The position numbers and the translations under genes were made by a program. Of a DNA stretch of 64,000 bases, positions 1 through 64,000 are shown one piece after another. Origin of the DNA: Inmirania thermothiophila (GTDB taxonomy: Bacteria > Pseudomonadota > Gammaproteobacteria > DSM-100275). The stretch is from contig NZ_RJVI01000002.1 of the NCBI RefSeq assembly GCF_003751635.1, positions 372,001 through 436,000 on the forward strand. The letters are read 5' to 3'. Numbering within the stretch: the first letter of the stretch is position 1; every line of letters starts with the position of its first letter. Under the pieces are notes generated by a model. It did no database searches. It saw nothing but the letters and a program-made list of their open reading frames with translations, and was not told the origin of the DNA.

Positions 1-255
1 GGCGCCGGGCAGCGCCCGGCGCAGCGCGCCTTCGAGGTGCCCGAGCCGGCGCCGGCGCTCGGCCGGGCGGGCCACGGCGTCGGCACCGGCGAGGCCCGCG
101 TCCCGGGCGATGCGGGCCGAGAGCAGCTCCGCCTCGGCGGCGGCCTCGAGGCAGAGGACCTCGGCATAGCGCGCCGCGGCGATGCGCTCGCCACCGGGTG
201 CCGCCCCCGCGGGCGCACAGGCAAGGAGCACCGCCGTCACCACCACACCCCGCAT
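1..255 (-). CDS. Exported protein of unknown function, N-terminal part
   Basis: The reading frame is open from the ATG at 255 to the left edge (85 codons, no stop), so the gene continues outside the window. Residues 1-18 look like a Sec signal peptide: a hydrophobic stretch after an N-terminal Arg, ending in an Ala-rich region (AGAAPGG). The following part is Ala/Arg/Glu-rich and probably helical. I recognise no family. On the minus strand a TTGCCC and TAGGCT pair with a 17-nt spacer (290-262) sits 6 nt before the ATG, which would give a leaderless mRNA and supports this start. It is transcribed away from or in tandem with the oxidoreductase gene to its right. Confidence 0.6.
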   Translation of the reverse strand, partial: MRGVVVTAVLLACAPAGAAPGGERIAAARYAEVLCLEAAAEAELLSARIARDAGLAGADAVARPAERRRRLGHLEGALRRALPGA

Positions 256-311
256 GGGCCAAGCCTAGGCCCCCGGCCCGCGGCGGGCAAGGGATCGTCG
301 CCCGCGGCGCC

Positions 312-1577
312 CTAGCGCGGCCGGTGGGCGAGCCGCGCGGCGCGGAAGGCGAACTCCCAGGCGGCGGCGCGCAGGGCGCGCGCCGGCACCGGCCGCAGGG
401 CCGTCACCGGCAGGGGCAGGTCGTCGGCCCCGCACGCGCCGAGGATCCATTGCGCGAGGAGCCGGCCCCAGAGGGTGCCGGGGCCGATGCCGCGGCCGTT
501 GTAGCCCAGCACGGCGTAGAGCCCCGGCGCCGGCTGGTGCAGGCGCGGGAGGTTGCCGGGGGTGAAGCCCAGGGTGCCGGCCCAGCGGTGGCGCCAGCGC
601 GGCGGCGCAAGCCCCGGGAAGAGCAGGCGCCAGGCGCGCCGCAGCCAGGCCTCGGCCCCGTCCGCGGGCAGCCGCCCGAGGCTGCCGAGGAGGAGGTGGC
701 CGGCGGCGTCGCGGCGGGCGAAAAGCATCGCGGGGCGGGTGTCGTAGAAGGCGTGGGCGGCGATGCCCGCGGCCTCGGCCGGGAGCGGCCCGGCGCAGGC
801 GAAGCAGCCCACGGGGACGGTGGCCCGGTCGAGCCCCGGCAGGGCGCCCTCGGCATAGGCGTTGCCGGCGAGAAGGACGCGCCCTGCGCGCACCGTGCCG
901 CGCGGCGTCTCCAGCCGCCAGCCGTCGCCCGCGGGGGCGAGGCGCAGCACCGGCGTCGCCTCGTGCACGCGCGCGCCGGCGCGCGCCGCGGCGGCGGCGA
1001 GCCCCCGGGCGTAGGCCAGCGGCTGCACGGTGCCGCTGCGGTGATCGAGGATGCCGCCGGCGTAGCCGCGGGCACCCGTGAGCTCGGCGGTGCGGCGGGC
1101 GTCGATCACCTCCACCGCCGCGCCGCGGCGCTGCCACTGCCGCGCGTGGGCCTGCAGGCGGGCGAGCGCCCGGCGGTCGTGGGCGGCGCGGGCGACGGGC
1201 CGCCGCTCGGCCTCGCAGGCGATGCGGTGCCGCTCGATGAGCGCGAAGACGAGCCGCGGCGCCGCCCCCAGCGCCTCGACCAGGCGCGGACCGTGGCGGG
1301 GCCCGGCGCGCCGCTCCACCTCGTCGGGGTCGAGCCAGAGGCCGGCGTTGACGAGGCCGATGTTGCGCCCGGAGCCGCCCCAGCCGATGCAGCGGGCCTC
1401 GAGGAGCACCACCGAGCACCCGGCCCCGGCCAGGTGCAACGCCGCCGAGCAGCCGGTGTAGCCGGCCCCGACCACGGCCACGTCGGCCTCCGCCTCGCCC
1501 TCCAGGGGCGGAGCGGCGGGGGCGGGCGGGGCGGTGGCCCACCAGAGGGCGTCCTGGAGCGCCGGTTCCCGGTGCAT
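312..1577 (-). CDS. FAD-dependent oxidoreductase, D-amino-acid/amine oxidase (DAO) family
   Basis: A 421-residue protein with an N-terminal dinucleotide-binding fold, GAGYTG at residues 37-42, followed by the acidic end of strand 2 and the GWGGSGRN motif (64-71) that in this family cradles FAD. The C-terminal GYNGRGIGPGT motif also fits FAD binding. The pattern most resembles gamma-glutamylputrescine oxidase/glycine oxidase relatives, so an amine or imino acid is a likely substrate, with oxygen or a quinone as acceptor; the exact substrate cannot be read from sequence. I chose the ATG at 1577 over an upstream in-frame ATG at 1670, because the extra segment is unlike protein of this family and overlaps the divergent promoter. 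It is divergent from the ATP-grasp gene. Confidence 0.8.
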   Translation of the reverse strand: MHREPALQDALWWATAPPAPAAPPLEGEAEADVAVVGAGYTGCSAALHLAGAGCSVVLLEARCIGWGGSGRNIGLVNAGLWLDPDEVERRAGPRHGPRLVEALGAAPRLVFALIERHRIACEAERRPVARAAHDRRALARLQAHARQWQRRGAAVEVIDARRTAELTGARGYAGGILDHRSGTVQPLAYARGLAAAAARAGARVHEATPVLRLAPAGDGWRLETPRGTVRAGRVLLAGNAYAEGALPGLDRATVPVGCFACAGPLPAEAAGIAAHAFYDTRPAMLFARRDAAGHLLLGSLGRLPADGAEAWLRRAWRLLFPGLAPPRWRHRWAGTLGFTPGNLPRLHQPAPGLYAVLGYNGRGIGPGTLWGRLLAQWILGACGADDLPLPVTALRPVPARALRAAAWEFAFRAARLAHRPR

Positions 1578-1632
1578 GGCGCGGATGATACCCGGATGCG
1601 GCCGTCCCGCTTCCCCCGCGCGCGGCGGCGGG

Positions 1633-1638
1633 TACAAT
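1633..1638 (+). promoter_or_regulatory. Probable -10 element of the ATP-grasp gene
   Basis: TACAAT followed by GCGCGC discriminator sequence. A start of transcription near 1645 leaves about 30 nt before the ATG at 1676 and excludes the longer in-frame start at 1637, which lies inside the hexamer. Confidence 0.55.
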
Positions 1639-1675
1639 GCGCGCGCCGTCGTGCCTGCCATCGGCGCCACCGGTC

Positions 1676-2479
1676 ATGGAGCTGGTCTCGCTGGATCCGT
1701 TCCGCGCCCTGGAGCTTCCCGGCGTGCGCTGGGTCAAGCCGGAGGCGGTGCTGCGCGACCCCGCCTGCCTCGACGGGGCGGACTGGGTGCTGTTCCCGCC
1801 CGGGTGGATGGTGGACCTGCTGGTGCACGCCCTCGGCGCGCGCGTCTTCCCCGCTCCGGCGGCCTACCGCCTCGGGGCGAGCAAGGTGGTGCAGACGCGG
1901 GCCCTGCAGCTGGTCGCCCCGGCCCACGTGCCGCGCACCCTGATCCGCCCCGCGGGGCCGGAGGCGGTGGAGGAGGCGCTGGAGGTGCTGGGGCTGCCGC
2001 TGGTGGTGAAGCGGCCGCGCTCGGCACGCGGCGAGGGCGTGCGCGTGGTGGCGCGTCGCGCCGAGCTCCTGGCCTGGGCGCAGGGGGAGGAGACCCTCTA
2101 CGCCCAGGAGTACCTGCCCATCGACCGGGATCTGCGCGTGGTGTGGGTGGGCGACCGGGTGCTCGCCGCCTACTGGCGGGTGGGCGAGCGCGGGCAGCCC
2201 ACCAACGTCGCCCGCGGCGCCGCGGTGGATGGGACGGGGGTGCCGGAGGAGGCCCTCGCCCTGGTGGCGCGGGTGGCCGGGGCCCTCGGGGTGGACCACG
2301 CGGGCTTCGACGTCGCCTGGGTGGACGGGCATCCCTTCCTGCTCGAGTTCAACGTCCTCTTCGGCAACGAGGGCCTGCGCCGGCTCGGGGTGCGGGCGGG
2401 GCCGGCGGTCCTCGACTGGCTGCGCCGCCAGGGCGGCGCGGGCGGGGCGCCCGGTCCGGGCCTGCCGCGGGCGGCCTGA
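1676..2479 (+). CDS. ATP-grasp protein, RimK/glutathione-synthetase-like ligase
   Basis: A 267-residue protein with a RimK-like ATP-grasp domain: an ATP-binding lysine region with a glycine-rich loop (KRPRSARGEGV, 112-122), the YAQEYLP adenine-side segment (142-148) and the metal-binding acidic pair near the end (LLEFNVLFGNEGL, 222-234, with Glu224 and Asn226). Proteins of this fold ligate an amino acid or peptide to a carboxylate with ATP hydrolysis; the substrate is unknown. At 267 residues it lacks the C-terminal extension found in bacterial RimK. The N-terminal domain is short and unrecognised. The gene stands alone between a divergent oxidoreductase and the permease pair. Confidence 0.75.
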   Translation: MELVSLDPFRALELPGVRWVKPEAVLRDPACLDGADWVLFPPGWMVDLLVHALGARVFPAPAAYRLGASKVVQTRALQLVAPAHVPRTLIRPAGPEAVEEALEVLGLPLVVKRPRSARGEGVRVVARRAELLAWAQGEETLYAQEYLPIDRDLRVVWVGDRVLAAYWRVGERGQPTNVARGAAVDGTGVPEEALALVARVAGALGVDHAGFDVAWVDGHPFLLEFNVLFGNEGLRRLGVRAGPAVLDWLRRQGGAGGAPGPGLPRAA

Positions 2480-2489
2480 GCCCCGCTGG

Positions 2490-2495
2490 TAGAAT
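2490..2495 (+). promoter_or_regulatory. Probable -10 element before the dpp-type permease operon
   Basis: TAGAAT starts 10 nt after the preceding stop codon. The predicted start of transcription coincides with an ATG at 2503, see the mini-ORF entry. Confidence 0.45.
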
Positions 2496-2502
2496 CCGCC
2501 CC

Positions 2503-2529
2503 ATGGACGCCGGGGGGAAGGGGCGATGA
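2503..2529 (+). other. Possible leaderless 8-codon leader ORF coupled to the permease gene
   Basis: ATG at 2503 lies 7 nt after the -10 hexamer and opens an 8-codon frame (MDAGGKGR) whose TGA (2527-2529) overlaps the ATG of the first permease gene (2526) as ATGA. This arrangement would load ribosomes without a leader and pass them to the permease by translational coupling. It is too short to prove by composition. Confidence 0.3.
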
Positions 2530-3440
2530 TCGCGGCGCGGCTTGGGAGCGCGGCGGTGGTGGTGGCGGGCGTGGTGCTGGTGGTCTTTCTCCTCATCCAC
2601 CTGGTGCCCGGCGACCCCGTGGAGGCGATGCTGGGCGAGGGCGCGACGGCGGCCGACCGCGCCGCGCTGCGCCGCGACCTCGGCCTCGACCGCCCGCTCG
2701 CGGAGCAGCTTGCGGCCTATCTGGGCGGGCTCGCGCGGGGCGATCTCGGCGTCTCCCTCTACGCCCGCCGTCCCGTCGCCGAGCTGGTCGCCGAGCGGCT
2801 CCCCGCGACCCTTGAGCTCGCCGCGGCGGGCCTCGCCGTGGCGCTGCTGCTGGCCCTGCCGCTGGGGGTGGTGGCGGCGGTGCGGCGCGGCGGCTGGCCG
2901 GACCGCACCGCGATGGCCTTCTCCCTCGCCGGGATCTCCATCCCCAACTTCTGGCTCGGGCCGCTGCTGATGCTGCTCTTCTCGCTCCGGCTCGGGTGGC
3001 TGCCGGTGAGCGGACGCGAGGGGCCGGCCTCGCTGGTGCTTCCGGCCCTGACCCTCGGGACAGGGCTGGCCGCGGTGCTGGCGCGCATGGTCAGGGCCTC
3101 GCTCCTGGAGGTGCTGGCCGAGGACTACATCCGCACGGCGCGGGCCAAGGGGCTGCCCGAGCGGGCCGTGATCCTGCGCCACGGGCTGCGCAACGCCCTC
3201 CTGCCGGTGGCGACGCTGCTCGGGCTGCAGCTCGGTGCGCTGCTCGCGGGGGCGGTGATCACCGAGACGGTCTTCTCCTGGCCGGGGATCGGCAGCCTCA
3301 CGGTGGAGGCGATCCGGCGGCGCGACTACCCGCTGGTGCAGGGCTGCGTCCTCGTCATCGCCCTCGCCTACGTGGCGGTGAACACGCTCACCGACCTCGC
3401 CTACGCCTGGATCGACCCCCGCGTGCGGGAGGGGCGATGA
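2526..3440 (+). CDS. ABC transporter permease, DppB/OppB family
   Basis: A 304-residue integral membrane protein with the layout of dipeptide/oligopeptide permease subunit 1: N-terminal membrane helix (about 7-27), an extracytoplasmic segment with the LVPGDPVEAMLG motif (26-37), then five further helices. The EAA loop that docks the ATPase is visible at about residues 199-225 (ARAKGLPERAVILRHGLRNA). Stop and start overlap as ATGA with the second permease. No substrate-binding protein or ATPase gene accompanies the pair in this window, so the transporter must be completed by subunits encoded elsewhere and its substrate (peptide, nickel or another) is open. Confidence 0.88.
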   Translation: MIAARLGSAAVVVAGVVLVVFLLIHLVPGDPVEAMLGEGATAADRAALRRDLGLDRPLAEQLAAYLGGLARGDLGVSLYARRPVAELVAERLPATLELAAAGLAVALLLALPLGVVAAVRRGGWPDRTAMAFSLAGISIPNFWLGPLLMLLFSLRLGWLPVSGREGPASLVLPALTLGTGLAAVLARMVRASLLEVLAEDYIRTARAKGLPERAVILRHGLRNALLPVATLLGLQLGALLAGAVITETVFSWPGIGSLTVEAIRRRDYPLVQGCVLVIALAYVAVNTLTDLAYAWIDPRVREGR

Positions 3441-4282
3441 GGGGCGCCGGCGCGGCCCTGCGCGAGGCCCCGCTCGCCGGCGCGGTGCTGCTGCTGTGGG
3501 CGCTGGCGGCGCTGGCGGCGCCGTGGCTCCCGCTGGAGCCCGACCGCATCGAGCTGGCGCGCATCCTCGCCCCGCCGGGCGGGGAGGCGGGGCTGCTCGG
3601 CGCCGACGAGCTCGGCCGCCCGGTGCTCGACCGGCTCGTCGCGGGGGCGCGGACCTCCTTCCTCGCCGCCGCCGCGGTGGTGACCCTCTCCGCCGTCGTC
3701 GGCGCCGCGGTGGGGCTGGTGGCGGGCTACGCCGGCGGCTGGATCGATCTCGTGCTGGCGCGGCTGATCGACGTCTTCCTCGCGTTTCCGGGCATCCTCC
3801 TCGCGATCGCCCTGGCCGGGATCCTCGGGCCGGGGCTCGCCAACGTGGTCGTCGCCCTCGCGGCCACCGGCTGGGTGGGCTACGCGCGGCTGGTGCGGGC
3901 GCAGGCGATGTCGCTGCGCAGCCGCGAACACGTGGCCGCGGCGCGCGCCCTCGGCGCCGGGCACGCCCGGATTCTGCTCCGGCACGTGCTGCCGCTGGCG
4001 CTGGCGCCGCTGCTGGTGGAGGCGAGCTTCGGCGTCGCCGCGGTGGTGATCGCGGAGGCGGGGCTGTCCTTCCTCGGCCTCGGGGTGCAGCCGCCGCAGG
4101 CCTCGTGGGGGGCGATGATCCGCGACGGCGTGCGCTACATGCTGGTGGCGCCGCACCTGGTGCTCGCCCCGGGGGCGGCGCTCGCGCTCGTGGTGCTGGC
4201 GGTGAACCGCCTCGGCGACGCCCTGCGCGACGCGCTGGACGTGCGCCTGCGCGCTGGTGGCGCCGCGGCCCGGCCCGCATAA
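3437..4282 (+). CDS. ABC transporter permease, DppC/OppC family
   Basis: A 281-residue partner of the preceding permease. It has an N-terminal membrane helix, the conserved GADELGRPVLDRLVAGAR segment near residues 55-72 and an EAA loop (AAARALGAGHARILLRHVLP, about 168-187). The start codon overlaps the upstream stop (ATGA), so translation is coupled. Its TAA stop (4280-4282) lies inside the CATAAT hexamer that probably drives nagZ. The downstream nagZ suggests only indirectly that the pair could import a peptide or muropeptide; I treat that as speculation. Confidence 0.88.
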   Translation: MRGAGAALREAPLAGAVLLLWALAALAAPWLPLEPDRIELARILAPPGGEAGLLGADELGRPVLDRLVAGARTSFLAAAAVVTLSAVVGAAVGLVAGYAGGWIDLVLARLIDVFLAFPGILLAIALAGILGPGLANVVVALAATGWVGYARLVRAQAMSLRSREHVAAARALGAGHARILLRHVLPLALAPLLVEASFGVAAVVIAEAGLSFLGLGVQPPQASWGAMIRDGVRYMLVAPHLVLAPGAALALVVLAVNRLGDALRDALDVRLRAGGAAARPA

Positions 4283-4283
4283 T
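4278..4283 (+). promoter_or_regulatory. -10 element of nagZ containing the upstream stop codon
   Basis: CATAAT; its TAA is the stop codon of the DppC-like gene. The nagZ ATG follows 7 nt later, which predicts a leaderless transcript; no ribosome binding site is present. Confidence 0.5.
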
Positions 4284-4290
4284 CCCCGCC

Positions 4291-5322
4291 ATGGGACCCG
4301 GGCCGGTGATGGTGGACCTGGCGGGGCCGGCGCTCGCGGCGGAGGAGCGCGAGCTGCTGGCCCATCCCGCGGTGGGCGGGGTGCTGCTCTTCGGGCGCAA
4401 CTACGTCGACCGCGGGCAGCTCGCGGCGCTGGTGGCCGAGATCAAGTCGGTGCGCCGCCCGCCGCTGCTGGTGGCGGTGGACCACGAGGGCGGGCGCGTG
4501 CAGCGCTTCCGCCACGGCTTCACGGCGCTGCCGCCGGCGGCGGCGCTGGGGGCGCTGTGGCGGCGCGAGCCGGCGCGGGCGCGGCGGCTCGCCGAGGCCG
4601 CCGGGCGCATCGCCGGCGAGGAACTGCGCGCGGTGGGGATCGGCCTCGACTTCGCGCCGGTGCTGGATCTCGGGCGCCACGCCGGCGGGGTGATCGGGGA
4701 TCGCGCCTTCGCCGCCGATCCGGAGGCGGTGGCGCTGCTCGCGGGCGACTTCCTGCGCGGGCTGCGCGGCGCAGGGGTGGAGGGGGTCGCCAAGCACTTC
4801 CCGGGACACGGCGGCGTGACCGCGGACTCGCACCGCGAGCTGCCCGAGGACCGGCGCGCGTTCGCCGAGCTCGCGCTTGCCGACCTCGTGCCCTTCGAGC
4901 GCCTGGCCGCCCACGGTCTCGCCGCGGTGATGACCGCGCACGTGCGCTACCCGGCGGTGGACGATGCGCCCGCCACCTTCTCGCGCCGCTGGATCGGCGG
5001 CGTGCTGCGGGGGAGGCTCGGCTTCCAGGGGGCGGTGGTGAGCGACGACCTCTCCATGGCCGCGGCGGCGTGGGCGGGGGATGCGGCGGCGCGGGCGCGG
5101 GCGGCGGTGGCGGCGGGGTGCGACCTGGTGATCGTGGCCAACGACCGCGAGGCGCAGTGGGCCGCGGCGCGGGCGCTCGAGGGGCACGCGGATCCGGCGG
5201 CGCGGCTGCGTCTTGCGCGCCTGCACGGGCATCCGGTGCGCCCGTGGACGGGCGATCGGGAGGCGGCGCGGGCGGCGCTGGCGGCGCTGGTGGAGGCGCC
5301 GGAGCTGGAGCTCGACGGCTGA
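4291..5322 (+). CDS. nagZ: Beta-N-acetylhexosaminidase NagZ
   Basis: A 343-residue glycoside hydrolase of family 3, the usual length for the short gammaproteobacterial enzyme. The family signature KHFPGHG with Asp-Ser-His (168-181) supplies the flexible-loop acid/base pair, and SDDLSM (251-256) carries the catalytic nucleophile Asp. It removes N-acetylglucosamine from anhydro-muropeptides in the cytoplasm during peptidoglycan recycling. The N-terminus MGPGPVMVDLAG matches the family's conserved start, which decides the ATG at 4291 although it has no ribosome binding site. In many gammaproteobacteria nagZ lies near a methylthioadenosine/methylthioinosine phosphorylase gene, as here. Confidence 0.95.
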   Translation: MGPGPVMVDLAGPALAAEERELLAHPAVGGVLLFGRNYVDRGQLAALVAEIKSVRRPPLLVAVDHEGGRVQRFRHGFTALPPAAALGALWRREPARARRLAEAAGRIAGEELRAVGIGLDFAPVLDLGRHAGGVIGDRAFAADPEAVALLAGDFLRGLRGAGVEGVAKHFPGHGGVTADSHRELPEDRRAFAELALADLVPFERLAAHGLAAVMTAHVRYPAVDDAPATFSRRWIGGVLRGRLGFQGAVVSDDLSMAAAAWAGDAAARARAAVAAGCDLVIVANDREAQWAAARALEGHADPAARLRLARLHGHPVRPWTGDREAARAALAALVEAPELELDG

Positions 5323-5340
5323 GGCGGAAAAGGGGGGGCC

Positions 5341-6444
5341 ATGGACCCGATGGAGATCCTGCGGGGATTCCGCGTGCTCGAGGGACAGTGGGGCTGGATC
5401 GGCCAGGTCTTCGTCGTCGTCCTCGCGGTGATGGTGGTGAACTTCGTGCAGCGGCGGCTGCTGGCGCGGCTCGCCGCGCGCCTCGAGCGCACCGAGAACC
5501 TCTGGGACGACGCCATGATCGAGGCGGCGCGGCGGCCGCTGAGCCTGGCGATCTGGGTCGTGGGCCTCGCCTTCGCCGCGCGCATCGTGCGCGAGGCCAC
5601 GGGCGCGGTGATCTTCGACGCCGCCGAGCCGCTGCGCGAGATCGGCGTCATCGGCGCGCTCGCCTGGTTCCTCATCCGGCTCGTCAACGGGCTCGAGCAA
5701 GCCTGGCTCGCCCGCGGCGAGGGCGTGGACCGCACCACGGTAGACGCGGTGGCGAAGCTGCTGCGGGTCTCGGTGGTGATCACCGCGGCGCTGGTGATGC
5801 TGCAGACGCTGGGCTTCAGCATCTCGGGCGTCCTCGCCTTCGGCGGCATCGGCGGCATCGCCGTGGGCTTCGCCGCGCGCGACCTGCTGGCCAACTTCTT
5901 CGGCGGCCTCATGGTCTATCTCGACCGCCCCTTCGCCGTGGGCGACTGGATCTACTCGCCCGACCGCGACATCGAGGGCACGGTGGAGCGCATCGGCTGG
6001 CGCCTGACCCAGATCCGCACCTTCGACAAGCGGCCCATCTACGTCCCCAACGCCACCTTCACCAGCATCGCCGTGGTCAACCCCTCGCGCATGACGCACC
6101 GGCGCATCCACGAGACCATCGGCGTGCGCTACGACGACGTGGACAAGGTGCCGGCGATCCTAGAGGACATCCGGCGCATGCTGCGCGAGCACCCCGAGAT
6201 CGCGCAGGACCAGACCCTGATGGTGCACTTCAACCAGTTCGGACCCTCATCGCTGGACTTCTTCGTCTACTGCTTTACCCGGACCACGCAGTGGGTGCGC
6301 TACCACGAGGTCAAGGAGGACGTGCTGCTCCGGATCCACGACATCATCCGCCGCCACGGCGCCGAGGTGGCCTTCCCCACCACCACCGTGCACGTGCCCG
6401 AGCCGGTGGAGCTGGCCGGGCTCGGCCTTGGGGCGCAGCGGTGA
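5341..6444 (+). CDS. MscS-family mechanosensitive channel
   Basis: A 367-residue membrane protein. Membrane helices are visible at about 22-38, 64-84, 100-116 and 138-158, then the pore-lining helix with the alternating Gly/Ala pattern and the family signature (GGIGGIAVGFAARDLLANFF, about 166-185), followed by the cytoplasmic beta and alpha/beta domains (DRPFAVGDWI onward). Such channels open on osmotic downshock and release small solutes. A strong purine run (GGGGGGG) precedes the ATG. Its TGA overlaps the GTG of the patatin gene, so the two are translationally coupled. Confidence 0.9.
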   Translation: MDPMEILRGFRVLEGQWGWIGQVFVVVLAVMVVNFVQRRLLARLAARLERTENLWDDAMIEAARRPLSLAIWVVGLAFAARIVREATGAVIFDAAEPLREIGVIGALAWFLIRLVNGLEQAWLARGEGVDRTTVDAVAKLLRVSVVITAALVMLQTLGFSISGVLAFGGIGGIAVGFAARDLLANFFGGLMVYLDRPFAVGDWIYSPDRDIEGTVERIGWRLTQIRTFDKRPIYVPNATFTSIAVVNPSRMTHRRIHETIGVRYDDVDKVPAILEDIRRMLREHPEIAQDQTLMVHFNQFGPSSLDFFVYCFTRTTQWVRYHEVKEDVLLRIHDIIRRHGAEVAFPTTTVHVPEPVELAGLGLGAQR

Positions 6445-7337
6445 GGCGCCGGCCCCGCATCGGCGTCGCCCTCGGCGGCGGGGCGGCCCGCGGCTGGTCC
6501 CACATCGGCGTCCTCGAGGCCCTCGCCGAGCGGGGCATCGTCCCCGACGTCGTCGCCGGGACCTCCATCGGCGCGCTGGTGGGGGGCGCCTTCGCCGCCG
6601 GCCAGCTGGAGCGGCTGCACCGCTGGGTGGAGACCCTGCGCTGGCAGGACGTGGTGGGCTATCTGGACCCGGCCTTCAACGGCGGCCTCATCGGCGGGCG
6701 GCGGCTGTTCGAGTTCTTCCGCCGCCACTTCGAGGACCGCCCCATCGAGGCGCTGGAGCGCCCCTTCGGGGCCACCGCCACCGACATCGAGAGCGGACGC
6801 GAGGTGTGGCTGCGCGAGGGCTCGCTGCTGGAGGCGGTGCGCGCCTCCATCGCCCTGCCGGGGCTGTTCACGCCGCTGGCGCGCGACGGGCGGCTGCTGG
6901 TGGACGGCGGGCTGGTGGATCCGGTGCCGGTCTCCCTCTGTCGGGCCCTCGGCGCCGACCTCGTCATCGCCGTGGACCTCAACGCCGACCTCATGCGCCG
7001 GCCGCCGCAGCGCCCGGCGGCGGAGGGGGACGACGAGGAGGAGGGCGAGACCGGGCGGCTGCGGGCGCTGCTGCGCCTCGGCGCCGAGGAGCTGCGGCGG
7101 CGCCTGCAGCGGGAGGATGGGCCGTCGCTGATCGACGTGGTCCTGCGCAGCATCCACATCATGCAGTACCGCATCACCCGCAGCCGCATGGCCGGGGATC
7201 CGCCGGACCTGCTGCTCGCCCCGCGCGTCGGCGGCATCGCGCTGATGGAGTTCCACCGCGCCGCCGAGGCGGTGGCGGCCGGGCGCGAGGCGGTGGACCG
7301 GGCCGGGGCGGCGATCGCGGACCTGCTGCGTCCGTGA
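6441..7337 (+). CDS. Patatin-like phospholipase, RssA type
   Basis: A 298-residue cytoplasmic hydrolase of the patatin fold. All parts of the Ser-Asp dyad are present: oxyanion loop GGGAARG (12-18), nucleophile elbow GTSIG with Ser42, and DGG with Asp155. An insert rich in Asp/Glu follows at about 195-205. Members of this family release fatty acids from phospholipids or lysophospholipids. The GTG start at 6441 overlaps the upstream TGA by 3 nt; its own stop overlaps the next GTG, so mscS-like, patatin and DUF123 genes form a tight operon. Confidence 0.88.
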   Translation: MRRRPRIGVALGGGAARGWSHIGVLEALAERGIVPDVVAGTSIGALVGGAFAAGQLERLHRWVETLRWQDVVGYLDPAFNGGLIGGRRLFEFFRRHFEDRPIEALERPFGATATDIESGREVWLREGSLLEAVRASIALPGLFTPLARDGRLLVDGGLVDPVPVSLCRALGADLVIAVDLNADLMRRPPQRPAAEGDDEEEGETGRLRALLRLGAEELRRRLQREDGPSLIDVVLRSIHIMQYRITRSRMAGDPPDLLLAPRVGGIALMEFHRAAEAVAAGREAVDRAGAAIADLLRP

Positions 7338-7732
7338 GCGGCGGCGCCTACCTGCTGCGGCTGGAGCTTGCGGTGCCGGTGACCGTGGCGGTGGGACGGC
7401 TGGGGCGGCACAGGCTGCCGGCGGGCGGCTACGTCTATGCCGGCAGCGCCCGGGGCGGGCTCGCCGCGCGCGTCGCGCGGCACCGCCGGCTCGCCCTCGC
7501 CGGCGCGGGGCGGCGGCACTGGCACGTGGACGCGCTGCTGCTGCACCCGGCCTGCCGCTGGCACGAGCCGCTGCTCGTCCCGGAGGGCGACGAGTGCGCG
7601 CTGGTGCAGGCCCTGCTCGCGCGGGGCGGCTTCGCGGTGCCGGTGGCGGGCTTCGGCGCCAGCGACTGCCGCCGCGGCTGCCCCGCGCACCTGCTGCAAG
7701 CGGCGGGCGGCGTCGGCGATCTGCGTCTATAA
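7334..7732 (+). CDS. GIY-YIG-related protein, DUF123 family
   Basis: A 132-residue protein with the DUF123 pattern: YLLRLEL at the start, GGYVYAGSARGGLAARVARH (41-60, the GIY-YIG-like motif with Tyr and Arg), HWHVDALL (77-84) and a closing DCRRGCPAHL segment with two Cys residues. The family is related to GIY-YIG endonucleases; several members occur fused or next to endonuclease III. Substrate is unknown. Start GTG at 7334 overlaps the patatin stop. Its TAA stop (7730-7732) is embedded in the TATAAT hexamer of the hpt promoter. Confidence 0.8.
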   Translation: MSGGAYLLRLELAVPVTVAVGRLGRHRLPAGGYVYAGSARGGLAARVARHRRLALAGAGRRHWHVDALLLHPACRWHEPLLVPEGDECALVQALLARGGFAVPVAGFGASDCRRGCPAHLLQAAGGVGDLRL

Positions 7733-7733
7733 T
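7728..7733 (+). promoter_or_regulatory. -10 element of hpt-mtnP operon containing upstream stop codon
   Basis: Perfect TATAAT; the TAA of the upstream DUF123 gene lies inside it. Start of transcription near 7740 leaves about 26 nt before the hpt ATG, including GGGGGA as ribosome binding site. Confidence 0.65.
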
Positions 7734-7765
7734 GCCCCGCCTTCGGCACGACGCGGGGGACCGGC

Positions 7766-8320
7766 ATGCACCTTTCGCGAGAGGCGCTGGAGGCGACGCT
7801 GGGCGGCGCCGAGCTCATCCACGACGCCGCCGCGGTGGAGGCGGCCTACGACCGCATGGCGGCGGAGATCCGCGAGCGCATCGGCGCGAGCGACCCGCTG
7901 GTGCTGTGCGTCATGATGGGGGGGCTGGTGCCGACGGCCAAGCTCATCGCCCGCTTCGACTTCCCCTACCGCCTCGACTACCTGCACGCGACCCGCTACC
8001 GCGGCGCCACCCGCGGCGGCGAGCTGCACTGGCTCGCCGAGCCGACGACCCCTCTCGCCGGGGAGACGGTGCTGGTGGTGGACGACATCTTCGACGAGGG
8101 CCTGACCCTGCGCGCCATCGTCGAGCACTGCCGCACCGCCGGCGCGGCGCAGGTCCTGACCGCGGTCCTGGTCAACAAGCGGCACGAGCGCAAGCACGGG
8201 ATGCGGGTCGACTTCGTGGGGCTCGACGTCCCCGACCGCTACGTCTTCGGCGAGGGGATGGACTACCAGGGCTATCTGCGCGGGCTCGGCGGCATCCGCG
8301 CCATCGACGGGGGGCACTGA
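7766..8320 (+). CDS. hpt: Hypoxanthine-guanine phosphoribosyltransferase
   Basis: A 184-residue type I phosphoribosyltransferase. The PRPP-binding loop VLVVDDIFDEGLTL (102-115) with the adjacent Asp pair (106-107) is intact, and the C-terminal GLDVPDRYVFGEGMDYQG segment matches the hypoxanthine-type enzymes. It salvages hypoxanthine and guanine to IMP and GMP. The next gene, a methylthio-nucleoside phosphorylase, starts 3 nt downstream; a product of that enzyme can be hypoxanthine, which makes the pairing metabolically sensible. Confidence 0.93.
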   Translation: MHLSREALEATLGGAELIHDAAAVEAAYDRMAAEIRERIGASDPLVLCVMMGGLVPTAKLIARFDFPYRLDYLHATRYRGATRGGELHWLAEPTTPLAGETVLVVDDIFDEGLTLRAIVEHCRTAGAAQVLTAVLVNKRHERKHGMRVDFVGLDVPDRYVFGEGMDYQGYLRGLGGIRAIDGGH

Positions 8321-8323
8321 GCC

Positions 8324-9064
8324 GTGGCCGCGCTGGCGATCATCGGCGGCACCGGGCTGACGCGGCTTGCCGGCCTCGAGCTCACGGAGCGGCGGGTGGT
8401 GCACACCCGCTGGGGCAGCCCCTCCTCGGCGCTGCTCCTCGGGCGGCTGCACGGGCGCGAGGTGATCTTCCTCGCCCGCCACGGCGAGCGCCACACCATC
8501 CCGCCGCATCGGGTCAACTACCGCGCCAACATCCAGGCCCTGAAGGACGCGGGCGTGGAGCGGGTGCTGGCGGTGGCCGCCGTGGGCGGCATCCGCGGCG
8601 ACCTCGCGCCGGGGCGGCTCGCGATCCCGGACCAGATCATCGACTACACCCACGGGCGGGCGCAGACCTTCTTCGAGGACGACCTGGAGGAGGTGGTCCA
8701 CGTCGACTTCACCGAGCCCTACTGCGAGGCGCTGCGCCGACGCCTGATCGAGGCCGCCGAGGCCGCCGGCGTGCCCTTCAGCCCGCACGGGACCTACGCC
8801 GCCACCGAGGGCCCGCGCCTCGAGACCGCGGCCGAGATCGACCGCCTCGAGCGCGACGGCTGCCACATGGTGGGCATGACCGGGATGCCGGAGGCCGCCC
8901 TCGCCCGCGAGGCGGGCCTCTGCTACGCCGCCTGCGCGGTGGTCGCCAACTGGGCCGCGGGACGCGGCGAGGGGCCCATCGGCATGGACGAGATCCGCCG
9001 CAACCTCGAGACCGGCATGGGCCACGTGGGCCGGCTGCTTGAGGCGCTGATGCCGCGCCTGTAG
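8324..9064 (+). CDS. S-methyl-5'-thioadenosine/thioinosine phosphorylase
   Basis: A 246-residue purine nucleoside phosphorylase of the MTAP/MTIP family: IIGGTGLTRL near the start (phosphate binding), ARHGERHTIPPHRVNYRANI (about 47-66), and MVGMTGMPEA (about 183-192). The short length and the operon with hpt resemble the gammaproteobacterial methylthioinosine phosphorylase, which yields hypoxanthine and methylthioribose 1-phosphate, rather than the longer MTAP. Which nucleoside is preferred cannot be settled by eye. GTG start at 8324. The TAG stop (9062-9064) sits inside TAGACT, a likely -10 hexamer for the next gene. Confidence 0.85.
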   Translation: MAALAIIGGTGLTRLAGLELTERRVVHTRWGSPSSALLLGRLHGREVIFLARHGERHTIPPHRVNYRANIQALKDAGVERVLAVAAVGGIRGDLAPGRLAIPDQIIDYTHGRAQTFFEDDLEEVVHVDFTEPYCEALRRRLIEAAEAAGVPFSPHGTYAATEGPRLETAAEIDRLERDGCHMVGMTGMPEAALAREAGLCYAACAVVANWAAGRGEGPIGMDEIRRNLETGMGHVGRLLEALMPRL

Positions 9065-9067
9065 ACT
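9062..9067 (+). promoter_or_regulatory. Possible -10 element of the diguanylate cyclase gene
   Basis: TAGACT, containing the TAG stop of the phosphorylase gene. About 45 nt of leader with GGGGGAGA before the GTG start at 9120. Confidence 0.4.
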
Positions 9068-9119
9068 CCGGTCCGTCGCCCGCCCCGCGGACGCGGGGCA
9101 CCGACAGGGGGAGATCGCC

Positions 9120-10820
9120 GTGCTTCATGCCCAGCCGCGCGGGCTGCCCGTGCCGCGATGGGTCCTCCTGCTCTGGTTCGCCGTCGCCGGCGTCGCCGTC
9201 GTCGTCGGGGCGTGGCTGTGGTCGGAGCAGCGCCTGCGCGAGGAGACCGCCCACCAGCAGCACCACGCCGCGGGCGCCTACCAGGCCTACGTCTCCGGGC
9301 GCATCGGGCTGATGCATGCGCTCGCCCGCTCGATGGCGCTGGCCGAGCCCATGCGCGAGCTCGCCGCGCGGCCCACCGACCTGCGCGCGCGCATCCGCGC
9401 CGTCGCCTATCTGCAGCGCTTCGTGGCCACGGTGGGCGCCGAGGGGGCGGAACTGCTGACGGCGGACGGCCTCGTGCTCGCCTCCTCGGACCCGGAGCGG
9501 GTGCGGCCGGGCACCACCCATCCGCCCCGTCCCTATCTGCGGCGGGCGCTCGAGCACGGCCACGCCAACTGGATCGGCACCGAGGACGGCGGCGACGAGC
9601 TCGTCATCCACATGGCCACCGCCCTGGATGGCGGGTCGGGGAAGGCGGTGCTGGCGGTGCTGGAGTACCCGGTGGAGATGCTGTCCGGCGCCGAGCTGGC
9701 GGCCACCCACCCGGGCAGCGTGCTGGCCCTGCTGGACGAGTACGGGGTGGTCGCGGCGGGAACGGCGTCCAGCCTGCGCCTGCACACCCTCGGGACGCTG
9801 GACCCCACCGTGCGCGCGCGCATCCTCTCCGAGTCCCCCTACGGCGGGCGTCTGCCCGACCCGCTGGCGGTGCGCCGCCGCATCGAGCACGAGGGCGCGG
9901 TGATCCTCGAGCTCGCGCAGCGCCTGCCCGAGCTCGACGCCCTCCACGGCCACGACCACGGCGACGAGCCGGAGCACGGAGCCGAGCCCGGCGATGCGGA
10001 GGAGGCGCACGGCACGGACGGGGCACGGGCCGCCGAGGCGCACGACGATGCCGCCGCGGAGGGCGGCGGCGCGGCCGCAGGGGGCGGGGCGGACCATGGG
10101 CACCGGCTCGTGGTCTCGGCGGCGCCGGTCCCGGGCACGCGCTGGCAGACCCTCACCCTGCAGCCGGTGCCGGAGCGCTGGCCGCTCTTCGTCCAGAGCC
10201 TCGGCTTCGCGTTGCCGCTCTGGGGCGTGATCGTGCTCGGCACCCTCTACCTGGTGCAGCGCGCCCGCTACCTGCGCGAGCTCTACGAGCGCGCGATCCG
10301 CGATCCCCTCACGCGGCTCTACACACGCCTCTACATGGAAGAGGCGGTGAAGGTCCTCATCGAGGCCTGCGAGCGCCGGCGCCTCCAGGGCCTCGCCGTG
10401 GTCCTGTTCGACATCGACCACTTCAAGCGCGTCAACGACACCTGGGGCCACGCCGCGGGCGACGAGGTGCTCAAGGCCGTGGCGCGGGTCATCCTCGAGG
10501 ACACGCGGCCCACCGATGTGCAGGTGCGACTCGGCGGCGAGGAGATGGTGGTGTGGCTGCCGGAGCCGAACCTCGAGGGTGCGGTGGCATGCGCCGAGCG
10601 GCTGCGTCGCCACGTGGAGCAGATGCGGATCGCGACGCCGCAGGGCGAGATCGCGGTCACCGTCAGCGCCGGGGTGGCGCTGCGGGCGCCGGGGGAGGAC
10701 ATGGAGGCGGCGATCCGGCGGGCCGACGAGGCCCTCTACCGGGCCAAGGCCGAGGGGCGGAACCGGGTCGTCGCGGCGCCTGCCCCCGCGGCCGGGTCGC
10801 AGGCCGCGGCCCCGGTATAA
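9120..10820 (+). CDS. Membrane diguanylate cyclase with His/Asp-rich periplasmic insert
   Basis: A 566-residue protein. One membrane helix (14-35), a periplasmic sensor region (about 40-350, dCache-like), a second helix (360-380) and a cytoplasmic GGDEF domain (390-555). The active-site loop reads GGEEM (472-476), with the usual Phe replaced by Met; RPTD (463-466) five residues upstream is the inhibitory I-site, so product inhibition by c-di-GMP is expected. Residues 275-328 form a low-complexity insert full of His, Asp, Glu, Ala and Gly, opening with [12 protein letters not shown]. This could bind metal ions. The GTG start is preceded by GGGGGAGA. The TAA stop is part of the next TATAAT. Confidence 0.88.
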
Positions 10821-10821
10821 T
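10816..10821 (+). promoter_or_regulatory. -10 element of enoyl-CoA isomerase/trmH genes containing upstream stop codon
   Basis: Perfect TATAAT; the TAA of the diguanylate cyclase gene is inside the hexamer. Expected start of transcription near 10828, 26 nt before the next ATG. Confidence 0.65.
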
Positions 10822-10853
10822 CGCCCGCCGGCCCATCGCCACGGAGCGGATCC

Positions 10854-11603
10854 ATGTCCATGCTGGAGATCCAACGGCGCGGCGACGTCGCCGCGATCCG
10901 GCTCGCCCACGGCACCGTCAACGCCATCGGCCCGGCCCTCGTGGAGGCGCTGGAGCAGGCGCTGGACGGCTGCGTCGACGCCGGCGCCGTGATCCTCGCC
11001 GGCAACGAGAAGTTCTTCTCCATCGGTCTGGCGCTGCCGGAGCTGCTGGGGCTTGGGCGCGCCGAGATGGAGCCCTTCTGGATGCGCTTCTGCGCCCTCG
11101 TGCGCCGCCTCTACGCCTTTCCGCGGCCGACGGTGTGCGCCGTGACGGGGCACGCCACCGCGGGCGGGGCGGTGCTGGCGCTGGCCTGCGACTTTCGTGT
11201 CATGGCCGCGGGCCGGCGCCTGATCGGCCTCAACGAGGTCCGGCTGGGCCTGCCGGTGCCGCTGCTCGCCGACCTCGTGCTGCGCCAGGTGGCGGGCGAT
11301 CGCCGCGCCACCGAGCTTCTCTACCACGGCGAGTTCCTGACCCCCGAGGCGGCGCGCGCCGCCGGGATCGTGGACGAGGTGGTGCCGGAGGTGGAGGGGG
11401 CGGTGGCCCGTGCGCACCAGCGCGCCGAGGCCCTCGCCGCGCTGCCCGCGGCGGCGCTGGCGCAGCTCAAGGCGCAGCGCACGGCGGGCGTGCTCGCCGC
11501 CTACGAGGCCGGCGGCGGCGCCGAGGCCGATCGCGCCTTCCTCGACTTCTGGTTCGAGCCGGCGGTGCAGGCGCGGCTCGCCGAGGCCGCGCAGCGCTTC
11601 TGA
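10854..11603 (+). CDS. Enoyl-CoA hydratase/isomerase family protein
   Basis: A 249-residue crotonase-fold protein. The oxyanion region reads GHATAGGAVLALACDFR (about 98-114): the first catalytic Glu of hydratases (in the GGGCELA motif) is replaced by Val, whereas the second Glu is kept (NEVRLGLPVP, about 124-133). Enoyl-CoA delta-isomerases characteristically retain only the second one, so isomerase activity on unsaturated acyl-CoA is more likely than hydration. GGAGCGG precedes the ATG at 10854; the second ATG two codons later is an alternative. It is followed by trmH after 8 nt. Confidence 0.85.
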   Translation: MSMLEIQRRGDVAAIRLAHGTVNAIGPALVEALEQALDGCVDAGAVILAGNEKFFSIGLALPELLGLGRAEMEPFWMRFCALVRRLYAFPRPTVCAVTGHATAGGAVLALACDFRVMAAGRRLIGLNEVRLGLPVPLLADLVLRQVAGDRRATELLYHGEFLTPEAARAAGIVDEVVPEVEGAVARAHQRAEALAALPAAALAQLKAQRTAGVLAAYEAGGGAEADRAFLDFWFEPAVQARLAEAAQRF

Positions 11604-11611
11604 GGCGGCCC

Positions 11612-12298
11612 GTGCCCACCGAGCGGCGCCTGGCGCGCATCCGCGAGGTCCTGGCCCGGCGCCAGCCGGACCTCACGGTGGTCATGGACAACGTCCACAA
11701 GCCCCACAACCTCGCCGCCATCGCGCGCACCTGCGACGCCGTCGGCGTCCTCGAGGTGCACGCCATCTGCCGCGAGGGCCCGGTCAGCCTCAGCCGCAAG
11801 GTGGCCATGGGCACCCACAAGTGGGTGCCGGTACGCAGCCACCGCAGCGTGGCCGAGGCCTACGCGGCGCTGCGCGGCGCAGGCTTCGCCATCCTCGCCG
11901 CCGATCTCTCGGCGGATGCGCGCGACTACCGCGAGGTGGACTACACCCGGCCCACCGCGATCGTGGTGGGGGCCGAGCTCGACGGCATCTCCGAGGAGGC
12001 CTCGCGCGGGGCCGACGGGCGCATCGTCATCCCCCTCCACGGCATGGCCGCCTCCCTCAACGTCTCCGTGGCCACCGCGGTGATCCTCTACGAGGCCCTG
12101 CGCCAGCGCGAGGCGGCGGGTCTCTACGACGCCCCCCGGCTCGATCCCGCGCTGCATCAGCGCCTCCTGGTGGAGTGGGCCTATCCGCAGGTGGCGGCCT
12201 GGTGCCGGCGCACCGGGCGTCCCTATCCCGCCCTGGACGAGGCCGGGCGCCTGCCGGACGGCTTCCTCAGCGCGATGGAGGCGCCGGAGGAGGGCTGA
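11612..12298 (+). CDS. trmH: tRNA (guanosine-18-2'-O)-methyltransferase TrmH
   Basis: A 228-residue SPOUT methyltransferase with nearly the length of E. coli TrmH. Motif 1 (DNVHKPHNLAAIARTCDAVG, 26-45) includes the conserved Asn and catalytic Arg; motif 2 is VVGAELDGIS and motif 3 HGMAASLNVSVATAV forms the knot that binds S-adenosylmethionine. It methylates the ribose of G18 in the tRNA D-loop. GTG start at 11612, 8 nt after the preceding stop. It converges with csiV, the coding ends overlapping by 32 nt. Confidence 0.93.
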   Translation: MPTERRLARIREVLARRQPDLTVVMDNVHKPHNLAAIARTCDAVGVLEVHAICREGPVSLSRKVAMGTHKWVPVRSHRSVAEAYAALRGAGFAILAADLSADARDYREVDYTRPTAIVVGAELDGISEEASRGADGRIVIPLHGMAASLNVSVATAVILYEALRQREAAGLYDAPRLDPALHQRLLVEWAYPQVAAWCRRTGRPYPALDEAGRLPDGFLSAMEAPEEG

Positions 12299-13109
12299 CG
12301 GCGCCCGCCGCCGGGACCTCCGGGGGCGGCAGGGGGCGGTCCTCGGCGCGGACCTGGAGCAGGATCCCGAAGCGGGGGTGGTCGAAGTAGTGCAGCTCGC
12401 CGATGCGCACGCGCCGTGCCTCGCGGATGCGCATGCGCTCCCGCGCCGGCACCGCGAGGAGCCCGGCGAGGGGGTCGTCGGCGGCGAGGGGCGGCAGCAG
12501 GGGCTGCGCCGGGACCGGCTCGGTGAGGAGGAGGTCCACGCCGGCGACGAGGTAGAGGCCGGTGGCGTCGATGCGCACCGTGCCGAGGAGCTCGGGGCCG
12601 TCCCCGGCGACGGACTCCGCCGCCGCCTCGCCCGTGGCGGGACCGCCCGGGGCCGCCTGCGCGAGCGCCTCGGCCGGCGCCTCCGGGGCCGCGGGCGGCG
12701 GCCAGGCGATGCGCACGGGGTCCGTGACCTCGCGCCGCTGCGCCCAGCCGGTGTGGAGGAGGACGCGGTAGCCCGGGGCCGCTGCCAGGCGCGCGGCCAG
12801 AGGGGCGAGGGCGAGGCCGTCGCCGGGCAGGGGTTCGAGATCCACCGGCGCGCCATCCCCCGCCGCGGGGGGTGCCGCCTCGGGCACGCCGGCGCCGTCC
12901 TCGGCCGCGGGCGGCGCCCCCTCGGGCACGCTGCGGGCGCCGTCGAGATCGGGCATCCCCGGATCGGCCGCCCAGCGCTCGCCGCCCTCGATGCGGTCGC
13001 GGGCGAAGACCACCACCTCCACCTGGTACCACCGCTCGGTGGGGACCTCCTGGGCCGGTGCCGCGGGCGCCAGCGCAAGCGCGAACAGGAGGGCGAGGGC
13101 CGCGCGCAT
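12267..13109 (-). CDS. CsiV-family cell-wall/division-associated periplasmic protein
   Basis: A 280-residue exported protein with a Sec signal peptide (1-19, ALALAPAAPAQ end). The mature part begins with the CsiV-type ERWYQVEVVVFAR strand and ends with a segment of the family pattern (RRVRIGELHYFDHPRFGILLQV region, about 235-256). CsiV is a partner of PBP1A/LpoA in Vibrio. A Pro/Ala/Glu-rich low-complexity middle (about 65-160) is less conserved. The start ATG shares one base with the mfd stop, and mfd-csiV order is common in gammaproteobacteria. The C-terminal codons overlap trmH on the other strand. Confidence 0.75.
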   Translation of the reverse strand: MRAALALLFALALAPAAPAQEVPTERWYQVEVVVFARDRIEGGERWAADPGMPDLDGARSVPEGAPPAAEDGAGVPEAAPPAAGDGAPVDLEPLPGDGLALAPLAARLAAAPGYRVLLHTGWAQRREVTDPVRIAWPPPAAPEAPAEALAQAAPGGPATGEAAAESVAGDGPELLGTVRIDATGLYLVAGVDLLLTEPVPAQPLLPPLAADDPLAGLLAVPARERMRIREARRVRIGELHYFDHPRFGILLQVRAEDRPLPPPEVPAAGAVSPPPAPPSR

Positions 13110-16100
13110 CAGGCCGCCTCCGCGAGGGCGAGCCGCCCCAGCAGCGACTCCACCAGGGCGAAGCGCGCCTCGGGGTCGGGCAGCTCGGCCTGGAAGCGCA
13201 GCCGCTCCTGCCCCTCCAGGCGGTAGCGGCCGGGTTCGCCCTGCACCAGCTGGACCAGCTTCAGGGGGTCGATGCGCGGCGCGGGACCGAACTCGATGCG
13301 CCCGCCGCGGGGGCCGGCCTCGATGCGGGCGATGCCCATGGCCTCGGCGCGGCGGCGCAGCCGCGTCAGGCGGAAGAGGTTCTTGACCTCGGGCGGCAGC
13401 AGCCCGAAGCGGTCCACCATCTCCACCTCCAGGGCGTGCAGGGCCGCCTCGTCGGCGGCGCCGGCGATGCGCTTGTAGAGGACGAGGCGGGTGTGGACGT
13501 CGGGGAGGTAGTCCTCCGGGATCACCGCCGGCACGCGCAGCTCCACCTCGGGGCCGCGGCCGCCCCCCTCCAGCAGCTCGGGCTCGCGGCCGGCCTTGAG
13601 GGCGGCGACGGCGCGCGCCAGCATGTCCATGTAGAGGCTGTAGCCCACCTCCTGGATCTGGCCGCTCTGCTCCTCGCCCAGGAGCTCTCCGGCGCCGCGG
13701 ATCTCCAGGTCGTGGTTGGCGAGGAGGAAGCCCGAGCCCAGCGCCTCCAGCGACTCGATGGCCTCCAGGCGCTTGACCGCGTCGGCGGTCATGGCCGCGC
13801 GCGGCGGCACCAGCAGGTAGGCGTAGGCGCGGTGGTGGGAGCGGCCGACGCGGCCGCGCAGCTGGTGCAGCTGCGCCAGGCCGAGGCGGTCGGCACGGTC
13901 GATGAGGATGGTGTTGGCGCGCGGGATGTCGATGCCGCTCTCGATGATGGTGGTGCAGACCAGGACGTCGAAGCGGTGGTGGTGGAAGTCCACCATGATG
14001 GTCTCGAGCTCACGCTCGCGCATCTGCCCGTGGGCGATGCGCAGCCTCGCCTCGGGCACCAGGGCCTGGACCCGCCGGGCCACCCCCTCGATGCTCTCGA
14101 CGCGGTTGTGGACGAAGTAGACCTGGCCGCCGCGGTGGAGCTCGCGGCGGATCGCCTCGGCGACGAGGGTGTCCTTCCACTCGGTGACGAAGGTCTGCAC
14201 CGCGAGCCGGTTCACCGGCGGGGTGGTGATGATGGAGAGGTCGCGCAGCCCCGAGAGGGCGAGGTTGAGGGTGCGCGGGATCGGCGTCGCCGTGAGCGTG
14301 AGCACGTCCACCTCGGCGCGCAGGGCCTTGAAGCGCTCCTTCTGACGCACGCCGAAGCGGTGCTCCTCGTCGATGATGACGAGGCCGAGGTTGCGGAAGC
14401 GGACGCTGCGCTCGAGCAGCTTGTGGGTGCCGATGACGATGTCCACCCGGCCCTCGGCCAGCGCATCCAGCACCCGCGCGGTTTCGCGGCCGCTGCGGAA
14501 GCGCGACAGCACCTCGATGCGCACCGGCCAGTCGGCGAAGCGGTCGCAGAAGTTGAGGTAGTGCTGCTGGGCCAGCAGGGTCGTCGGCACCAGCATCGCC
14601 ACCTGCCGCCCCGCCTGCACGGCGACGAAAGCGGCGCGCATGGCGACCTCGGTCTTGCCGAAGCCCACGTCGCCGCAGACCACCCGGTCCATGGGGGTGG
14701 GCGAGCGCAGGTCGGCGAGCACCGCGTCGATCGCCGCCGCCTGGTCCGGCGTCTCCTCGAAGGGGAAGGCGGCGCAGAAGGCGGCGTAGTCGGGTCCCGG
14801 GTCGGTCACCGGGGGGATCTCGCTGGCGGCGCGCCGGGCGTAGATCTCGAGCAGCTCGGCGGCGACGTCGCGCACCTTCTGCGCCGCCCGCCGCCGCGCC
14901 CGTTTCCACTGCTCGCCGCCGAGCCGGTGCAGGGGCGCGTTCTCCGGCGCCGCGCCGGTGTAGCGGCTGACCAGGTGCAGCGAGGTGACGGGGACGTAGA
15001 GGCGGTCGCCGCCGGCGTACTCGATGACCAGGTACTCGCCCTCGATGCCGCCGGCCTGCATCCGCTCGAGCCCCTGATAGCGGCCGACACCGTGGTCCTC
15101 GTGCACCACCGGGGTGCCCGGGCGCAGCTCCGCCAGGTCCCGCACCACCGCCTCGGGGTCGCGCGCGGCGCGGCGCCGGCGGGGGCGCGGCTGCGCCGCC
15201 CGCTCGCCGAAGAGCTGCCGCTCCGTGATCACGGCGAGGGCGGGCTCGTCCGCCACCAGCCCCTCCTCCAGCGGCGCCACCGCCAGCGCGCAACGGACCT
15301 CGCCGTCGCGGAACGCCGCCCAGCCGTCCACCGGCACGGTCTCGATCCCGTGCCCGCGGAGCTGCGCCCGCAGCACCTCGCGCCGGCCCGGCGAGTCGGC
15401 GGCGAAGAGCACCCGCCCGGGGAAGCCCTCGAGGAAGGCGCGCAGGGCGCGGGCGGGGTCGGCGGCGCGCGGCTCGAGCCGCACCGCGGGCGGCGGCCGC
15501 GTGGCGAAGCGCACGGCGTCGTCGGCGAGCCCGCCGAGCTCGATGCGCGGATGGAGCGCGAGCCGCGCGGTGAGGCCGCCGGGGCTCAGGTAGAGGTGCT
15601 CCGGCGCGAGCGGCGGCCACTCCGGGTCGGCGGCACGCAGCGCGTGGCGGGCGCCGATGTCGGCCCAGAGGCGGTCGGCCGCCTCCGCGAGCCCCGCCGG
15701 CGTGACCACCGGCGCCTCCGCCGGCAGATAGTCGAACAGGGTCGCCGTCTCCTCGAAGAAGAGGGGCAGGTAGTGCTCGATGCCCTGGGGCAGGCGCCCG
15801 GCGCTGACCTCGCGGTAGACCCGGCTGCGGGTGGGATCGGCGTCGATGAGGGCGCGGTGGCGCTGGCGGAAGCGCGTGATGGCGACGTCGTCGGCCGGGA
15901 ACTCCCGCGCCGGCAGCAGCCGCACCCGCTCCACCCGATCCAGCGAGCGCTGGCTGTCGGGGTCGAAGGTGCGGATCGACTCGATCTCCTCGTCGAAGAG
16001 GTCGATGCGATAGGGCAGCTCGCTGCCCATGGGGAAGAGGTCGAGGATGGAGCCGCGCACGGCCATCTCGCCGTGCTCGGTCACCTGGGGCACGACGCGG

Positions 16101-16567
16101 TAGCCCGCGGCGGCCAGCCGCGCCCTGGCCGCGCCCAGCGACAGGCGCTGTCCGGTCTCCACGAGCAGGCTGTGGGCGGCGACGTAGTCCGGCGGCGGGG
16201 TGCGCAGGATGGCCGCCGTCAGCCCGGCGAGGACGATGCCGCGCCCGAGCCCGGGCAGCCTCGCGAGGACCTCGAGCCGGCGCGAGACCACCTCCGGCGC
16301 CGGGGAGAAGGCGTCGTAGGGCAGGGTCTCCCAGTCCGGGTAGACCAGCAGCGGCAGCGACGCGTCGCAGAAGACCGCGAGCTCGGCCTCGAGCCGCTGC
16401 AGCTCCGCACCGTCCGGCGCCAGCACCAGCAGCGGGGCGTCGGCCCGGCGGGCCGCCGAGGCGAGCGCGAGTGCCGCGGCGCTGCCGTGCAGGCCGCCCC
16501 AGACGACGCGCCCCGCGGACCCGCGCGGCAGGACCGGGTCGAGGATGCTCACGTGCTCGCGGGCCAT
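13109..16567 (-). CDS. mfd: Transcription-repair coupling factor Mfd
   Basis: A 1152-residue protein, essentially the length of E. coli Mfd. In order: UvrB-homology domains (to about 340), RNA-polymerase interaction domain (about 470-540), SF2/RecG-like motor with Walker A GDVGFGKTEVAMRAAF (about 620-635) and the DEEH box (IIDEEHRFGVRQKERFK, about 728), TRG motif, and the C-terminal autoinhibitory D7 domain. It displaces stalled RNA polymerase and recruits UvrA. I chose the ATG at 16567 (MAREHVSILDP); the frame continues upstream only through moeA sequence. A TACAAT hexamer 9 nt before the ATG suggests an almost leaderless mRNA. Confidence 0.97.
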   Translation of the reverse strand: MAREHVSILDPVLPRGSAGRVVWGGLHGSAAALALASAARRADAPLLVLAPDGAELQRLEAELAVFCDASLPLLVYPDWETLPYDAFSPAPEVVSRRLEVLARLPGLGRGIVLAGLTAAILRTPPPDYVAAHSLLVETGQRLSLGAARARLAAAGYRVVPQVTEHGEMAVRGSILDLFPMGSELPYRIDLFDEEIESIRTFDPDSQRSLDRVERVRLLPAREFPADDVAITRFRQRHRALIDADPTRSRVYREVSAGRLPQGIEHYLPLFFEETATLFDYLPAEAPVVTPAGLAEAADRLWADIGARHALRAADPEWPPLAPEHLYLSPGGLTARLALHPRIELGGLADDAVRFATRPPPAVRLEPRAADPARALRAFLEGFPGRVLFAADSPGRREVLRAQLRGHGIETVPVDGWAAFRDGEVRCALAVAPLEEGLVADEPALAVITERQLFGERAAQPRPRRRRAARDPEAVVRDLAELRPGTPVVHEDHGVGRYQGLERMQAGGIEGEYLVIEYAGGDRLYVPVTSLHLVSRYTGAAPENAPLHRLGGEQWKRARRRAAQKVRDVAAELLEIYARRAASEIPPVTDPGPDYAAFCAAFPFEETPDQAAAIDAVLADLRSPTPMDRVVCGDVGFGKTEVAMRAAFVAVQAGRQVAMLVPTTLLAQQHYLNFCDRFADWPVRIEVLSRFRSGRETARVLDALAEGRVDIVIGTHKLLERSVRFRNLGLVIIDEEHRFGVRQKERFKALRAEVDVLTLTATPIPRTLNLALSGLRDLSIITTPPVNRLAVQTFVTEWKDTLVAEAIRRELHRGGQVYFVHNRVESIEGVARRVQALVPEARLRIAHGQMRERELETIMVDFHHHRFDVLVCTTIIESGIDIPRANTILIDRADRLGLAQLHQLRGRVGRSHHRAYAYLLVPPRAAMTADAVKRLEAIESLEALGSGFLLANHDLEIRGAGELLGEEQSGQIQEVGYSLYMDMLARAVAALKAGREPELLEGGGRGPEVELRVPAVIPEDYLPDVHTRLVLYKRIAGAADEAALHALEVEMVDRFGLLPPEVKNLFRLTRLRRRAEAMGIARIEAGPRGGRIEFGPAPRIDPLKLVQLVQGEPGRYRLEGQERLRFQAELPDPEARFALVESLLGRLALAEAA

Positions 16568-16576
16568 GGGGGGCGC

Positions 16577-16582
16577 ATTGTA
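16577..16582 (-). promoter_or_regulatory. -10 element of mfd
   Basis: TACAAT on the minus strand, 9 nt before the mfd ATG, in the gap after moeA. No ribosome binding site lies between. mfd therefore probably has its own promoter besides readthrough from the molybdenum cofactor operon. Confidence 0.5.
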
Positions 16583-16617
16583 GCCGCTTGCACCCCGCGG
16601 CGCAGGCGGGGCCGCCG

Positions 16618-17886
16618 TCAGACCAGACCGTGGAAGGGCTGCACCGTGACCTCGTCGCCCGGCTCCACGCCCTCGCTCCCCGCGGGCAGGACGATGAAGC
16701 AGTTGGCCGCGGCCATGGAGCTCAGAATCCCCGAGCCCTGGGGCCCGGTGCTGCGCACCACCCAGCGCCCCTCGGCGTCGGTCTCGAGGATGCCGCGCTG
16801 GAACTCGGTGCGGCCGCGGCCCTTGCGCAGCCGCGACACGCACGGCACGCGCAGCTCCGGCGGCCGCGTCACCCGCGCCCCCGCCATGCGCCAGAGCGCC
16901 GGCTGCACGAACTGGTAGAAGGTCACCATCACCGAGACCGGGTTGCCGGGCAGGCCGAAGAACCAGGCCCCGCCCAGGCGTCCGAAGGCGAGGGGCTTGC
17001 CCGGCTTCATGGCGATGCGCCACATGCGCACCTCGCCCAGCGCGTCCAGGGTCTGCTTGACGTAGTCGGCCTCGCCCACGGAGACGCCGCCGGAGGTGAT
17101 CACCACGTCGGCCTGGGCGGCGGCCTCGGAGAAGGCCTCGCGCATGGCCTCGGGGTCGTCGCGGATGACCCCGAGGTCGAGCAGCTCCACCCCCAGCCGG
17201 CGCAGCATGCCGTAGAGGCTGTAGCGGTTGCTGTCGTAGACGTCGCCGAGGCCCAGCGGCTCGCCGATGCCGCGCAGCTCGTCGCCGGTGGAGAAGAAGG
17301 CCACCCGCACCCGCCGCAGCACCGGCACCTCGGCGAGGCCCACCGAGGCGGCCACCCCCAGCTCGGCGGGACGGAAGACGGTGCCGGCGCCGATCACGAC
17401 CCCGCCGCGGGCGAGGTCCTCGCCGGCATGGCGGACGTTCTCGCCGGGCTCGTGGCCGGGGCCGAGGATGACCGTCTCCCCCTCGCGCCGCACCGCCTCC
17501 TGCATCACCACGGTGTCGGCGCCCTCGGGCATCACCGCCCCGGTCATGATCCGCACCGCCTCGCCGGGACCCACGACGCCGTCGAAGGGGGCGCCGGCGA
17601 GCGCCGTCCCCACCACGCGCAGGGCCCTCTCCCCCTCGGCGGGCAGGTCTGCGCCGCGCACGGCGTAGCCGTCCATGGCCGAGTTGGTGTGGGCGGGCAC
17701 GTCGATGGGGGAGAGGATGTCGCGCGCGGCGACGCGGCCGAGGGCGTCGCGCAGGGCGACCCGCTCCACCGTGGTCACCGGCGTGACCTGCTCGAGGATG
17801 CGCCGGCGGGCCTCCTCCACCGGGAGCAGCCCGCCGGGCGCGGGCCCGGCACAGCAGTCGTGCGATCCGGTCGCATGCTCGCTCAT
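16618..17886 (-). CDS. moeA: Molybdopterin molybdenumtransferase MoeA
   Basis: A 422-residue protein of normal MoeA length. It shows the early SPIDVPAHTNSAMDGYAV segment (conserved Asp-Gly-Tyr), TSGGVSVGEADYVK (MoCF-domain binding loop) and GLPGNPVSVMVTFYQFV, all standard for insertion of molybdate (or tungstate) into adenylated molybdopterin. An N-terminal His/Cys-containing tail (HATGSHDCC, 4-12) is unusual. It is the last gene of the tupABC-mobA-mobB-moeA unit; 21 nt separate it from mobB. Tungstate import encoded in the same operon suggests that tungsten may be inserted. Confidence 0.95.
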   Translation of the reverse strand: MSEHATGSHDCCAGPAPGGLLPVEEARRRILEQVTPVTTVERVALRDALGRVAARDILSPIDVPAHTNSAMDGYAVRGADLPAEGERALRVVGTALAGAPFDGVVGPGEAVRIMTGAVMPEGADTVVMQEAVRREGETVILGPGHEPGENVRHAGEDLARGGVVIGAGTVFRPAELGVAASVGLAEVPVLRRVRVAFFSTGDELRGIGEPLGLGDVYDSNRYSLYGMLRRLGVELLDLGVIRDDPEAMREAFSEAAAQADVVITSGGVSVGEADYVKQTLDALGEVRMWRIAMKPGKPLAFGRLGGAWFFGLPGNPVSVMVTFYQFVQPALWRMAGARVTRPPELRVPCVSRLRKGRGRTEFQRGILETDAEGRWVVRSTGPQGSGILSSMAAANCFIVLPAGSEGVEPGDEVTVQPFHGLV

Positions 17887-17907
17887 GGGGTCACTCCATT
17901 CGTTCTT

Positions 17908-18456
17908 TCAAGATGTTGCACGCCTTTCCTGAAGAATGGCCTTCGGATCCGGCAGGAACCGCCCGCAGATGAACTCGGCGATCGCCTCGGGGCGGTTGAG
18001 GTCCAGGACCGGCACCGGCACCGCCCGCTGCGGGGGGGCGTCGGTGGCGAGCGCGATCACGGTCTCGTCCTCGAGGCAGAGCAGCGGCCGCCCGAGGACC
18101 GGGCGGTGCAGCTCGATCTTGGGGAAGCGCCCGTGCTTGAACCCCTCCACCAGGACCAGGTCGAGGCGGTGGCGGTCGAGGCGCTCGAGCAGCGCATCCA
18201 GGGGCGGCTCCCCGGTGTCGCCCATCTCCGTGACCAGGGCCCAGCGGTGGCGCGAGGCCACCAGCACCTGCTCGGCCCCCGCCTTGCGCACCTCGTAGCT
18301 GTCCTTGCCCGGATAGTCGATCTCGAAGTCGTGGTGGGCGTGCTTGACCACGCCGAGGCGCAGGCCGCGACGCTTGAGCAGCGGCACCAGCCGCACCAGC
18401 AGGGTGGTCTTGCCGGTGCCGCTGTAGGCGGCGATGCCGAGCACGGGGGCGGTCAC
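17908..18456 (-). CDS. mobB: Molybdopterin-guanine dinucleotide biosynthesis adaptor MobB
   Basis: A 182-residue P-loop GTPase. Walker A is AYSGTGKTTL (10-19), followed by the MobB-type KHAHHDFEIDYPGKDSYEVR segment and the DLVLVEGFKHGRFPKIEL stretch (DxxxVEGF). It assists MobA in forming the guanine dinucleotide cofactor needed by formate dehydrogenase. The GTG start at 18456 overlaps the mobA TGA by 4 nt (GTGA), indicating coupled translation. A longer ATG-initiated frame runs back through mobA and is not the natural start. Confidence 0.92.
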   Translation of the reverse strand: MTAPVLGIAAYSGTGKTTLLVRLVPLLKRRGLRLGVVKHAHHDFEIDYPGKDSYEVRKAGAEQVLVASRHRWALVTEMGDTGEPPLDALLERLDRHRLDLVLVEGFKHGRFPKIELHRPVLGRPLLCLEDETVIALATDAPPQRAVPVPVLDLNRPEAIAEFICGRFLPDPKAILQERRATS

Positions 18457-19058
18457 GGGCGCCCCCCCGCGCCCACGCGGGCGGCGAGCTCGGCGAGCTG
18501 CTCGGGCTCGTTGGCGTTCATGAAGGCCTCGGGCCGGTCGGAGAAGTCCACCTCGACGGTGCGGTGGCGAGGATACCAGAGGTCGATCTTGCGGTCGCCG
18601 GCGGCCAGATAGGCCTCGAGGCTCGGCAGGAGCTCGCGGCGCAGGAGGGCGAACACCGGCTGCAGGCGCCGCCCGTCGTGGGCCACCGCGATCTCGGCCC
18701 CGGCCGCCTCGAGGGCGGCGCGCAGCCGGGCCACGAGGTCCGGCGGCACCAGCGGCGAGTCGCAGGGCACGGTGGCCACCAGCGGCGTGGTCGCCGCCGC
18801 GAGGGCGGCGGCGAAGCCGGCGAGGGGCCCCTGGAAGCCCGCGAGGGCGTCGCCCACCACCGGCACACCCAGGGCCTCGTAGGCCTCGCGGTTGCGGTTG
18901 GCGTTGATGAGCAGCGCCTCGCACTGCGGGCGCAGGGCGTCGAGGATGTGGGCCGCGAGGGGGCGCCCGGCGAGCTCCAGGAGGCCCTTGTCGCGCCCCC
19001 CCATGCGCCGCCCCCGTCCGCCGGCGAGCACGGCGCCGGTGACGCCGGCGGCGCTCAC
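18453..19058 (-). CDS. mobA: Molybdenum cofactor guanylyltransferase MobA
   Basis: A 201-residue nucleotidyltransferase. The GTP-binding signature LAGGRGRRMGGRDKGLLEL (11-29) is complete and the metal-binding Asp lies in VPCDSPLVPPDL (about 97-108). NANEPEQL near the end is the family's closing motif. MobA links GMP to molybdopterin to give the bis-MGD precursor used by the formate dehydrogenase encoded 10 kb away. Start and stop overlap with tupC and mobB (ATGA and GTGA). Confidence 0.95.
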   Translation of the reverse strand: MSAAGVTGAVLAGGRGRRMGGRDKGLLELAGRPLAAHILDALRPQCEALLINANRNREAYEALGVPVVGDALAGFQGPLAGFAAALAAATTPLVATVPCDSPLVPPDLVARLRAALEAAGAEIAVAHDGRRLQPVFALLRRELLPSLEAYLAAGDRKIDLWYPRHRTVEVDFSDRPEAFMNANEPEQLAELAARVGAGGRP

Positions 19059-19759
19059 GGACCGCCCCCGGGACGGGCCAGCCCCGGTCCGCTGCGCGGG
19101 CCCTGCAGCGGCAGCTCCCGCAGCCGCCCGCCCTCCAGCAGCAGGTGGCGGTCGGCGAGCCGGGACACGGCGCGGGGCTCGTGGCTGGTGACGACGAGCC
19201 CGATGCCCTCCAAGCGGAGACGGCGCAGCAGGAAGTAGGTCTGCTCGCGGGCCTCGCCGTCGAGGTTCGCGGTGGGCTCGTCGAGGAGGAGGTAGCGCGG
19301 GGCGAGCACGCGGGCGCGGGTCAGGGCCACGCGCTGCTGCTCGCCGCCGGAGAGGCGCCGCGCATCGCGCCCGGCGAGATGGGCGATGCCCGCCCAGGCC
19401 AGCGCCTCCGCCACCCGCGCCGCCACCTCGGGGGCGGGAACCCCCTGCCGGCGCAGCCCGTAGGCGACGTTGTCGGCGACGGTGCCACGGAAGAGATAGG
19501 GCGCCTGATGGCAGTAGACGACGTCGCGGCGCAGCCGCGCCGCCGCCCGCGGCCAGCGCAGCGACGCCCCGTCCGCCAGCAGCAGCCCCTCGTCCGGGGG
19601 CAGGAGGCCCGCGAGGATGCGCAGCAGCGTCGTCTTGCCGGCGCCGTTGGCGCCGCTCAGGTAGAGACAGGCGCCGCGCTCCAGCTGCAGCCGCTCGATG
19701 TCGAGCAGCAGCCGCCCGTGCAGGCGCAGGCGCAGGCCGCGCAGCTCCAGGCCGCTCAC
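19055..19759 (-). CDS. tupC: Tungstate ABC transporter ATP-binding protein TupC
   Basis: A 234-residue ABC ATPase. Walker A GANGAGKT (36-43), signature LSGGEQQRVALTRA (about 137-150), Walker B YLLLDEPTANLD (about 157-168) and the switch His (VVTSHEPRA) are intact. It energises uptake through TupB. GTG start at 19759 overlaps the tupB stop (GTGA). The assignment to tungstate rests on the neighbouring TupA-type binding protein; molybdate cannot be excluded. Confidence 0.88.
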   Translation of the reverse strand: MSGLELRGLRLRLHGRLLLDIERLQLERGACLYLSGANGAGKTTLLRILAGLLPPDEGLLLADGASLRWPRAAARLRRDVVYCHQAPYLFRGTVADNVAYGLRRQGVPAPEVAARVAEALAWAGIAHLAGRDARRLSGGEQQRVALTRARVLAPRYLLLDEPTANLDGEAREQTYFLLRRLRLEGIGLVVTSHEPRAVSRLADRHLLLEGGRLRELPLQGPRSGPGLARPGGGP

Positions 19760-20463
19760 GCGCCGAGCTCCCCGTGCCCCTGGAGGCGGGTGACGGCGAG
19801 GTTGAGGGAGAGGGCGAGCACCATCAGCACCAGTCCCAGCGCGATGCCTTCGGCGAAGGCGCCCTTGCTGGTCTCCAGCGCGATCGCCGTCGGGATGTTG
19901 CGAGTGTAATGGAGGATGTTGCCGCCCACCATGATGGAGGAGCCCACCTCCGCGATGATGCGCCCGAAGGCGGCCACCACGGCGGCGACGAGGGCGAAGC
20001 GGACCTCGCCGAGCACCGTCAGCATCGCCCGCCAGGGCGGTGCGCCGAGGGTGAGGGCGGTCTCCCAGGCGCGGCGGTCGGCGGCCTGGATGGCGGCGTG
20101 GCCCATGGCGACGACGATGGGGAAGGCGAGGACGACCTGGCCGATCACCATCGCGGTCTGGGTGAAGAGCAGGCGCCACTCGCCCAGCGGCCCGGCGCGG
20201 GAGAGCAGCAGATAGAGGGTCAGCCCCACCACCACCGCCGGCAGCGCCAGCATCGTGTTGAAGAGGGTGATGAGCAGGCGCCGCCCGGGAAAGCGGGCGT
20301 AGGCGAGGAGGAAGGCCAGCAGCACCGCGGGCGGGGCGGCGACGGCGATGGCGCGCAGGGAGACGGAGAAGGAGACGCCGATGATCTCCCACAGCCCCGG
20401 ATCCCCCGTCACCAGCATGCGCAGGGCCTCGAGGCTCGCCTGCGCGAGGCTCGTCTCCTCCAT
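19756..20463 (-). CDS. tupB: Tungstate ABC transporter permease TupB
   Basis: A 235-residue membrane protein of the ModB/CysT-like permease type with about five or six helices. The ATPase-docking EAA loop lies near residues 130-150 (AWETALTLGAPPWRAMLTVL). The family-typical FGRIIAEVGSSIMVGGNI stretch (about 167-184) strongly resembles TupB proteins. It begins 5 nt after the tupA stop. Confidence 0.9.
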   Translation of the reverse strand: MEETSLAQASLEALRMLVTGDPGLWEIIGVSFSVSLRAIAVAAPPAVLLAFLLAYARFPGRRLLITLFNTMLALPAVVVGLTLYLLLSRAGPLGEWRLLFTQTAMVIGQVVLAFPIVVAMGHAAIQAADRRAWETALTLGAPPWRAMLTVLGEVRFALVAAVVAAFGRIIAEVGSSIMVGGNILHYTRNIPTAIALETSKGAFAEGIALGLVLMVLALSLNLAVTRLQGHGELGA

Positions 20464-20468
20464 GGGCC

Positions 20469-21332
20469 TTACTCCTTCGGCGGCACCGCCACCGGGTGGA
20501 ACAGGACCTCGCCGCCGATGCGGTAGGCGCCGATCCGGGCCTGCCCCTCGGGCGAGGTGAGCCAGGCGATGAGGGCCATCGCCCCCAGATAGTTGACATC
20601 ACGCCAGCGCGCGGGATTGACCGCGATGACGCTGTAGGGGTTGCGCAGGCGCGCATCGCCCTCCACGAGGACCTCCAGGGCCAGGCGCGCCCTCTGGGAC
20701 AGCCAGGTGCCGCGGTCGACGAGGGTGTAGGCGCCGAGCTCGGAGGCCATCTGCAGCGTCCGGCCCATGCCCTGGCCGGTCTCGCGGTACCAGCGCCCCT
20801 GCGGCGCCACCGCGGCCGCGCGCCACAGCGCGCGCTCCTTCTTGTGGGTGCCGGAGTCGTCCCCGCGGGAGAGGAACGGCGCCCCGGCCGCGGCGATGCG
20901 GCGCAGGGCCTCGGCGGCATCCATGAGGCCTCGCACCCGCGCAGGATCCCGCGCCGGTCCCACGAGGACGAAGTCGTTATACATCACGGCGCGTCGGTTG
21001 ACGCCGTAGCCGGCCTCCACGAAGCGGGCCTCGGCCGGCGGGGCGTGCACCAGGACCACGTCCACGTCGCCGTCGCGGCCCATGCGCAGCGCCTTGCCCG
21101 TGCCCACCGCGACGACGTCGACGCGATAGCCGGTCAGGCCCTGGAAGGCGGGCAGGATCGCCCGCAGCAGCCCGGAGTTCTCGGTGCTGGTGGTGGTGGC
21201 GAGGCGCACCACCTCGCCGCCCGGCGGGGCCGCCGCCACGAGGGCGGGCAGGAGCGCGGCGGCAAGCAAGGCGAGCAGGCGCCGCGCGGCCCCGCGCGCC
21301 CCGTGCAGCGTCTCCGATCTCCTGTGCATCAT
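20469..21332 (-). CDS. tupA: Tungstate-binding periplasmic protein TupA
   Basis: A 287-residue substrate-binding protein. A signal peptide with a basic start and hydrophobic core (about 17-33) is followed by VVRLATTTSTENSGLL; the TTTS motif is the recognised oxyanion ligand of TupA-type proteins and differs from ModA. Further family traits are GTGKALRMGRDGDVDVVLVHAP and SRGDDSGTHKKE. The ATG pair at 21332/21329 was chosen because GGGGG lies 6-9 nt upstream; ATG at 21359 is an alternative. Regulation: a sigma-54-type promoter and two palindromic boxes lie upstream, shared with the response regulator region. Confidence 0.9.
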   Translation of the reverse strand: MMHRRSETLHGARGAARRLLALLAAALLPALVAAAPPGGEVVRLATTTSTENSGLLRAILPAFQGLTGYRVDVVAVGTGKALRMGRDGDVDVVLVHAPPAEARFVEAGYGVNRRAVMYNDFVLVGPARDPARVRGLMDAAEALRRIAAAGAPFLSRGDDSGTHKKERALWRAAAVAPQGRWYRETGQGMGRTLQMASELGAYTLVDRGTWLSQRARLALEVLVEGDARLRNPYSVIAVNPARWRDVNYLGAMALIAWLTSPEGQARIGAYRIGGEVLFHPVAVPPKE

Positions 21333-21406
21333 CGCGCCCCCGGTCCCATTTGTTCGCATCCCCACCGATTGTCCGCCCCCACGGCGGTGGCGTTCAAGCA
21401 CGGCCC

Positions 21407-21422
21407 CGGCACGGCCCTTGCT
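21407..21422 (+). promoter_or_regulatory. Sigma-54-type promoter of the two-component genes
   Basis: CGGCACG-gccc-TTGCT matches the -24/-12 consensus TGGCACG-N4-TTGCW except for the first base. Predicted transcription start near 21433, giving a leader of about 120 nt that contains both palindromic boxes. Confidence 0.55.
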
Positions 21423-21424
21423 TG

Positions 21425-21440
21425 CGCACCGCCCGTGCCG
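21425..21440 (-). promoter_or_regulatory. Sigma-54-type promoter of tupA (weaker match)
   Basis: On the minus strand CGGCACG-ggcg-GTGCG keeps the essential GG and GC dinucleotides with 10-nt spacing but has two mismatches at -12. Predicted start near 21414; the palindromic boxes would be centred at about -74 and -108. Confidence 0.45.
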
Positions 21441-21474
21441 GCGGCCGGCCCGGCGGGGGCCGCCCGCCGCCGAC

Positions 21475-21480
21475 TATACT
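21475..21480 (+). promoter_or_regulatory. Possible sigma-70 -10 element of the response regulator gene
   Basis: TATACT directly abuts the first palindromic box (21481-21495). Binding of a regulator to the box would cover the start site, as expected for autorepression. No good -35 is visible. Confidence 0.35.
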
Positions 21481-21529
21481 GCGTCAAAACGACCCGCCGC
21501 CGGGGCGCTCCGGTGGGACAGAACGACCC
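21481..21529. promoter_or_regulatory. Pair of palindromic regulator boxes (tupA/regulator intergenic)
   Basis: Box 1 at 21481-21495 reads GCGTCA-AAA-CGACCC; box 2 at 21515-21529 reads GGGACA-GAA-CGACCC. Both match GGGWCA-N3-YGACCC found at the fdh promoter. Centres are 34 bp apart. A half-site GGGTCA follows at 21533-21538. Confidence 0.6.
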
Positions 21530-21553
21530 AGCGGGTCACGGATGGAGGAGGCC

Positions 21554-22927
<1,374 letters not shown>

Positions 22928-22929
22928 GC

Positions 22930-24993
22930 GTGCTGCGCCGGGCGCTGGTCTCGGTCACCTCGTCGCTGCGGCGCAAGCTCCTGGTGCTGGTCCTGCTGCC
23001 GGTGGCGGTGATGCCGCTGCTGCTGGGGCTCGCGGTCTACTGGGGGCAGCGCTTCAGCTACGACCAGCTCTTCATGCGGGTGCGCACCGACCTTGCGGTG
23101 GCCGATGCCGTCTTCCGCCGCCTCCAGGCCGACTACCTGCGCGAGCTCGCGGCCCTCGCCGCCTCGTACGGCTTCCTCTCGGCCTTCCGCGGCGGCGACG
23201 TGACGGCGGTGCGCGCGCATCTGGCCGAGGTGCGGATGCGTGCGGGCTTCGCCTTCCTGCACCTGACGGATCCGCTCGGGCGGTGGCTGCTGGAGGAGGA
23301 CGAGGCGGGCATCGGCCGCAGCCGGCCGAGCCCGTTGCTCGCCGCCGCCCGTGCCGGCCGCCCGGGGGTCGGGATCGAGGTCTTCGATGCCGCCGACCTC
23401 GCCCGCGAGCGCCCGGCGCTGGCCGAACGCGTGCGCCTGCCCCTGGTGCCGACGCCGCAGGCGGCGCCCACCGAGCGCACGGTGGAGGACCGGGGGCTGG
23501 TGGTGCGGGTCGTGCAGCCGCTGCGCGACGCCGAGGGGCGCGTGGTGGCCCTGCTCGACGGCGGCGTGCTGCTCAACGGCAACTTCGCCTTCGTCGATGC
23601 CATCCGCGACCTGGTCTACGGCCCGGGCAGCCTCCCGGAGGGGAGCCTCGGCACGGTGACGGTGTTCCTCGACGACGTGCGCATCAGCACCAACGTCCCC
23701 CTGCGTCCGGGCCAGCGGGCCCTGGGCACGCGCGTCTCGCAGGCGGTGCGCGACCGCGTGCTCGGGCTCGGAGCGACCTGGATCGACCGTGCCTTCGTGG
23801 TCAACGACTGGTACATCTCGGGCTACGAGCCGCTCTTCGACGTCTACGGCAACCGCGTCGGCATGCTCTACGCGGGGTTTCTCGAGGCCCCCTACCGCGC
23901 CGCGGGGCGGCAGGCGGTGGCGTGGCTCGCGCTCGCGGTGCTCGGGATGCTGCTGCTGGCGGTGACGGTGGCGGTGGTGGGGGCGCGCAGCATCTTCCGC
24001 CCCATCGAGGTGATGGCGGACGTGGTGCGGGCCCACGCGCGCGGCGAGGACCGGCGCATCGGCCCGGTGCGGGCGCGCGACGAGATCGGCGAGCTGGCGC
24101 GGCGGCTCGACCGCCTGCTCGACCAGCTCGAGAGCCGCAACCGCCAGATCTCCCACGCCGCCGAGCACCTCGAGCGCGAGGTGGCGCGGCGCACCCGCGA
24201 GCTGGAGGCCAAGAACGCGAGCCTCGAGCGCACCGTCGCCCTCCTCGCCGAGACCCGGCGCCAGCTCGTGGTGGCCGAGAAGCTCGCGGCGCTGGGCGAG
24301 CTCACCGCCGGCATCGCCCACGAGATCAACAACCCCGTGGCGGTGATCCTCGGCAACCTCGAGGTCGCCCTCGCCGAGCTCGGCGAGGCGTCGGCACCGG
24401 TGCGCACCGAGCTCGATCTCATCGGCGAGCAGGCCCGGCGCATCCAGGGCATCGTCGGCAACCTCCTGCGCTACGCCCGCCCCTCGGGCGTGGTGGGCGA
24501 GCCCGAGACCCTCGACCTCAACGAGGTGGTGCGCGAGACGCTGCCCCTGGTCCGGCACGCGGGCCCGCGCGCCGGGATCGAGATGCGGCAGCGGCTGGCG
24601 GCGGCGCGGCCGGTGGCCTGCAACCGCCAGGAGCTGCAGCAGGTGCTGGTCAACCTCCTGGTCAACGCCCTGCGCTCGATGCCGGGCGGCGGGGTGCTGG
24701 AGGTGGCCACCGAGGACTGGGCGCGTCCGGGCGAGGGCGCCGGTGCCGTGGTCCACGTGCGCGACAGCGGCGAGGGCATCGCCCCCGAGCACCTCGGCCG
24801 CATCTTCGACCCCTTCTTCACCACGCGGCGCGACGGCACGGGGCTGGGGCTGTCCATCAGCTACGGCATCGTCCGCCACTACGGCGGGCGGATCACGGTG
24901 GCGTCGGCGCCGGGCCAGGGCAGCACCTTCTCGGTCTGGCTCCCGGCCGCGGACGGGGCGGGGCGGGTGCCGCGGGCGCAGGCCGGGGCCTGA
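22930..24993 (+). CDS. Membrane sensor histidine kinase with periplasmic Cache-type domain
   Basis: A 687-residue kinase. Membrane helices at about 17-39 and 332-355 enclose a large periplasmic domain (about 40-330) of the double-Cache type, then HAMP, a coiled coil, the dimerisation domain with phospho-accepting His464 (IAHEINNPVAV), and the ATPase domain with N, G1 (DSGEGI), F and G2 (GTGLGLSIS) boxes. GTG start at 22930, 2 nt after the regulator stop. A periplasmic small-molecule ligand such as formate or an oxyanion is plausible given the neighbours, but no ligand can be deduced. Confidence 0.92.
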   Translation: MLRRALVSVTSSLRRKLLVLVLLPVAVMPLLLGLAVYWGQRFSYDQLFMRVRTDLAVADAVFRRLQADYLRELAALAASYGFLSAFRGGDVTAVRAHLAEVRMRAGFAFLHLTDPLGRWLLEEDEAGIGRSRPSPLLAAARAGRPGVGIEVFDAADLARERPALAERVRLPLVPTPQAAPTERTVEDRGLVVRVVQPLRDAEGRVVALLDGGVLLNGNFAFVDAIRDLVYGPGSLPEGSLGTVTVFLDDVRISTNVPLRPGQRALGTRVSQAVRDRVLGLGATWIDRAFVVNDWYISGYEPLFDVYGNRVGMLYAGFLEAPYRAAGRQAVAWLALAVLGMLLLAVTVAVVGARSIFRPIEVMADVVRAHARGEDRRIGPVRARDEIGELARRLDRLLDQLESRNRQISHAAEHLEREVARRTRELEAKNASLERTVALLAETRRQLVVAEKLAALGELTAGIAHEINNPVAVILGNLEVALAELGEASAPVRTELDLIGEQARRIQGIVGNLLRYARPSGVVGEPETLDLNEVVRETLPLVRHAGPRAGIEMRQRLAAARPVACNRQELQQVLVNLLVNALRSMPGGGVLEVATEDWARPGEGAGAVVHVRDSGEGIAPEHLGRIFDPFFTTRRDGTGLGLSISYGIVRHYGGRITVASAPGQGSTFSVWLPAADGAGRVPRAQAGA

Positions 24994-25005
24994 CCCCGGC
25001 GGGGC

Positions 25006-25839
25006 TCAGGCGCTGCGGGCCCGCGCCGGCGGGGCGTCGAGGATCACCCGTTCGGCGCCGTGGTAGACGAGGAAGTGCCGCCCCTTGGCGCGCCCGATGA
25101 GGGTGACGCCGGTGCGGCGGGCGAGCTCCAGGCCCATCTGGGTGATCCCCGAGCGCGACAGCAGCACCGGGATGCCCATCTGGGCCACCTTGATCACCAT
25201 CTCCGAGGTCAGCCGGCCGGTGGTGTAGAAGACCTTGTCGGCGCCGCCGATCCCCTCCAGCCACATGTGGCCGGCGATGGCGTCGACGGCGTTGTGCCGG
25301 CCCACGTCCTCGATGAAGAGCAGGATCTCGTCGTCGCGGCAGAGGGCGCAGCCGTGGACGGCGCCGGCGGAGCGGTAGACCTCGTTGTGGCCGGCGAGCC
25401 GCTCGAGCAGGGCGTAGATGCGCGACTGGCGCACGGTGACCTCGGGCACGGGGCGCAGCCGCGCCAGCAGGTCGCCGAAGACCGTGCCCTGGCCGCAGCC
25501 GGTGGTGACCGTGCGCCGCGCGAGACGCTCGTCCCAGCCGCGGGTGCCGCCGCGGGTGACCACCACCGCGGCCTCCACGTCCCAGTCCACCTGGACGGCG
25601 ACGATCTCCTCGAGGTCCTCGACGAAGCCCTGGTTGCGCAGGTAGCCGAGAACCAGCGCCTCGGGGTGGGCCCCGAGGGTCATGAGGGTGACGATCTCGC
25701 GCTTGTCCACGTAGAGGGTGAGGGGCCGCTCGCCGGCGATGCGCACCTCGCGCCGGGCGCCGGTCTCGTCCACGGCGGTGACGGTGTGGGTGGGGGCGAG
25801 CCCCGCGCGCGTCATCTCGGGCCGGTAGCGCCCGCCCAT
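25006..25839 (-). CDS. fdhD: Formate dehydrogenase accessory sulfurtransferase FdhD
   Basis: A 277-residue FdhD protein. FdhD passes sulfur from IscS to the bis-MGD cofactor and is required for active formate dehydrogenase. The flexible-loop motif is TTGCGQGT with Cys115; the second Cys of the E. coli CxxC pair is Gly here. A separate CxxC occurs at 164-167 (HGCALC). GRHNAVDAIAGHMW and TTGRLTSEMVIKVAQMGIPV are conserved blocks. It starts one base after the moaA stop, so both are co-transcribed, probably from the sigma-54 promoter upstream of moaA. Confidence 0.95.
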   Translation of the reverse strand: MGGRYRPEMTRAGLAPTHTVTAVDETGARREVRIAGERPLTLYVDKREIVTLMTLGAHPEALVLGYLRNQGFVEDLEEIVAVQVDWDVEAAVVVTRGGTRGWDERLARRTVTTGCGQGTVFGDLLARLRPVPEVTVRQSRIYALLERLAGHNEVYRSAGAVHGCALCRDDEILLFIEDVGRHNAVDAIAGHMWLEGIGGADKVFYTTGRLTSEMVIKVAQMGIPVLLSRSGITQMGLELARRTGVTLIGRAKGRHFLVYHGAERVILDAPPARARSA

Positions 25840-25840
25840 C

Positions 25841-26860
25841 TCATCCCCCGGTGACGTTCATGTGGCGCAGGATCGCCGGACGCGCCGCGAGGTCGAACTC
25901 GTGCCCCTGGGGCTTGATGTCCATGGCCGCGACGATGGCGCGCTTGAGGATGTCGCGATCCCCCGGGTGGGCCCGCACCACGTGGCGCAGGTCCACCGAG
26001 TGCTCCTGGCCGAGGCAGAGCAGCAGCCGGCCCTCGGCGGTGAGGCGGACGCGGTTGCACGTGGCGCAGAAGTTGTGGCTGTGCGGCGAGATGAAGCCGA
26101 CGCGGCAGCCGGTGCCGTCGATGCGCCAGTAGCGGGCCGGACCGCCCGTGGTCTCGGTGGTGGGCAGGAGCCGCCAGTGGCGCTCGATCTCGGCGCGCAC
26201 CTCGTCGCTGGAGCAGTAGCTGCCGAGGCGGTCATGGCCGTCCACCTCGCCGAGCGGCATCTCCTCGATGAAGGTGATGTCGAGGTCGCGCGCGAGGGCG
26301 TAGCGGACCAGCGCGGGGATCTCGTCTTCGTTGAAGCCGCGCAGGATCACGGCGTTGAGCTTGATGCGCTCGAACCCGGCCCGGCGCGCGGCCTCGACGC
26401 CGTCGAGGACGTCGGCGAGCCGGCCGGTGCGCGAGATGCGGCGGAAGCGCTCGGGGTCGAGGCTGTCGAGGCTGATGTTGATGCGGCGCACGCCGGCGCG
26501 GCGCAGCCCCTCGGCGTACTGCGCCAGCAGCGCGCCGTTGGTGGTCAGCACCAGCTCGCGCAGGCCGGGAAGCGCCCCCAGCTCCTCGAACAGCCACAGG
26601 ATGTTGCGCCGGATCAGGGGCTCGCCGCCGGTGATGCGGATCTTGCGCACGCCGAGCTCGGCGAAGGCGGCGGCGATCTCGCGGATCTCCTCGAGGGTGA
26701 GCACCTGCGCCCGCGGCAGGAACGTCATCTCCTCGCTCATGCAATAGAGGCAGCGGAAGTTGCAGCGGTCCGTGACCGAGATGCGCAGATAGGTCACGTG
26801 CCGCCCGAAGCGGTCCACGAGCCGCTCCGGCAGGGGCTGGTCTGGGGGCAGCAGTCGCAT
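25841..26860 (-). CDS. moaA: GTP 3',8-cyclase MoaA
   Basis: A 339-residue radical SAM enzyme carrying out the first step of molybdopterin synthesis. The SAM-cluster motif is CNFRCLYC (Cys33, 37, 40) and the C-terminal cluster is CATCNRVRLTAEGRLLLC. The protein lacks the terminal GG dipeptide in its usual form but ends NVTGG, which does give GG. The ATG at 26860 follows GAGGAGAGGAG, a strong ribosome binding site; the frame continues far upstream across the regulatory region, which is not coding. Confidence 0.95.
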   Translation of the reverse strand: MRLLPPDQPLPERLVDRFGRHVTYLRISVTDRCNFRCLYCMSEEMTFLPRAQVLTLEEIREIAAAFAELGVRKIRITGGEPLIRRNILWLFEELGALPGLRELVLTTNGALLAQYAEGLRRAGVRRINISLDSLDPERFRRISRTGRLADVLDGVEAARRAGFERIKLNAVILRGFNEDEIPALVRYALARDLDITFIEEMPLGEVDGHDRLGSYCSSDEVRAEIERHWRLLPTTETTGGPARYWRIDGTGCRVGFISPHSHNFCATCNRVRLTAEGRLLLCLGQEHSVDLRHVVRAHPGDRDILKRAIVAAMDIKPQGHEFDLAARPAILRHMNVTGG

Positions 26861-26889
26861 GCGCTCCTCTCCTCCTCGGGGCCGCCTTC

Positions 26890-26905
26890 TGCAAGAGGCG
26901 TGCCG
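26890..26905 (-). promoter_or_regulatory. Sigma-54-type promoter of moaA-fdhD
   Basis: Minus strand CGGCACG-cctc-TTGCA, one mismatch from the consensus. Predicted start at about 26879, 19 nt before the moaA ATG. It faces away from the fdh promoter and shares the boxes at 26969-27014. Confidence 0.65.
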
Positions 26906-26968
26906 GAAACGGACGGCTCTCCCGACCGTGGGGCGAGCATAGCCCAGAGGACGACGGGACCGCCAGCC

Positions 26969-27014
26969 GGGACATCCTGACCCGCCCGCGGCGCCCACCG
27001 GGTCATCTTGACCC
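26969..27014. promoter_or_regulatory. Pair of palindromic boxes between divergent sigma-54 promoters
   Basis: Box 1 (26969-26983) is GGGACA-TCC-TGACCC; box 2 (27000-27014) is the perfect palindrome GGGTCA-TCT-TGACCC. Centres are 31 bp apart (about three helical turns), at about -107 and -76 from the predicted fdh start and -97 and -128 from the moaA start: typical upstream activator sites. Confidence 0.7.
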
Positions 27015-27056
27015 ACCGGGCCCGCGGCGGCGCCCGCGCCGGCGCGCCCCCGCGGC

Positions 27057-27072
27057 TGGCACGCCGCTTGCT
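27057..27072 (+). promoter_or_regulatory. Sigma-54 promoter of the formate dehydrogenase operon
   Basis: TGGCACG-ccgc-TTGCT, an exact match to the -24/-12 consensus. Predicted start near 27083, 27 nt before the first ATG, with GGGAGG as ribosome binding site. Confidence 0.8.
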
Positions 27073-27109
27073 CGCCTCCTCCTCGCAGAGCCACGACGGG
27101 AGGCGGCCC

Positions 27110-27616
27110 ATGACCGGGACGGCCGAGCAGCGAGCGATGCCGGTGGCGGTGCTCATGCGCCGGCGCGAGGTGGGGCGGGGCCCGTGGCGCACCGAGACCT
27201 GGGAGGCCACCGGGGTGGTCACCGGCGAGGCCGCGACCCGGGACGCCCCCGGACCGCACGCGGCGGTCCGCGAGGAGGGCAGCGGCCAGGTGACGCAGGT
27301 GCTCTGGTGCGGCCTCGCCCTGGAGCTCCACGTCGACGAGGCCGAGAGCTACGACCACAACCTGCGCTCGCCGCAGCCGAGCCTGTTCGTGGTCTGCCAC
27401 CTCGACGAGGCGGCGCTGCCGCCGCTGCGCCCGATCCTGGTCTCGGCGAGCCAGGACGAGGCGGGCGCCTACCTGGAGGCCGAGGCCGAGGTGTTCGCCG
27501 TCCCCATGCCGGCCGAGATCGGCGCGCGCCTCGAACGCTACGTCCTCGATCACTACCGGCCGGCGCCGCGCGCCAAGCGCCGGCGTCGGCCCTGGCACGC
27601 GGGGGAACGCGGATGA
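27110..27616 (+). CDS. DUF3305 protein of formate dehydrogenase operons
   Basis: A 168-residue soluble protein without signal peptide. The N-terminal PVAVLMRRREVGRGPWRTETWE block is the DUF3305 hallmark (about 11-32), and a second conserved block is PSLFVVCHLDE. Genes of this family almost always head operons for periplasmic formate dehydrogenase together with DUF3306 and a polyferredoxin, hence an assembly role is inferred; no biochemical function is known to me. First gene after the sigma-54 promoter; overlaps the DUF3306 start by 4 nt. Confidence 0.8.
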   Translation: MTGTAEQRAMPVAVLMRRREVGRGPWRTETWEATGVVTGEAATRDAPGPHAAVREEGSGQVTQVLWCGLALELHVDEAESYDHNLRSPQPSLFVVCHLDEAALPPLRPILVSASQDEAGAYLEAEAEVFAVPMPAEIGARLERYVLDHYRPAPRAKRRRRPWHAGERG

Positions 27617-28149
27617 GATCGAACGGCAACGCCCCCGGGCGGGGCGCGCCCGTCGGCGGCGACGAGACCTTCCTGCACCGCTGGGCGCGCCGCAAGCGCG
27701 CGGCGCGGCAGGGCGCGGCGCCGCAGCCTGCCTCGCCGCCGGCGGAGGCGCCGAGGCGGCCGGCCCCGACGGATACGGAGCTTCCCGACCCCGAGACGCT
27801 GCCGCCGGACTCGGAGCGCTTCCGCGACTACCTCTCGCCGCGGGTGAGCGAGGCGCTGCGCCGCCGCGCCCTGCGCCGTCTCTTCCACCTGCCCCAGTTC
27901 CAGGTCGCCGACGGCCTCGACGACTACTGCGAGGACTTCACCGGCTTCGACCCGCTGGGCGAGCTCGTCACCCACGAGATGCGCCACATGCTGGCGCGCC
28001 TCGGCGGCGACGGGAGGCAGGCGGCCGACGACGCCGGACCGGTGCGGCGGCGGGAGGCGGCGGAGCCGGTGGCGCAGGAGGAGGGGCCCCTTCGGGCGGG
28101 GCAGGCCGATGCGCCGCCGGGCGGCGGAGCGGGGGAGGGGGCGGCATGA
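27613..28149 (+). CDS. DUF3306 protein of formate dehydrogenase operons
   Basis: A 178-residue protein. DETFLHRWARRKRAA (17-31) and the central block LRRLFHLPQFQVADGLDDYCEDF (about 88-110) are typical of DUF3306. The rest is Pro/Ala/Glu-rich and probably disordered. ATGA overlaps on both sides couple it to DUF3305 and the ferredoxin. Function unknown; association with formate dehydrogenase maturation is from gene neighbourhood. Confidence 0.8.
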   Translation: MRSNGNAPGRGAPVGGDETFLHRWARRKRAARQGAAPQPASPPAEAPRRPAPTDTELPDPETLPPDSERFRDYLSPRVSEALRRRALRRLFHLPQFQVADGLDDYCEDFTGFDPLGELVTHEMRHMLARLGGDGRQAADDAGPVRRREAAEPVAQEEGPLRAGQADAPPGGGAGEGAA

Positions 28150-29816
28150 CGGATGCGACCCCGGCGGTGGCGCTTCCCGAGCCGGCCGTGCAGCGCGCGG
28201 CGCGCGAGGCGGCGCTTGCGGCATGGGCGCAGGCGGGGACGCGGCCGCCTGCGACGGTGGCGTACACGAGCCGCGGCCGTCTGGTGGTGATCGGCCCGGG
28301 CGAGGCCGTGGCCGAGGTCTGCCGGGTCTGGGCGGCGACGGCGCCGGACCTTGCGGTGCGCGCCGTGTGCACCGAGGGGACACCGCCCGCCGGGGTGCAC
28401 GCCGCGCGGGCGGGGCGGGTCCGGGTGGTGGGGCACCTGGGGCGCTTCGCCCTCGTCGCCGAGCCCGAGGGGCGCGACCTCGCCGCCGAGCTGGGCCTCG
28501 ACGGGGGCGCGGATCTGGTGCTCGACCGCCAGGCGCGGCCCGGCGTCTCCGACCCGCTGCCGCCGCCGGGCTACCGGCACCTGCCCCCGGGGGACGGGGC
28601 CGCCCTCGCCGATGCGGTGCAGGCGCTGGCGGAGCTCGTGGGCACGTTCGAGAAGCCGGTCTACACCCTCTACGACCCGGACCGCTGCGCCCGGGGCCGC
28701 AGCGGCCAGAGCGGCTGCACGCGCTGCCTCGAGGCCTGCCCCACGGGGGCCATCGCCGATCTCGCCGAGCGCGTCGACATCGATCCCTACCGCTGCCAGG
28801 GCGCCGGCGCCTGCGCCGCCGTCTGCCCGGGGGGCGCGATCCGCCACGAGAGCCCCCGCAGCGAGGAGCTGCGCGAGGCGATCCGGCGCATGCTCAAGGC
28901 TCACCGCGAGGCCGGCGGCGTCGCCCCGACGCTGCTCGTGGTGGCCGAGGGCGAGGCCCCGCAGGCCGAGGCGCTGCCGCCGCACGTGCTGCCGCTGCCG
29001 GTGGAGGAGGTGGGGGCGGTGGGGATGGAGACCTGGCTAGCCGCGCTCGCCTACGGCGCAGGCCAGGTCGCACTGGCCCTGCCCGAGGGCGCCCCGGCGC
29101 CGGTGCGCGACGCGCTGCGCCGGGAGGTGGCGGTGGCGGCGGCGATCCTCGCCGGGCTCGGCCTCGGCGAGGAACGGGTCGGCCTGCTGGAGGGCGCGGC
29201 CGAGGCCGCCGCGCTCACCGACCCGGTGCTGCCCGCGCTCGCCCCCGCGGCCTACGCCGCGGTGGAGGACAAGCGCACCGCGCTGCGTCTCGCCGTGGAC
29301 CACCTGCGGGTGCAGGTGCCGCCGGGGGAGGCGGAGGCGGTGCTGCCGGCCCACGCCCCCTTCGGCGAGGTCCGGGTGGATCGGGGGCGCTGCACGCTGT
29401 GCATGGCCTGCACCTCGGTCTGCCCCACCTCGGCCCTCGTCGCCGGCGGCGACACCCCGGTGCTGCGCTTCATCGAGGCCAATTGCGTGCAGTGCGGGAT
29501 CTGCGCCGGCGCCTGCCCGGAGCAGGCGATCACCCTGCGGGCGCGCTACCTCTACGACCCGGCGGCGTGCAACGCGCCCCGCGTGCTCCACGAGGAGGCC
29601 CCCTTCTGCTGTGTCGTCTGCGGCAAGCCCTTCGCCACCGCGAGCGTCATCGCCCGCATCCGCGAGCGGGTCGCAGGCCATCCCATGTTCGCGGGCGCCG
29701 CCGGCCGCAGGCTCGAGATGTGCGAGGACTGCCGCGTGCGCGACATCACGCGCGAGGAGCTGGAACGGAGTGCCGCGCTGCCCCTGGAGGCGCAGCTGCG
29801 GCGGCTGGAGGGCTGA
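28146..29816 (+). CDS. Multi-cluster 4Fe-4S ferredoxin of the formate dehydrogenase operon
   Basis: A 556-residue cytoplasmic polyferredoxin. Two ordinary 4Fe-4S motifs stand near the C-terminus (CTLCMACTSVCP, about 418-429; CVQCGICAGACP, about 448-459). Two looser Cys groups lie near 180-220 (CTRCLEACPTGA preceded by an extra Cys; CQGAGACAAVCP). The end has CCVVCGKPF and a later CEDC pair resembling a zinc ribbon. Such proteins accompany periplasmic formate dehydrogenases with DUF3305/3306; an electron-transfer role in cofactor or cluster maturation is likely. Overlaps the previous gene by 4 nt. Confidence 0.85.
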   Translation: MTDATPAVALPEPAVQRAAREAALAAWAQAGTRPPATVAYTSRGRLVVIGPGEAVAEVCRVWAATAPDLAVRAVCTEGTPPAGVHAARAGRVRVVGHLGRFALVAEPEGRDLAAELGLDGGADLVLDRQARPGVSDPLPPPGYRHLPPGDGAALADAVQALAELVGTFEKPVYTLYDPDRCARGRSGQSGCTRCLEACPTGAIADLAERVDIDPYRCQGAGACAAVCPGGAIRHESPRSEELREAIRRMLKAHREAGGVAPTLLVVAEGEAPQAEALPPHVLPLPVEEVGAVGMETWLAALAYGAGQVALALPEGAPAPVRDALRREVAVAAAILAGLGLGEERVGLLEGAAEAAALTDPVLPALAPAAYAAVEDKRTALRLAVDHLRVQVPPGEAEAVLPAHAPFGEVRVDRGRCTLCMACTSVCPTSALVAGGDTPVLRFIEANCVQCGICAGACPEQAITLRARYLYDPAACNAPRVLHEEAPFCCVVCGKPFATASVIARIRERVAGHPMFAGAAGRRLEMCEDCRVRDITREELERSAALPLEAQLRRLEG

Positions 29817-29819
29817 GCC

Positions 29820-30419
29820 ATGGAGGCGCGGGGGGAGCCGGGGATGCCGATGGACGAGGCGGCGCGGCTGCGCGGCGCGACCTGGGGGCTGCTGGGTCTG
29901 CTCCTTGCCCGCCCGCCGGAGGCGGCTCTGCTGGCGCGCCTCGGTGGCGCCGGCGGGGCCGGGGAGGACGCCCTGGCGCGGGCCTGGGAGGCGCTGGCGG
30001 CGGCGGCGCGGGCGACCGATCCGGAGGCGGCCGAGGAGGAGTACCACGCCCTCTTCATCGGCCTCGGCCGCGGCGAGGTGCTGCCCTTCGCCTCCTGGTA
30101 CCTCACGGGCGCCCTGATGGAGCGGCCGCTGGCGCGGCTGCGCGAGGACCTCGCCCGGCTCGGCTACGCCCGCCGCGAGGAGGTGCGCGAGCCGGAGGAC
30201 CATGCCGCGGCCCTGTGCGAGACCATGGCCCTGCTCATCGCCGACGGCGCCGACGAGGCGACCCAGCGGCGCTTCTTCGACGCCCACATCGGGCCGTGGA
30301 TGGGACGGCTCTTCGACGACCTGCGGCAGGCCCCCTCGGCGCGCCTCTACCGCGCCGCCGGGGAGCTCGGCAGGTGCTTTCTCGAGCTGGAGGAGCGCTA
30401 CCTGGCGCTCGTGTCGTGA
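29820..30419 (+). CDS. TorD/DmsD-family Tat chaperone
   Basis: A 199-residue all-helical protein. The family core EEEYHALFIGLGRGEVLPFASWYLTG (about 70-95) is evident, and EPEDHAAALCETM (about 127-139) matches the E(P)xDH motif of TorD-like proteins. These chaperones bind the twin-arginine signal of molybdoenzymes and hold export until the cofactor is in. Here the client should be the FdhA encoded two genes downstream. Starts 3 nt after the ferredoxin stop. Confidence 0.88.
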   Translation: MEARGEPGMPMDEAARLRGATWGLLGLLLARPPEAALLARLGGAGGAGEDALARAWEALAAAARATDPEAAEEEYHALFIGLGRGEVLPFASWYLTGALMERPLARLREDLARLGYARREEVREPEDHAAALCETMALLIADGADEATQRRFFDAHIGPWMGRLFDDLRQAPSARLYRAAGELGRCFLELEERYLALVS

Positions 30420-30456
30420 CCGCGCCCGCGCGGCGGGCGGAAGGAGGAGCGAGACC

Positions 30457-30666
30457 ATGAGCAGCGAAGAGAGGCGGGACGGCAGGACGCGGCGCGAGTT
30501 CCTCAAGGGCATGGCGGCGGGGGCCGGCGCGGTGGCGGCGGTGCGCGTCGCCCAGGCCGCCCTCGTGCCGCCCGGCTCGGGGGTGCAGGCGGCGCGACCG
30601 GCGCGCGGCGCGGGCTACCGCGAGACCGAGCACGTGCGGACCTACTACGAGACCGCGCGCATCTGA
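30457..30666 (+). CDS. Small twin-arginine protein of formate dehydrogenase operons
   Basis: A 69-residue protein with a Tat signal (TRREFLKG, 11-18, then a short Ala-rich hydrophobic stretch to about 35) and a short mature part ending ETEHVRTYYETARI. It lies between the chaperone and the catalytic subunit, with AAGGAGGA before its ATG. Similar mini-proteins occur in this position in other formate dehydrogenase operons; the YYETARI-type ending is characteristic, and it may be a small additional subunit or assembly factor. No function is established. Confidence 0.8.
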   Translation: MSSEERRDGRTRREFLKGMAAGAGAVAAVRVAQAALVPPGSGVQAARPARGAGYRETEHVRTYYETARI

Positions 30667-30694
30667 CGCGGTCCCCAGCGACGAGGCGAGGGCC

Positions 30695-33544
30695 ATGAGA
30701 CTGATCAAGAAGACGGGCGCTTCGGCGGCGACGGGCGGCATGGACCGGCGCACCTTCCTCAAGACCTCGGGGCTGGCGGCGGGAGGCGCCGCCCTCGCCG
30801 GCCTCGCGCCGGGGGCGATGATGCGGCGCGCCGAGGCCGCCGAGGGCGGGGCCAAGGTGGAGACGGTGCGCACCGTCTGCACCCACTGCTCGGTGGGCTG
30901 CGGGATCATCGCCGAGGTGCAGAACGGCGTCTGGGTGGGCCAGGAGCCCGCCTTCGACCACCCCTTCAACCGCGGCGCGCACTGCGCCAAGGGTGCCTCG
31001 GTACGCGAGCACGGCATCGGCGAGCGCCGGCTCAAGTATCCGATGAAGCTCGAGAACGGCAAGTGGAAGCGCATCTCCTGGGAGCAGGCCATCGACGAGG
31101 TGGGCGAGCGGCTGCTCGCGATCCGCCAGCAGTCCGGACCCGATGCCGTCTACTGGCTGGGCTCGGCCAAGCACAGCAACGAGCAGGCCTACCTCTTCCG
31201 CAAGATGGCCGCGCTGTGGGGAACCAACAACGTCGATCACCAGGCACGCATCTGCCATTCCACCACCGTCGCGGGCGTGGCCAACACCTGGGGCTACGGC
31301 GCGATGACCAACTCCTACAACGACATCCACAACTCGCGCGCGGTGCTCCTGATCGGATCCAACCCGGCCGAGGCCCACCCCGTGGCGCTGCAGCACATCC
31401 TGCGCGCCAAGGAGCGCAACAACGCCGCCATCATCGTGGTGGACCCGCGCTACACGCGCACCGCGGCCAAGGCGACCGAGTACGTGCGCATCCGTCCCGG
31501 CACCGACGTGCCCTTCATCTGGGGGCTGCTCTGGCACATCTTCGAGAACGGCTGGGAGGACCGGGAGTTCATCCGCACCCGCGTCTACGGCATGGACAAG
31601 GTGCGGGCCGAGGTGAAGAAGTGGCACCCGCGCGAGGTGGAGAACGTCGTCGGCGTCTCCGAGCAGCAGATGCGCCGGGTCGCCAAGATGCTCGCCGACA
31701 ACCGCCCGGGGACCATCGTCTGGTGCATGGGCGGCACCCAGCACACCATCGGCAACAACAACACCCGCGCCTACTGCATCCTCCAGCTCGCGCTGGGCAA
31801 CATGGGCACGGCGGGCGGCGGCGCCAACATCTTCCGCGGCCACGACAACGTCCAGGGCGCCACCGATCTCGGCGTGCTCAGCCATACCCTGCCCGGCTAC
31901 TACGGCCTCTCAGAGGGGGCGTGGCGGCACTGGGCGCGGGTCTGGGACCTGGACTTCGACTGGATCGCCGCCCGCTTCGACCAGAACGAGTATGCGGGCG
32001 ACAACGGCAAGCCGGTCAAGCCCATGTTCTACAAGGGCATCCCGGTCTCGCGCTGGATCGACGGCGTGCTCGAGGACAAGGAGAACATCGGCCAGAGGGA
32101 CAACATCCGGGCGATGATCTTCTGGGGCCACGCCCCCAACAGCCAGACCCGCGGCGTCGAGATGAAGAAGGCGATGGAGCGGCTCGACCTCATCGTCGTG
32201 GTCGACCCCTATCCGACCTTCACTGCGGTGCTGCCCGACCGCAAGGACGGGATCTACCTGCTGCCGGCGGCGACCCAGTTCGAGACCTACGGCTCGGTGA
32301 CGGCCTCGAACCGCTCGCTGCAGTGGCGCGACCGCGTCATCGAGCCCATGTTCGAGTCGCTGCCCGACCACACCATCATGTACAAGCTGGCGAAGAAGCT
32401 CGGCTTCGCCGCGGAGCTGACCAAGCACATCGAGGTCCGCAACGACGAGCCGCTGGTGGAGGACATCCTGCGCGAGCTCAACCGCGGCATGTGGACCATC
32501 GGCTACACCGGGCAGAGCCCGGAGCGGCTGAAGCGGCAGCAGCGCAACTGGGGCACCTTCAACTACACCACGCTCCAGGCCGAGGGCGGCCCCTGCAACG
32601 GCGAGTACTACGGCCTGCCGTGGCCGTGCTGGGGCACGCCCGAGCTGGGCCATCCCGGCACGCCGATCCTCTACGACATGAGCAAGCCGGTGGCCAAGGG
32701 CGGGCTGACCTTCCGCGCCCGCTTCGGGGTGGAGCGCAACGGGGTCTCGCTGCTTGCCGACGGGGTCTACAGCGTCGGCTCCGAGATCCGCGACGGCTAC
32801 CCGGAGTTCACCGACAAGCTGCTCAAGCAGCTCGGGTGGTGGGACGACCTCACGCCCGAGGAGAAGAATGCGGCCGAGGGCAGGAACTGGAAGACCGACC
32901 TCTCCGGCGGCATCCAGCGGGTGGCCATCCAGCACGGCTGCGCCCCCTTCGGCAATGCCAAGGCGCGCTGCGAGGTATGGAACTTCCCCGATCCCATCCC
33001 GGTGCACCGCGAGCCCCTCTACACCCCGCGGCGCGACCTGGTGGCGAAGTACCCCACCTACGAGGACCGCAAGCGGTTCTACCGCCTGCCGACGCGCTAC
33101 CGCTCGATCCAGGAGACCGACTTCTCCAGGGACTTCCCCATCATCCTCACCAGCGGGCGGCTGGTGGAGTACGAGGGCGGCGGCGACGAGTCGCGCTCCA
33201 ACCCGTGGCTTGCCGAGCTGCAGCAGCACATGTTCGTGGAGATCCACCCGGTGGACGCCAACAACAACGGCATCCGCGACGGGCAGCAGGTCTGGGTGGA
33301 GACCCCGGAGGGGCGGATCAAGGTCATGGCCCTGGTGACGCGGCGGGTGGCGCCGGGGGTGGCGTTCCTCCCGTTCCACTTCGCCGGCCATTTCCAGGGC
33401 GAGGACCTGCGCGCCAAGTACCCTCCGGGCGCCGACCCCTACGTGCTCGGCGAGGCGGCCAACACGGCCATGACCTACGGCTACGACTCGGTGACGCAGA
33501 TGCAGGAGAGCAAGGTCTCCCTGTGCCGGATCCGGGCTGCGTGA
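30695..33544 (+). CDS. fdhA: Periplasmic formate dehydrogenase, catalytic (alpha) subunit
   Basis: A 949-residue molybdopterin oxidoreductase oxidising formate to CO2. It has a Tat signal (DRRTFLK, 17-23), the N-terminal 4Fe-4S site (Cys62, 65, 69, 97), and the active-site segment ARICHSTTVAGVANTWGYGAMT with Cys187 where E. coli uses selenocysteine (codon TGC, not TGA), preceded by the conserved lysine of the cluster region (CAKG). The metal may be Mo or W; the adjacent tungstate importer argues for W. It forms a complex with the FeS subunit and the cytochrome b encoded next, feeding electrons to quinone. Confidence 0.95.
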   Translation: MRLIKKTGASAATGGMDRRTFLKTSGLAAGGAALAGLAPGAMMRRAEAAEGGAKVETVRTVCTHCSVGCGIIAEVQNGVWVGQEPAFDHPFNRGAHCAKGASVREHGIGERRLKYPMKLENGKWKRISWEQAIDEVGERLLAIRQQSGPDAVYWLGSAKHSNEQAYLFRKMAALWGTNNVDHQARICHSTTVAGVANTWGYGAMTNSYNDIHNSRAVLLIGSNPAEAHPVALQHILRAKERNNAAIIVVDPRYTRTAAKATEYVRIRPGTDVPFIWGLLWHIFENGWEDREFIRTRVYGMDKVRAEVKKWHPREVENVVGVSEQQMRRVAKMLADNRPGTIVWCMGGTQHTIGNNNTRAYCILQLALGNMGTAGGGANIFRGHDNVQGATDLGVLSHTLPGYYGLSEGAWRHWARVWDLDFDWIAARFDQNEYAGDNGKPVKPMFYKGIPVSRWIDGVLEDKENIGQRDNIRAMIFWGHAPNSQTRGVEMKKAMERLDLIVVVDPYPTFTAVLPDRKDGIYLLPAATQFETYGSVTASNRSLQWRDRVIEPMFESLPDHTIMYKLAKKLGFAAELTKHIEVRNDEPLVEDILRELNRGMWTIGYTGQSPERLKRQQRNWGTFNYTTLQAEGGPCNGEYYGLPWPCWGTPELGHPGTPILYDMSKPVAKGGLTFRARFGVERNGVSLLADGVYSVGSEIRDGYPEFTDKLLKQLGWWDDLTPEEKNAAEGRNWKTDLSGGIQRVAIQHGCAPFGNAKARCEVWNFPDPIPVHREPLYTPRRDLVAKYPTYEDRKRFYRLPTRYRSIQETDFSRDFPIILTSGRLVEYEGGGDESRSNPWLAELQQHMFVEIHPVDANNNGIRDGQQVWVETPEGRIKVMALVTRRVAPGVAFLPFHFAGHFQGEDLRAKYPPGADPYVLGEAANTAMTYGYDSVTQMQESKVSLCRIRAA

Positions 33545-33571
33545 GCGCCGACCGCTGAGGAGTGACGAACG

Positions 33572-34183
33572 ATGGCACGAATGAAGTTCCTCTGCGACGC
33601 CGACCGCTGCATCGAGTGCAACGCCTGCGTCACCGCGTGCAAGAACGAGAACGACGTCCCGTGGGGGATCAACCGCCGGCGGGTGGTGACCATCAACGAC
33701 GGCGAGCCGGGGGAGCGCTCCATCTCGGTGGCCTGCATGCACTGCTCGGACGCCCCCTGCATCGCCGTCTGCCCGGTGGACACCATCTATCAGACCGAGG
33801 ACGGCGTGGTCCTGCACGACAAGGACATCTGCATCGGCTGCGGCTACTGCTTCTTCGCCTGCCCCTTCGGGGCGCCGCAGTTCCCGGCGGCGGCGGCCTT
33901 CGGCTCGCGCGGCAAGATGGACAAGTGCACCTTCTGCGCCGGCGGCCCCGAGCCCGACCTGTCCACGGCCGAGCACCGCAAGTACGGATCGAACCGCCTC
34001 GCCGAGGGGAAGCTGCCGCTGTGCGCGGAGATGTGTTCCACCAAGGCGCTACTCGCCGGCGACGGCGCCGAGATCGCCGACATCTACCGGCAGCGCGTGG
34101 TCTGGCGGGGCGCCGGGGCCGGTGCGTGGGGCTGGGACCTCGCCTACGGGCGGCGCCAGCGGCAGAACGCCAATCGCCAGTGA
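33572..34183 (+). CDS. fdhB: Formate dehydrogenase iron-sulfur (beta) subunit
   Basis: A 203-residue protein with four 4Fe-4S motifs in the usual order: CIECNACVTACKNE (13-26), CMHCSDAPCIAVCP (about 55-68), CIGCGYCFFACPFG (about 87-100) and the closing CTFC/CAEMC group. It carries electrons from the catalytic to the membrane subunit and is exported with FdhA, having no signal of its own. Compared with E. coli FdnH it lacks the C-terminal membrane anchor. The gene is 27 nt after fdhA. Confidence 0.93.
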   Translation: MARMKFLCDADRCIECNACVTACKNENDVPWGINRRRVVTINDGEPGERSISVACMHCSDAPCIAVCPVDTIYQTEDGVVLHDKDICIGCGYCFFACPFGAPQFPAAAAFGSRGKMDKCTFCAGGPEPDLSTAEHRKYGSNRLAEGKLPLCAEMCSTKALLAGDGAEIADIYRQRVVWRGAGAGAWGWDLAYGRRQRQNANRQ

Positions 34184-34190
34184 ACGGGGG

Positions 34191-34215
34191 CGGGGCGGCG
34201 GCCGTCGCCGCCCCG
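34191..34215. other. Hairpin between fdhB and fdhC
   Basis: Perfect 10-bp G+C stem with a 5-nt loop (arms 34191-34200 and 34206-34215). No T-run follows, so it more likely stabilises or attenuates than terminates; fdhC has its own strong ribosome binding site (GGAGGAGG) after it. Confidence 0.5.
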
Positions 34216-34234
34216 CGCCGGCGGAGGAGGTCCC

Positions 34235-35272
34235 ATGATGCGAGCACGTCCCGGGTGCGGGTGGCGCACGGTCCTGGCCGCCGCGCTGACCATGGCGGTG
34301 CTGGCGGCGCCGCTGATCCCGCAGGGCTGGGCCTATCTCGGCGACCCCAAGTCGACGCAGCGGATCGATCCCACCAACCGCCTCTGGCGCGAGCTGCGCC
34401 AGGGTGCGGCGGGGCAGACCCAGGTGCAGGCGCCCGAGGCCGGCGTCCTCATCGCCAGCGCCGGCGAGGAATGGCGGCGGCTGCGCAACGGACCGCTGCG
34501 CACCTGGGGCGCCTACTGGCTCGCCGCCGCCGCCGGCGGCGTGGCGCTGATCTTCCTCTGGCGCGGGCGCATCCGCATCGAGGGCGGGCGATCCGGGCGG
34601 ACGGTGGAGCGCTGGCGCCTGCCGCACCGGGTCCTGCACTGGTACACCGCGGTCCTCTTCCTCATCCTCGCCCTCACCGGGCTCAGCCTGCTCTACGGCC
34701 GCGCCGTGGTGCTGCCGCTCTTCGGCAAGGAGGTCTTCGGTCTCTACGCCCAGGGGGCGAAGGTGCTGCACAACTACCTCGGCCCCCTCTTCCCCGTGGG
34801 GGTGATCCTCATGGCCGCCCTGTGGGCACGCAACAACCTGCCGGCGCGGGTGGACCTGCGCTGGCTGGCCGAGGGGGGCGGGATCCTGTTCCGCGACCGC
34901 CACCCGCCCGCCGGGAACATGAACGCGGGGGAGAAGCTCTGGTTCTGGATCGTCGTCTTCGGCGGGCTGACGGTCTCGGTCACGGGGATCATCCTGGACT
35001 TCCCCGGCCTCGGCCAGACCCGCGAGACCATGCAGACCGCCCAGATCGTGCACGCCGCGAGCGCGATCTTCATGCTCGGCTTCGCCGTGGGCCACATCTA
35101 CATCGGCACCCTCGGCACCGAGGGGGCCCTCGAGGGCATGGTGCACGGCCGTGTGGACGTCAACTGGGCGCGCCAGCACCACCTCCTCTGGTACGAGGAG
35201 ATCACCCGCGGCGGGGGTCCAGAGCCGGAAGCGGCGGGGGAGGGGGAGGGTGAGCCCGCCGCCGGCGCCTGA
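34235..35272 (+). CDS. fdhC: Formate dehydrogenase cytochrome b556 (gamma) subunit
   Basis: A 345-residue membrane protein. An N-terminal hydrophobic segment (12-30) and periplasmic region precede four further helices (about 90-108, 128-150, 180-200, 230-290) of the FdnI type. Heme-ligand histidines are candidates in RLPHRVLHWYTA (about 126-137), LHNYLGPLFPVG and VHAASAIFMLGFAVGHIYIG. It anchors the enzyme and passes electrons to quinone. The C-terminus is a Glu/Gly/Ala tail. Confidence 0.92.
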   Translation: MMRARPGCGWRTVLAAALTMAVLAAPLIPQGWAYLGDPKSTQRIDPTNRLWRELRQGAAGQTQVQAPEAGVLIASAGEEWRRLRNGPLRTWGAYWLAAAAGGVALIFLWRGRIRIEGGRSGRTVERWRLPHRVLHWYTAVLFLILALTGLSLLYGRAVVLPLFGKEVFGLYAQGAKVLHNYLGPLFPVGVILMAALWARNNLPARVDLRWLAEGGGILFRDRHPPAGNMNAGEKLWFWIVVFGGLTVSVTGIILDFPGLGQTRETMQTAQIVHAASAIFMLGFAVGHIYIGTLGTEGALEGMVHGRVDVNWARQHHLLWYEEITRGGGPEPEAAGEGEGEPAAGA

Positions 35273-35344
35273 GCCGCGCCGCTCCCGCAGCCCGCCGGGC
35301 GGTGGTAGGCTAGGGGGCGGGAAGCCGCCGGAGGTCAGTCGCCC

Positions 35345-35578
35345 ATGCCGGTCCGTGTCCGTTTCTTCGCCAGCCTGCGCGAGCGCATGGGACAGGAGGA
35401 GGTCCAGGTGCGGGTGGACGGCCCGCTCACCGTGCGCGAGCTCTGGGCGCTCGCCACCGACGGGCGCGAGCTGCCCCCCAACCTCCTCACCGCCGTCAAC
35501 CTTGAGCACGCCGAGCTCGACTGGACGGTCCAGGACGGCGACGAGGTCGCCTTCTTCCCGCCCGTGACGGGGGGCTGA
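35345..35578 (+). CDS. moaD: Molybdopterin synthase small subunit MoaD
   Basis: A 77-residue ubiquitin-fold sulfur carrier beginning VRVRFFASLRERMG and ending in the obligatory Gly-Gly that is thiocarboxylated. It supplies sulfur to MoaE for dithiolene formation. GGAGGT precedes the ATG by about 10 nt. The gene follows fdhC by 72 nt and moaE starts 3 nt after its stop. A TAGGCT hexamer at about 35306 could provide an internal promoter. Confidence 0.93.
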   Translation: MPVRVRFFASLRERMGQEEVQVRVDGPLTVRELWALATDGRELPPNLLTAVNLEHAELDWTVQDGDEVAFFPPVTGG

Positions 35579-35580
35579 CC

Positions 35581-36066
35581 ATGCACGTGGCGGTCACCGC
35601 CGAGCCCATCGAGCCCTACCGGCTGCTCGCCGAGCACGAGGCCCGGCGCGCCGGGCGGCGCGCCGCCTGCGGCGCGACCGCGGTCTTCATCGGCACCATG
35701 CGCGACCACAACGAGGGCGACCCGGTGCAGGCCATGACCCTCGAGCACTACCCGGGCATGACCGAGCGCTACCTCGAGCGGCTGGTGGCCGAGGCGCGGG
35801 CACGCTGGGCCATCGACGACGCCCTCGTCGTCCATCGTGTGGGCGAGCTGCGCCCGGGCGATCCCATCGTGGTGGTGGGGGTGTGGGCGGCGCACCGTGC
35901 CCACGCCCTCGCCGCCTGCCGCCACCTCATCGAGGAGCTCAAGTCCCGCGCCCCGTTCTGGAAGAAGGAGCGCCTCCCGGACGGCGAGCGCTGGGTGGAG
36001 CACAACACGCCCGGGGAGGTGGAGGAGCCGCCGGCGGGCGGGGATCCGGCGCGGCGCAGCGCCTGA
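35581..36066 (+). CDS. moaE: Molybdopterin synthase catalytic subunit MoaE
   Basis: A 161-residue protein with the MoaE blocks ATAVFIGTMRDHNEGDPV (about 37-54), VHRVGELRPGDPIVVVGV and the active-site lysine segment FWKKERLPDGERWVEHN (about 127-143). With MoaD it converts precursor Z to molybdopterin. A Pro/Gly-rich tail follows. It ends the fdh operon and converges with the YiiX-like gene across a small hairpin. Confidence 0.93.
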   Translation: MHVAVTAEPIEPYRLLAEHEARRAGRRAACGATAVFIGTMRDHNEGDPVQAMTLEHYPGMTERYLERLVAEARARWAIDDALVVHRVGELRPGDPIVVVGVWAAHRAHALAACRHLIEELKSRAPFWKKERLPDGERWVEHNTPGEVEEPPAGGDPARRSA

Positions 36067-36067
36067 G

Positions 36068-36084
36068 GGCCGGCTCAGCCGGCC
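36068..36084. terminator. Hairpin between convergent moaE and YiiX-like genes
   Basis: GGCCGGC-tca-GCCGGCC, a perfect 7-bp stem with 3-nt loop directly after the moaE stop and over the 3' end of the opposite gene. No T-run, so a weak or Rho-assisted terminator. Confidence 0.4.
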
Positions 36085-36968
36085 GCCTCGTCGCCGCGGT
36101 CGGCCTCCAGGGCCTGGGCCGTGGCCTGGGCGAGGCGGGCGCTGTCCTCCGGGTCCAGCAGCTCGGCGCAGTCCAGCACGTCCTCGTTGCAGACGATGCC
36201 CTCGGCCCCCCAGGGCAGGCGCCGGTAGAGGCCGACGTCGTCGATCCCCAGCATCGGGTACTTGATGATCTCGAAGTAGGGCGAGTAGTCGAAGTCGCTG
36301 GGCGTGAAGAGCTTCGGATTGCGCCGCAGCAGACGCAGCCGCCCGTCGGCGTCGCGGGCGACGAAGGGCAGGACCGGGAACTGCACCTCGGCGAAGGCCT
36401 CGGCGAGCATGGTCGAGCACACGGTGCGCGTGGCGCCGCCGGCGTTGTGCTGGAACAGACTCGAGCGCCAGCGCCGCGGCATCAGCGTCCACGGGAAGAG
36501 GAAGCGGGCGAGGTCGAGGATCTGGCGGGTGTCGTAGGCGGTGCCGAGGCGCGAGACCGCGAAGGCGATGACCTTCTGCGCGTCCGCGGGCGACAGCCCC
36601 CGCGGCCGGCAGATGCGCAGGTTGTCGTGACGGTACTTGGCGAGCGGCGAGACCACCGTGCCGTGCCCGAGCAGCGCCTCCACCACGAGCTGCTCGTCCG
36701 GATCGCACGCATGGTGACGCAGCAGCCGCTCGCGCACGTCCGGATCCTCGATGTCGTAGAGCCGGCCGATGTAGAGGGCGGCGTGGGACCAGCGGCTCTG
36801 GGTGATGACCTTGATCACCTCGGCGACGCGCGTGCGCCCCTCCACCAGCAGGACGTCGCCGGGGCGGATCTCGTAGGAGAGGCGCTCGAAGTCGCAGGGC
36901 GGGAAGGGCTGCGGGGGCCTCTCCTCGTTGAGCCAGCGGATCACGCGCACGCGCAGCCAGCCGATCAT
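36075..36968 (-). CDS. YiiX/YebB-like NlpC/P60-type cysteine hydrolase
   Basis: A 297-residue protein of the permuted papain-like family. The catalytic His lies in the RWSHAALYIG segment (about 67-76), and the Cys in RTVCSTMLAEAF (about 180-191), in the order His before Cys expected from permutation. PGDVLLVEGRTRVAEVIKVI matches the family's first strand. Members act on amide or ester bonds of peptidoglycan or lipids; the substrate here is not known. It has no clear signal peptide. The ATG at 36968 follows GGGAGG at a somewhat long 12-nt spacing. Confidence 0.78.
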   Translation of the reverse strand: MIGWLRVRVIRWLNEERPPQPFPPCDFERLSYEIRPGDVLLVEGRTRVAEVIKVITQSRWSHAALYIGRLYDIEDPDVRERLLRHHACDPDEQLVVEALLGHGTVVSPLAKYRHDNLRICRPRGLSPADAQKVIAFAVSRLGTAYDTRQILDLARFLFPWTLMPRRWRSSLFQHNAGGATRTVCSTMLAEAFAEVQFPVLPFVARDADGRLRLLRRNPKLFTPSDFDYSPYFEIIKYPMLGIDDVGLYRRLPWGAEGIVCNEDVLDCAELLDPEDSARLAQATAQALEADRGDEAAG

Positions 36969-37047
36969 CGATTTCGCACGCCTCCCATCACCTTCCCTGA
37001 AAACATAGACCGGCCGGAGCGGGCCCGGGTTTACATCGCGCCCGCGG

Positions 37048-38181
37048 TCACGGGCGGGCCGTCGCCTCCAGCGCCGCGACCGCCCGCCCCAGGCGCGCCT
37101 CGTCCAGGTGGAAGTGGGGCGAGAGGCGCAGCGCCCCGGCGCGGTGCGCCGCGAACACCCCGCGTGCGCGCAGCGCCTGCAGCCGCGCCGCCTCGTCGCC
37201 GCGCGGATGGCGCAGGGCGAGGATCCCCGAGGGCAGGTCCGGGCGCGGGACGCGCACCGGCCGCCAGCCCGCCTGCCGCGCCCCCTCGCACAGGACCGCC
37301 ACCGCCTCCTGGATGCGCCGCTCCACCTCCGCCATCCCCACCGCCTCCAGCAGCGACAGGCTGGCCTCGAGGCCGTGGATGCCCACCATGTTGGGGCTGC
37401 CGCACTCGAAGCGCGTGGCGTCGGCGGCGACCTCCCAGGCGAGGGCCTCGAAGTCGTCGCGGCGGGCCAGCATGTGCCAGCCGTACTCGTGCAGCGCCAG
37501 GGCCTCGCGCAGCGCCGCCCGGCAGTAGAAGACCCCGATGCCCTCCGGACCCAGCATCCACTTGTGCCCGTCGGCGGCGAGGAAGTCGATGTCGTCGCGG
37601 ACCACGTCCACCGCCACGGCGCCCACGGCCTGGATCGCATCGACGCAGAACAGCCGCCCGTGGGCGCGGCACCAGGCGCCGAGGCGGCCGAGGTCGAGGC
37701 GCAGCCCGTCGGCGTACTGCACCGCGCTCACCGCGAGGAGCCGCACCCGCGGGTGGGCCGCGGCCGCAAGCAGCGCCGCCTCCGGATCCACGGCCTCGGC
37801 GAGGGGCACGAGCACGGTCTCGACGCCGAGGCGCGCCAGGGACTGCCATACCACCCGGTTGGAAGGGAACTCCTCGCGCGCCGTGACCACGCGGTCACCC
37901 GGGCGCCAGTCGAGCCCCCAGGCAACGAAGGAGAGGGCCTCGGAGGTGTTCTTCACCAGCGCGATGTCGGCGGGGTCCGGCGCGCCCACGAGCCGCGCCA
38001 GGCGCGCGCGCAGGCGCGCCTCCACGGCGAGCCACTCGCGGTAGGCGAGGCTGCCGCGGCGCGCGTTCTCGGCCGCGAAGCGCGCCACCGCCTGCGCCGT
38101 GCGCCGCGGCCACGGCGCCACCGCGGCGTGGTTGAGGTGCACCACCTCGAGGTCCGCGAACTCCTCCGCCCACCAGCTCAT
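37048..38181 (-). CDS. PLP-dependent class V aminotransferase
   Basis: A 377-residue fold-type I PLP enzyme related to cysteine desulfurases and isopenicillin-N epimerase. The Schiff-base lysine is in DGHKWMLGPEGIGVF, and FCVDAIQAVGAV provides the Asp that contacts the pyridine nitrogen. NHAAVAPWPRRTAQAV near the N-terminus is typical of the epimerase/kynureninase-like branch. It lacks the conserved loop Cys context of NifS/IscS that I would expect of a desulfurase, so the reaction is uncertain. It is followed 79 nt downstream by the YiiX-like gene. Confidence 0.82.
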   Translation of the reverse strand: MSWWAEEFADLEVVHLNHAAVAPWPRRTAQAVARFAAENARRGSLAYREWLAVEARLRARLARLVGAPDPADIALVKNTSEALSFVAWGLDWRPGDRVVTAREEFPSNRVVWQSLARLGVETVLVPLAEAVDPEAALLAAAAHPRVRLLAVSAVQYADGLRLDLGRLGAWCRAHGRLFCVDAIQAVGAVAVDVVRDDIDFLAADGHKWMLGPEGIGVFYCRAALREALALHEYGWHMLARRDDFEALAWEVAADATRFECGSPNMVGIHGLEASLSLLEAVGMAEVERRIQEAVAVLCEGARQAGWRPVRVPRPDLPSGILALRHPRGDEAARLQALRARGVFAAHRAGALRLSPHFHLDEARLGRAVAALEATARP

Positions 38182-38203
38182 GGGCCCAGTATCGGCGGGC
38201 GCG

Positions 38204-38225
38204 GCGGCCCGCGCAAACGGGCCGC
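38204..38225. terminator. Hairpin downstream of merA
   Basis: GCGGCCCG-cgcaaa-CGGGCCGC, 8-bp perfect stem between the merA stop and the divergent-order aminotransferase start; likely ends the mer transcript. Confidence 0.45.
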
Positions 38226-38232
38226 ACCCCTC

Positions 38233-39630
38233 TCAGGCGGCGCAGCAGGAGAGCTTCGCCACGTCGCGGCGGAAGGTCTGGGCGCAGAGCTTGAGCGCCT
38301 CGGTCCAGGTGAGGTAGGGGAAGAGCTCGCCCGCGAGGGCGTCCACCGTCATCCCGGCCCGGATCGCCAGCGCCGCCGCCTCGATGAGCTCGCCGGCGTG
38401 CGGCGCCACCGCCTGCACGCCCAGGATGCGCAGGCTCCCCGCCTCGGCGACGATGCGCACGAAGCCGTGGGTCTCGAAGTTCGCCAGCGCCCGCGGCACC
38501 TCGGCGAGCGGCAGCGTGCGCACCTCCACCGCGATCCCGCGCCGCTCCGCCGCGGCCTGGTCGAGGCCCACCGCCGCCACCTGCGGCTCGGTGAAGATCA
38601 CCCACGGCAGCACCGAGAGATCCAGCACCGCGTCGCCACCGGTCATGTTCTCGCCCGCGCGGCTGCCCGCCGCCGCCGCCACGTAGACGAGCTGGGGCAG
38701 GGGGGTGCAGTCGCCGGCGGCGAAGACGTGGGGCCGGGTGGTGCGCAGCCGCTCGTCGACCCGGATCGCGCCGTTCGCCTCCACCGCCACTCCCGCCTCC
38801 TCGAGGCCCAACCCGTCGGTGTTGGGCCGGCGCCCGGTGGCCACCAGCAGGCGCTCGGCCTCCACCACGCCGTCCCCGGCGACGATGCGGAACCGCCCGT
38901 CGTCCCAGGCCACGGCCTCGATCCGGGCCCCGGTGCGGACCTCGATGCCCTCCGCCCGGAAGGCCTCGGCGAGCGCCGCGCCCACGTCCTCGGCCTCCCG
39001 CGAGAGCAGCCGTCCCCGTGCCAGCACCGTCACCCGCGAGCCGAGGCGGGCGAAGGCCTGCGCAAGCTCCAGGGCGACCGCGGAGCTCCCGAGCACCGCC
39101 AGGCGCGGCGGCGTCTCCTCGCTCGCGAGCGCCTCCGTGGAGGTCCAGTAGGGGGTCTCGGCGAGCCCCGCGACGGGGGGCAGGGCGGGCCGCGCCCCCG
39201 TGGCCACCAGCACCGCGTCCGGACGCAGGCGGTCGACGCCCCCGTCCGCCCGCGCCACGCGCAGAATGTGGGCATCCTCGAAGCGGGCCTCGCCCTGCAG
39301 GAAGGTCACCCCCGGCAGCGACGCGAGGACCGCCTCGTACTTGGCCTCCCGCAGCGCCTCCACGCGCGCGGCCATCTGCCCGGCCAGGGCCCTGCGGTCC
39401 AGCGCCGGGGCGTACCGACCGAGCCCCGCGAAGGGGTGGGCCGCCTGCAGGTGGGCCACCTCCGCCGCCCGCAGCAGGATCTTGGAGGGCACGCAGCCGA
39501 CGTTGACGCAGGTGCCCCCGAGGGTGCCGCGCTCGATCATCACCACCCGCGCACCCCGCTCCGAGGCCCGGATGGCGGCGGCGAAGGCCGCCGCCCCCGA
39601 GCCGATGACGGCCACCGTCGGGCCGCTCAT
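38233..39630 (-). CDS. merA: Mercuric reductase MerA
   Basis: A 465-residue flavoprotein disulfide reductase that reduces Hg(II) to Hg(0) with NADPH. The redox pair Cys41/Cys46 is in GGTCVNVGCVPSK, and the C-terminal Cys462-Cys463 pair (LSCCAA) that hands over mercury is present. The N-terminal heavy-metal domain found in many MerA proteins is absent. FAD and NADPH folds are complete. ATG at 39630 overlaps the merF stop. Last gene of the mer operon. Confidence 0.96.
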   Translation of the reverse strand: MSGPTVAVIGSGAAAFAAAIRASERGARVVMIERGTLGGTCVNVGCVPSKILLRAAEVAHLQAAHPFAGLGRYAPALDRRALAGQMAARVEALREAKYEAVLASLPGVTFLQGEARFEDAHILRVARADGGVDRLRPDAVLVATGARPALPPVAGLAETPYWTSTEALASEETPPRLAVLGSSAVALELAQAFARLGSRVTVLARGRLLSREAEDVGAALAEAFRAEGIEVRTGARIEAVAWDDGRFRIVAGDGVVEAERLLVATGRRPNTDGLGLEEAGVAVEANGAIRVDERLRTTRPHVFAAGDCTPLPQLVYVAAAAGSRAGENMTGGDAVLDLSVLPWVIFTEPQVAAVGLDQAAAERRGIAVEVRTLPLAEVPRALANFETHGFVRIVAEAGSLRILGVQAVAPHAGELIEAAALAIRAGMTVDALAGELFPYLTWTEALKLCAQTFRRDVAKLSCCAA

Positions 39631-39860
39631 CGCCCGGCCTCCGGCACCCCACACGCCCGGCGCCGCCGCATCCGCAGCCACGCAAACAGCGTCACCCCCG
39701 CGGAGACGATCAGCATCGGCCACAGGACGTAGTCCGCCCAGGCCAGCCAGGCCGCAAGGCCCAGCGCCGGCAGCAGGATCAGCAGGGCCGGGGTGAAGCA
39801 GCAGATCGCCGCGATGATGGTCCCTGCGGAACCCCATTTCAGTAGCTTGCGGTCGTTCAT
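39627..39860 (-). CDS. merF: Mercury transporter MerF
   Basis: A 77-residue membrane protein with two helices (about 12-32 and 38-62). The vicinal Cys20-Cys21 in the first helix (AAICCFTPALL) is the MerF mercury-transfer motif; the second Cys pair of classical MerF is reduced to one Cys near the C-terminus. It moves Hg(II) across the inner membrane. It lies between merP and merA. Confidence 0.88.
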   Translation of the reverse strand: MNDRKLLKWGSAGTIIAAICCFTPALLILLPALGLAAWLAWADYVLWPMLIVSAGVTLFAWLRMRRRRACGVPEAGR

Positions 39861-39889
39861 TGCGGTCGTTTCTCGCATCCTGCCGGCCC

Positions 39890-40207
39890 TCAGGGCCGCG
39901 TCCCGGTCAGGGGGCGGGCGGGGTAGCCCATGGCCGCCGTCGCCGCCGTGAGATCCTCCACCCGCGCCCTCGCGTCGTCGTAGGTCACCACCGCCTTGCG
40001 CTCCGCGTAGGAGACCCGCACCTCCCGCACGCCGGGCACCCGCTCCAGCGTCCTGCGCACGATGTAGGGGCAGCTCGGGCAGGTCATGCCCTCCACCGCC
40101 AGCGTCACCGTCCGCAGCGCCGCCTGCGCGCTCCACGCAAGCCCCAGCGCCACGACCAGGCACAGCCCCAGCGCCAGCCGTCCCACCCGTTTCCGCCGTC
40201 CGTCCAT
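39890..40207 (-). CDS. merP: Periplasmic mercury-binding protein MerP
   Basis: A 105-residue protein: signal peptide (1-29, cut after AQA) and a heavy-metal-associated domain with GMTCPSCP (Cys43, Cys46). The ferredoxin-like fold ends in GYPARP. It captures Hg(II) in the periplasm and delivers it to MerT or MerF. Start ATG at 40207, 4 nt after the merT stop. Confidence 0.93.
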   Translation of the reverse strand: MDGRRKRVGRLALGLCLVVALGLAWSAQAALRTVTLAVEGMTCPSCPYIVRRTLERVPGVREVRVSYAERKAVVTYDDARARVEDLTAATAAMGYPARPLTGTRP

Positions 40208-40211
40208 CTCC

Positions 40212-40604
40212 TCAGCCCTCCAGCCACAGCGGCGCCACGTAGGGGAAGGCCAGGGCCGCCGCGGTGAGCACCGTCGCCGCCCACAGCGCCCCCACCACCC
40301 AGGGGCTGCGCCGCGCCGGCGCGCAGCCCCCGCCGGCACAGGCCGGACGCCGGTACACACGCCAGAAACCGAGGCCCAGGAACAGCACCGTGGCGGCGAC
40401 GAAATACGGCTGATAGGGTGCGAGCGCGGTGAGGTTGCCGATCCAGGCCCCGGTCGCCCCGAGGCTGAAGAGCACCAGCGGCACGATGCAGCAGGAGGAG
40501 GCCGCCACCGCCCCCAGGACGCTGCCCGCCGCCGCCACCCGCGCCCCGCGGTCGCCGGCCGCGGCCTGCGGCCGCGCCTCGAGCCCTTCGTTCGTCGCCG
40601 CCAT
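40212..40604 (-). CDS. merT: Mercury transporter MerT
   Basis: A 130-residue inner-membrane protein with three helices. Cys38-Cys39 in SSCCIVPL of helix 1 and a second cysteine pair (Cys89, Cys94) in the cytoplasmic loop are the mercury-transfer sites. First gene of the mer operon; its promoter carries the MerR operator. A stretch of about 25 residues before helix 1 is longer than usual. Confidence 0.93.
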   Translation of the reverse strand: MAATNEGLEARPQAAAGDRGARVAAAGSVLGAVAASSCCIVPLVLFSLGATGAWIGNLTALAPYQPYFVAATVLFLGLGFWRVYRRPACAGGGCAPARRSPWVVGALWAATVLTAAALAFPYVAPLWLEG

Positions 40605-40645
40605 GAACGCCGCCTCCGGTTTGCCTCTTCACCCCACGTGCAGGC

Positions 40646-40676
40646 AGGATAGGACCTGTAGCGACTACAGGTTCAA
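40646..40676 (-). promoter_or_regulatory. MerR-type mer promoter with 19-bp spacer and operator
   Basis: On the minus strand -35 TTGAAC (40676-40671) and -10 TATCCT (40651-40646) are separated by 19 bp, the over-long spacer typical of MerR-controlled promoters. The spacer holds the perfect dyad ACCTGTAG-CGA-CTACAGGT (40654-40672). Confidence 0.88.
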
Positions 40677-40685
40677 GGGGGCGGC

Positions 40686-41126
40686 ATGGGCGCAGATCCC
40701 CGCGGGCTCCTCAGCATCGGCGCGCTGGGCCGCGCCACCGGCGTCCGCGTCGAGACCATCCGCTACTACGAGCGTCTCGGGCTGCTTGCGCCCCGCAGCC
40801 GCACCGAGGGCGGGCACCGCCTCTACGACGCCGCCGCGCGCGCGCGCCTGACCTTCATCCGCCGCGCCCGCGAGCTCGGCTTCTCCCTCGACGAGATCCG
40901 CGGGCTCCTCGCCATCGCCGACGAGGCGCGGCCCGACTGCGCCGCCGTGCAGGCCCTCGCCGAGCGGCACCTGCACGACGTCCGCCGACGCATCGCCGAC
41001 CTGCGGCGCATGGAGACCGTCCTCGACGCCATGCTCGCCCAGTGCCGCGCCGGCCGCTCCCCGGCGTGCCCGCTGATCGAGGCGCTCGCCCACGCGAGCG
41101 GCGGCCCGCGCGACGAGGCCGGCTAG
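40686..41126 (+). CDS. merR: Mercury-responsive regulator MerR
   Basis: A 146-residue MerR-family protein. The winged-helix DNA-binding domain starts LSIGALGRATGVRVETIRYYER (9-30). The three mercury ligands match MerR: Cys85, Cys120 and Cys128 in the long dimer helix and following loop. It represses and, with Hg(II), untwists the divergent merT promoter. Start is 14 nt after the operator. Confidence 0.93.
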   Translation: MGADPRGLLSIGALGRATGVRVETIRYYERLGLLAPRSRTEGGHRLYDAAARARLTFIRRARELGFSLDEIRGLLAIADEARPDCAAVQALAERHLHDVRRRIADLRRMETVLDAMLAQCRAGRSPACPLIEALAHASGGPRDEAG

Positions 41127-41172
41127 GCGCGGGAACGGAAGGCACGGCGCCGGGCGCATCCCGTGCATTGCG

Positions 41173-41188
41173 CATAATGTCAATTATG
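41173..41188. repeat. A+T-rich palindrome in the merR downstream gap
   Basis: CATAAT-gtca-ATTATG, 6-bp perfect arms, standing out in G+C-rich surroundings. It lies between merR and the 3' end of the DUF3422 gene, and contains -10-like hexamers on both strands. No gene start is near enough to assign it. Confidence 0.5.
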
Positions 41189-41214
41189 TAAAGTTCGCCG
41201 GTGATGGCGCGCGC

Positions 41215-41252
41215 GGCCCTGCAAGCACCCCGGGGCCCTGCAAGCACCCCGG
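41215..41252. repeat. Perfect tandem duplication of 19 bp
   Basis: GGCCCTGCAAGCACCCCGG occurs twice, head to tail with no gap (41215-41233 and 41234-41252), in the non-coding stretch before the stop of the DUF3422 gene. Confidence 0.9.
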
Positions 41253-41275
41253 AAGGCCCGGGGCCGCGCGGCGGC

Positions 41276-42574
41276 TCAGGGATGGCGCCGGCCTTCCTCG
41301 CGCATGAGGCGCCTGCGCATGCGCTGGATGCCCCACCCCACGGCGCCCACCACCACGGGGATCGCGAACCCCGTGGCGAGGGCGGGATCCAGGGGCAGGC
41401 CCGCGGCCTTGGCCGCCTTGGCGGCGTAGCCCACGAGGCTCACGAGGTAGTAGCTGAGCACCACCACGGAGAGCCCCTCGACGGTCTCCTGCAGTCTGAG
41501 CTGCAGGCGCGCCCGCCGGTCCATGGAGGCCAGCAGATCGCGGTTCTGCTCCTCCAGCGCGATGTCGATGCGGGTGCGCAGGAGGTTGGCGGCGCGGGCG
41601 ATGCGCTCGGCGATCTCCTCGCGCCGCGCGTTCACCGAGCGGCAGGTGGCCATGGCGGGCTCGAGGCGGCGGGTCATGAACTCCTCGATGGTCTGCAGGC
41701 CCGGGATGCGCTCCTCGCGCAGCTCGGCGATGCGCCGGCGCACGAGGTCGTGATAGGCGGCGGCGGCACCGAAGCGGTAGGCGGTCTCGGCGCCGATCCG
41801 TTCCACCGCGGCGGCCATGGCGGTGAGGTCGGTGAGCAGCGCCCGCTCGTCCTCGAGACTGCCCGGCGAGGCGAGCCGGGCGGTGACCTCGGCGAGGCGC
41901 CCGTCGAGCTCGGCGAGGGCCGGGCCGTGGGTGCGGGCGAGCGGCAGGGCCAGCAGCGCCATCATGCGGTAGGTCTCGATCTCGAGCAGCCGCTGGACGA
42001 GGCGCCCGGCCTGGCGGCCCCGCAGCCCGCGGTCGTGCACCAGGATGCGGCCGAAGCCGTCGGCATGGAGGCGGAAGTCGCTCCAGACGTAGGCGGCACC
42101 GCCGGCGACGCGGCTGCCGGCGATGGCGGTGGGGGCGAGATGCTCGCCGAGCTCCTCGAGGGTGGGGACCGGCGCCGTGCGCGGGCGCATGGCGAGGTGG
42201 AGGGCGACCAGGAGCTCGCCCGGAAGGCCCGCGAGCCAGTCCCGGGGCACGGCGGCGAGGGGCGGCTCGCCGAAGGGATCGCGGAAGCCGCCGCGGACGA
42301 TGAAGGTGTAGGTGGAGAACTCGGTGTGGCGCTCCCAGCGCAGGCGCCCCCAGCCGAGATCCACGGCGTGGTGCTTCGCCTCGCGCGGCGGCGTGGGCAC
42401 GCCCTCGGCCTCGCAGAGGGTGCTCAGGTGGGCGTGGTCGGCGCCGGCCCCGCCCTCCCCCGTGACCAGGGCGAGGTGGGAGACGCGCACCGGCGCCTGC
42501 AGGCTCTCGTACGGGCGGGCGTGGGCCTCGCGCGCGAGGGCGCGGCGCTGGGGGTGCTCGCGCAGCGGCAGCAT
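41276..42574 (-). CDS. DUF3422 family membrane-anchored protein
   Basis: A 432-residue protein of the DUF3422 family. It begins LREHPQRRALAREAHARPYE, the family's conserved opening, and ends with a coiled-coil region (about 330-375) followed by two hydrophobic helices (about 378-398 and 406-424). This layout suggests a cytoplasmic protein anchored at its C-terminus. Function unknown. I chose the ATG at 42574; the 82 codons upstream in the same frame cover the divergent promoter region and lack family resemblance. Confidence 0.8.
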   Translation of the reverse strand: MLPLREHPQRRALAREAHARPYESLQAPVRVSHLALVTGEGGAGADHAHLSTLCEAEGVPTPPREAKHHAVDLGWGRLRWERHTEFSTYTFIVRGGFRDPFGEPPLAAVPRDWLAGLPGELLVALHLAMRPRTAPVPTLEELGEHLAPTAIAGSRVAGGAAYVWSDFRLHADGFGRILVHDRGLRGRQAGRLVQRLLEIETYRMMALLALPLARTHGPALAELDGRLAEVTARLASPGSLEDERALLTDLTAMAAAVERIGAETAYRFGAAAAYHDLVRRRIAELREERIPGLQTIEEFMTRRLEPAMATCRSVNARREEIAERIARAANLLRTRIDIALEEQNRDLLASMDRRARLQLRLQETVEGLSVVVLSYYLVSLVGYAAKAAKAAGLPLDPALATGFAIPVVVGAVGWGIQRMRRRLMREEGRRHP

Positions 42575-42710
42575 GCGGACGGTCTCCCCTGGTGCGGGTG
42601 CCGGCCCCCTCACCCGGGCGGTTCTTGTGCTTCTCTGCGGTCGGCGGCGGCCGATCCGGGGCCGGCGGAATACTATATCGGCCCGTCGCGACGGGAAAAA
42701 CGGAGGAGGC

Positions 42711-43562
42711 ATGCCGCACGAGGAGCTGTGGGTGGAGACCCGGGGGCTGCGCCTTGCGGCACTGGCCTGGGGCGAGCCCGGGCTGCCGGTGGTGCTGGCG
42801 GTGCACGGCTGGCTCGACAACGCGGCCTCGTTCGAGCCGCTGGCGCGGCATCTCGCGGGACGGCTGCGGCTGGTGGCCCTGGAGCTTCCCGGCCACGGCC
42901 ACTCGGCCCACCGCCCGCCGGGCCTGCCCTACCACTTCGTGGACTTCGTCCAGGACGTGGTGGACGCCCTGGACGCACTGGGGCTCGAGGAGGTGGCGCT
43001 GCTCGGGCACTCCCTCGGGGCCTCGGTGGCGGCCTTCGTCGCCGCCGCGGCACCGGAACGCGTCCGCCGCCTCGCCCTCGTCGAGGGCCTGGGGCCCACC
43101 AGCGGCCGCCCGCGGGAGGAGCCCGGGCGCTTGCGCACGGCGGTGGCGCAGATGCGGCGCCACGACCCCGAGCGCAGGCCGCGCCATGCGAGCCTCGACG
43201 AGGCGGCCGCGGCGCGCGCCCGCGCCGGCGGTCTCTCACTGCAGGCGGCGCGGCTGCTCGCCGCACGCGGCACGCGGCGCGACCGCGACGGGCGCGTCAC
43301 CTGGCGCTCCGACCCGCGCCTCACCTTCCGCTCCCCGATCTATCTGACGGAGGCGCAGGTGCGCGCCTTTCTGCGCGCCATCGCCGCCCCCACCCTCCTG
43401 ATCCTCGGCCGCGACGGCCTGCTCGCCGGCCGCGCCGCGACCCGCGCGCGCATGGCGTGCCTGCGCGACCTGCGCCTCGAGCTCCTGCCCGGGGGGCACC
43501 ATCTGCACATGGAACGGCCGCAGGCGGTGGCGGAGGTCCTCCTCCCCTTCCTCGCCGCGTGA
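42711..43562 (+). CDS. Alpha/beta hydrolase
   Basis: A 283-residue alpha/beta hydrolase. HGWLDNAASF forms the oxyanion hole region (33-42), GHSLGA carries the nucleophile Ser (about 99-104), and GGHHLHMERP near the end holds the catalytic His. The GWLDN signature resembles the MEST/serine-hydrolase-like branch of esterases. GGAGGAGG lies just before the ATG and TATATC/TACTAT -10-like sequence at about 42671. Substrate is unknown. Confidence 0.85.
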   Translation: MPHEELWVETRGLRLAALAWGEPGLPVVLAVHGWLDNAASFEPLARHLAGRLRLVALELPGHGHSAHRPPGLPYHFVDFVQDVVDALDALGLEEVALLGHSLGASVAAFVAAAAPERVRRLALVEGLGPTSGRPREEPGRLRTAVAQMRRHDPERRPRHASLDEAAAARARAGGLSLQAARLLAARGTRRDRDGRVTWRSDPRLTFRSPIYLTEAQVRAFLRAIAAPTLLILGRDGLLAGRAATRARMACLRDLRLELLPGGHHLHMERPQAVAEVLLPFLAA

Positions 43563-43575
43563 GGCGCGGCCGGGC

Positions 43576-45009
43576 TCAGGCCCCGCGGGCGAGGACCGCG
43601 GCGACGCGCCGCGCCAGGGCCGCGAACACGGCACGGGCCCGCGCCTCCGGCTCCGCCCCCGCCAGCAGCCGCTCGACGGGGCGGAGGATGCGCTCCGCCT
43701 CGCCCCGCCGCAGCCGCGGGGCGAGGTGGGCCGCGAGGAGGCGGTGCGCGCCCTTGCGCTGGCAGACCTCGATGCCGTCGAGGGCCTGGCGGTGGGGGGT
43801 CCCCTCCCAGGTGGCGAGGATCAGGGCCTCCCGCAGCAGGCGCTCGACGCCCTGCTCGGCGAGCATGCCGAGGCCGCCGTGGGCCTCCATGGCCCAGCGC
43901 GCCGCCGCCACCGCGACCTCCGCGGTGTGGTACTTGGCGAGGTGGGCGAGGAGCCGGAAGCGGTGATAGGCGTCGTCGTAGGGCGGGCGCACGCGCCAGA
44001 CCGCATCCAGGCAGCGCGCGGCCTCGAGGGCGAGGGCCACGGCGCCGTCCACCGCCGCCGCCATGCTCCGCGCCTCGGCGGCGAAGAGGGGGTGCCTGGC
44101 CAGCGGCCGGCCGAAGACCACCCGGACGCGGGCATAGGCCGTGGCCTCGTCGAGGGCCCTGCGGGCGAGGGCGGCGGCGGCCACCGCGTTGGCCACCCGG
44201 GACAGGTTCAGGACCTCGAGGATGCGGTAGATCCCCTCCCCCGGACCGCCCAGGGACCAGCCGACGGCGCCCTCCAGCAGCACCTCCCCGGTGGCGACGG
44301 AGCGCGTCCCGATCTTGTCCTTGAGGCGGCGCACCCGGTAGTTGAGGCCGCCGTCGGGGCGCCGGCGCGGCACCGCGAAGAGGCCGAGCCCCCGCACCCC
44401 CGGAGGGGCGCCGGCCGGACGCGCCGCGACCACCGCGACGTCGGCGCCGACGTTGCTCGCGAAGTACTTCTCCCCCGTGAGCCGCCAGGCCCCACCCTCG
44501 GGTGCAGCGACGGTCTCGACCCCGGCGCCGAGGTCCGACCCCCCTGCCCGCTCCGTCATCCAGGTCGCCCCCTCCCAGCCCGAGGCGGGGTCGCGGAAGG
44601 GATCGAGGAGCGGTGCGGCCCATGCCGGATCGCCGTACTTCTCGAGGGCGAGGGCCGTGGCGAGGGAGACGGTGTAGGGGCAGTAGAGGCCGGGGTCATG
44701 ATAGGCGGTGATCCAGCCGAGGGCGAAGAAGGGCCCCAGCCCCGCGCCGGCGAGCGCCCGCGAGACGACACCGGCGGCGTAGCCGCGGTGCAGGAGGCGG
44801 TCACGACCGCCGCTCCACAGCACCCCGTCCTCGCGCCGCCCCTGCCGGTCCCAGGTCCGAAGCCAAGGGGTGCCGGCGCGGTCGACGGCGCACGAGAGGG
44901 CCTCGCCCTCCTCGCGCCACCACGCGGCGTACGCGGCAAGCTCCGCCCCCAGGGCCGGCGCGAGGGCGCAGGCCGGCTCCAGCGGCGCCTCGGGGACCAC
45001 CTGCTCCAT
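43576..45009 (-). CDS. Acyl-CoA dehydrogenase family protein, AidB-like
   Basis: A 477-residue flavoprotein. WMTERAGGSDLG is the FAD/substrate segment, RVVFGRPLARHPL and EAHGGLGMLAEQGVERLLREALILATWEGTPH the C-terminal FAD and catalytic blocks; WEGTPH with Glu in the position of the catalytic base is characteristic of the AidB/isovaleryl-like branch. It could oxidise an acyl-CoA or act like AidB in alkylation defence. The ATG at 45009 is preceded by GGGGGAG; the frame upstream is non-coding. Convergent with the hydrolase gene. Confidence 0.85.
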   Translation of the reverse strand: MEQVVPEAPLEPACALAPALGAELAAYAAWWREEGEALSCAVDRAGTPWLRTWDRQGRREDGVLWSGGRDRLLHRGYAAGVVSRALAGAGLGPFFALGWITAYHDPGLYCPYTVSLATALALEKYGDPAWAAPLLDPFRDPASGWEGATWMTERAGGSDLGAGVETVAAPEGGAWRLTGEKYFASNVGADVAVVAARPAGAPPGVRGLGLFAVPRRRPDGGLNYRVRRLKDKIGTRSVATGEVLLEGAVGWSLGGPGEGIYRILEVLNLSRVANAVAAAALARRALDEATAYARVRVVFGRPLARHPLFAAEARSMAAAVDGAVALALEAARCLDAVWRVRPPYDDAYHRFRLLAHLAKYHTAEVAVAAARWAMEAHGGLGMLAEQGVERLLREALILATWEGTPHRQALDGIEVCQRKGAHRLLAAHLAPRLRRGEAERILRPVERLLAGAEPEARARAVFAALARRVAAVLARGA

Positions 45010-45197
45010 GCGCTCCCCCGGACGTCGTCTACCCTTGCTCAGGTGTAGCACCGGGCGGCGACGACCACCAGCCTCGCCCCTCGCGTCTACCGCATGGTGA
45101 TCTACACTTCCGATTTGTGGAAGGCTGCGGCGCCCCGTCGCAGCGCCCAGGGACAAGGGCACCGGCGAGCCACTACCAAATAGAAGGAGGAGGACCC

Positions 45198-46346
45198 ATG
45201 ACCAGCGGGCAGACCCCGAACAAGGCGGAAGCGCGGACCGACGGCGGCCGGCGCCGCTTCCTCAAGGCGGGCGCCGCCACCGCGGGTGCGGCGACCCTGG
45301 GCTTTCCCATGATCTCCCGCGCCCAGACCGTCACCCTGAAGATGCAGGGGGCCTGGGGGGCGAAGGACATCTTCAACGACATGGCCATGCAGTACGTGGA
45401 CCGCGTCAACGAGATGTCCGGCGGCCGGCTCAAGATCGACTACTTGGTCTCCGGCGCGGTGGTGAAGTCGTTCCAGGTGCAGGACGCGGTGCACAAGGGC
45501 ATCCTCGACGCGGGCCATCAGGTGGCGGCCTACTGGTACGGCAAGCACAAGGCCGCCTCCCTCTTCGGCACCGGTCCCGTCTTCGGCCAGAACGCCCACC
45601 ACACCCTGGCCTGGATCTACAACGGCGGCGGCCTCGAGCTCTACCACGAGCTCCTGCAGAAGGTCCTCAAGCTCAATCTGGTCGGCTTCTTCGCCATGCC
45701 CATGCCGACGCAGCCGCTGGGCTGGTTCAAGGAGCGGATCACGGGGCCGGAGCAGCTGCGGGGCCTGAAGTACCGCACCGTGGGCCTGGCCACCGACATC
45801 ATGGCGGCGATGGGGGTGAAGGTGACGCAGCTTCCGGGCGGCGAGATCATCCCGGCCCTGGAGCGCGGCGTGATCGAGGCCTTCGAGTACAACAACCCGA
45901 CCTCGGACATGCGCTTCGGCGCGCAGGACGTGTCCAAGGTCTACATGATGGGCAGCTACCACCAGGCCGCGGAGTTCTTCGAGATCATCTTCAACAAGCG
46001 CAAGTTCGAGTCGCTGCCCAAGGAGTTCCAGGCCATCCTGCGCTATGCCGCGGAGGCGGCGAGCACCGCCAACTTCAACCTCGCCATGGACAGCTACTCG
46101 CGCGACCTGCAGACCCTGATCCGGCAGCACGGGGTCAAGGTCTACCGCACGCCGCAGTCGGTGCTGGAGGAGCAGCTCAAGGCCTGGGACCGGGTCCTCG
46201 AGCAGCTGATGCAGGACCCCTTCTTCCGCAAGGTGGTGGAGTCGCAGCGGGCCTTCGCCCACCGCGTGGCCTTCTACGACCTCATGAACCAGGCCGACTA
46301 CAAGCTCGCCTTCGAGCACTACTTCCCCGGCGAGCTCGGCTTCTGA
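45198..46346 (+). CDS. TRAP transporter substrate-binding protein with Tat signal
   Basis: A 382-residue DctP-type periplasmic binding protein. GRRRFLKAG (17-25) followed by an Ala-rich hydrophobic stretch is a twin-arginine signal. The mature part has family features KMQGAWGAKDIFND, GLKYRTVGLATDIMAAMGVKV (Arg that binds a carboxylate) and LERGVIEAFEYNNP. The pattern is closest to the branch binding alpha-keto or hydroxy acids and aromatic acids; the ligand is not predictable. AAGGAGGAGG precedes the ATG. TACACT at 45103 may be the -10. Confidence 0.9.
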   Translation: MTSGQTPNKAEARTDGGRRRFLKAGAATAGAATLGFPMISRAQTVTLKMQGAWGAKDIFNDMAMQYVDRVNEMSGGRLKIDYLVSGAVVKSFQVQDAVHKGILDAGHQVAAYWYGKHKAASLFGTGPVFGQNAHHTLAWIYNGGGLELYHELLQKVLKLNLVGFFAMPMPTQPLGWFKERITGPEQLRGLKYRTVGLATDIMAAMGVKVTQLPGGEIIPALERGVIEAFEYNNPTSDMRFGAQDVSKVYMMGSYHQAAEFFEIIFNKRKFESLPKEFQAILRYAAEAASTANFNLAMDSYSRDLQTLIRQHGVKVYRTPQSVLEEQLKAWDRVLEQLMQDPFFRKVVESQRAFAHRVAFYDLMNQADYKLAFEHYFPGELGF

Positions 46347-46354
46347 TGAGGCGA

Positions 46355-46405
46355 GCGGGCGGGCGCACCGCCCGCCCGCGCACCGGGGCGCCGCCGCCCC
46401 GGTGC
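46355..46405. other. Two back-to-back G+C hairpins between TRAP genes
   Basis: Stem 1 (46355-46379): 10-bp perfect arms, 5-nt loop. Stem 2 (46380-46405): 11-bp perfect arms, 4-nt loop. They directly adjoin and fill most of the gap between the binding-protein and small-permease genes. No T-run; they may protect the upstream mRNA and reduce expression downstream. Confidence 0.75.
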
Positions 46406-46437
46406 GAGCGCGCGCGCAGATCCGCACCGGAGGATCC

Positions 46438-47084
46438 ATGGACCGCCTGCTGCTCTTCATCGACGGCCTCAGCACCTGGGTGGGCAAGGCCTTCGCTTGG
46501 TCGCTCCTGATCGGCACCCTGGGCACGAGCTACGACGTCTTCGTCCGCTACGCCTTCCGCAACCCCACGGACTGGGCGTTCGACATGAGCTACACCACCT
46601 ACGGGGCGCTGATCATGATGGGCGGCGCCTACACCCTGGCGCGCAACGCCCACGTCCGCGGCGACGTCATCTACCGGCTGTGGCCGCGGCGGGTGCAGGC
46701 GGGCGTCGACCTCGTCCTCTACTTCCTCTTCTTCTTCCCGGCGGTGGCGGCGCTGGTGGTGGCCGGGTGGGACTATGCGGGCGAGTCCTGGAGCTACATG
46801 CCCTACGGGCCGCAGGGGCCGCGCGGCGAGGTCAGCATCAACTCCCCCGCCGGGGTCCCCATCTCGCCCCTGAAGACGGTCCTCCCGGTGGGGGCCATGT
46901 TCCTCTTCCTGCAGGGGATCGCGGAGGTGATCCGCTGCCTGATGTGCATCCGCAGCGGGCGCTGGCCGGAGCGGCTGCACGACGTGGAGGAGACGGAGGT
47001 GGCCCTGCTCGCCCAGCGCGAGCGGGCCCTCGAGCACGGGTTGCACCTGGACGCCGGGGAGGGCACCGACGGGGAGGCGCGGCG

Positions 47085-47088
<4 letters not shown>
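46438..47088 (+). CDS. TRAP transporter small membrane subunit (DctQ type)
   Basis: A 216-residue membrane protein with four helices (about 15-35, 52-72, 90-112, 145-165) and the DctQ-typical RYAFRNPTDWAFDMSYTTYG segment (37-56). An insert between helix 3 and 4 (GPQGPRGEVSINSPAG) is common in this transporter type. It pairs with the large subunit encoded next (ATGA overlap). CGGAGGA precedes the ATG. Confidence 0.9.
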
Positions 47089-48414
<1,326 letters not shown>

Positions 48415-48431
<17 letters not shown>

Positions 48432-49785
48432 GACCGCGCCGCACCGCCGCGGCCCGGCCGCCGTGCTCGTCGCGGCCCTGCGGGAAGGCGCCCTGGACGC
48501 CGCCGAGCTCGCCGGGCAGTGCCTCGAGGCCGTCGCCGCGCGGGAGGCCGCCATCGGCGCGTGGGCCTTCCACGACCCCGGCCACGTGCGGCGGCAGGCG
48601 GCGATCTGCGACGAGCTGCGCCGGGAGGGGCGCCCCCTCGGCCCCCTCCACGGGCTGCCGGTGGCGGTGGAGGACGTCTTCGACACCGCCGACATGCCCA
48701 CCGGCGACGGCTCGCCCCTGCACGAGGGGCGCCGCCCGCTCGAGGACGCCTGGGCGGTGCGGGCGCTGCGTGCCGCGGGGGCCGTGCTCCTCGGCAAGGC
48801 CGCCACCGCCGAGCTCGGCTGCGGCCTGCCGCCGCCCACCCGCCACCCCCTGGACGCGGCGCGGGCGGTGGGCATGGGGCCCGGCGGCGCCGCCGCGGCG
48901 CTCGCCGCGGGCATGGCCCCGGCGGCGCTGGTCGCCGACTGCGCAGGCTCCGTCGTCCCCGCCGCGGCCTGGTGCGGGGTCCACGCCTACCGGCCGAGCC
49001 GCGGCTGGATCCCGCGTCCCGGGATGCTGCGCCGCTCGCGGCTGCTCGATGGGGTGGCGGTGCTGGCCGCCGCGGTGGAGGATCTCGCGCTCGTCGCCGG
49101 GCCGCTCCTCGGCGACGACCCCGAGGACCCGGACACCCGCCCCCTCGCCCGCCCGGCCCTGGCCGAGGAGGCGCTGCGCCCGCCCCCGCTGCCGCCCCGG
49201 TTCGGTCTCGTGGAGGGGCCGGAGTGGATGCGGCCCGGGCCCGCCGCGGCGGAGGGGCTCGCGGCGCTGGCCGAGATGCTCGGCGGGGAGGCCGGCCGCA
49301 TCGGCCTCGGCGGCCGCTTCCGCGAGGCGGCGGCGCAGGCCCGCCTGGTCCTCGAGGCCGACCTCGCCCTGCGCCTCGAGGAGGAGGTCGGCCGCGGCCG
49401 GGTCTCGCCGGCGCTTGCCGAGCTCGTCGCGCGCGGCCGCCGCCACGCCGCCGTGGACTACCTGCGGGCGGCGGGCGAGGCCGCCGCCCTCTACCGCATC
49501 GTGCGCGAGGCCTTCGACGAGTATGATGTCCTCGTGGCCCCGGCCGCGGCGGGCGAGGCGCCGCCGCGGCAGGAGCAGCCCCTCGACGCCCCCTTCGCCG
49601 CACCATGGACCCTGCTCGGGATGCCAGTGGTGGTGCTGCCGGCGATGACGGGCCCCGATGGGCTGCCCATGGGGGTGCAGCTCATCGCGCCGCGGGGCGA
49701 CGACGTGCGGCTGCTGCGCGCGGCGCGCTGGCTCGAGGGCCGGCTCGCCGCCACGACGGAGGAGACGACGCCATGCGGGACGTGA
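48415..49785 (+). CDS. Amidase-signature protein lacking catalytic residues
   Basis: A 456-residue protein with the fold of the amidase-signature family. GLPVAVEDVFD (80-90) aligns with the motif that carries the catalytic Lys, but position 86 is Glu. The Ser/Gly-rich motif reads GMGPGGAAAA (153-162), so the cis-serine is also lost; only the nucleophile-like Ser179 (DCAGSVV) remains. Amide hydrolysis by the usual mechanism is therefore unlikely. The gene overlaps the TRAP large subunit by 17 nt and is presumably co-expressed with it, so it may bind the transported compound or have another role. Confidence 0.78.
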
Positions 49786-49967
49786 TCGCCGGACTGGTGG
49801 GGGTGGGACTCTTCCTCCTCTTCGTCGGCTACTACGCCTACCGCGTCCACTCGGTGCCGCTCTGGGTCGTGCTCGCCATCGCCGCTCTGCTGGCCCTCGC
49901 CGACTACGTCGGCACCGTGCGCGAGCAGATCCGGCGAAACGCGGACCTTGGCGGCGGCGAGGCATGA
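49773..49967 (+). CDS. Small membrane protein of unknown function
   Basis: A 64-residue protein with two hydrophobic helices (4-24 and 29-47) and a charged tail. ATG at 49773 overlaps the amidase-like gene by 13 nt (GGAGGAG lies 8-14 nt upstream) and its stop overlaps the cysZ start as ATGA. No family recognised; coupling with cysZ suggests membrane-related function. Confidence 0.6.
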   Translation: MRDVIAGLVGVGLFLLFVGYYAYRVHSVPLWVVLAIAALLALADYVGTVREQIRRNADLGGGEA

Positions 49968-50731
49968 CCGCCGCCGGAGGGATGCTGACGGGGGCCTCCT
50001 GCGCCCTCGCCGGGTTTCGCTGGATCGCACGCCCGGGGCTGCGGCGCTGGGTGGCGGCGCCCCTCGCCATCTCCCTCGTCGTGGTGGGCGGGGGGATGTG
50101 GTGGCTGTTCGGGGTCATCGGCGCACAGGCGCAGGCGGCGGCCGAGGCCGCATCCGCCTGGCTCCCCGCCTGGCTCGCCTGGGGCGCGGGCGCGGTGGAG
50201 TGGCTGGTGTGGCTGCTGGCGGTGATCCCGGCCCTCCTCCTCGGGGCGGCCGGCTTCGGCGTGCTCGCCAACGTGGTGGGTGCGCCCTTCAACGCGCGGC
50301 TCGCCGCGGAGGTGGCCCGCGCCTGCGGCCGCCCCCCGCCGGCGGGCCCGACGGACCTGCGCGGCCTGGTCAAGGCCCCCTGGGAGGAGACGCGCAAGCT
50401 GCTCTACCTCGGCGTGCGGGCGCTGCCCTTCCTGCTCCTGTTCGTGATCCCGGGGCTGCAGGTGGCGGCACCGTTCCTGTGGCTGCTCTACGCCGGGTGG
50501 GCGAGCGCCTTCGAGCACCTGGACTACCCCCTCTCCAACGAGGGCATGGGGGTGGACGAGATCCGGGACGTGCTCCGCCGCCATCGCGCCGCGGCCTGGG
50601 GCTTCGGGCTCGTGGCCTACGGCCTCTACGCCCTGCCGCTGGTCAACATCGTGGCCATGCCGGCCGGTGTGGCCGGGGCGGCGCTGCTCTGGAGCCGCCA
50701 CCTCGCCGGCGCCGGGGCTTCACCTGCCTGA
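49964..50731 (+). CDS. cysZ: Sulfate transporter CysZ / EI24 family
   Basis: A 255-residue membrane protein with four to six helices. The opening MLTGASCALAGFRWIARPGLRRWVAAPLAI and the segment DYPLSNEGMGVDEIRDVLRRHR near residue 186 are typical of gammaproteobacterial CysZ (E. coli: about 250 residues). It mediates sulfate entry for assimilation. It stands directly before the sulfur-transfer genes dsrE-tusA, although a palindrome and promoter-like gap separate them. Confidence 0.85.
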   Translation: MTAAGGMLTGASCALAGFRWIARPGLRRWVAAPLAISLVVVGGGMWWLFGVIGAQAQAAAEAASAWLPAWLAWGAGAVEWLVWLLAVIPALLLGAAGFGVLANVVGAPFNARLAAEVARACGRPPPAGPTDLRGLVKAPWEETRKLLYLGVRALPFLLLFVIPGLQVAAPFLWLLYAGWASAFEHLDYPLSNEGMGVDEIRDVLRRHRAAAWGFGLVAYGLYALPLVNIVAMPAGVAGAALLWSRHLAGAGASPA

Positions 50732-50744
50732 CCCGAAGGGATAT

Positions 50745-50757
50745 TGTGTCAGACACA
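50745..50757. promoter_or_regulatory. Palindrome upstream of dsrE-tusA operon
   Basis: TGTGTC-A-GACACA, perfect 6-bp arms within an A+T-richer patch, 52 bp before the dsrE ATG. A second inverted repeat (GTCCGT at 50762, ACGGAC at 50783) follows. Operator for an unknown regulator is a reasonable guess. Confidence 0.45.
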
Positions 50758-50808
50758 CCCGGTCCGTAGGTTCGCTGTCCAGACGGACATGACCCGGGAG
50801 TGAGCGGC

Positions 50809-51207
50809 ATGGACGGCAAGCCCCTCTACATCCTCCTCTGCTCCGGCGAGCACGAAAAGGTGCAGATGGCCGCCATGATGGCCTCTGTGGCCGCGGTCTC
50901 CGGCCGTCCCGCGCAGGTCTTCGTGAGCATGAACGCGGTCCCGGTCTTCGAGCGCGACCGCAGCCCCGAGGAGCGCTACCAGGGCGGGACCTTCTCGCGC
51001 CTGATGCTGGAGAAGAAGGCGCCGGACGCCATCGAGCTCTTCCAGCAGGGCAAGATGCTCGGGGAGATGCAGATGTATGCCTGCTCCATGGCCCTCGACG
51101 TGCTGGGCTGGGAGCTGGACCGCCTGGTGCCGGATCTGTTCGACGGCGCGCTGGGCCTGACCAAGTTCCTGAGCGACGCCGAGCAGGGCGAGCTCATCAC
51201 CCTGTGA
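50809..51207 (+). CDS. DsrE-family sulfur-transfer protein
   Basis: A 132-residue protein of the DsrE/DsrF-like fold. Cys92 in MYACSMALDVLGW is the conserved sulfur-carrying cysteine; Cys11 is extra. Proteins of this type pair with TusA in oxidative sulfur metabolism and relay persulfide sulfur in the cytoplasm. GGGAG precedes the ATG at 50809; the GTG three codons earlier is a poorer choice. First gene of the dsrE-tusA-oxidoreductase-DUF1641 cluster. Confidence 0.87.
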   Translation: MDGKPLYILLCSGEHEKVQMAAMMASVAAVSGRPAQVFVSMNAVPVFERDRSPEERYQGGTFSRLMLEKKAPDAIELFQQGKMLGEMQMYACSMALDVLGWELDRLVPDLFDGALGLTKFLSDAEQGELITL

Positions 51208-51226
51208 CGGGAGGCATGCGGACACC

Positions 51227-51457
51227 ATGGGACAGCGACAGACCATCGACGCCCGCGGGGCCTTCTGCCCCGGTCCCCTGATGGAGCTCATCGCCGCCAT
51301 CAAGCTGGCCGAGGTGGGTGACGAGATCGAGGTCCTCTCCTCCGACAAGGGCTCGGCCAACGACATCCCCGAGTGGGTGGCCAAGGTGGGCCACAGGCTC
51401 GTGGGCATCGAGGAGAAGGACGGCTACTGGAGCATCGTGGTCGAGAAGACGAAGTAG
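51227..51457 (+). CDS. tusA: TusA-family sulfurtransferase
   Basis: A 76-residue protein with the TusA signature: DARGAFCPGPLMELIAAI, active-site Cys14 in the CPGP motif. It accepts persulfide sulfur and hands it to downstream carriers. The position next to DsrE and the SQR-like flavoprotein, rather than near tRNA thiolation genes, points to sulfur oxidation. Confidence 0.92.
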   Translation: MGQRQTIDARGAFCPGPLMELIAAIKLAEVGDEIEVLSSDKGSANDIPEWVAKVGHRLVGIEEKDGYWSIVVEKTK

Positions 51458-51539
51458 CCGCGCCGGACGGCCGCGGATGCGATGCCCCCGGCCGCATGGG
51501 ACGCCGGCGACGAAAACGACAAGAATCCAGGTTCATCGC

Positions 51540-51621
51540 CCCGCTCGACGGCGGGGTGACCGTACGCAGGGGAGGCGATCCCCTGCACGTCTCGGGAGGA
51601 TGGGGCGCGCAAGGCGCCCGG
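51540..51621. other. Structured leader before the SQR-like gene
   Basis: Within the 189-nt gap between tusA and the oxidoreductase three G+C stems follow one another: CCCCGC/GCGGGG near 51540-51556, GCAGGGG-aggcgat-CCCCTGC (51566-51586) and GGGCGC/GCGCCC near 51603-51620. GGGAGGAGGAA then precedes the ATG. No known riboswitch class was recognised. Confidence 0.5.
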
Positions 51622-51646
51622 CATCGACAAGGGAGGAGGAACCGGC

Positions 51647-52786
51647 ATGGCCAAGACCGTCCTCATCGTCGGCGGGGGACTCGCCGGCACCATCGTCGCC
51701 AACGGCCTCGCCCGCCAGCTCGCCCCGGAGCTGCGCTCGGGCGCGGTCAACATCACCGTCCTCGGCGCCACCGACACCCACATGTACCAGCCGGGGCTGC
51801 TCTACGTCCCCTTCGGCCGCATCCGCGAGTCGGAGCTCTTCCGTCCGGAGCGCGAGGTCCTCAACCGCCTCGTGCACTTCTTCGTCGATCCCGCGACCCG
51901 CATCGACGTCGAGGGCAAGAAGGTCACCACCGAGTCCGGCAAGACCTACGGCTACGACTACCTGGTCATCGCCACCGGCTCGCGCATCATGCCCCAGAAC
52001 ATCCCCGGCATGGCCGAGGGCGCGCACTGGTTCTACGACCTCGACGGTGCGCGCAAGCTGCGTGATGCGCTGGCCGAATTCGAGGGCGGCAAGGTGGTGG
52101 TCAACGTCAACGCCCCCCACAAGTGCCCGGTGGCGCCGCTGGAGGTGGTCTTCATGCTGCGCGAGTTCCTGGCCGCCAAGGGGGTGCTGGACAAGACCGA
52201 GATCACCTACACCTACCCCATCGGGCGGCTGCACGCCCTCGAGCCCGTCGCCAACTGGGCCAAGCCCGAGTTCGACCGCCTCGGGGTGAAGTACGAGACC
52301 TTCTTCAACACCAAGGAGGTGGATCCGGAGAAGAAGACCATCACCTCCGAGGAGGGGGTCACCCTGCCCTACGACCTGCTCATCACCATCCCGCCCCACC
52401 AGGGCGCGCAGGTGATCGACGACTCCGGTCTCGGCAAGGGCGGCTGGGTCCCGACCAACCCGAAGACCCTGCACCGCGAGGGCTCCACCGACGTCTTCGT
52501 GGTGGGCGACACCACCAACATCCCCATCTCCAAGGCCGGCTCCACCGCCCACTTCGAGGCCGACACCGTCATCGACAACATCACCTCCCTGATCAAGGAG
52601 GGGCGCTGGGCGCGCAACTACGACGGCAAGGTCTTCTGCTTCGTGGAGACCGGCCTCGACACCGGCACCTACGTCTGGTTCAACTACACCACCCCGCCGA
52701 ACCCGGGGCCGCCCTCGCGGATGATCCACTGGTTCAAGCTCGCCTACAACCGGCTCTACTGGCTCTCGGCCCGCGGCCTGCTGTGA
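51647..52786 (+). CDS. Sulfide:quinone oxidoreductase-like FAD protein
   Basis: A 379-residue two-dinucleotide-binding flavoprotein. FAD-binding VLIVGGGLAGTIVANGLA (5-22) and the C-terminal VFVVGDTTNIPISKAGSTAH (283-302) are clear. Cys160 in NAPHKCPVAPLE aligns with the sulfide-attacking Cys160 of SQR; the partner Cys of true SQR is not in its standard context, with Cys331 as the only other candidate. The C-terminal amphipathic segment MIHWFKLAYNRLYWLS may touch the membrane. Together with DsrE, TusA and DUF1641 it likely oxidises a sulfur intermediate and reduces quinone; sulfide itself is not certain. Confidence 0.8.
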   Translation: MAKTVLIVGGGLAGTIVANGLARQLAPELRSGAVNITVLGATDTHMYQPGLLYVPFGRIRESELFRPEREVLNRLVHFFVDPATRIDVEGKKVTTESGKTYGYDYLVIATGSRIMPQNIPGMAEGAHWFYDLDGARKLRDALAEFEGGKVVVNVNAPHKCPVAPLEVVFMLREFLAAKGVLDKTEITYTYPIGRLHALEPVANWAKPEFDRLGVKYETFFNTKEVDPEKKTITSEEGVTLPYDLLITIPPHQGAQVIDDSGLGKGGWVPTNPKTLHREGSTDVFVVGDTTNIPISKAGSTAHFEADTVIDNITSLIKEGRWARNYDGKVFCFVETGLDTGTYVWFNYTTPPNPGPPSRMIHWFKLAYNRLYWLSARGLL

Positions 52787-52799
52787 CGGGGGGCAAGCC

Positions 52800-53540
52800 A
52801 TGAACGACACGACCCAGGCCCCGCCGGCGATGGGCGAGGAGCTGGAGCGGCTGGCGCGGGCGACCACCGACGCCCTCACCGACTCCATGGTGGAGCGCGC
52901 CGCGGTGGCGGCGGGCAACGCCATGGAGGTCCTCGACCGCCTCAACGACGAGCAGACCCGCGCCGCGATCCACGCCCTCCTGGACGGGCTCACGGAGCTG
53001 CACCGGCTCGGCGCCCTGCAGGGGGCGCTGGACCTCGTGCGGCTGCTGCACGGGGCCCGCGAGGCCCTCACCGACAGCATGGTGGAGCGGCTGGTCACGG
53101 CCCTCGGCAACCTCGGCGAGCTCGCGGACCTCCTCAACGACGAGGTCAACCGCAAGGCCATGGCGGAGGCCATCCAGGCCTTCGGCGAGCTCCACCGGCT
53201 CGGCGCCACCCAGACCCTGTTCGATCTCGTGCGGCTCGTCCACGCCGCCCGCGACGCCGCCACCGACTCCATGGTGGAGCGCGGCTTCGTCTTCATCGAG
53301 CAGATGGTCAACAACCTCGCCAACGAGGAGATGGCCGAGCTGGCGCACCAGACCCGCCGCGCCATGGAGGAGGCCCTGGAGGAGTGCGTGCAGGTGCCGG
53401 CGGGAGGCGGCCTCCTCGGCACCGTGCGCATGCTCGCCAATCCCGAGGCCCAGTCGGCGCTGCGCTTCCTTCTCGCCTTCGGCTGCAGGCTGCAGCAGCG
53501 CGCGGCGGCCCTCACGCCCCGCAACGGGGGCGAAGGCTAG
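52800..53540 (+). CDS. DUF1641 protein with triple 64-residue repeat
   Basis: A 246-residue helical protein of the DUF1641 family, frequently next to SQR-like and formate dehydrogenase-like genes. TDSMVER occurs at 27-33, 91-97 and 155-161, exactly 64 residues apart, each followed by a similar helical block (LNDEQ/LNDEV, ELHRLGA, LDLVRLLHGAR). The third copy is degenerate in its second half. No signal peptide, membrane helix or cofactor motif. Probably an accessory or scaffold partner of the oxidoreductase. Confidence 0.82.
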   Translation: MNDTTQAPPAMGEELERLARATTDALTDSMVERAAVAAGNAMEVLDRLNDEQTRAAIHALLDGLTELHRLGALQGALDLVRLLHGAREALTDSMVERLVTALGNLGELADLLNDEVNRKAMAEAIQAFGELHRLGATQTLFDLVRLVHAARDAATDSMVERGFVFIEQMVNNLANEEMAELAHQTRRAMEEALEECVQVPAGGGLLGTVRMLANPEAQSALRFLLAFGCRLQQRAAALTPRNGGEG

Positions 53541-53544
53541 GCCG

Positions 53545-53575
53545 GGCGGCGGGCCCGTGCAGCGGGCCCGCCGCC
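53545..53575 (+). terminator. Rho-independent-type terminator after DUF1641
   Basis: 13-bp perfect G+C stem (53545-53557 and 53563-53575), 5-nt loop, followed by TTGCGTTG. It starts 5 nt after the stop and ends the sulfur operon before lexA. Confidence 0.75.
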
Positions 53576-53627
53576 TTGCGTTGCCGGCCCCGCCCGGTGA
53601 TCATGGCCGGCGGCGGAGGGGAGGAGC

Positions 53628-54236
53628 ATGCCTGCAGAGCCGCTCACGCGCCGCCAGCGCGAGGTCCTGGCCTACATCCGCGCCCACATCGAGCGTGAGG
53701 GGATGCCGCCGACGCGGGCCGAGATCGCGCAGGCCCTCGGCTTCCGCTCCGCCAACGCCGCCGCCGAGCACCTGCGGGCCCTCGCCCGCAAGGGCGCCAT
53801 CGAGCTCGTCGCCGGCGCCTCCCGCGGGATCCGCCTCCGCGAGGGGCCGGGCATCCCGGTGGTGGGCCGCGTCGCCGCCGGCGTGCCGATCCTCGCGGCC
53901 GAGCACGTGGAGGACCGGGTCCTGCTCGACCCCCGCCTCTTCCAGCCCCGTGCCGACTATCTCCTGCGGGTGCGCGGCATGAGCATGCGCGACGCCGGCA
54001 TCCTCGACGGCGACCTCCTCGCCGTGCACCGCACCCCCGAAGCCCGCGACGGCCAGATCGTGGTCGCCCGCCTCGGCGACGAGGTCACGGTCAAGCGCCT
54101 GCGGCGCGAGGTCGGGCGCATCGTGCTCCTCTCCGAGAACCCCGACTTCCCGCCCATCGTCGTCGACCCCCGCCGGGAGCGGCTGGAGATCGAGGGCGTC
54201 GGCGTCGGCGTCGTCCGCGGCGGCCGCCCCCTCTGA
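53628..54236 (+). CDS. lexA: SOS repressor LexA
   Basis: A 202-residue protein, same length as E. coli LexA. N-terminal winged helix ([16 protein letters not shown]; recognition helix near [15 protein letters not shown]), self-cleavage site Ala84-Gly85 (RVAAGVP), catalytic Ser119 (GMSMRDAGI) and Lys156 (VKRLRR). GGGGAGGAG precedes the ATG. Notably no CTGT-N8-ACAG box is visible in the 50 nt between the upstream terminator and the gene, whereas such a box controls imuA 2 kb downstream. Confidence 0.96.
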
Positions 54237-54270
54237 CCACCCCCACCGCCCTCGCCCCGGGCGTTGGACA

Positions 54271-54303
54271 GCTATTGCGAATCATTCCGTTTTGCATTAG
54301 CAT
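54271..54303 (+). promoter_or_regulatory. Promoter with overlapping Fur-like box
   Basis: -35 TTGCGA (54275-54280) and -10 TAGCAT (54298-54303) with 17-bp spacer. The 19 bp 54271-54289 match 12 of 19 positions of the Fur consensus, with GAATCATT at the core, and overlap the -35. The stretch is markedly A+T-richer than its surroundings. Confidence 0.5.
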
Positions 54304-54373
54304 CCCCCCCTGCCTTCAGCGATTCCTAATCTCGAGCACGGCTCGAACCACACGGGGAAGGAGAGACCGCACC

Positions 54374-54682
54374 ATGAGCAGCAATGACATCCGCACCACC
54401 GACCTGCGCCGCCGCCGCGCCCTCGCCCGCCTCGGCCTCGGGGTCGCCGCGGCCTACGTCACCCCCACCCTGCTGACCCTGAGCGACGCCCGCGCCAGCG
54501 GCGCCTCCAGCGGCGGCGAAAAGAGCGAGTGGGTCTCCACCGGCAACAAGAAGCGCACGGGCGGCGAGGACGGCGGCGCCTCGTCGGCAGGCTCGGGGGC
54601 GCGGCACGAGGCGGCGAGCGGCGGCTCCTCCGGGGGATCCGGCGCCGAGGGCGAGGCCGCCGGCGGCGCCTCCCGCGGCTGA
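54374..54682 (+). CDS. Ser/Gly-rich exported small protein, possible modified peptide
   Basis: A 102-residue protein. Arg12-15 followed by a hydrophobic stretch (19-36) and ARA at 39-41 form a Tat- or Sec-like signal. The mature part (42-102) is low-complexity: 13 Ser and 19 Gly in 61 residues, with a single Trp (WVSTGNKKR) and no Cys. GGAAGGAGAG precedes the ATG. The following genes encode an HprK-like kinase and a PqqD-like protein with almost no gaps, so this may be their substrate; I infer phosphorylation of Ser residues as one possibility. Family unrecognised. Confidence 0.6.
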   Translation: MSSNDIRTTDLRRRRALARLGLGVAAAYVTPTLLTLSDARASGASSGGEKSEWVSTGNKKRTGGEDGGASSAGSGARHEAASGGSSGGSGAEGEAAGGASRG

Positions 54683-54683
54683 C

Positions 54684-55577
54684 GTGCGCGCCCCTCTGCG
54701 GCCTTCCGGGCCGGAGACCTGGGCCGTACCGGAGCTCTCTGCGCACCTCGTCCTGCGGGGTGCCGGGGCGCTCATCGCGCCCCTGCGGGCGGTGCTTCGC
54801 GACTGGTCCGTCGTACCCGTGCAGGGGACCCCGCCCGGTCCCGGCATCGCCATCCGGCACCGCGAGGGGGCCTACGAGCGATGCTCGCCGTGGACCGAGG
54901 CCCCGCGGCGGTTCCGTGATCCGGTGGACGCGGTCTGCGATCTGGTGGTGGACCTCGTCCATGCCTACGTCGCCGCCCGCCCGGAGCGGCTCTGTCTTCA
55001 CGCCGCGGCGGTGGAGACCGCCTCCGGCATCCTCCTCATCCCCAGCACCTACCGCAGCGGCAAGAGCACCCTGGCGACGGCGCTCGCGGCGCGCGGGGCA
55101 CGGCTGTTCTCCGACGACGTGGCGCCGCTCGGCCCCGCGGGCGAGGTGGAGGCGCTGGGGATGCTGCCGCGCCTGCGCCTGCCCCTGCCGGCCGGCCTCG
55201 GGGCCGCGGCGCAGGCGCTGACGGCGGCGCATCCCGGTCCGACCAGCGCGCGCTACCGCTACCTGGCCCTGGACGCGGCGGGGCTCGCCCCCCGGGGCAC
55301 GCGGCGGCCGGTGGCGGCCATCGTCACCCTCGAGCGCGCGGAAGGGGCGGCGCCCGCCCTGATGGAGGGCGACGCCGACCACGCCCTCCAGCATCTGCTG
55401 CTTCGCAACTTCGCCCGCGGGCCGCTGCCGAGCCGGATCTTCCTGCGGCTGCGGCGGCTGGCGGCCGCGGTGCCCTGCTACCGCCTGCGCTACGGGGAGG
55501 CGGCCGAGGGGGCGGCGCTGCTGGCCGAACGGTTCGCCCCCCTCGCGCCGCGGGAGGTGCTGGACCGTGCCGGCTGA
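54684..55577 (+). CDS. HprK-related serine kinase-like protein
   Basis: A 297-residue protein with the HPr kinase/phosphorylase-like P-loop: STYRSGKSTL (121-130; GxxxxGKS-type), preceded by LHAAAV (His106) and followed by FSDDVAPL (Asp144-145, metal binding). It resembles HprK-related kinase A. Related kinases phosphorylate serine on the end of lasso peptide precursors; others have unknown targets. GTG start one base after the upstream TGA. It overlaps the PqqD-like gene by 11 nt. No true HPr protein is encoded nearby. Confidence 0.75.
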   Translation: MRAPLRPSGPETWAVPELSAHLVLRGAGALIAPLRAVLRDWSVVPVQGTPPGPGIAIRHREGAYERCSPWTEAPRRFRDPVDAVCDLVVDLVHAYVAARPERLCLHAAAVETASGILLIPSTYRSGKSTLATALAARGARLFSDDVAPLGPAGEVEALGMLPRLRLPLPAGLGAAAQALTAAHPGPTSARYRYLALDAAGLAPRGTRRPVAAIVTLERAEGAAPALMEGDADHALQHLLLRNFARGPLPSRIFLRLRRLAAAVPCYRLRYGEAAEGAALLAERFAPLAPREVLDRAG

Positions 55578-55851
55578 GCGGTGGGTACGGCGTGCGGACA
55601 TCGCCGTGGAGGCGGTGGGGGAGGCCCTCTATCTGGTGGACGACGCCGGCGGGCGCATCCACCGGCTCGACCCCGTGGGGGCGGCGGTGTGGCGGCTGCT
55701 GGAGAGGCCCGTGGGCGCGGCCGAGATCGCGGCGGTGCTGGCCGAGGCCTTCCCGGAGGCGGGGCGGGCGCGCATCGAGGGCGACGTGGCGGCCCTGCTG
55801 CGGCGGCTGGCCGAGGAGGGGCTGGTCCGGCCGGCCTCGGAGGCAGGCTGA
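55567..55851 (+). CDS. PqqD-family peptide-binding protein
   Basis: A 94-residue protein with the PqqD layout: LYLVDDAGGRIHRLDPVGAAVWRLLE (about 21-46) then a helical end with LLRRLAEEGLVR. PqqD-type domains bind the leader of a peptide and present it to a modifying enzyme. Here it lies directly behind an HprK-like kinase, an arrangement called HPr-rel-A systems. GTG start within the kinase gene. No radical SAM or B2 protease gene is present. Confidence 0.8.
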   Translation: MPAERWVRRADIAVEAVGEALYLVDDAGGRIHRLDPVGAAVWRLLERPVGAAEIAAVLAEAFPEAGRARIEGDVAALLRRLAEEGLVRPASEAG

Positions 55852-55934
55852 AGCCGCGAAATCACAAAGTCTTGCGGCGACTTTCTCATCTTTTGTCATA
55901 AGATGATCCCATCCCGCGGTCGGCATGGGGATGG

Positions 55935-55968
55935 TTGCCTTCGGGCCGGAAACTGTTTATATGAACAG
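55935..55968 (+). promoter_or_regulatory. imuA promoter with LexA box
   Basis: TTGCCT (55935-55940), 17-bp spacer, TATATG (55958-55963). The LexA box CTGTTTATATGAACAG (55953-55968) is CTGT-N8-ACAG and covers the -10. The ATG at 55970 coincides with the expected transcription start. Confidence 0.85.
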
Positions 55969-55969
55969 T

Positions 55970-56581
55970 ATGCCGGTGGAGCGACTCATCGCCGAGGGGC
56001 GGGTCTGGCGGGGACGGCAGGGCCTCCCGGCGGGGCGTGCCCTGGCCAGCGGCTGGCCGCCCCTCGATGCCCTTCTGCCGGGCGGCGGCTGGCCGCAGGG
56101 CGGGGTGGTGGAGATCCTCCCCGCGGCCCCCGGCATCGGCGAGCTCGGCCTGCTGATGCCGGCGCTCGCCGCCATCGCGGCGTGGGGCCGGCCCCTCCTC
56201 TGGATCGGACCGCCCCGCCTCCCCTATCCCCCGGCCCTGGCGGCCTGCGGCATCGCCCCGGGGCGCAGCCTCCTCGTCCGGGCCGAGGGGCGGGAGGCCC
56301 TGTGGGCGGCGGAGCAGGCGCTGCGCTGCGAGGACTGCGGCGCGGTCCTCCTGTGGCCGGGGTGCGTGGGGCCGCGCGAGGCGCGGCGGCTGCAGCTCGC
56401 CGCCGAGGAAGGGGGCACCCCCTGCTTCACGCATCTGCCCCCGGACCACCCGCCGACGCCGGCGGCGCTGCGCCTGCTCCTGCGCCCCGCCGGCAACGGG
56501 CTCGAGGTGCGCATCGCGCGCTGCCGCGGCCGCTGGCCGGCAGGCCCCGTGGTGCTGGAGCGGCGCGGTGCTCTGGCTTAG
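55970..56581 (+). CDS. imuA: ImuA (SulA/RecA-like translesion accessory protein)
   Basis: A 203-residue protein with the RecA-like core of ImuA: LASGWPPLDALLPGGGWPQGGVVEILP (25-51) with a degenerate P-loop, then LLWIGPPRLPYPPALAA. It cooperates with ImuB and DnaE2 in damage-induced mutagenesis. The ATG at 55970 has no ribosome binding site but is 7 nt after the -10, so the mRNA is probably leaderless; an upstream ATG at 55925 lies before the -10 and is excluded. It overlaps imuB by 14 nt. Tightly controlled by LexA. Confidence 0.88.
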   Translation: MPVERLIAEGRVWRGRQGLPAGRALASGWPPLDALLPGGGWPQGGVVEILPAAPGIGELGLLMPALAAIAAWGRPLLWIGPPRLPYPPALAACGIAPGRSLLVRAEGREALWAAEQALRCEDCGAVLLWPGCVGPREARRLQLAAEEGGTPCFTHLPPDHPPTPAALRLLLRPAGNGLEVRIARCRGRWPAGPVVLERRGALA

Positions 56582-58016
56582 CCTCCACCTGCCCCGTCTC
56601 GCCCTCGAGGTGGCCGCGCGCGGCGCCGGCGAGGAGGGCCCCCTGGTGGTGGTGGAAGGCGAGGGCGGCCGTGGCCGGGTCCTCGCCCGCAACCGCGCTG
56701 CCGCCCGCACCGGGATCCGCCCCGGGATGTCCCTGGCCGCGGCCTGGGCCCTCGCCCCCGGGCTCCTCGTGCGCCCGCGCGATCCACGGGCGGAGGCGGA
56801 CGCCCGCCGCCGCCTCGCCGCCTGGTGCCTGCAGTTCACCCCCCGGGTGAGCCTGGAGACCGAGGCGGCCATGGTGCTGCTGGAGATCGGCGGCTGCCTC
56901 CGCATCTGGGGCGGTCTCGAGGGGCTGCTCGGGCGCGTCCGCGGGGGCGCGGCCGCCCTCGGCTACCGGGTCCGCATCGGCGTCGCCCCCACGCCGGCGG
57001 CGGCCGAGGCCCTGGCCCGCCTCGGCACCGAGCCCCCGGTCCTGCACCGGCGGCTCCTGCCTGCGCGCCTCGCCCCCCTCCCCCTGGGCTGCCTCGGCCT
57101 GCCGGAGGGGGCCGTGGCGGCGCTGCGCGGGCTCGGCGTGCGCGACCTGCGCGGCTGCCTGCGGCTGCCGCGCGACGGCCTTGCCCGCCGCATCGGCCCC
57201 GCGGCCGTGCACCATCTCGACCGCCTCCTGGGGCGGGCCCCCGACCCGCGCGCCCCCTACGAGCCCCCGCCCGCCTACCACGGCGAGATCGAGCTGCCCG
57301 CCGAGACGGCCGATGTGGAGGCCCTGCGCTTCGCCCTGCGGCGCCTGCTGGGCGAGCTCTGCGGCCTGCTGCGCGGACGCGCCCTCGGGGTGCGCGAGAT
57401 CGGTCTCGCCCTCTGCCACCGCGAGGGTGAACCGACCCGCCTGCGCGTCGGCCTCGCCACCCCCGGGAGGGATCCCGCCCACCTCGAGGGCGTGGTGCGC
57501 GCGCATCTGCACCGGCTCCGCCTCGACCGTCCGGTGTGCGCCCTGGCGCTGGGCTGCACCGCCCTGGAGCCGCTGCCGGAGCGCAGCGGCGATCTCCTCG
57601 CGCCGCCGCGGCGGGGGGACGCCGGGTGGCCCGTCCTCCTCGACCGCCTCACCGCCCGCCTCGGCCCCGGGGCGGTGCAGGTCCTGGGGCCTGCGGCGGA
57701 TCATCGCCCCGAGCGGGCCTGGCGGCTCCTGCCCCCGGAGGCCGGCCCTTCGGAGGATGACGGGGAGGAGGCGCGCCCGCGGGCGCCCCGTCCCCTGTGG
57801 CTGCTGCCCCGGCCCGCGGCGCTTCCCGCCGGCGCCGACCGCCTGCCTCGGGGCTGGCGCCTGCGGCGCGGCCCGGAGCGGATCGAGAGCGGCTGGTGGG
57901 ACGGCGGCGACATCGCCCGCGACTACTACCTCGCCGAGAACGGGGCCGGCAGCCGCGGCTGGGTCTTCCGCGACCGCCGCAGCGGCCGCTGGTACCTGCA
58001 CGGCCTCTTCGCCTGA
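56568..58016 (+). CDS. imuB: ImuB, Y-family polymerase-like protein
   Basis: A 482-residue protein related to Y-family DNA polymerases without the usual catalytic carboxylates: the N-terminus reads MLWLSLHLPRLALEV instead of the DxD strand. A HhH-like region follows (LRGLGVRDLRGCLRLP, about 183-198) and the C-terminus has the ImuB hallmark WWDGGDIARDYYLAEN ... WYLHGLF. It bridges the clamp, ImuA and DnaE2. GTG start at 56568. No dnaE2 follows; the next gene is on the other strand. Confidence 0.92.
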   Translation: MLWLSLHLPRLALEVAARGAGEEGPLVVVEGEGGRGRVLARNRAAARTGIRPGMSLAAAWALAPGLLVRPRDPRAEADARRRLAAWCLQFTPRVSLETEAAMVLLEIGGCLRIWGGLEGLLGRVRGGAAALGYRVRIGVAPTPAAAEALARLGTEPPVLHRRLLPARLAPLPLGCLGLPEGAVAALRGLGVRDLRGCLRLPRDGLARRIGPAAVHHLDRLLGRAPDPRAPYEPPPAYHGEIELPAETADVEALRFALRRLLGELCGLLRGRALGVREIGLALCHREGEPTRLRVGLATPGRDPAHLEGVVRAHLHRLRLDRPVCALALGCTALEPLPERSGDLLAPPRRGDAGWPVLLDRLTARLGPGAVQVLGPAADHRPERAWRLLPPEAGPSEDDGEEARPRAPRPLWLLPRPAALPAGADRLPRGWRLRRGPERIESGWWDGGDIARDYYLAENGAGSRGWVFRDRRSGRWYLHGLFA

Positions 58017-58027
58017 GCCGCCGGCCC

Positions 58028-58471
58028 TCAGCGCACCAGGGCGCGCAGCTCCCGCACCAGCGCCTGGGTCCGCTCCCGCCCGAACTGGGTGCTGCGCAGG
58101 CGGCGCCCGTCCCGGGTCTCCACCACCACCCGCACCGTGCGCCAGGTCCAGGGGTCGCCGGGTGCCGCCCGCACGGCGGCGACGTTGCGGGGGCCGAGGA
58201 CCACCGTCCGCGCCGGCAGCCAGTAGTGCAGCAGCCAACGCCCCTCGGCATCCACGTCGATGCGGTGGAACTGGCCCCACACGGCGGAGTAGAGCACCAG
58301 GGCCTCGTAGACCATCACCGCCGCGAGCGCGAGGGCGGGCCGGCGCACCCGCAGCCGGCCCCACCACGCCAACCCCAGCACCACCACCACGGGAACGGCG
58401 AGGAAGAACACCGCCGCCGCCAGGTTGGCGGCGGCGTTGAAGTCGATGCTGCGCACGATCCCCACGTCCAT
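58028..58471 (-). CDS. Membrane protein with PH-like domain, unknown function
   Basis: A 147-residue protein with two helices (about 14-34 and 46-62) and a C-terminal globular part of beta strands and a helix (RTVRVVVETRDGRRLRSTQF ... TQALVRELRAL) resembling bacterial PH-like domains. I recognise no named family. GGAGAGG precedes the ATG at 58471. Longer upstream frame was rejected for lack of ribosome binding site. Divergent from the antiporter. Confidence 0.6.
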   Translation of the reverse strand: MDVGIVRSIDFNAAANLAAAVFFLAVPVVVVLGLAWWGRLRVRRPALALAAVMVYEALVLYSAVWGQFHRIDVDAEGRWLLHYWLPARTVVLGPRNVAAVRAAPGDPWTWRTVRVVVETRDGRRLRSTQFGRERTQALVRELRALVR

Positions 58472-58587
58472 CCGGGCCTCTCCCCCCACCCCAGCATCGC
58501 CCACAAGCCCCGCGTCTGCAACAGCGGCCGGCACGCCCCGTGCGATCCCGCCTGATACACTGCCCGCCGACACCCGCGGGTCCCGGT

Positions 58588-59802
58588 ATGGAAAGCCACG
58601 CCTTCCTCCTCCAGATGCTCCTCATCCTCGCGAGCGCCCGCGCCCTCGCCGAGGCGGCGCTGCGCCTGGGCATCCCGCCCGTGATCGGGGAGATCGCCGC
58701 CGGCGTCCTCCTCGGGCCGAGCCTGCTCGGGCTCGTCGAGCCCACCCCCCTGCTGGAGGTCCTGGCGGAGGTCGGGGTCATCCTCCTCCTCTTCGAGGTG
58801 GGCCTCGAGACCGACGGCCGCCGCCTCCTCCACGCCGGGCCGCGGGCCGCGGCGGTGGCCCTGGTGGGCTTCCTCGTGCCGCTGCTCCTGGGCCATCTCG
58901 TGGCCGCCCGGCTCTTCGGCCTCGCCCCCATCACCGCGGCCCTCGTCGGCGGCACCCTCACCGCCACCAGCATCGGCGTCACGGTGCGCGTGCTGCGCGA
59001 CCTGCGCTCCCAGGAGGGACGCGAAGGGCAGATCGTCCTCGGCGCCGCGGTGCTCGACGACATCCTCGGCGTCGTCCTCCTCGCCCTCCTCTACCAGCAC
59101 GCCGTCGGCGGCGCCATGTCCCCCGCCGCCGTCGTGCGTGTCCTCGCCTTCATCGGCGCCTTCTTCCTCCTCGCCCCGCTCGCGGCCAAGCTCATGGCCG
59201 AGCTCCTGCACCGCTTCGAGCGCCGCAGCGAGCTGCCCGGCCTGATCCCCACCGCCATGGTGTCGCTGGTGCTCCTGTTCGGCTGGCTCGCCCACGTCCT
59301 CGGGGCGCCGGCACTGCTCGGCGGCTTCGCCGCCGGCCTCGCCCTCTCGCGCCGCTTCTTCCTGCCCTTCGGGGCCGCGCTCCACGCCGCCCTGCGCGCC
59401 GATCCCCGCTTCTCCCGGCACGTGGAGGACGAGATGCGCCCGGTGGTGCGTCTGTTCACCCCCCTCTTCTTCGTCGTGGTGGGGCTCGAGCTGGACCTGC
59501 GTGCCGTCCCCTGGGGGGATCCGACGATCTGGGGCCTGACCGCGGCCCTCCTCGCCGTCGCCGTGACCGGCAAGCTCGCCGCCGGCCTCTTCGCGGGCGG
59601 CGACCTGCGGCGACGGCTCGTGGTGGGGACGGCGATGGTTCCGCGCGGCGAGGTGGGGCTGGTCTTCGCCGAGCTGGGGCGCGTGCACGGCCTGCTCGGC
59701 GCAGACCACTACGCCGCCCTCGTCCTCGTGATCGCGGCCACCACCCTCGCCGCCCCCCTGGCCCTGCGGCGGCTGCTGCAGAAGGTCCGCGGCGGGGACT
59801 GA
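58588..59802 (+). CDS. Cation/proton antiporter, CPA2 family
   Basis: A 404-residue membrane protein with 11-13 helices. The opening LGIPPVIGEIAAGVLLGPSLLG (28-49) and the AVLDDILGVVLLALL segment (about 155-169), with the adjacent Asp pair typical of electrogenic CPA2 exchangers such as NapA, are clear. RGEVGLVFAELG (about 357-368) is also standard. It lacks the TrkA-N domain of Kef systems. Sodium or potassium for protons is likely. TACACT lies 30 nt upstream. Confidence 0.88.
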   Translation: MESHAFLLQMLLILASARALAEAALRLGIPPVIGEIAAGVLLGPSLLGLVEPTPLLEVLAEVGVILLLFEVGLETDGRRLLHAGPRAAAVALVGFLVPLLLGHLVAARLFGLAPITAALVGGTLTATSIGVTVRVLRDLRSQEGREGQIVLGAAVLDDILGVVLLALLYQHAVGGAMSPAAVVRVLAFIGAFFLLAPLAAKLMAELLHRFERRSELPGLIPTAMVSLVLLFGWLAHVLGAPALLGGFAAGLALSRRFFLPFGAALHAALRADPRFSRHVEDEMRPVVRLFTPLFFVVVGLELDLRAVPWGDPTIWGLTAALLAVAVTGKLAAGLFAGGDLRRRLVVGTAMVPRGEVGLVFAELGRVHGLLGADHYAALVLVIAATTLAAPLALRRLLQKVRGGD

Positions 59803-59870
59803 GCGGGGCGCTTGCGGGCGGCGCGGCCCGGGCGGACAATGCGCGCCGCGTGCGCAGCGGAGGGACGGTG

Positions 59871-60140
59871 GTGGGGGCCATCGTGGACGTGGTGGTGCCG
59901 GGAATGCCCGACTGCTGGGAAAGCTGCGGCAACTGCGCCGCCGACGCCCTGGAGGTGGCCGAGATCCTCGTCGCCCCGGGCCAGCGCGTGGAGGCCTGGG
60001 AACCGGTGGTGGTGCTGGAGGCGGAGAAGACCGCCTACGACATCCCGACCCCGGATCCCGGAGTGGTCCGCGAGATCCTGGTGCGGCCCGGCGAGCGCGT
60101 GACCGTGGGTGCGCCGCTGCTGCGCCTGGAGCGCGACTGA
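59871..60140 (+). CDS. Stand-alone lipoyl/biotinyl-domain protein with CX3CX2C insert
   Basis: An 89-residue protein that is almost entirely one lipoyl-type hairpin domain. LEAEKTAYDIPTPDPGVV (49-66) presents Lys53 where E2 lipoyl domains have the modified Lys. Near the N-terminus PGMPDCWESCGNC (10-22) adds three cysteines (15, 19, 22) not found in ordinary E2 domains. No acyltransferase or decarboxylase gene accompanies it. GGAGGG six bases before GTG 59871 favours that start; GTG at 59868 or 59850 are possible. May be a carrier for acyl groups or for sulfur on lipoate. Confidence 0.7.
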   Translation: MGAIVDVVVPGMPDCWESCGNCAADALEVAEILVAPGQRVEAWEPVVVLEAEKTAYDIPTPDPGVVREILVRPGERVTVGAPLLRLERD

Positions 60141-60153
60141 TTCCCGCAGGCAC

Positions 60154-60188
60154 AAAAAGGGACCGCCGGCCTGCGGGCCGGCGGTCCC
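60154..60188 (-). terminator. Bidirectional terminator with T-run on the minus strand
   Basis: Perfect 13-bp stem (60159-60171 and 60176-60188), TGCG loop. On the minus strand it is followed by TTTTT, ending the RRM gene transcript; on the plus strand it follows the lipoyl-domain gene by 18 nt. Confidence 0.88.
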
Positions 60189-60234
60189 TCGGGGCGCGGC
60201 CGCGCCGTCGAGGGCGCGGCCGGCTCCGGGCGGC

Positions 60235-60510
60235 TCAGAACGCCCGGCGGGCGGGACGGCCGCCGCCGGCGCGGGGGCGCGCCTGGTTCACCTTGATGGT
60301 CCTGCCCTGGTAGGAGGTCTCGTTCAGGGCCTTGATGGCCTGATCGGCCTCGGCGTTGTTGGGCATCTCGACGAAGCCGAAGCCCTTGGACTCGCCGGTG
60401 TAGCGGTCGGTGATGAGGCTGACGCTCTCCACCTCGCCGTAGGCGTTGAAGGTCTCCCGAAGCTGATCCTCGGTGGTGCTATAGGGCAGGTTGCCGACAT
60501 ACAGTTTCAT
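60235..60510 (-). CDS. RRM-type RNA-binding protein
   Basis: A 91-residue single-RRM protein: RNP2 LYVGNL (3-8), RNP1 KGFGFVEM (42-49), and a basic Gly/Arg/Pro tail ending ARRAF. Such small RRM proteins bind RNA; in some bacteria they are cold-induced. About 200 nt of non-coding sequence precede it, so a long structured 5' leader is likely. The terminator with a T-run lies 46 nt after the stop. Confidence 0.9.
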   Translation of the reverse strand: MKLYVGNLPYSTTEDQLRETFNAYGEVESVSLITDRYTGESKGFGFVEMPNNAEADQAIKALNETSYQGRTIKVNQARPRAGGGRPARRAF

Positions 60511-60725
60511 GCGATCTCTCTTTCTCGCGGGCTGCTTGATCCGGTGATCCCGGCGGCCAGCCCTCGAACCGGCCGGGACGATTCGCCCCTGGGCGGGGCC
60601 CTTGCTCGAGGCGCGGGGGCTTTCGTCGGCCGGCACCGCCTGCGGCGGCGCGGGAGATACGGAAGGTCGCGTCAAGAGGCAAGGCGGACTGTACAGGAAA
60701 GGACGCCGCCTTGCACGAACTTTCT
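60511..60725. other. Intergenic region / probable leader of the RRM gene
   Basis: 215 nt without gene. It includes a 7-bp inverted repeat AAGGCGG (60681-60687) ... CCGCCTT (60706-60712) enclosing CTGTACAG, and several promoter-like hexamers on the minus strand (TTGACG near 60674, TACAGT near 60690). No ORF with a credible start was found. Confidence 0.4.
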
Positions 60726-61199
60726 TCAGGCCCCCTCGCCGAACAGCCGGTCGAGGGTCTTGGCGAGCCAGCCCTTCTCGATCTGGCCCTGCTCGAGGCT
60801 CGCCCGCACCCAGGGGGCGTACTTGTGGTCCTCCACCTGGATGTGGCGCAGCAGCCACGTGCGCAGCTCCGCCCGCACCTCGGCGGCCACGTCCTCGCCG
60901 CGCTGGAAGCGCTCGCGCCAGTCGCGCACCTCCTGCTGAAAGTGCTCGTGCAGCGCCCTATGCTCCTCGAAGGCCGGATAGCGGGCGCGCGCCATGAGGC
61001 GCTCCTCGAAGCTGAAGTGGGTCAGCGTGTAGTCGACGAGATCGTGGAGCGTGGCCGCGATGGCGGCACCGTCACCGGCGCCGATGGCATCGCCCAGCTC
61101 GTTGATGTAGTCGACGATGCGCCGGTGCTGCGCGTCGATCTCGGCGATCCCCGTATCCAGTGCCGGGTCCCAGATCCAGTGTCCGTCCTCGCCCGTCAT
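60726..61199 (-). CDS. Bacteriohemerythrin
   Basis: A 157-residue four-helix protein with all seven diiron ligands: His25, His61, Glu65, His80, His84, His119 and Asp124 (DAQHRRIVDYIN, HFSFEERLM, HRALHEHF, HIQVEDHKY). It binds oxygen reversibly and may store oxygen or sense it. I chose the ATG at 61199; a GTG at 61220 adding seven residues is possible, as TATGTT about 20 bp further upstream fits a -10. Confidence 0.92.
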   Translation of the reverse strand: MTGEDGHWIWDPALDTGIAEIDAQHRRIVDYINELGDAIGAGDGAAIAATLHDLVDYTLTHFSFEERLMARARYPAFEEHRALHEHFQQEVRDWRERFQRGEDVAAEVRAELRTWLLRHIQVEDHKYAPWVRASLEQGQIEKGWLAKTLDRLFGEGA

Positions 61200-61419
61200 C
61201 GCCTGCCTCGCCTGAGTCACCCCACTGCGGCGTCAACATAGCACTTTTCGCCACCGGGCCGCATCGCCCATCGGGAGGGGGCAGGTGCCCGCCGGGACGG
61301 GCTACCATAGGGCGCCGGCCGTCAGAGAGGGATGCGGATGGCCAGACCGCGCATCGATCCCTTCCTTGCTGCCGTCGCCGAGCAGCTCGAAGAAGGGCTG
61401 GTGCTCTCCGGTGCGACGG

Positions 61420-62373
<954 letters not shown>

Positions 62374-62461
62374 CGTTGCACCACGCAACGCGCGCAGATA
62401 ACGCACGGGAGATCCGAGAAAAATTCCTCAAGGCGTTGCATGCACCTCGGGGTGATGCAAC
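62374..62461. promoter_or_regulatory. Palindromic activator sites upstream of the DUF2173 genes
   Basis: Site 1 (62374-62390): CGTTGC-ACCAC-GCAACG, perfect 6-bp arms. Site 2 (62435-62461): GTTGCAT ... ATGCAAC, 7-bp arms, centre about -84. Both share GTTGC/GCAAC, as expected for binding by the neighbouring sigma-54 activator. Confidence 0.65.
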
Positions 62462-62502
62462 ATTGGACACATATTACATTCTAATATTTTCAGTCACTTA
62501 AG
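62462..62502. promoter_or_regulatory. A+T-rich patch between activator sites and sigma-54 promoter
   Basis: About 70% A+T in a 74% G+C genome; placed where bending, as by IHF, would bring the activator to sigma-54 polymerase. No exact IHF consensus is visible. Confidence 0.45.
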
Positions 62503-62505
62503 CGT

Positions 62506-62521
62506 TGGCACGCTTCCTGCC
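62506..62521 (+). promoter_or_regulatory. Sigma-54 promoter of the DUF2173 genes
   Basis: TGGCACG-cttc-CTGCC: perfect -24 element, -12 GC present with one base change. Predicted start near 62532, 58 nt before the first ATG. Confidence 0.7.
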
Positions 62522-62589
62522 TTTCCTCCGATGCCGGCCCCGGGCCGGCCTTTGGACATCCTGTGGAAGCGACACGGAAGGAGGAAGCC

Positions 62590-62931
62590 ATGCCGACCTT
62601 GAGCAGATACGACGAGCTGCTGGCGCTGCCCGGCGCCACCGCGGCGGGCGAGTTCAGCGATACCGGCCGGCTGCTCGGCTACCAGGGCAACATCAGCGAG
62701 CAGGCGGCCGAGATCGCTGCCATGATGTGCGCCGCCAACCGCCTCATGGGCAACATGCAGGCCAAGGGCTGGAGCGCCTACACCGGCCAGGGCGGCTTCT
62801 ATCCCGTGCTCGGCTTCGCCGTCTCCGGAGGCCGCTATACCGCCTGCATCATGGGGCGGTACGGGGTCTTCCTGGAGACCGAGAAGGCGGATTTCGACCG
62901 CACCTTCGCGACGCTTTCCCGCTACCTCTGA
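62590..62931 (+). CDS. DUF2173 family protein, first copy
   Basis: A 113-residue protein. Pattern AAGEFSDTGRLLGYQGNI (18-35), AAMMCAANRLMGNMQAKGW and GGRYTACIMGRYGVFLETEKADF is typical for DUF2173, found mainly in sulfur- and iron-oxidising proteobacteria. The fold is likely roadblock/profilin-like. One conserved Cys in MCAAN and one in ACIMG. GGAGGA precedes the ATG at 62590. It is paired with a paralogue 14 nt downstream. Function unknown; possibly heteromeric partner of it. Confidence 0.8.
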   Translation: MPTLSRYDELLALPGATAAGEFSDTGRLLGYQGNISEQAAEIAAMMCAANRLMGNMQAKGWSAYTGQGGFYPVLGFAVSGGRYTACIMGRYGVFLETEKADFDRTFATLSRYL

Positions 62932-62945
62932 AGGGGGACGAAGAG

Positions 62946-63272
62946 ATGGCCGATCTGGAGAAGCTGCTGAAGATCAAGGGCGTCTTCGCCGCCGGGGAGT
63001 TCGGCGACGACGGCACGCTGCTGGCCTATGCGGGCGAGATCACCGACGAGCAGGCGGCGATGGCGGCGCAGATGTGCGCCGCCAACAACGCCATGGCCCG
63101 CATGCAGTGCGACGGCTACACCGCGTTCTCCGGCGAGGAGTGGACGCCGCTCCAGGGCTGGGCGCTGACCGGCCCGCAGTTCTCGGTGTGCGTGATGGGC
63201 AACGTCGGCGTCTTCGTGCGCAACAGCGAGACGTCGTTCAACGAGATCTTCGCCGCTCTGCGCGCGGCCTGA
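62946..63272 (+). CDS. DUF2173 family protein, second copy
   Basis: A 108-residue paralogue of the preceding gene, sharing AAGEF-D-G-LL-Y-G-I-EQAA and QMCAANNAMARMQ. Cys in MCAAN and in CVMGNVGVF at corresponding positions. Its sequence is closer to the usual DUF2173 consensus (AFSGEEWTPLQGWA). ATG at 62946 follows GGGGGACGAAGAG. Co-transcribed with the first copy from the sigma-54 promoter. Confidence 0.82.
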   Translation: MADLEKLLKIKGVFAAGEFGDDGTLLAYAGEITDEQAAMAAQMCAANNAMARMQCDGYTAFSGEEWTPLQGWALTGPQFSVCVMGNVGVFVRNSETSFNEIFAALRAA

Positions 63273-63275
63273 ACG

Positions 63276-63309
63276 CCGCCGCCCGGCCCCGCCGCGGGCC
63301 GGGCGGCGG
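63276..63309. other. Strong hairpin between DUF2173 and the SCP2-like gene
   Basis: 14-bp perfect stem (63276-63289 and 63296-63309) with a 6-nt loop, right after the stop of the second copy. Without T-run; could act as a transcript-end stabiliser or partial terminator. Confidence 0.65.
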
Positions 63310-63327
63310 TGCAGAGGAGGATGTCCC

Positions 63328-63707
63328 ATGAACCCGTTTCTCAGCCCGGCCTGGATGGAGGCCTATCGGGAGGCCTGGAACCGCCATCCCAGCCTCCCAG
63401 GCAGCCTCCGCGACTTCAGCGCCGCCATCAAGTATTACGTGGAAGGACGCGAGGGCGAGGCGGTGGAGCTGGGGTCGAGGAGGGCAACGCCATCTCCGCC
63501 GGCCCCGCCGGGCGCGCGCGCTACGACTTCGAGATGTGGGCGACCCCCGAGCACTGGCGCCAGCTCGCCACCGGCGGCATCGGGCCGCGCGCGGCGATGA
63601 TCTCCAAGCGGCTCAAGTTCAAGGGCTCCATGATCACGGCCATGCGCTACATGAAGCCGTTCGAGGAGTCCCTGCGCCTGATGGGCGAGATCCCCACCGC
63701 CTGGTGA
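63328..63707 (+). pseudogene. SCP2-sterol-binding-like protein, frame-shifted
   Basis: From ATG 63328 (GGAGGA before it) the frame is protein-like to about 63471 (SLRDFSAAIKYYVEGREGEAVEL) and then breaks into nonsense. The frame one base back continues naturally (VEEGNAISAGPAGRARYDFE ... PRAAMISKRLKFKGSMITAM ... FEESLRLMGEIPTAW) to the stop at 63705-63707. One G missing in the GGGG run at 63471-63474 would explain it. Rejoined, about 126 residues resemble an SCP2-type lipid-binding domain. Either a genuine mutation or a sequencing error. Confidence 0.75.
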
Positions 63708-63806
63708 CCCGGCGCGCGGCCGGCGCCCGGATGGGCGGCGTCCCGCCCATCCGCCCCGCGGTGCTACCCTTTCCCTCGTCACGAGACCGACCCGGGGGAG
63801 GTGGCC

Positions 63807-64000
63807 ATGGACGCCGAGATCGACTACGGACCGCTGGCGGGGCTCATCGGCACCTGGAAGGGCGAGGAGGGGCTCGACGTCGCCCCGGAGCCCGACGGGC
63901 AGGAGGAAAACCCGTTCTTCGAGACCCTCACCTTCGAGGCCGCAGGCACCGTCACCAACGCCGAACGGCAGACCCTCGCCGTGGTGCGTTATCACCAGGT
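63807..64000 (+). CDS. Nitrobindin-like (FABP-type heme-binding) protein, N-terminal part
   Basis: The ATG at 63807 opens a frame that runs to the right edge (64 full codons). DYGPLAGLIGTWKGEEGLDVAPEPDG (6-31) is the opening of nitrobindin-like beta-barrel proteins (LxPLIGTWxGxG), followed by FFETLTFEAAGTVTNAERQTL. These bind heme or small hydrophobic ligands; the distal heme-binding His would lie outside the window. GGGGGAGG precedes the ATG by 6 nt. Confidence 0.75.
   Translation, partial: MDAEIDYGPLAGLIGTWKGEEGLDVAPEPDGQEENPFFETLTFEAAGTVTNAERQTLAVVRYHQ

Follow-up and report, generated by a model that had tools for sequence, protein, structure and literature searches.

A conserved three-gene cassette for predicted leader-guided phosphorylation of serine-rich exported proteins

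The cassette and its surroundings

The cassette described here lies in a 64,000-nucleotide stretch of the Inmirania thermothiophila genome (the window), and comprises the genes for a small precursor protein, a kinase and a PqqD-like protein of the recognition element (RRE) type, behind a weak Fur-like site.

54271–54289, + strand: Fur-like site in the promoter region, a 12/19 match; function unsupported, site not conserved upstream in relatives
54374–54682, + strand: small Ser/Gly-rich precursor gene; ATG start, 102 aa; leader homologues adjoin the kinase gene in 35 of 35 evaluable loci
54684–55577, + strand: HprK/PEPCK-fold kinase gene; GTG start, 297 aa; model of pLDDT 90 with PEPCK and HprK/P fold matches
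55567–55851, + strand: PqqD-like RRE gene; GTG start, 94 aa; PF05402 above cut-off, lasso B1 proteins the best solved-structure matches

A single nucleotide separates the precursor and kinase genes, and the kinase and PqqD-like genes overlap by 11 nt. The sequence-only reading of this DNA had described three genes 1 nt apart or overlapping, a signal-bearing first product of 102 residues, an HprK-related second product and a PqqD-type third. The ORF coordinates bear this out; the second assignment draws on the HprK/PEPCK fold of the predicted structure, the match to TIGR04352 being sub-threshold, and the third on a Pfam PqqD (PF05402) score of 54.6 bits against a cut-off of 23.4. The reading had also found no radical SAM, cyclase or protease gene, and none occurs within the cassette or immediately beside it. 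Upstream of the cassette is lexA and downstream of it are imuA/imuB, so it is not explained by its neighbours. Scans for sigma-70 promoters and terminators gave no match on the cassette strand. A perfect SOS-box pattern, CTGTTTATATGAACAG, occurs once in the window, where chance predicts 0.37 occurrences; it spans 55953–55968 and shortly precedes what is probably the real start of imuA, an ATG near 55970. The cassette is placed between lexA and the imuA-imuB mutasome genes.

The Fur box that had been proposed over the promoter is present as a 12/19 match, but its regulatory role did not survive comparison. Two other sites of at least 12/19 occur within the 64 kb, shuffling of the local AT-rich stretch reaches 12 matches in 2.6% of cases, and no Fur site is conserved upstream of the precursor gene in relatives. 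We reject Fur regulation of the cassette on the grounds of this weak match and its lack of conservation.

Conservation and distribution

A protein search of GTDB genomes yielded 20 loci, and profile searches with the kinase alignment, which supplied further members, covered 369 genomes in the class and 398 in the phylum, together with 12 of an alphaproteobacterial-side family (f210) and 101 of a gammaproteobacterial family (f171). Scores fall into three groups: roughly 220 bits upward for true members, 112–152 bits for a second, intermediate type, and around 62 bits for HprK_rel_A-type kinases. We examined 38 kinases of the cassette type, 35 of them in evaluable loci; L004, L006 and L009 were excluded for their position at contig ends. 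The loci span the gamma-, alpha- and "delta"-proteobacteria, including Thermodesulfobacteriota and one MAG filed under Myxococcota. The distribution is patchy, true members being present in just 6 of the 369 class genomes.

The sequence-only reading depended on the small gene being conserved beside the kinase in relatives, and proposed mining genomes for co-occurrence of the three families. A gene for a short leader-bearing protein adjoins the kinase in all 35 evaluable loci, and a PqqD-like domain accompanies 38 of 38 kinases. The precursor gene is usually upstream of the kinase, and is divergent from it in the Thalassospiraceae/Rhodospirillaceae clade. When the leader model alone was run over 274 class genomes, strong matches were confined to kinase-bearing genomes; in 20 of 20 kinase-bearing genomes searched individually, the leader gene adjoins the kinase. 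In one genome a His/Tyr-rich paralogue with SYSRPS (L087 12067–12393, minus strand) provides a second precursor, roughly 3.5 kb away from the first.

Low-complexity secreted proteins are common, and the small protein could in principle be an unmodified Gly/Ser-rich secreted protein whose gene order is incidental. The linkage, however, persists across very different neighbourhoods and phyla, and leader and kinase type co-occur without exception in the genomes searched, which makes an incidental arrangement exceedingly improbable.

No extra gene is shared by the cassettes, and their neighbours vary by lineage. Three distant lineages (L003 4588–5502, L005 533–1486 and L013 4518–5453) have a gene for a DUF3108-like lipoprotein, with Pfam matches below cut-off, immediately before the precursor gene. 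A phage or plasmid origin was considered and rejected, as IMG/VR contains no relative and plasmids only two partial Shinella matches at 39.5% identity.

The loci of the second kinase type have no adjacent leader gene and were kept separate. In three genomes with this type, leader-bearing proteins are encoded about 40 kb from the kinase, a putative pairing. These are small Pro/Gly-rich proteins with CPPG-type motifs (L088 8456–9220, L089 7658–8284, L090 7771–8058), paired in two of the three genomes, and the distant HprK-type kinase is RegA-linked; they are possibly a second variant of the system.

The precursor: a predicted docking motif within an export signal

54374–54496, + strand: leader/export signal, residues 1–41; RRRR, hydrophobic core and AxA at 39–41; from the leader alignment and its position-wise conservation
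54455–54472, + strand: YVTPTL, the YxxPxL RRE docking motif (Y28, P31, L33); Y and P invariant in the leader alignment
54497–54679, + strand: mature Ser/Gly-rich part, residues 42–102, proposed phosphorylation substrate; from its composition and Ser-periodic counterparts in most relatives

The leaders of relatives combine basic residues, RR in most cases, with a hydrophobic segment and, in most, AxA. Within this export signal YxxP is invariant, with L, F, M or V at the second position after the proline, and a motif of this type is what RREs bind in the leaders of lasso peptides and linear polyphosphorylated peptides (LPPs) (PMC13381572; PMC10368454). Five member genomes supplied 30 Tat-type signal matches as controls, and none of these has YxxP in that region; one of the 30, L130, is probably no true signal. 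The leader would direct export through Tat or Sec: the Tat models TIGR01409 or TIGR02811 match few members and do not match the window protein, and TatC is present.

The 61-residue mature part contains 13 Ser, 19 Gly and no Cys, exactly as the sequence-only reading had counted. Its Ser enrichment is significant (P=3.5e-7) against the 3.7% Ser of neighbouring genes, and its Gly content likewise far exceeds their 10%. Among the relatives compared, the sequences that follow the leader are unrelated apart from repeated Ser, which occurs in SG blocks, SEPSEPSEP, SVPSVPSVP, SYSRPSYSRP, GSRGSR and TTPSKTTTPS. Ser spacing is significantly periodic in most members (lag 3, 5 or 6) and weakly so in the window protein. 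No single target Ser is invariant among the members compared. Counted from the published positions, Ser3 lies 18 residues past the motif Tyr in LppA (PMC13381572) and 19 in BsfA (PMC10368454); Ser45 and Ser46 of the window protein lie 17 and 18 residues past it, and 29 of 35 relatives have a Ser 14–21 residues past it.

In Thalassospiraceae and relatives a dihaem cytochrome c forms the continuation of the tail, as tested with PF09626 in L011. In L007, L008, L011 and L012 the precursor gene, divergent from the kinase, encodes the leader, a Gly-rich stretch and the dihaem cytochrome c. These members are Ser-poor (8–9%), and in three of the four leaders carrying such a tail KK replaces RR, as would be expected if a c-type cytochrome were exported by Sec.

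The PqqD-like protein

55783–55785, + strand: Asp73 of the RRE, predicted holder of the leader Tyr; D in 38/38, aligned with TbiB1 Asp and PbaB1 Gln (Q79)

The PqqD-like domain is a discrete protein in 12 of the 38 loci and is joined to the kinase C-terminus in 26. Its closest solved relatives by sequence are the lasso B1 proteins TbiB1, PbaB1 and TfuB1, and the top fold matches of its model (pLDDT 92) are the TbiB1-leader and TfuB1-leader complexes. In RRE-leader structures, an Asp grips the YxxP Tyr (LppB D70), and for the WxxP Trp of PbaA that part is played by the PbaB1 residues Q79 and E75 (PMC13381572). Asp73 was equated with LppB D70 through the equal four-residue spacing to a pocket Phe (F74 and F83), and we predict from these alignments that this invariant Asp pairs with the invariant leader Tyr.

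The kinase and its altered P-loop

54999–55001, + strand: His106, counterpart of BsfK H148; invariant in the kinase alignment, with BsfK-like spacing to K and DD
55041–55067, + strand: variant P-loop P120-S-T-Y-R-S-G-K-S128; all 38 members keep GKS and lack the first Walker Gly, and 31 of 38 have Arg at P-loop position 5
55113–55118, + strand: Asp144-Asp145, counterpart of BsfK D186-D187; invariant in the alignment and in 38/38 members
55170–55190, + strand: RLRLPLP motif (163–169), family signature; RxRxPxP in 37/38

The likeness of this enzyme to HPr kinase/phosphorylase is in fold alone: its model matches the PEPCK/HprK fold, and it scores 12.6 bits against Hpr_kinase_C (PF07475; cut-off 33.3). 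H106, K127, S128, D144 and D145 are spaced as in the BsfK motif. Of the H-G-G-G-K-S-D-D motif of lasso and LPP kinases, the H, last G, K, S, D and D are present and the first Gly is absent from all 38 members, the P-loop consensus being P-[S/E/N/A/D]-x-x-R-[A/S]-G-K-S. The BsfK change G163A, at the place equivalent to the missing Gly, harmed solubility and activity (PMC10368454). Given the importance of that residue in BsfK and its absence here, the chemistry or the rate may differ. This absence, the Ser-poor cytochrome members and the lack of an invariant Ser count against phosphorylation of the precursor.

The P-loop bears on two further explanations. The RRE and the HprK-fold enzyme may add another modification to the Ser-rich protein, such as nucleotidylation, or phosphorylate it solely on the way to another group; the missing Gly, with Arg in most members, favors this, as does the NTP transferase that acts beside the kinase in LPP and paeninodin clusters (PMC13381572). 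We consider it unlikely, since the cassette has no second enzyme, the catalytic H, K, S, D and D are kept, and both characterized RRE-guided relatives compared are phosphotransferases.

Alternatively, the kinase-RRE pair could be a signal-peptide chaperone or export checkpoint that binds the leader YxxP and spends ATP on holding or releasing the exported protein, without modifying it. The docking motif within the export signal, the fusion of kinase and RRE in most members, the altered P-loop and the wide variety of tails, including a cytochrome domain, would all suit such a role. The recurrence of Ser in otherwise unrelated tails, often at regular spacing, and the continued conservation of the HprK-fold catalytic residues argue against it, and we regard it as quite unlikely.

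Comparison with known systems

LPPs, the products of lpp clusters in Bacillota, were described in 2026 (PMC13381572). The cassette resembles these clusters in its discrete RRE, HprK-like kinase, linear precursor, YxxP leader, variable C-terminus and lack of a macrocyclase, and in the predicted use of an RRE Asp for the leader Tyr. The LPP leader consensus YxxPxVLxHQxIxFETxxS is, however, not matched by the window leader, YVTPTLLTLSDARAS, and LPP clusters carry an SpI-like peptidase, an NTP transferase and an MsbA-like transporter, none of which is in the cassette; we therefore do not file it as an LPP cluster. It also differs from LPPs in a leader that doubles as an export signal with AxA, in the frequent fusion of RRE to kinase and in the P-loop without its first Gly. 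The best reading is that the cassette is LPP-like in action without being a member of that group. The sequence-only reading had taken the lack of radical SAM, cyclase and protease genes to set the locus apart from known RiPP clusters; this was too strong a claim, because the Bacillota LPPs are linear, depend on a kinase and an RRE, and have no cyclase (PMC13381572).

The clusters for phosphorylated lasso peptides (paeninodin, and the Bsf cluster of Bradymonas; PMC10368454) share the HprK-like kinase, the PqqD-like B1 protein and a [Y/W]xxPx[L] leader. Here, in contrast, the leader is the export signal, the tail is mostly a Ser repeat with no lasso core, and the adjacent genes examined include neither a B2 protease nor a C macrolactam cyclase, for which reason the cassette is not filed as a lasso cluster.

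HPr-rel-A systems (TIGR04352/TIGR04353) likewise have an HprK-fold kinase and an adjacent PqqD-like gene in bacteria, and the cassette could be a diverged example. It matches both models weakly, with 52.5 bits for the kinase (TIGR04352; cut-off 200) and 20.1 bits for the PqqD-like protein (TIGR04353; cut-off 35), and a separate locus in the same genome has HprK-type, PqqD-like and nucleotidyltransferase-like genes. Both scores are nonetheless well below the curated cut-offs, the P-loop differs, and the cassette has no nucleotidyltransferase. In 13 HprK_rel_A-type loci no match to the leader model exceeded 8 bits, and the kinase tree places the cassette type largely apart from the HprK_rel_A type, strict monophyly being without full support. 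An origin as a diverged HPr-rel-A system is thus very unlikely. The separate locus (L002 271–3259; C3 near 170 kb, also L102), which is HPr-rel-A-like, additionally encodes a signal-bearing 185-aa protein with SPGYWKNH and no Pfam match, which may be another substrate.

Maturation chaperones of the TorD/DmsD type are comparable in that a cytoplasmic protein holds a Tat signal until maturation is complete; the predicted signal-peptide binder here differs from them in its unrelated fold, being an RRE, and in its place beside a kinase.

The open-licence literature gave no earlier description of the cassette, only the LPP and lasso work. We conclude that the cassette is a well-supported and apparently undescribed variant of RRE-guided peptide phosphorylation in which leader and export signal are merged.

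A model for phosphorylation before export

Our comparative data suggest a model of leader-guided peptide phosphorylation followed by export of the Ser-rich protein, to which we assign a probability of about 0.7. The PqqD-like protein, acting as the RRE, would grip the YxxPxL of the leader once the small protein has been synthesized, and offer the Ser-rich tail to the HprK-fold kinase, which would phosphorylate one or more Ser, probably starting just past the leader. The same leader would next serve as the Tat or Sec export signal, and signal peptidase would cleave after AxA, so that a low-complexity protein bearing phosphate ends up beyond the cytoplasm. The housekeeping export machinery and signal peptidase would stand in for a dedicated protease and transporter. 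Since RRE binding and membrane insertion would share one segment, export could additionally be gated by the step at which the RRE lets go of the leader. For the extracellular role, metal binding or matrix formation are guesses.

The core idea of leader-guided phosphorylation by an HprK-like kinase, put forward in the sequence-only reading, gains strong comparative support from the 35/35 linkage, the kinase-PqqD fusions, the invariant YxxP and the invariant Asp of the tyrosine pocket. The characterized systems act in a comparable manner: BsfK phosphorylates Ser3 of its precursor and is accelerated by the RRE BsfB1 (PMC10368454), and LppK phosphorylates a linear peptide several times at Ser3 (PMC13381572). 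The single changes Y-17A and L-12A in BsfA left phosphorylation unimpaired (PMC10368454), so the motif need not be essential to the kinase step.

More tentatively, and with rather less than even confidence, we propose that these precursors form a new class of secreted proteins in which an RRE docking motif is embedded in a Tat/Sec signal and a Ser-repeat tail passes a checkpoint of RRE-guided (poly)phosphorylation ahead of export, with kinase and RRE merged in most lineages and the same machinery serving a secreted dihaem cytochrome c in one clade.

Beyond the clusters for lasso peptides and Bacillota LPPs, the cassette adds to kinase- and RRE-based peptide phosphorylation a compact module of two or three genes in gamma- and alphaproteobacteria, Thermodesulfobacteriota and the MAG filed under Myxococcota. 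It combines RiPP leader and bacterial export signal in one segment, which would explain the absence of a protease and transporter of its own. The predicted products are secreted and possibly multiply phosphorylated Ser-repeat proteins, of a kind that would escape RiPP mining that looks for cyclases, radical SAM enzymes or short precursors.
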